A stretch of 9,878 bases of DNA, taken from Verrucomicrobiota bacterium. GTDB taxonomy: Bacteria > Verrucomicrobiota > Verrucomicrobiae > Chthoniobacterales > UBA10450. Position numbers and translations under genes: made by a program. Under the pieces are notes generated by a model. It had not been told where the DNA came from, did not search any database, and worked only from the letters and a program-made list of their open reading frames with translations. This document shows, in pieces, positions 1 through 9,878 of this stretch (position 1 is the stretch's first letter; each line of letters opens with the position of its first letter). The stretch is taken from the NCBI GenBank assembly GCA_005887855.1, contig VBQB01000153.1:1-9878 (forward strand), read 5' to 3'.

Positions 1-33
1 AGACGCGTGCGCTACCCAGGAATCTCGCGATGA
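1..33 (+). CDS. C-terminal end of an upstream gene, probably sdhA (partial)
   Basis: Frame 1 is open from the window edge and reads RRVRYPGISR followed by TGA at 31-33. The stop overlaps the sdhB start codon as ATGA, the usual arrangement in a translationally coupled pair. In sdh/frd operons the flavoprotein subunit sdhA normally lies directly before sdhB, so the succinate dehydrogenase flavoprotein is the most likely identity. Only ten residues are visible, so identity rests on gene order rather than on sequence. Confidence 0.45.
   Translation, partial: RRVRYPGISR
18..22 (+). promoter_or_regulatory. Ribosome binding site of sdhB
   Basis: AGGAA lies 7 bases before the ATG at 30 and supports that start. 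It is inside the last codons of the upstream gene, so sdhB can be translated both by coupling and by its own site. It is one of the few recognisable Shine-Dalgarno sequences in the window. Confidence 0.5.
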
Positions 34-782
34 AAACGGCGACCTTCCGAATCTGGCGCGGTGATGCGAAGGGCGGCGAGTTCCGCGATTACACCACCGA
101 AGTATCCGAAGGCATGGTTGTGCTCGATGCCGTAAATCAAATTCAAGCGACGCAAGCCAACGACCTCGCCTGTCGATGGAACTGCAAAGCCGGCAAGTGC
201 GGATCGTGTTCGGCGGAAGTCAACGGGATGCCGAAACTGATGTGCATGACGCGAATGAGCGAATTGCCGCTCGACAGACCGATCACGGTCGAGCCGATGA
301 AAGCGTTTCCGGTGCTGAAAGATTTGATCACGGATGTTTCATGGAATTTTCGAGTGAAGAAAAAAATTAAGAAGTTCAAACCGCGTCCACCTGACGCCTC
401 AGATGGAACCTGGCGAATGCAGCAAGAGGACATCGATCGTGTCCAGGAATTTCGTAAATGCATCGAGTGTTTTCTTTGCCAGGATGTTTGCCACGTGCTG
501 CGCGATCATCAGATGCACGACCAATTCATTGGGCCACGATTTTTGATTCACGTCGCGGCGCTCGAAATGCATCCGCTCGATACTGAAAATCGTATCGACG
601 AATTGCGAAACACACAGGGCATCGGCTACTGCAACATCACGAAATGTTGTGCAAAAGTTTGTCCCGAGAGCATTGAGATCACCGACAACGGAATCATTCC
701 ACTGAAGGAGCGAGTGGTGGATGAATTTTACGATCCATTCGGTTGGATTTGGAAATGGATGAAGAGGAAGTTAAATCGTTGA
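30..782 (+). CDS. sdhB: Succinate dehydrogenase/fumarate reductase iron-sulfur subunit
   Basis: This is the electron-transfer subunit of respiratory complex II. It passes electrons from the flavoprotein to the quinone site through three Fe-S clusters at the cytoplasmic membrane face. The N-terminal ferredoxin domain carries the [2Fe-2S] ligands C52, C57, C60 and C72 (motif NCKAGKCGSC). The C-terminal domain has CIECFLCQDVC (C144, C147, C150, C154) and CNITKCCAKVC (C201, C207, C211). By spacing against E. coli SdhB, C144/C147/C150/C211 bind [4Fe-4S] and C154/C201/C207 bind [3Fe-4S]; C48 and C206 are extra cysteines. At 250 residues, and with these motif spellings, it resembles the mycobacterial Sdh1 iron-sulfur subunit more than E. 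coli SdhB. The start is supported by AGGAA and by the ATGA overlap with the preceding gene. No membrane-anchor gene follows, so sdhC is presumably upstream, outside the window. Confidence 0.95.
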   Translation: MKTATFRIWRGDAKGGEFRDYTTEVSEGMVVLDAVNQIQATQANDLACRWNCKAGKCGSCSAEVNGMPKLMCMTRMSELPLDRPITVEPMKAFPVLKDLITDVSWNFRVKKKIKKFKPRPPDASDGTWRMQQEDIDRVQEFRKCIECFLCQDVCHVLRDHQMHDQFIGPRFLIHVAALEMHPLDTENRIDELRNTQGIGYCNITKCCAKVCPESIEITDNGIIPLKERVVDEFYDPFGWIWKWMKRKLNR

Positions 783-849
783 AGGGTTGAAGCGATGAAG
801 CGGCTTTTGCGCGAGACTTTTCCCGCCTTAACGCTTTAACTTTTCAACG
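777..849 (+). terminator. Long hairpin over the sdhB stop codon; terminator or repeat element
   Basis: The left arm, 777-794 (CGTTGAAGGGTTGAAGCG), pairs along its full 18 bases with the right arm, 832-849 (CGCTTTAACTTTTCAACG). Three of the pairs are G-T (G-U in RNA). The 37-base loop has a further short GCGG/CCGC pairing (800-803 with 823-826). The left arm includes the TGA stop of sdhB. No T-run follows, so it is not a classical intrinsic terminator. It could be a 3' mRNA-stabilising hairpin or an intergenic repeat. The arms contain reiterated GTTGAA/TTCAAC heptamer-like units. Confidence 0.45.
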
Positions 850-863
850 GTTCAACGAATCCC

Positions 864-1364
864 ATGCCCGAACTCAAATCGCTCTCCAGAGAAGCCGTTC
901 CAGCTGCGCTCGAAAAAGCGATGCGTTATCGGCTGCTCAACGAGCCCGCTGAAGCCGAGAGCATTTGCCTGGATGTATTGAAAACCGATCCGGAAAACCA
1001 GGAAGCAATCATCACCTTGCTGCTCGCCGTAACCGATCGTTTCACTAAGGGTTACGGCGTAAGTGACGCACAGGCCAAAGATCTTCTGTCGCGAATTAAG
1101 AGCGAATATGAGCGGACATATTACACAGGGATCTTTGCAGAGCGTAGGGCTAAAACAAAACTGACGCAGAATACACCCGGCTGCCGATTTCAGGCGTACG
1201 AGCTTTTTCGCGAAGCGATGAGCTGGTTTGAAAAGGCGGAAGCAATTCGTCCCCCTGGCCACGACGATGCATTGCTTCGTTGGAATACTTGCGCTCGAAT
1301 CATTGAGCGAAATAAGCTGGTTCCGCGCGAAGAAGAAGAGCCAATCGAATTCCCGCTGGAGTAA
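864..1364 (+). CDS. TPR-like conserved protein of unknown function
   Basis: A soluble 166-residue protein with no signal peptide or membrane segment. Residues about 11-55 form a helical pair (ALEKAMRYRLLNEPAEAESI followed by CLDVLKTDPENQEAI) with the A/L/G-P spacing of a tetratricopeptide repeat. A second, degenerate repeat is likely around WFEKAEAIRPPGHDDALLRW near residue 120-140. TPR modules bind other proteins, so a scaffold or assembly role is possible. I know similar proteins as uncharacterised conserved TPR proteins and cannot name a function. It follows sdhB on the same strand after 81 bases that hold a hairpin, so it may be co-transcribed with sdh. No clear Shine-Dalgarno precedes the ATG at 864; the start was chosen because the repeat begins just after it. 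The C-terminus is acidic (REEEEP). Confidence 0.75.
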   Translation: MPELKSLSREAVPAALEKAMRYRLLNEPAEAESICLDVLKTDPENQEAIITLLLAVTDRFTKGYGVSDAQAKDLLSRIKSEYERTYYTGIFAERRAKTKLTQNTPGCRFQAYELFREAMSWFEKAEAIRPPGHDDALLRWNTCARIIERNKLVPREEEEPIEFPLE

Positions 1365-1394
1365 ATTGTAGTTGTTCTGCTGTGCGAAACGTAC

Positions 1395-1482
1395 GGTGGA
1401 TTGAGCAGTCCCTGCTCAATGATAAATTTGGCCGTAGAGCCGCATACGTAATAGCATCGCCCGGCGGAGCGGTCGATCCACC
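1395..1482. repeat. Structured intergenic element with nested inverted repeats
   Basis: The 156-base spacer between the TPR gene and the methyltransferase holds a perfect 9-bp inverted repeat, ATTGAGCAG (1400-1408) and CTGCTCAAT (1412-1420), around a TCC loop. An outer pair, GGTGGAT (1395-1401) and ATCCACC (1476-1482), closes an 88-base unit that also contains GC-rich, self-complementary pieces. The boundaries defined by the outer pair look like those of a small palindromic repeat (REP or MITE type). No reading frame or transposase is present. It could equally be a terminator for the gene on the left, but there is no T-tract. Confidence 0.45.
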
Positions 1483-1520
1483 TTAATGCGAGCCGGCTCA
1501 GCATCATCACCGTAACAAAA

Positions 1521-2342
1521 ATGAAGGACGAATTTACCCGATTCGAACACGAAGGCTGGGAACGTGTGGCTGACAAATACGATTCCGTGTGGTCGTCACT
1601 GACTCGACAGTTCATTCGTCATTTGGTCGATCGTGCTCAAGTTTCATCGGGAATGTCAGTATTGGATGTCGCGTGCGGACCCGGCTACGTATCTGCCGCC
1701 GTCCGGAAACTGGGCGCTATTCCAACAGGAATTGATTTCTCGGAGAAAATGCTGGCGACGGCAAAAAAGATGTTCCCTGATATTCCATTTCTTCAAGGTG
1801 ATGCTCAGGCGCTGCCGTTTGACGATGCGAGCTACGATCGTGTTTTGGTTAACTTCGGCCTGCTTCACCTTGCGCAGCCGGAAAACGCCTGTCGGGAAGC
1901 TTTCCGTGTATTGAAACAGACAGGGAAGGTTGGTTTCACCGTGTGGGCCGCACCGCCCGAGAATCTTGGCGGTAAAATTGTGAACGACGCAGTTGAGGCT
2001 CACGCGGACCCAAATGTCCAATTGCCACAAGGTCCGCCGCATTATCTGTATGACGAGAGAGAAGAGTGTCGAAAGGTATTGGAACAAACTGGTTTTGATA
2101 GCATCTCGATGATGTATGAGACTCGGTCAGTTGAATGGCATATTCCGACGGCGCGTTACCTCTTCGAAGCTGAACGCGACGCGGGAGTGCGCACTGCCGG
2201 GCTTCTGACACGCCAGTCCCCAGAAAGACTGAGTGCGATTCGCATGGCAATTGAAGATGAAGTAAGCCGATATGCGAGAGGAAACGAGTTTGTCATTCCG
2301 ATGGCGGCCCACCTTGTCGTGGCAGCGAAACCTCAGAAATAG
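1521..2342 (+). CDS. Class I SAM-dependent methyltransferase (UbiE/Methyltransf_11 type)
   Basis: A 273-residue soluble protein with a Rossmann-type methyltransferase fold. Motif I (VLDVACGPGY) is at residues 47-56. The acidic motif II end is TGIDFSEKML near residue 69-78. The GDAQALPFDDASYDRV stretch (about 93-108) and the VNFGLLHL strand follow, then FRVLKQTGKVGFTVW. The N-terminus (FEHEGWERVADKYD) is typical of small-molecule methyltransferases related to UbiE. The C-terminal third is probably a substrate lid. The substrate cannot be read from the sequence. It lacks the cysteine set of ArsM, so it is not a second arsenic methyltransferase. The next gene starts two bases after the stop, which suggests a two-gene transcription unit. 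No Shine-Dalgarno was seen; the ATG at 1521 is the first start upstream of the conserved region. Confidence 0.88.
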   Translation: MKDEFTRFEHEGWERVADKYDSVWSSLTRQFIRHLVDRAQVSSGMSVLDVACGPGYVSAAVRKLGAIPTGIDFSEKMLATAKKMFPDIPFLQGDAQALPFDDASYDRVLVNFGLLHLAQPENACREAFRVLKQTGKVGFTVWAAPPENLGGKIVNDAVEAHADPNVQLPQGPPHYLYDEREECRKVLEQTGFDSISMMYETRSVEWHIPTARYLFEAERDAGVRTAGLLTRQSPERLSAIRMAIEDEVSRYARGNEFVIPMAAHLVVAAKPQK

Positions 2343-2344
2343 AA

Positions 2345-2641
2345 ATGAAGGAACTGTTCGCGGTGATTCTCAGCCGTGGCACTGCCTGGCAAGCCTCGCG
2401 CTCCTTGGAGGAGCAACAAGATTGGGAAGCTCATAGGTCCTTCATGAACGCTCTCGAAAAGGAAGGGTTCGTCGTTCTCGGTGGCCCGCTGAAGGGGACG
2501 CACGACGTTCTTCTTATATTCCGCGCGACAACCCCGGAAGAGATTGTAGATCGGCTCTCGGCCGATCCGTGGCACCGCCGGGACCTTCTTCGCGTGAGCC
2601 GAGTTACGCCGTGGGAACTGCGACTAGGCTCGCTGCCGTAA
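2345..2641 (+). CDS. YciI-family (YCII domain) protein
   Basis: A 98-residue protein covering one complete YCII-related domain, which forms a dimeric alpha-beta barrel of the ferredoxin-like type. Visible family features are the WEAHRSFMNAL helix with the conserved His near residue 30, the EGFVVLGGPL strand-turn near residues 39-48, and the DPWHRRDLL segment near residue 75. Members are putative small-molecule binding or lyase-like enzymes, and most have no known substrate. The gene starts two bases after the methyltransferase stop and has no Shine-Dalgarno of its own, so it is probably translated by reinitiation. The pairing suggests both act on the same compound, though this is inference only. 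Confidence 0.82.
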   Translation: MKELFAVILSRGTAWQASRSLEEQQDWEAHRSFMNALEKEGFVVLGGPLKGTHDVLLIFRATTPEEIVDRLSADPWHRRDLLRVSRVTPWELRLGSLP

Positions 2642-2659
2642 GCTCGAATAACGGAGGAT

Positions 2660-2672
2660 AGGCTTCCAGCCT
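2660..2672. terminator. Small hairpin between convergent genes
   Basis: AGGCT (2660-2664), a TCC loop and AGCCT (2668-2672) form a 5-bp hairpin in the 44-base gap between the convergent YciI and arsS genes. Its position suits a bidirectional terminator, although the stem is short and no clear T-run follows. The surrounding GGAGGATAGGCTTCCAGCCT looks like a common intergenic repeat type that I associate with Verrucomicrobiota. That association is from memory and unverified. Confidence 0.3.
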
Positions 2673-2685
2673 GACTTTCGATTAA

Positions 2686-3642
2686 TCACACAATCGCGCC
2701 GCCGCAGCTTGAGCCAGCGCCTGCGGTGCAACCGAAGCAGTGGTCGCCGGTCATGATCTCACGATTGTCGATCGCATCGGGATCCAGATCCCAGAGAAAA
2801 AGTGCCCGCCCATTCACCCATTGCATGTCGAGTTGTTGATTAAAATCGCAGTCGTAAACCTCGCCGCGCCATCCCACACTCAGGGTGTTGCGGCACATGA
2901 GACCGTCAATGGTCGCGGGATTAAACGCGCTAATGAGCAATTCCATATATTCCTCGAGCTTGTCGTTATGGCGCAGGTAAGCCGCGAAACGGCCAATGGG
3001 AAGATTGGTAATGCTGTAAAGTTTGTTAAATACGATACCGAAATGGCCTTTCAGCTCGCGTTTATAATCCGACTCGAGTTCTGTCTGCTTGCCTGGCAAA
3101 AACGCGCCGACGGGATTATAAACGAGATTCAGTGGCAACTCCGGATCGATGCCGTAGCCTAACGAGTTGAGGCGTTGCAAGGCAGCGATGCTCCCATCAA
3201 ATACGCCTTCGCCGCGTTGCATGTTCACATTCTCTGGTGTGTAACACGGCATTGACGCGATGATCTCGACTTTGTGTTTTGCGAGAAATTCCGGCACGTC
3301 TTCGTAGCCAGGATCGAGCAAGATGGTTAAGTTGCATCGATCAATGACGTGACGCGGGCTTTCGAGCGTTTTCACACGCTCGATGAAATAACGAAAATCT
3401 GGAATCATTTCCGGCGCGCCGCCCGTAAGATCGACAACTGGTATCTCGGTTCTACTCAGCCACTCGAGGACGCGATCAATTGTCTCGTGCGTCATAATCT
3501 CCTTGCGCTTCGGTCCGGCGTTCACGTGGCAATGCGCGCATGTGAGATTGCAGAGCTTGCCAACGTTGACCTGAAGAATCTCAGGCCGCCCGCGACGAAG
3601 TGAGATCGAATATTCCTCCAGTTTTTGCGCGAACTTGCTCAT
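2686..3642 (-). CDS. arsS: Arsenosugar biosynthesis radical SAM protein ArsS
   Basis: A radical SAM enzyme. In the known ArsM/ArsS pathway of cyanobacteria it adds a 5'-deoxyadenosyl group from SAM to methylated arsenic, giving the precursor of dimethylarsinoyl riboside. The N-terminal CxxxCxxC motif is LCNLTCAHCHVNAGP (C31, C35, C38 counted from the ATG) and binds the [4Fe-4S] cluster. DLTGGAPEM near residue 73 is the SAM-binding GGxPE-like motif. MPCY, LMCRNTLSVGW and YDCDFNQ follow, and the protein ends with the family's cysteine-rich signature HCFGCTAGAGSSCGG. The 318 residues match the usual size. ATG at 3642 is used here; a GTG three bases upstream (3645) is equally possible. The gene starts 12 bases after the arsM stop, with TAGGTG almost touching the start, so translation probably depends on arsM. 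It is the last gene of the unit. Confidence 0.92.
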   Translation of the reverse strand: MSKFAQKLEEYSISLRRGRPEILQVNVGKLCNLTCAHCHVNAGPKRKEIMTHETIDRVLEWLSRTEIPVVDLTGGAPEMIPDFRYFIERVKTLESPRHVIDRCNLTILLDPGYEDVPEFLAKHKVEIIASMPCYTPENVNMQRGEGVFDGSIAALQRLNSLGYGIDPELPLNLVYNPVGAFLPGKQTELESDYKRELKGHFGIVFNKLYSITNLPIGRFAAYLRHNDKLEEYMELLISAFNPATIDGLMCRNTLSVGWRGEVYDCDFNQQLDMQWVNGRALFLWDLDPDAIDNREIMTGDHCFGCTAGAGSSCGGAIV

Positions 3643-3654
3643 CACCTATGAAAA

Positions 3655-4737
3655 TCAGCAGCAATTGCCGCCATCGCAGCACGTGTTGTTGGCTTTCGTG
3701 GTCACGTCGTAATCCTGGCCTTTGGTTGCCTTCGGATGCCGCAAAGAGGTGCGCGAACAATCGAACGGCTTTGCTTCGGCCGGCGGCACATCGACAATCG
3801 GCTCGACGAATTCAAAAAACTTAGAATACGGCGCCTTCTTGTAGAGATTGTAAGTCTTGTCGCAAACGGCGTAGCGCTTGCCGCGCTCCATCCGATGATT
3901 GTCGTCATCGAGCACTTCCTTGAACGGGCCGCGATAAATCACGGCCTGGTTTCGCTCGAAACATTCGCCCTGCTTTCCTTTGAACGCCTCTATGGTAACG
4001 GAACGAAACTCGATTCCTTGTACCGTGCGCCTCAACGCCCCTGAAATACAACCGCTCCAAAGTTCCAGATCATCTTGCAACTCGTCCGGTACAGGTTCGT
4101 CGCTCACGATGTCGCAAATCACAGCGCGGCCGCCCTTTCTAAGAACGCGAAAGATTTCCTCGAATAGTTGTCTCTTCGATTTCGGTTCAACCAGATTAAG
4201 CACGCAATTGGATACGACGACGTCAATCGAATCGCTCGCTACGAGTGGATACTTCACTCGCAATTCCTGCGCCAATTCATCCGCGGCTAGAAATGAAGTC
4301 GCGTTTGTAATCGGACTGCGCTCAAGTTCCTGATCGAGTCGTTCCAAATCGAGCGCGAGATCCTGAATGCGACCTTTTCGGAATTCCACATTTGCATAAC
4401 CGGTGCGATTCGCGACGATCGGCGCGTTGCGGCGGGCGACCTCGAGCATTTCATCGGTCATATCGATCCCAATGACTTTGCCTTTCGGCCCAACGATCTG
4501 CGCGGCAATGAAGCAAATTTTGCCCGTGCCACTGCCCAGATCGAGAACGGTTTCGCCTTCACGCAGATAACGGGAGGGATCGCCGCAGCCGTAATCGCGC
4601 TCGATCACTTCCGACGGAATGACTTTGAGATATTCAGATTCGTAATTGACCGGGCAACAAAGCTCCGTTTCCGGCGATTTCGCGCTGGCAGCGTAACGCT
4701 CCCTCACAATGGTTTCAGTGCGATGGCGCTCAATCAT
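3655..4737 (-). CDS. arsM: ArsM-type arsenite S-adenosylmethionine methyltransferase with Cys-rich tail
   Basis: This enzyme transfers methyl groups from SAM to As(III), the first step of arsenosugar synthesis. SAM motif I is VLDLGSGTGK at 64-73 and the acidic motif is GIDMTDEML at 90-98. The arsenic-binding cysteines are present: C51 (YGCGDP), C178 (SNCVLNL) and C230 (SGCISGAL) correspond to the three catalytic cysteines of characterised ArsM/AS3MT. C27-C28 probably match the extra N-terminal cysteine. Residues about 127-168 are an insertion relative to short ArsM proteins, which I recall as typical of the arsenosugar-linked form. A C-terminal domain (AVIYRGPFKEVLDDD, AVCDKTYNL, FDCSR) ends in the tail CCDGGNCC at 353-360, a likely metalloid-binding site. 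The 360 residues are consistent with the long form. The ATG at 4737 is the only start before an in-frame stop at 4771-4773; no Shine-Dalgarno is visible. Confidence 0.92.
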   Translation of the reverse strand: MIERHRTETIVRERYAASAKSPETELCCPVNYESEYLKVIPSEVIERDYGCGDPSRYLREGETVLDLGSGTGKICFIAAQIVGPKGKVIGIDMTDEMLEVARRNAPIVANRTGYANVEFRKGRIQDLALDLERLDQELERSPITNATSFLAADELAQELRVKYPLVASDSIDVVVSNCVLNLVEPKSKRQLFEEIFRVLRKGGRAVICDIVSDEPVPDELQDDLELWSGCISGALRRTVQGIEFRSVTIEAFKGKQGECFERNQAVIYRGPFKEVLDDDNHRMERGKRYAVCDKTYNLYKKAPYSKFFEFVEPIVDVPPAEAKPFDCSRTSLRHPKATKGQDYDVTTKANNTCCDGGNCC

Positions 4738-4821
4738 GTCGATGCGACGCTTTGGCGTAAGAAGCGAATCTCATCACCAGTCGCGAATTTACAAGTGCAG
4801 AAGCGTGGCATGATCTCACTC

Positions 4822-4841
4822 AAATTATCGATCGACAATTT
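4822..4841. promoter_or_regulatory. 20-bp near-perfect palindrome upstream of arsM; candidate operator
   Basis: AAATTATCGATCGACAATTT is symmetric in 9 of 10 base pairs; the only break is A4827 opposite C4836. It lies in the 114-base gap (4738-4851) between the second reductase and arsM, the only sizeable gap in an otherwise tightly packed unit. With no spacer at the centre it would be a poor RNA hairpin and fits a dimeric DNA-binding protein better. On the - strand GATAAT (4829-4824) overlaps it and resembles a -10 box, but I find no good -35. An internal, arsenic-responsive promoter for arsM-arsS is possible. No regulator gene is in the window. Confidence 0.35.
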
Positions 4842-4851
4842 CGGAATCCTG

Positions 4852-6276
4852 CTACTCCTCCGCGCGCGCGAACGGATGACCACCCAGTTTGCGACAGAGC
4901 GCGTCACCAATCTCCGAGACAATCTCGATCTTCGTCGGGTGATAATATTCCGCGTCCTCGAGTTGATGCACGGTATGCTGATGATCGATCGCGTAGGCCG
5001 GAAGATGGATCAGATTACTCGCATCGTCGCAAAGCAAACCTGCGCTGAGAAGACGGGCGCTTTTTGCATCCGCGGAAAATTCACCAAAGCCGAAATCGTC
5101 GCCAGCCAAATGCAGCTTCCCAACGTCACGACTCTCTGTTGAGGCAGTGACGAGTCTGTGCCCGGTCTTTTCCGCATCGGCCGGTTTCATTCCCGCGAAA
5201 GCAAATTCGGGGTCGGAGAAAATAACCTGAATATTTGAGCGTTTCCGCCATTTGTGGTTGCGATCGGTCACCGCGTTTTCGGCCGCGATGCCCGCCTCGA
5301 TATGCGCATGATGAACAACCATCCGCCTTCCACCCACATCGCCTGCGGCAAAGATGTGGTGGTGGTCGCGCACGCGCATGTCATCGGCAATCTCCAGCGA
5401 TCCGTTTTTATCTAAGCAAATTCCGGCAGCGTCGAGGTGCAGATCGTCAGTATCTGGACGTCGCCCCGTAGCCATCAAAACTTTTTCGCTAATGATCGGT
5501 TCGTAACCATGCGGCCCTTCCGTTCCGACTTCGAAGAAACCGTCGGAATCGCGCGCCATGCGGACAACCTTCCGTGAAGTCCGAACGCGAACACTTTCGC
5601 GTTCGTAGATAAAGGCGAGGCGCTCACCAAATTTTGCAGGGTAACGCGGCAGAATCCGCGAGTGCGTAACAAGCGTGACCTCCGAGCCGAGCCGGGCGTA
5701 GCGCAGGGAAAATTCAAGACCAATCGCGCCCGCACCAATAATCGCAAGCGATTCAGGAATGTGTGTGTTGCTTAGAATTTCCTCATTCGTCCAGACGCCG
5801 TCCCATGAGGAATCGAATCCTTCGAGTTTTGGCAGCGCAGGCACCGATCCGCTGGCGATGATCGCGGCGTCGAACGCAAAACGCTTGCCCTCGCTTTCCA
5901 ATTCGTGCGCATTCACAAAGAAGGCATTGGCGCGAATGATCTCAAAGCGATCGTCAGCGAGTTGCCGGATTTCCGCCTCGCGGTGGGCGCGAAACTGGGC
6001 GATCTCTCGATCTTTCCAGCGCACGATTTCTGCCAGGAATTCGTTAGGCCGCCGCGGTTCGACGAGCAACCAACCGTGACGACGCGCGTGATACATTGCA
6101 TCGATCGGTTCAAACATTGCCTTTGAAGGCATGCAACCGGCGTTGATGCAGAGCGACGCGCGATCGGCATTGTCGCCCATAAAGAAGAGAACCTTCGCTC
6201 CCAACTCATGTGCGGTGCGTGCCGCCGTTAATCCGGCCGAGCCGCCTCCAATGACCGCAATCGTTTTCTGCTTCAT
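4852..6276 (-). CDS. FAD-dependent disulfide reductase (dihydrolipoamide dehydrogenase-like)
   Basis: A 474-residue class I pyridine nucleotide-disulfide oxidoreductase. It has the FAD motif VIGGGSAG (8-15), the redox-active pair C43/C48 in CINAGCMPSK, the NAD(P)-binding motif AIIGAGAIGLEFSLRYARLG near residue 185, and the second FAD motif FAAGDVGG. The C-terminal interface domain retains H446 and E451 (HPTKIE), matching the His-Glu base of dihydrolipoamide dehydrogenase. It should therefore be able to run a full dithiol-disulfide cycle using NAD(P)H. The residues before the first Cys are RASLC instead of the usual GGTC. The start at 6276 is set by the GxGxxG motif and by the ATGA overlap with the TVP38 gene; the frame is open 56 codons further upstream, but that part is a shadow of TVP38. 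By linkage it may regenerate the thiol reductant for ArsM. The substrate is unknown. Confidence 0.87.
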   Translation of the reverse strand: MKQKTIAVIGGGSAGLTAARTAHELGAKVLFFMGDNADRASLCINAGCMPSKAMFEPIDAMYHARRHGWLLVEPRRPNEFLAEIVRWKDREIAQFRAHREAEIRQLADDRFEIIRANAFFVNAHELESEGKRFAFDAAIIASGSVPALPKLEGFDSSWDGVWTNEEILSNTHIPESLAIIGAGAIGLEFSLRYARLGSEVTLVTHSRILPRYPAKFGERLAFIYERESVRVRTSRKVVRMARDSDGFFEVGTEGPHGYEPIISEKVLMATGRRPDTDDLHLDAAGICLDKNGSLEIADDMRVRDHHHIFAAGDVGGRRMVVHHAHIEAGIAAENAVTDRNHKWRKRSNIQVIFSDPEFAFAGMKPADAEKTGHRLVTASTESRDVGKLHLAGDDFGFGEFSADAKSARLLSAGLLCDDASNLIHLPAYAIDHQHTVHQLEDAEYYHPTKIEIVSEIGDALCRKLGGHPFARAEE

Positions 6277-6944
6277 GTCTTCAAGATTGTTACGACGACG
6301 GTGGCGGCAAGGCCGACGCTTAGGAACGTCCAGTATTGCCAGCGGTGCTTCATCGCTTCGCCGCCGCCCGCGACCGAAACAGCTGCTTTGCCCGCGGTGC
6401 CGATATAAACATAAAGGAAAGTGCCGGGCATCATGCCGATCCAACTCGCCAGCACGTAAGGCCAGAATTTCACCGCTGTTAGTCCATAAAAGTAATTGCT
6501 CAGATTAAATGGAATCACGGGACTGAGCCGGAGCAGAAATATGAGCTTCGCGCCTTGTTGGCCGATCGCGTTGTCAATCCTTTGAAACTTGGTGTTCCTT
6601 CTTGCCATCGCTTCGATCTTGTCGCGGGCGACGAAACGGGCGACGAGAAATGCCAACGTCGCACCGAGTGTCGCCCCGCCGGAAACGGCGAGAAAACCTT
6701 TCCATAAACCAAACGCGAATCCGGCTCCGATAGTCAGGATCGCTCCGGGTGCCAGCAAGACGGTGGCAGCGGCATAAACGGCGATGAAAATGAAGATGCC
6801 GGCAAGGCCCATTTGGCCGACCCAGTCGTTGAAGCTTTTCAACCACTGCTGGACGGGAAGAAATTTCATCGCGAGGAAAAGCGCGATCACAATCACGGTC
6901 AACGCAATGAGCCGGGCGACTGCACCTTTTTTCTCGTTCCTCAT
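6273..6944 (-). CDS. TVP38/TMEM64 (VTT/DedA-like) membrane protein
   Basis: A 223-residue integral membrane protein of the SNARE-associated/VTT domain family. Hydrophobic segments lie at about residues 11-27, 47-66, 68-105 (two re-entrant or membrane pieces), 135-150, 160-185 and 203-221. Family motifs are LTIGAGFAFGLWKGF, GATLGATLAFLVAR, RLSPVIPFNLSNYFYGLT and GMMPGTFLYVYIG. Family members are linked to lipid scrambling or membrane homeostasis and are often found fused to, or next to, MerA/Lpd-like flavoproteins. Here the gene is joined to flavoprotein genes on both sides by ATGA overlaps (6944-6941 and 6276-6273), indicating strict co-expression. A transport role for arsenic compounds has been suggested by this type of context but is not shown by the sequence. 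Confidence 0.9.
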   Translation of the reverse strand: MRNEKKGAVARLIALTVIVIALFLAMKFLPVQQWLKSFNDWVGQMGLAGIFIFIAVYAAATVLLAPGAILTIGAGFAFGLWKGFLAVSGGATLGATLAFLVARFVARDKIEAMARRNTKFQRIDNAIGQQGAKLIFLLRLSPVIPFNLSNYFYGLTAVKFWPYVLASWIGMMPGTFLYVYIGTAGKAAVSVAGGGEAMKHRWQYWTFLSVGLAATVVVTILKT

Positions 6945-8395
6945 CGCCGCGTGCGCTTGTAGAGCCAGGTAAAGACTTTTTTGGCACGCGGTGTAAGTCG
7001 CGTTCTGTTGTATTTGTCGCCGGTTTTGCGAGCGAGCTCGGCAAATGTCGGATAAGCGTGGATTGTCGAAGCAATCGTACCGAGACCGATTCCAGCTTTC
7101 ATCGCCAACACAAACTCGTGTATGAGATCGCCCGCACGCGCTCCAACGATTGTGACACCGAGAATTTTATCGGAATCTTTTGCGGTCAAAACTCTGGCAA
7201 AGCCAATTTCTTCGCTCTCCACGACTGCGCGGTCGACTTCCTCGAGCGGGACAACGAATAGGTCGTATGCAATATTCGATTTTTGTGCCTCCCTCTCGCC
7301 GAAGCCAACGTGTGCAATTTCCGGATCAGTGTAAGTGACCCACGGTAGCACCGCGGTTTCGGTTTTCTGGCGCAGCAACTGGAGCGGCATTAAAATATTG
7401 CGAACGACAACCCGCGCGTGGGCATCCGCCAGGTGCGTGAATTGAAACGAGCCGGCGATGTCGCCCGCCGCGTAGATGTGTGGCTGCGAAGTCTGTAAAT
7501 ACTCGTTCACGATGAGGCCGCGCTTGTTGAACCGCACGCCGGCTGCGTCGAGGTTTAACTTGTCGATGTTGGGAATGCGCCCAGCTGCGACAAGCAATGC
7601 CTCTCCGTTGAGCTGAAAACCAGATCCGTCTTTGTGTAGACAATCAAGGCGCATACTATTGCCGTGGCGCGCGGCACTCTTGGCTTCGGCGTCGAACTCG
7701 ATTCGAACATCTTCGCGCTCCAGTTGGCGTTGCAGAACTTCCGCGACATCGCTGTCTTCTCTCGGCAGCAACTGAGATGCGCGTTGCAGGATCGTCACTT
7801 TCACACCGAGTCGTGCAAGCACCTGACCCAGCTCACAGCCGATCGGCCCGCCGCCCAGCACGATCATCCTTTCGGGCTTTTCTTTTAGCTCATCGAATAT
7901 AGTTTCGTTCGTGAAAAACGGGATATGATCGATGCCTTCGATTTGGGGAATCGCGGCGTGGCTGCCCGTGGCGATGACGAAATTTCTCGCGCGAAGTCGT
8001 TGGCCATCGACTTCGATTTCGTGCGGTGAGACAAAATGCGCTTCGCCGCGGAAAACATCGACACCCAGCGATTTGAACCGCTCTTGCGAATCGTTCGGCG
8101 CGATTTTCGCGCGTCGCGCACGCATTCGCTCAAAGACTTTTTCGAAGATGAACCGCGGCTCTTGTCGATCTAATCCCCATTTTTCGGATTCGCGAATCTG
8201 CTGAATTAATCGCGCCGACGAAATCAGCGCCTTGCTCGGCACGCAGCCGAAGTTCAGGCAATCGCCGCCCATCTTATTGCGTTCGATCAGCGCAACGCAT
8301 CCGCCAAGAGCGGCGGTTCCGGCCGCGGTCACCAAACCAGCGGTCCCGGCACCGATTACGGCAACGTTATAACGTTTTTGATCTATCGCATTCAT
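6941..8395 (-). CDS. MerA/Lpd-like FAD-dependent oxidoreductase, first gene of the arsenic unit
   Basis: A 484-residue flavoprotein of the pyridine nucleotide-disulfide oxidoreductase class. It has FAD motif VIGAGTAG (13-20), redox pair C46/C51 in GGDCLNFGCVPSK, NAD(P) motif IVLGGGPIGCELGQVLARLG at 178-197, and second FAD motif AAGDIAG near residue 315. The C-terminal domain has HAYPTFAE (446-453): Tyr448 replaces the catalytic His of dihydrolipoamide dehydrogenase, as in mercuric reductase. It nevertheless lacks both the N-terminal NmerA heavy-metal domain and the C-terminal vicinal cysteine pair that MerA uses to take up Hg(II). True mercuric reductase activity is therefore unlikely, although automatic annotation may call it that. 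The basic C-terminus (KRTRR) is unremarkable. The start ATG at 8395 is immediately before the Rossmann strand; no clear Shine-Dalgarno is seen. Its stop overlaps the TVP38 start as ATGA. Confidence 0.88.
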   Translation of the reverse strand: MNAIDQKRYNVAVIGAGTAGLVTAAGTAALGGCVALIERNKMGGDCLNFGCVPSKALISSARLIQQIRESEKWGLDRQEPRFIFEKVFERMRARRAKIAPNDSQERFKSLGVDVFRGEAHFVSPHEIEVDGQRLRARNFVIATGSHAAIPQIEGIDHIPFFTNETIFDELKEKPERMIVLGGGPIGCELGQVLARLGVKVTILQRASQLLPREDSDVAEVLQRQLEREDVRIEFDAEAKSAARHGNSMRLDCLHKDGSGFQLNGEALLVAAGRIPNIDKLNLDAAGVRFNKRGLIVNEYLQTSQPHIYAAGDIAGSFQFTHLADAHARVVVRNILMPLQLLRQKTETAVLPWVTYTDPEIAHVGFGEREAQKSNIAYDLFVVPLEEVDRAVVESEEIGFARVLTAKDSDKILGVTIVGARAGDLIHEFVLAMKAGIGLGTIASTIHAYPTFAELARKTGDKYNRTRLTPRAKKVFTWLYKRTRR

Positions 8396-8523
8396 CGAGC
8401 TGAAGATCGGAGAACTCAGAGAAGGATGCTATTCCAGCGCTGCCGGAACTGTCCATAATCGCTGCGCGCAAACGCATTCTTGAAATGGTTGCCCATTGAT
8501 GATCGCCGGTTGACCTTGGCTGC
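8396..8523. promoter_or_regulatory. Divergent spacer; expected promoter region of the arsenic unit
   Basis: These 128 bases separate the first gene of the five-gene minus-strand unit from the divergent DoxX-like gene and must hold the main promoter(s). I find no convincing -35/-10 pair on either strand. An imperfect inverted repeat, TTCCAGC-GCT-GCCGGAA (8432-8448, 6 of 7 pairs in each arm), lies 37 bases before the reductase start and is a weak operator candidate. It does not resemble the palindrome upstream of arsM. Confidence 0.35.
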
Positions 8524-8916
8524 ATGCTGTGGGTTCGGACGTTTCTGACGGAGTTGCATGCATGGCAATGGCTCGGGATTTTCGTGGCCCGATTAACAGT
8601 CGGTTCACTGTTCTTTCTTTCCGGGCGGGGCAAGCTTTTTGTCCCTGAACGCCGGGAACAAATGCGGCAAACGTTGCTGGAGGCGCGCGTTCCGTTTCCC
8701 GAGTTCAATGCCTTTTTCGTTTCAACAGTGGAGTTTGTGTTCGGTTCGCTTCTCTTGGTTGGGCTGGCAACGCCTCTCGCCTGCCTGATGCTCGGCGGCG
8801 TGATGATTTTGTATCTACCCGAGGTGCTTTGTTTGGTGATTCTTGCGTGGCTTTTTCTCTCCGGCCCGGGCTGGTTCAGCGTCGATCATTTGATTCTGTC
8901 TCGAATCCGCCTCTAG
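8524..8916 (+). CDS. Short DoxX-like membrane protein
   Basis: A 130-residue membrane protein. Residues 17-36 (LGIFVARLTVGSLFFLSGRG) followed by KLF match the first DoxX helix. Residues 65-85 (FFVSTVEFVFGSLLLVGLATP) match the second, with the characteristic glutamate. The C-terminus (VILAWLFLSGPGWFSVDHLI) matches the last helix and its GPGxxSxD signature. DoxX-family proteins are four-helix membrane proteins linked to quinone- or thiol-related redox functions, and most have no proven role. Between the second/third-helix region (LACLMLGGVMILYL) and the final PEVLCLVIL helix the usual loop of roughly 25-30 residues is missing, so this copy is compact. An in-frame TGA at 8500 rules out an earlier start; no Shine-Dalgarno was seen. 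It is divergent from the arsenic unit. Confidence 0.72.
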   Translation: MLWVRTFLTELHAWQWLGIFVARLTVGSLFFLSGRGKLFVPERREQMRQTLLEARVPFPEFNAFFVSTVEFVFGSLLLVGLATPLACLMLGGVMILYLPEVLCLVILAWLFLSGPGWFSVDHLILSRIRL

Positions 8917-8980
8917 CGCGCGGCGGTTACGGACGACAACGATCGCGGCTCGCACAGTCGCGAATTGCGACAAGTCCTGC

Positions 8981-9703
8981 TCATTCAAAGAATGCCTCTT
9001 TATTGGGGCGTAGATCGATTTCCAAGCTCCATGCGCTTCGGTCTTGTTGGATGAGATGCCAGTAGGCATCGGCGATCGCGTCGGGCTGGAGCAGGGGATC
9101 TTTCGCAGAAGGCTTGTAAGTTTTGCGCACCTTCCGTGTGTCGATCACGCCATCGATGATGACATGCGCCACGTGAATGCCTTTCGACCATAGCTCGACT
9201 GCGAGGGATTGGGCCAGGCCGCGCACAGCGAACTTTGCGCTGCTGAATGCAACCGCGCCGCCGCGCCCGCGTACAGAGGAGGTCGCGCCCGTAAAAATTA
9301 TCGCGCCAACGTGCCGCTTGAGCATGTCGGGCAGGGCTTCGCGGGCGCAAAGGAACGCGCCGAAGACGGCCGTGCGCCAGGAGCGCTCGAATTCCTCCGG
9401 GGATGTCTTTTCCAAGTGCCCGCCGAGTGAACCGCTGGCGTGCGCGATGAGAATTTCCACTGGGCCGAGCTTGTCTCGCACTTTACGAAATCCAGCTGCG
9501 ACTTGTTTCGCATCGGAGATGTCGGTCGGAACAGCCAGCAGCTCAGGTCCGAGCTCAGCGGCCAGTTTACCGATAAACGACGGCGAACGGGCGAACATCC
9601 CTACGCGACAGCCTTCCTGCGCTAGCTTCTTTACCAGCGAGGCTCCGAGTCCCGGGCCGACTCCGGCGACAATCGCAACACGTCTAGGGGACTTGTCGGT
9701 CAT
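8981..9703 (-). CDS. Atypical short-chain dehydrogenase/reductase (SDR) with Phe in place of catalytic Tyr
   Basis: A 240-residue Rossmann-fold protein of the classical SDR type. The cofactor-binding loop is GVGPGLG (14-20), D61 marks the adenine-binding strand, and IAHASGS (86-92) replaces the usual NNAG. The catalytic YxxxK is FSSAK, with F153 and K157. The Asn of the tetrad is replaced (TAVFGAF, about 111-117), and the serine position is occupied by GATSS (139-143). The C-terminal stretch HVAHVIIDGVIDT and the ending WSLEIDLRPNKE are familiar from an uncharacterised SDR subgroup that shares the Phe, so the change looks family-wide rather than a mutation in this copy. Ordinary Tyr-dependent hydride-transfer chemistry is doubtful, and the substrate is unknown. 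It is convergent with the DoxX gene (64-base gap). ATG at 9703 immediately precedes the nucleotide-binding strand. Confidence 0.85.
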   Translation of the reverse strand: MTDKSPRRVAIVAGVGPGLGASLVKKLAQEGCRVGMFARSPSFIGKLAAELGPELLAVPTDISDAKQVAAGFRKVRDKLGPVEILIAHASGSLGGHLEKTSPEEFERSWRTAVFGAFLCAREALPDMLKRHVGAIIFTGATSSVRGRGGAVAFSSAKFAVRGLAQSLAVELWSKGIHVAHVIIDGVIDTRKVRKTYKPSAKDPLLQPDAIADAYWHLIQQDRSAWSLEIDLRPNKEAFFE

Positions 9704-9718
9704 ACTATCTAGTGTTTC

Positions 9719-9728
9719 TCACGCGTGA
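9719..9728. promoter_or_regulatory. 10-bp perfect palindrome between divergent genes
   Basis: TCACGCGTGA lies 16 bases before the SDR start codon, in the 75-base divergent spacer (9704-9778). Its position could suit an operator for either flanking gene. The rest of the spacer contains GGGCG-CA-CGCCC (9764-9775), a small GC-rich hairpin just before the next start. Neither site is long enough to be firm. Confidence 0.22.
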
Positions 9729-9778
9729 TGAGGTTCAGTCGTGGCCGTTTGTCGGGCAAGCGGGGCGCACGCCCTACA

Positions 9779-9878
9779 ATGATCATGACGCAATTACTCG
9801 GCGAGCTTTTCCCCTGGTTGCGGCTCGCGGTCGGGCTCTTCGCCGCTTGGCAAACGCCAGGGGCGTTGCTCACGAAAC
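9779..9878 (+). CDS. N-terminal start of an unidentified gene (partial, runs off the window)
   Basis: An open frame begins at ATG 9779 (a second ATG lies at 9785) and continues for 33 codons to the window edge. It starts MIMTQLLGELFPWLRLAVGL and continues into FAAWQTPGALLTK. The hydrophobic stretch at residues 11-24 suggests a membrane segment or signal anchor. I do not recognise the family, and no Shine-Dalgarno precedes it. It is divergent from the SDR gene. Confidence 0.4.
   Translation, partial: MIMTQLLGELFPWLRLAVGLFAAWQTPGALLTK

Follow-up and report, generated by a model that had tools for sequence, protein, structure and literature searches.

A MerA-like flavoprotein and a TVP38 membrane protein are recurrent neighbours of the arsenosugar enzyme ArsS in several bacterial phyla

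Comparison of ArsS loci establishes a MerA-like flavoprotein disulfide reductase (Mer1) and a TVP38 membrane protein as recurrent neighbours of the arsenosugar radical SAM enzyme ArsS, in changing order and in several phyla. The locus at the centre of this comparison lies in a stretch of 9,878 nucleotides (the 9.9-kb window), and we read it as an operon of the arsenosugar type from an uncultured soil bacterium near Chthoniobacterales or Udaeobacter-like Verrucomicrobia, in which Mer1 would be a membrane-tethered reductase serving ArsM and ArsS. To the operon and the reductase proposal taken jointly we assign a probability of roughly 0.5.

The open reading frames of the window place all five genes on its minus strand. 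Mer1 (6941..8395, 484 residues) is a MerA/lipoamide-dehydrogenase-like flavoprotein disulfide reductase with the motif GDCLNFGCVPSK and a basic aromatic tail at its C terminus; it overlaps, through an ATGA, the gene for the TVP38/TMEM64 membrane protein (6273..6944, 223 residues; VTT domain at 1.6e-30), which in turn overlaps in the same manner Lpd2 (4852..6276, 474 residues), a second flavoprotein disulfide reductase with the motif SLCINAGCMPSK. A gap of 114 bases (4738..4851) separates Lpd2 from the arsenite methyltransferase gene arsM (3655..4737, 360 residues), and arsS (2686..3645, 319 residues) follows 12 bases later if it starts at the ATG at 3642, or 9 bases later if it starts at the GTG at 3645. 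The original prediction had described this arrangement of five genes on one strand, with two ATGA overlaps and gaps of 114 and 12 bases, and the sequence confirms every part of it. By eye, the Lpd2-arsM gap resembles the TVP38-arsM gap of another ArsS locus (L015). A scan for promoters and terminators gave no excess over shuffled sequence (3 against 3.7 and 9 against 9.2), searches of the window for RNA families and tRNAs returned none, and PADLOC, which covers defence systems, matched neither Mer1 nor TVP38 and gave a 19-bit partial match for Lpd2.

ArsS is a member of its predicted family, scoring 443.4 bits on the curated arsenosugar model TIGR04167 (cut-off 300), with the radical SAM motif CNLTCAHC (CxxxCxxC) and a DUF3641 domain (PF12345, 1.1e-54). 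It lies beside ArsM, as in the arsenosugar pathway of Synechocystis (Xue et al. 2019; Cheng et al. 2021), and 5'-deoxyadenosyl dimethylarsenic would be its product; for the bacterial pathway, the parts of the literature consulted give no steps beyond those of ArsM and ArsS. The window differs from that pathway in adding Mer1, TVP38 and Lpd2. In the proposed scheme, ArsM would turn arsenite into dimethylated arsenic and ArsS would attach a 5'-deoxyadenosyl group to the trivalent dimethylated form, while later sugar steps would fall to enzymes encoded elsewhere. Family profiles run on the ten window proteins matched no arsR, arsC or pump family, and the profiles of TIGR04282, TIGR04283 and TIGR04169 were without a match in the window. 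What the original prediction described as lacking (arsR, arsC, an arsenite pump and glycosyltransferases) can be called absent from these 9.9 kb only. The further claim that the final product may differ for want of glycosyltransferases is too strong, because within 8 kb of ArsS relatives do carry such genes, with matches to the TIGR04283-type (GT2) profile at 22 of the 79 loci of our first set and to the DUF2064 (TIGR04282-type) profile at 15 of 79, and because the window is only 9.9 kb long. The CMD profile was matched over the same distance at five of these 79 loci.

A feature beyond the original prediction is the loss of 26 residues from the window ArsM, where residue 236 is joined to residue 237 (near base 4030); the stretch is kept in all 119 other ArsM relatives listed (of 8000 scored). 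The claim that ArsM and ArsS together form the established core is weakened by this loss. Alignments with solved ArsM chains place the missing stretch after the last catalytic cysteine, and its absence leaves the methyltransferase domain incomplete. A further difference from the Synechocystis pathway is that the window ArsM, the one ArsM protein scored in this way, falls below the cut-offs of the three best ArsM models (NF040538, 300.5 bits against 500; NF008823, 188.9 against 263; NF038099, 109.6 against 400). It is possible, if rather unlikely, that the operon is decaying or that the contig is misassembled, with part of the ArsM fold gone. The restriction of the loss to the window protein is consistent with this, as is the close relative L001, where the Lpd2-arsM gap runs straight into the last arsM codons and nearly the whole of arsM is missing before ArsS. 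Against it, the window reading frame is intact, Cys 27, 28, 51, 178 and 230 remain, and the other close relative, L002, has a full-length ArsM; as regards decay, the window and L001 both come from metagenome-type assemblies, and their anomalies could be assembly errors. In the alignment with 4kw7, Cys 51, 178 and 230 fall opposite cysteines; we take them to be the catalytic ones, with Cys 27/28 standing for the fourth. Positions 27, 28, 51 and 178 are cysteine in all 120 listed ArsM proteins and position 230 in 119 of 120. Structure models were poor for both the window protein and an intact control (mean pLDDT 42 and 37, respectively, with 26 close sequences per alignment). On present evidence the window ArsM appears to be either impaired or misassembled. 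Methylation by this allele may be impaired, in which case ArsS may rely on methylated arsenic from elsewhere.

The evidence for recurrence comes from ArsS loci of several phyla, in which linkage was taken as a score of at least 300 bits for Mer1 or at least 100 bits for TVP38. Mer1 and/or TVP38 were found within 8 kb of ArsS at 20 of the 79 first-set loci, at 6 of 27 loci of Acidobacteriota and at 12 of 20 of Pseudomonadota; in a fourth phylum (that of G215), one of 12 sampled loci, L180, carries TVP38 with Mer1 in pieces. Against the proposed reading, the remaining 59 of the 79 loci have neither gene within 8 kb, where flanks of 7 kb on both sides are available at only 21 of the 79. The Mer1 pieces of L180 and the Mer1 of L015 (257 bits, cut by the contig end) fall below the 300-bit threshold, and L080 was dropped from the 79-locus count (ArsS profile score below 250). 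L133 repeats L067 and was counted in both samples, and L192, which repeats L041, was left out. The arrangement varies, being convergent in L003, window-like without Lpd2 in L017 and spread over several kb in L041, and this argues against common descent of a single locus as the full explanation of the linkage. Within the order, Mer1 homologues (E ≤ 1e-80) occur in 23 of 213 genomes, 18 of which have ArsS compared with 63 of the 190 others (Fisher p = 4e-5, uncorrected for kinship), and Mer1 and ArsS share a contig in five genomes.

Such proximity could also arise if Mer1 and TVP38 serve membrane or general redox balance with no role in arsenic, such as scrambling lipids together with a partner that reduces quinones or thiols, and ArsS loci simply gather lipid and envelope genes. 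This we regard as a somewhat unlikely explanation, with observations on both sides. Fatty acid hydroxylase genes recur near ArsS at 15 of the 79 loci and transglutaminase-like genes at 11, and ArsS was not seen in 5 of the 23 genomes carrying Mer1. In addition, fusion of TVP38 (COG0398) with a pyridine nucleotide-disulfide oxidoreductase (PF07992/PF02852) is reported to be the commonest fusion of its family, and the sections consulted of the paper describing it mention no arsenic link (PMC10127716). These points are opposed by the strength of the linkage: among 40 genomes of Acidobacteriota and Pseudomonadota, 13 have a VTT domain no more than 10 kb from ArsS compared with 0.69 expected (∼19-fold), and the maximum in 1,000,000 simulated draws was 7; the 40 genomes scanned come from a group of 60 loci picked for their long contigs rather than at random. 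The Mer1-TVP38 pair is also present at ArsS loci of Verrucomicrobiota. In one of the 13 genomes (G341), the gene concerned is unmatched by the TVP38 profile. Should the arsenosugar be made into a lipid, this explanation would merge with the reductase reading.

The window TVP38 belongs to its family (PF09335, 106.5 bits; gathering score 33.9), and some ArsS loci (L072, L158, L160-L165) carry TVP38 fused to a reductase of this kind. The window has the same two families as the fusions described in PMC10127716, as overlapping genes rather than as a fusion, and linked to ArsS, a link that the sections consulted of that paper leave unmentioned. A search of titles and abstract openings in the mostly open-access literature gave no TVP38-ArsS link, and no paper joining three of arsS, arsM, TVP38 and arsenosugar was found there.

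What Mer1 may do is suggested by its sequence features. Its best solved relative is the mercuric reductase MerA (PDB 5x1y, 1.8e-77; see also 4ywo and 1zk7), with which it shares the Cys-x4-Cys redox pair, also kept in the linked Mer1 proteins, and a tyrosine in place of the histidine of lipoamide and glutathione reductases (YPTFAE instead of HPTxxE). It differs from MerA in lacking the C-terminal Cys pair and, among its Pfam matches, any heavy-metal-associated domain, and in scoring 386.7 bits on the MerA model (cut-off 454.45); on the sub-cut-off score and the missing pair, we reject mercury reduction as its function. Mer1 is also below the cut-off of the dihydrolipoamide dehydrogenase model (376.2 bits against 408.8), and its best curated match, NF004991 (PRK06370.1-3, FAD-containing oxidoreductase), is only slightly below the cut-off (609.7 against 620), with a family name that gives no function. 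The same features hold across the ArsS-linked Mer1 frames when the true MerA of L164, which does have the C-terminal Cys pair, is set apart: YPT is found in 25 of 25 (24 as YPTxxE and L070 as YPTLAK), none of the 25 has CC within its last 20 residues, and their last 25 residues carry a net charge of +3 to +9, compared with -1 to -3 in seven Lpd2 frames.

In the reductase reading, TVP38 together with the basic aromatic tail would hold Mer1 at the membrane, where Mer1 would use NAD(P)H and keep the methylated arsenical, or its carrier thiols, reduced for ArsM and ArsS. In its most specific form, the YPT-type flavoprotein, fused to or paired with TVP38, would be a membrane-tethered methylated-arsenic reductase that hands trivalent dimethylarsenic to ArsS, a speculative proposal that we consider unlikely in full. 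If true, it would supply a missing redox step of arsenosugar, and perhaps arsenolipid, synthesis common to several bacterial phyla.

The second reductase appears to have a different history. The original prediction had joined both reductases and TVP38 in one linked module, and the neighbourhood comparison upholds Mer1 and TVP38, which recur in several phyla, but not Lpd2, as a scan of the 140 other ArsS loci found no full Lpd2-type gene. Besides the window, Lpd2 was seen ahead of ArsM, or of what is left of ArsM, only in the two closest relatives, L001 and L002, whose contigs start within its last codons. In seven relatives (L005, L009, L013-L017), TVP38 lies directly before ArsM, 50-140 bases away and with Lpd2 absent, and a conserved five-gene order is accordingly rejected; in L009, which reads TVP38-ArsM-ArsS, the upstream gene is a fatty acid hydroxylase instead of Mer1, a point against the reductase reading. 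The window TVP38 has a shorter C-terminal tail than its relatives and ends where Lpd2 begins. Since TVP38 can abut ArsM elsewhere and Lpd2 was seen before ArsM only in the window, L001 and L002, Lpd2 was probably inserted late, at the 3' end of the TVP38 gene, in the window lineage, and it would be no more than an extra, dispensable source of electrons.

That both reductases and TVP38 nevertheless form one conserved module, powering and moving the product, seems highly improbable and as regards Lpd2 is largely refuted. The ATGA overlaps that TVP38 shares with each of its neighbours speak for such a module, as do 19 proteins among the matches listed (P0001-P0019) that are 92-95% identical to Lpd2, compared as proteins only, and the presence of ArsS on another contig in five of the six genomes with an Lpd2 homologue (ArsS occurs in 81 of 213 overall). 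Besides the empty result at the 140 loci and the direct TVP38-ArsM junctions, it is contradicted by these six homologues (among 213 genomes of the order), none of which is accompanied by ArsM or ArsS within the surrounding 11-18 kb. Two of the six adjoin genes read as cytochrome bd subunits. The five-of-six co-occurrence, and the start of the L001 and L002 contigs inside Lpd2, count against Lpd2 being quite unrelated. Its best solved relative is dihydrolipoamide dehydrogenase (PDB 2eq6, 1.4e-49), with which it shares Cys-x4-Cys and the His-Glu motif (HPTxxE, here HPTKIE). It differs in scoring below the curated cut-off (241.6 bits against 408.8) and in its setting, in that no 2-oxoacid dehydrogenase family was found among the ten window proteins. 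It is likewise below the MerA cut-off (262.3 against 454.45), lacks the C-terminal Cys pair and reaches just 208.1 bits on NF004991.

Mer1 and TVP38, which keep appearing next to ArsS in distant phyla and are in some cases fused, offer a concrete candidate for a further step of the arsenosugar pathway. The probable Lpd2 insertion and the shortened ArsM indicate to experimenters which gene and which allele to avoid starting from. Soil Verrucomicrobia are abundant, and a silent organoarsenic pathway in them would therefore bear on arsenic cycling in soil.

The five minus-strand genes are present as the original prediction had described them: Mer1, a MerA/lipoamide-dehydrogenase-like flavoprotein (8395–6941), TVP38, a VTT-domain membrane protein (6944–6273), Lpd2, a second flavoprotein disulfide reductase (6276–4852), the arsenite methyltransferase ArsM (4737–3655) and the arsenosugar radical SAM enzyme ArsS (3645–2686). 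Their coordinates were confirmed, with ATGA overlaps at Mer1/TVP38 and TVP38/Lpd2 and gaps of 114 and 12 bases at the remaining junctions. One flank carries an SDR-family gene (8981–9703, minus strand) and a DoxX-like gene (8524–8916, plus strand); the opposite flank, all on the plus strand, holds a YCII gene, a methyltransferase gene, a small gene matching no family and, adjoining the latter, a putative sdhB read from its sequence. No RNA families or tRNA were found in the window. The small gene is also close to ArsS in 23 of 80 loci, so that the window is a chromosomal locus of a Candidatus Udaeobacter/Chthoniobacterales-type group. The closest ArsS genes (94 and 93% identity) belong to Verrucomicrobia bins AV96 (locus L001) and AV49 (L002), with records of Candidatus Udaeobacter and of Chthoniobacterales among the more remote relatives.

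The proposed association of Mer1 and TVP38 with ArsS holds in part: we have high confidence that the linkage recurs, although most loci lack the pair. Profiles were built from the first 80 ArsS loci and scanned on those and 60 further ones. At least one of Mer1 and TVP38 was found no further than 8 kb from ArsS in 20 of the 79 loci counted in this first set (mostly Verrucomicrobia, with contigs that are often short, 7 kb being available on both sides in 21/79), in 6/27 Acidobacteriota loci, 12/20 Pseudomonadota loci and 1/12 loci of the phylum of genome G215 (filed as Gemmatimonadetes); both lie within this distance in 7, 5, 8 and 0 loci, respectively. A VTT-domain gene was found within 10 kb of ArsS in 13 of 40 genomes (134 VTT genes) where gene number and genome size would predict 0.69, one of the 13 being G341, whose gene has no match to the TVP38 profile. 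Within the order of the window's organism, ArsS occurs in 18/23 genomes with Mer1 versus 63/190 without (Fisher p = 4e-5, kinship not corrected), and the two share a contig in 5 of those 18. Mer1 and TVP38 are fused in L072, L158 and L160–L165, convergent in L003 and split in L058, and such recurrent reshuffling favours a functional tie to ArsS. Counted against such a tie are the prevalence of ArsS loci without the pair, the TVP38 of L009, which has no adjoining Mer1, and the description, in PMC10127716, of the TVP38–reductase fusion as a general one. Both this fusion and the ArsM–ArsS core are already known; joint recurrence of TVP38–reductase with ArsS was not found in a partial literature search. 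One locus filed under an Acidobacteria gp4 bin (L014; ArsS 80% identical to that of the window) has a Mer1–TVP38–ArsM–ArsS arrangement like those of Verrucomicrobia bins and is, because of this resemblance, probably misbinned.

The five-gene order, which had been put forward as a module, did not recur among the loci seen. TVP38 is followed directly by ArsM, at a spacing of 50–140 bases, in L005, L009 and L013–L017, and a full Lpd2-type gene was found in none of 140 other ArsS loci scanned with profiles. The last 24 residues of Lpd2 precede ArsM in L002, and its last codons precede an arsM remnant in L001; both contigs begin there, so that the rest of Lpd2 is out of view. The window TVP38 stops earlier than that of relatives, at the point where Lpd2 starts, and the 114-base Lpd2–ArsM gap is similar by eye to the TVP38–ArsM gap of L015. 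Given this shortening, the L015-like gap and the layout in relatives, Lpd2 seems to have been inserted into the 3' end of TVP38. Nineteen listed proteins are 92–95% identical to Lpd2, and a close homologue (67–70%) occurs in 6/213 genomes of the order, with no ArsM or ArsS near any of the six in the fetched stretches (11–18 kb). The homologues of L098 and L100 adjoin putative cytochrome bd oxidase subunit genes (named from sequence), a possible hint at the original role of Lpd2, and that of L102 has a glycosyltransferase match ∼2 kb away. ArsS is on a different contig in 5 of these 6 genomes, which keeps a shared role somewhat plausible.

The window ArsS scored 443.4 bits against TIGR04167, passing the cut-off of 300. 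ArsM matches solved arsenic methyltransferases but does not reach the curated cut-off of any of its three best-scoring ArsM models. It lacks 26 residues directly after SGCISGAL, which in solved chains correspond to residues after the last catalytic Cys; the stretch is present in 119/119 other listed relatives (of 8000 scored) and in all 19 locus ArsM proteins compared (of 23 aligned). P0122, a relative that has it, is 98% identical to the window ArsM over aligned columns (91% by BLASTP). Predicted structures of the window ArsM and of an intact control were both poor models. At L001:60–200, the DNA of bin AV96 runs from the Lpd2–arsM gap directly into the final arsM codons, nearly all of arsM being gone through either deletion or assembly collapse. 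Together with the gap in the window ArsM, this points either to ongoing damage to arsM in this lineage or to assembly failure at this place.

The Mer1 set comprised 25 ArsS-linked frames above 300 bits, one true MerA being set aside. All 25 carry Tyr-Pro-Thr at the place of the His-Pro-Thr of lipoamide/glutathione reductases, and the Cys-x4-Cys pair is kept in 24/24 frames with the N-terminal part present. In the alignment of Mer1 with solved MerA, a MerA Tyr falls opposite that of Tyr-Pro-Thr. The terminal Cys-Cys of MerA is in none of the 25. The last 25 residues of every frame have a net charge of +3 to +9 and include between 1 and 6 aromatics; Lpd2 keeps His-Pro-Thr and has an acidic tail. 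The basic tail and TVP38 fusion suggest that Mer1 may act at the membrane, and an active site resembling that of MerA points to a metal- or metalloid-thiol as its probable substrate.

Other genes also recur near ArsS. In 15/79 first-set loci (L010, L015, L021, L024, L028, L033, L035, L037, L039, L040, L045, L050, L074, L075 and L076), a gene for a PHO4-family phosphate transporter is found no more than 8 kb from ArsS, either between it and ArsM or elsewhere nearby, accompanied by a phosphate-selective porin O/P gene in L035, L039 and L075. Since arsenate is a phosphate mimic, this layout may serve dedicated uptake or phosphate sparing. Within the same distance are a DUF547 gene in 11/12 loci of the G215 phylum (L173–L184) and a TIGR04169-like (peroxidase-like, CMD) gene in 16/27 Acidobacteriota loci, including L135, L137, L139 and L140.

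In the proposed pathway, arsenite would be methylated by ArsM. Cheng et al. are said to have reported in 2021 that the substrate of ArsS is trivalent dimethylarsenic. Mer1, at the membrane, would use NAD(P)H to supply this reduced form, and a 5'-deoxyadenosyl group would be added by ArsS, for which a radical SAM role is described in PMC12159101 and PMC8552651. NCBIfam lists TIGR04282 and TIGR04283 as arsenosugar glycosyltransferases; profile matches to them lie near ArsS in 15/79 and 22/79 first-set loci, respectively, and the later sugar steps may therefore be encoded elsewhere in the genome. We put the probability of this whole picture, with ArsM and ArsS acting alongside reduction by Mer1 and the sugar steps being completed from other loci, at about one half.
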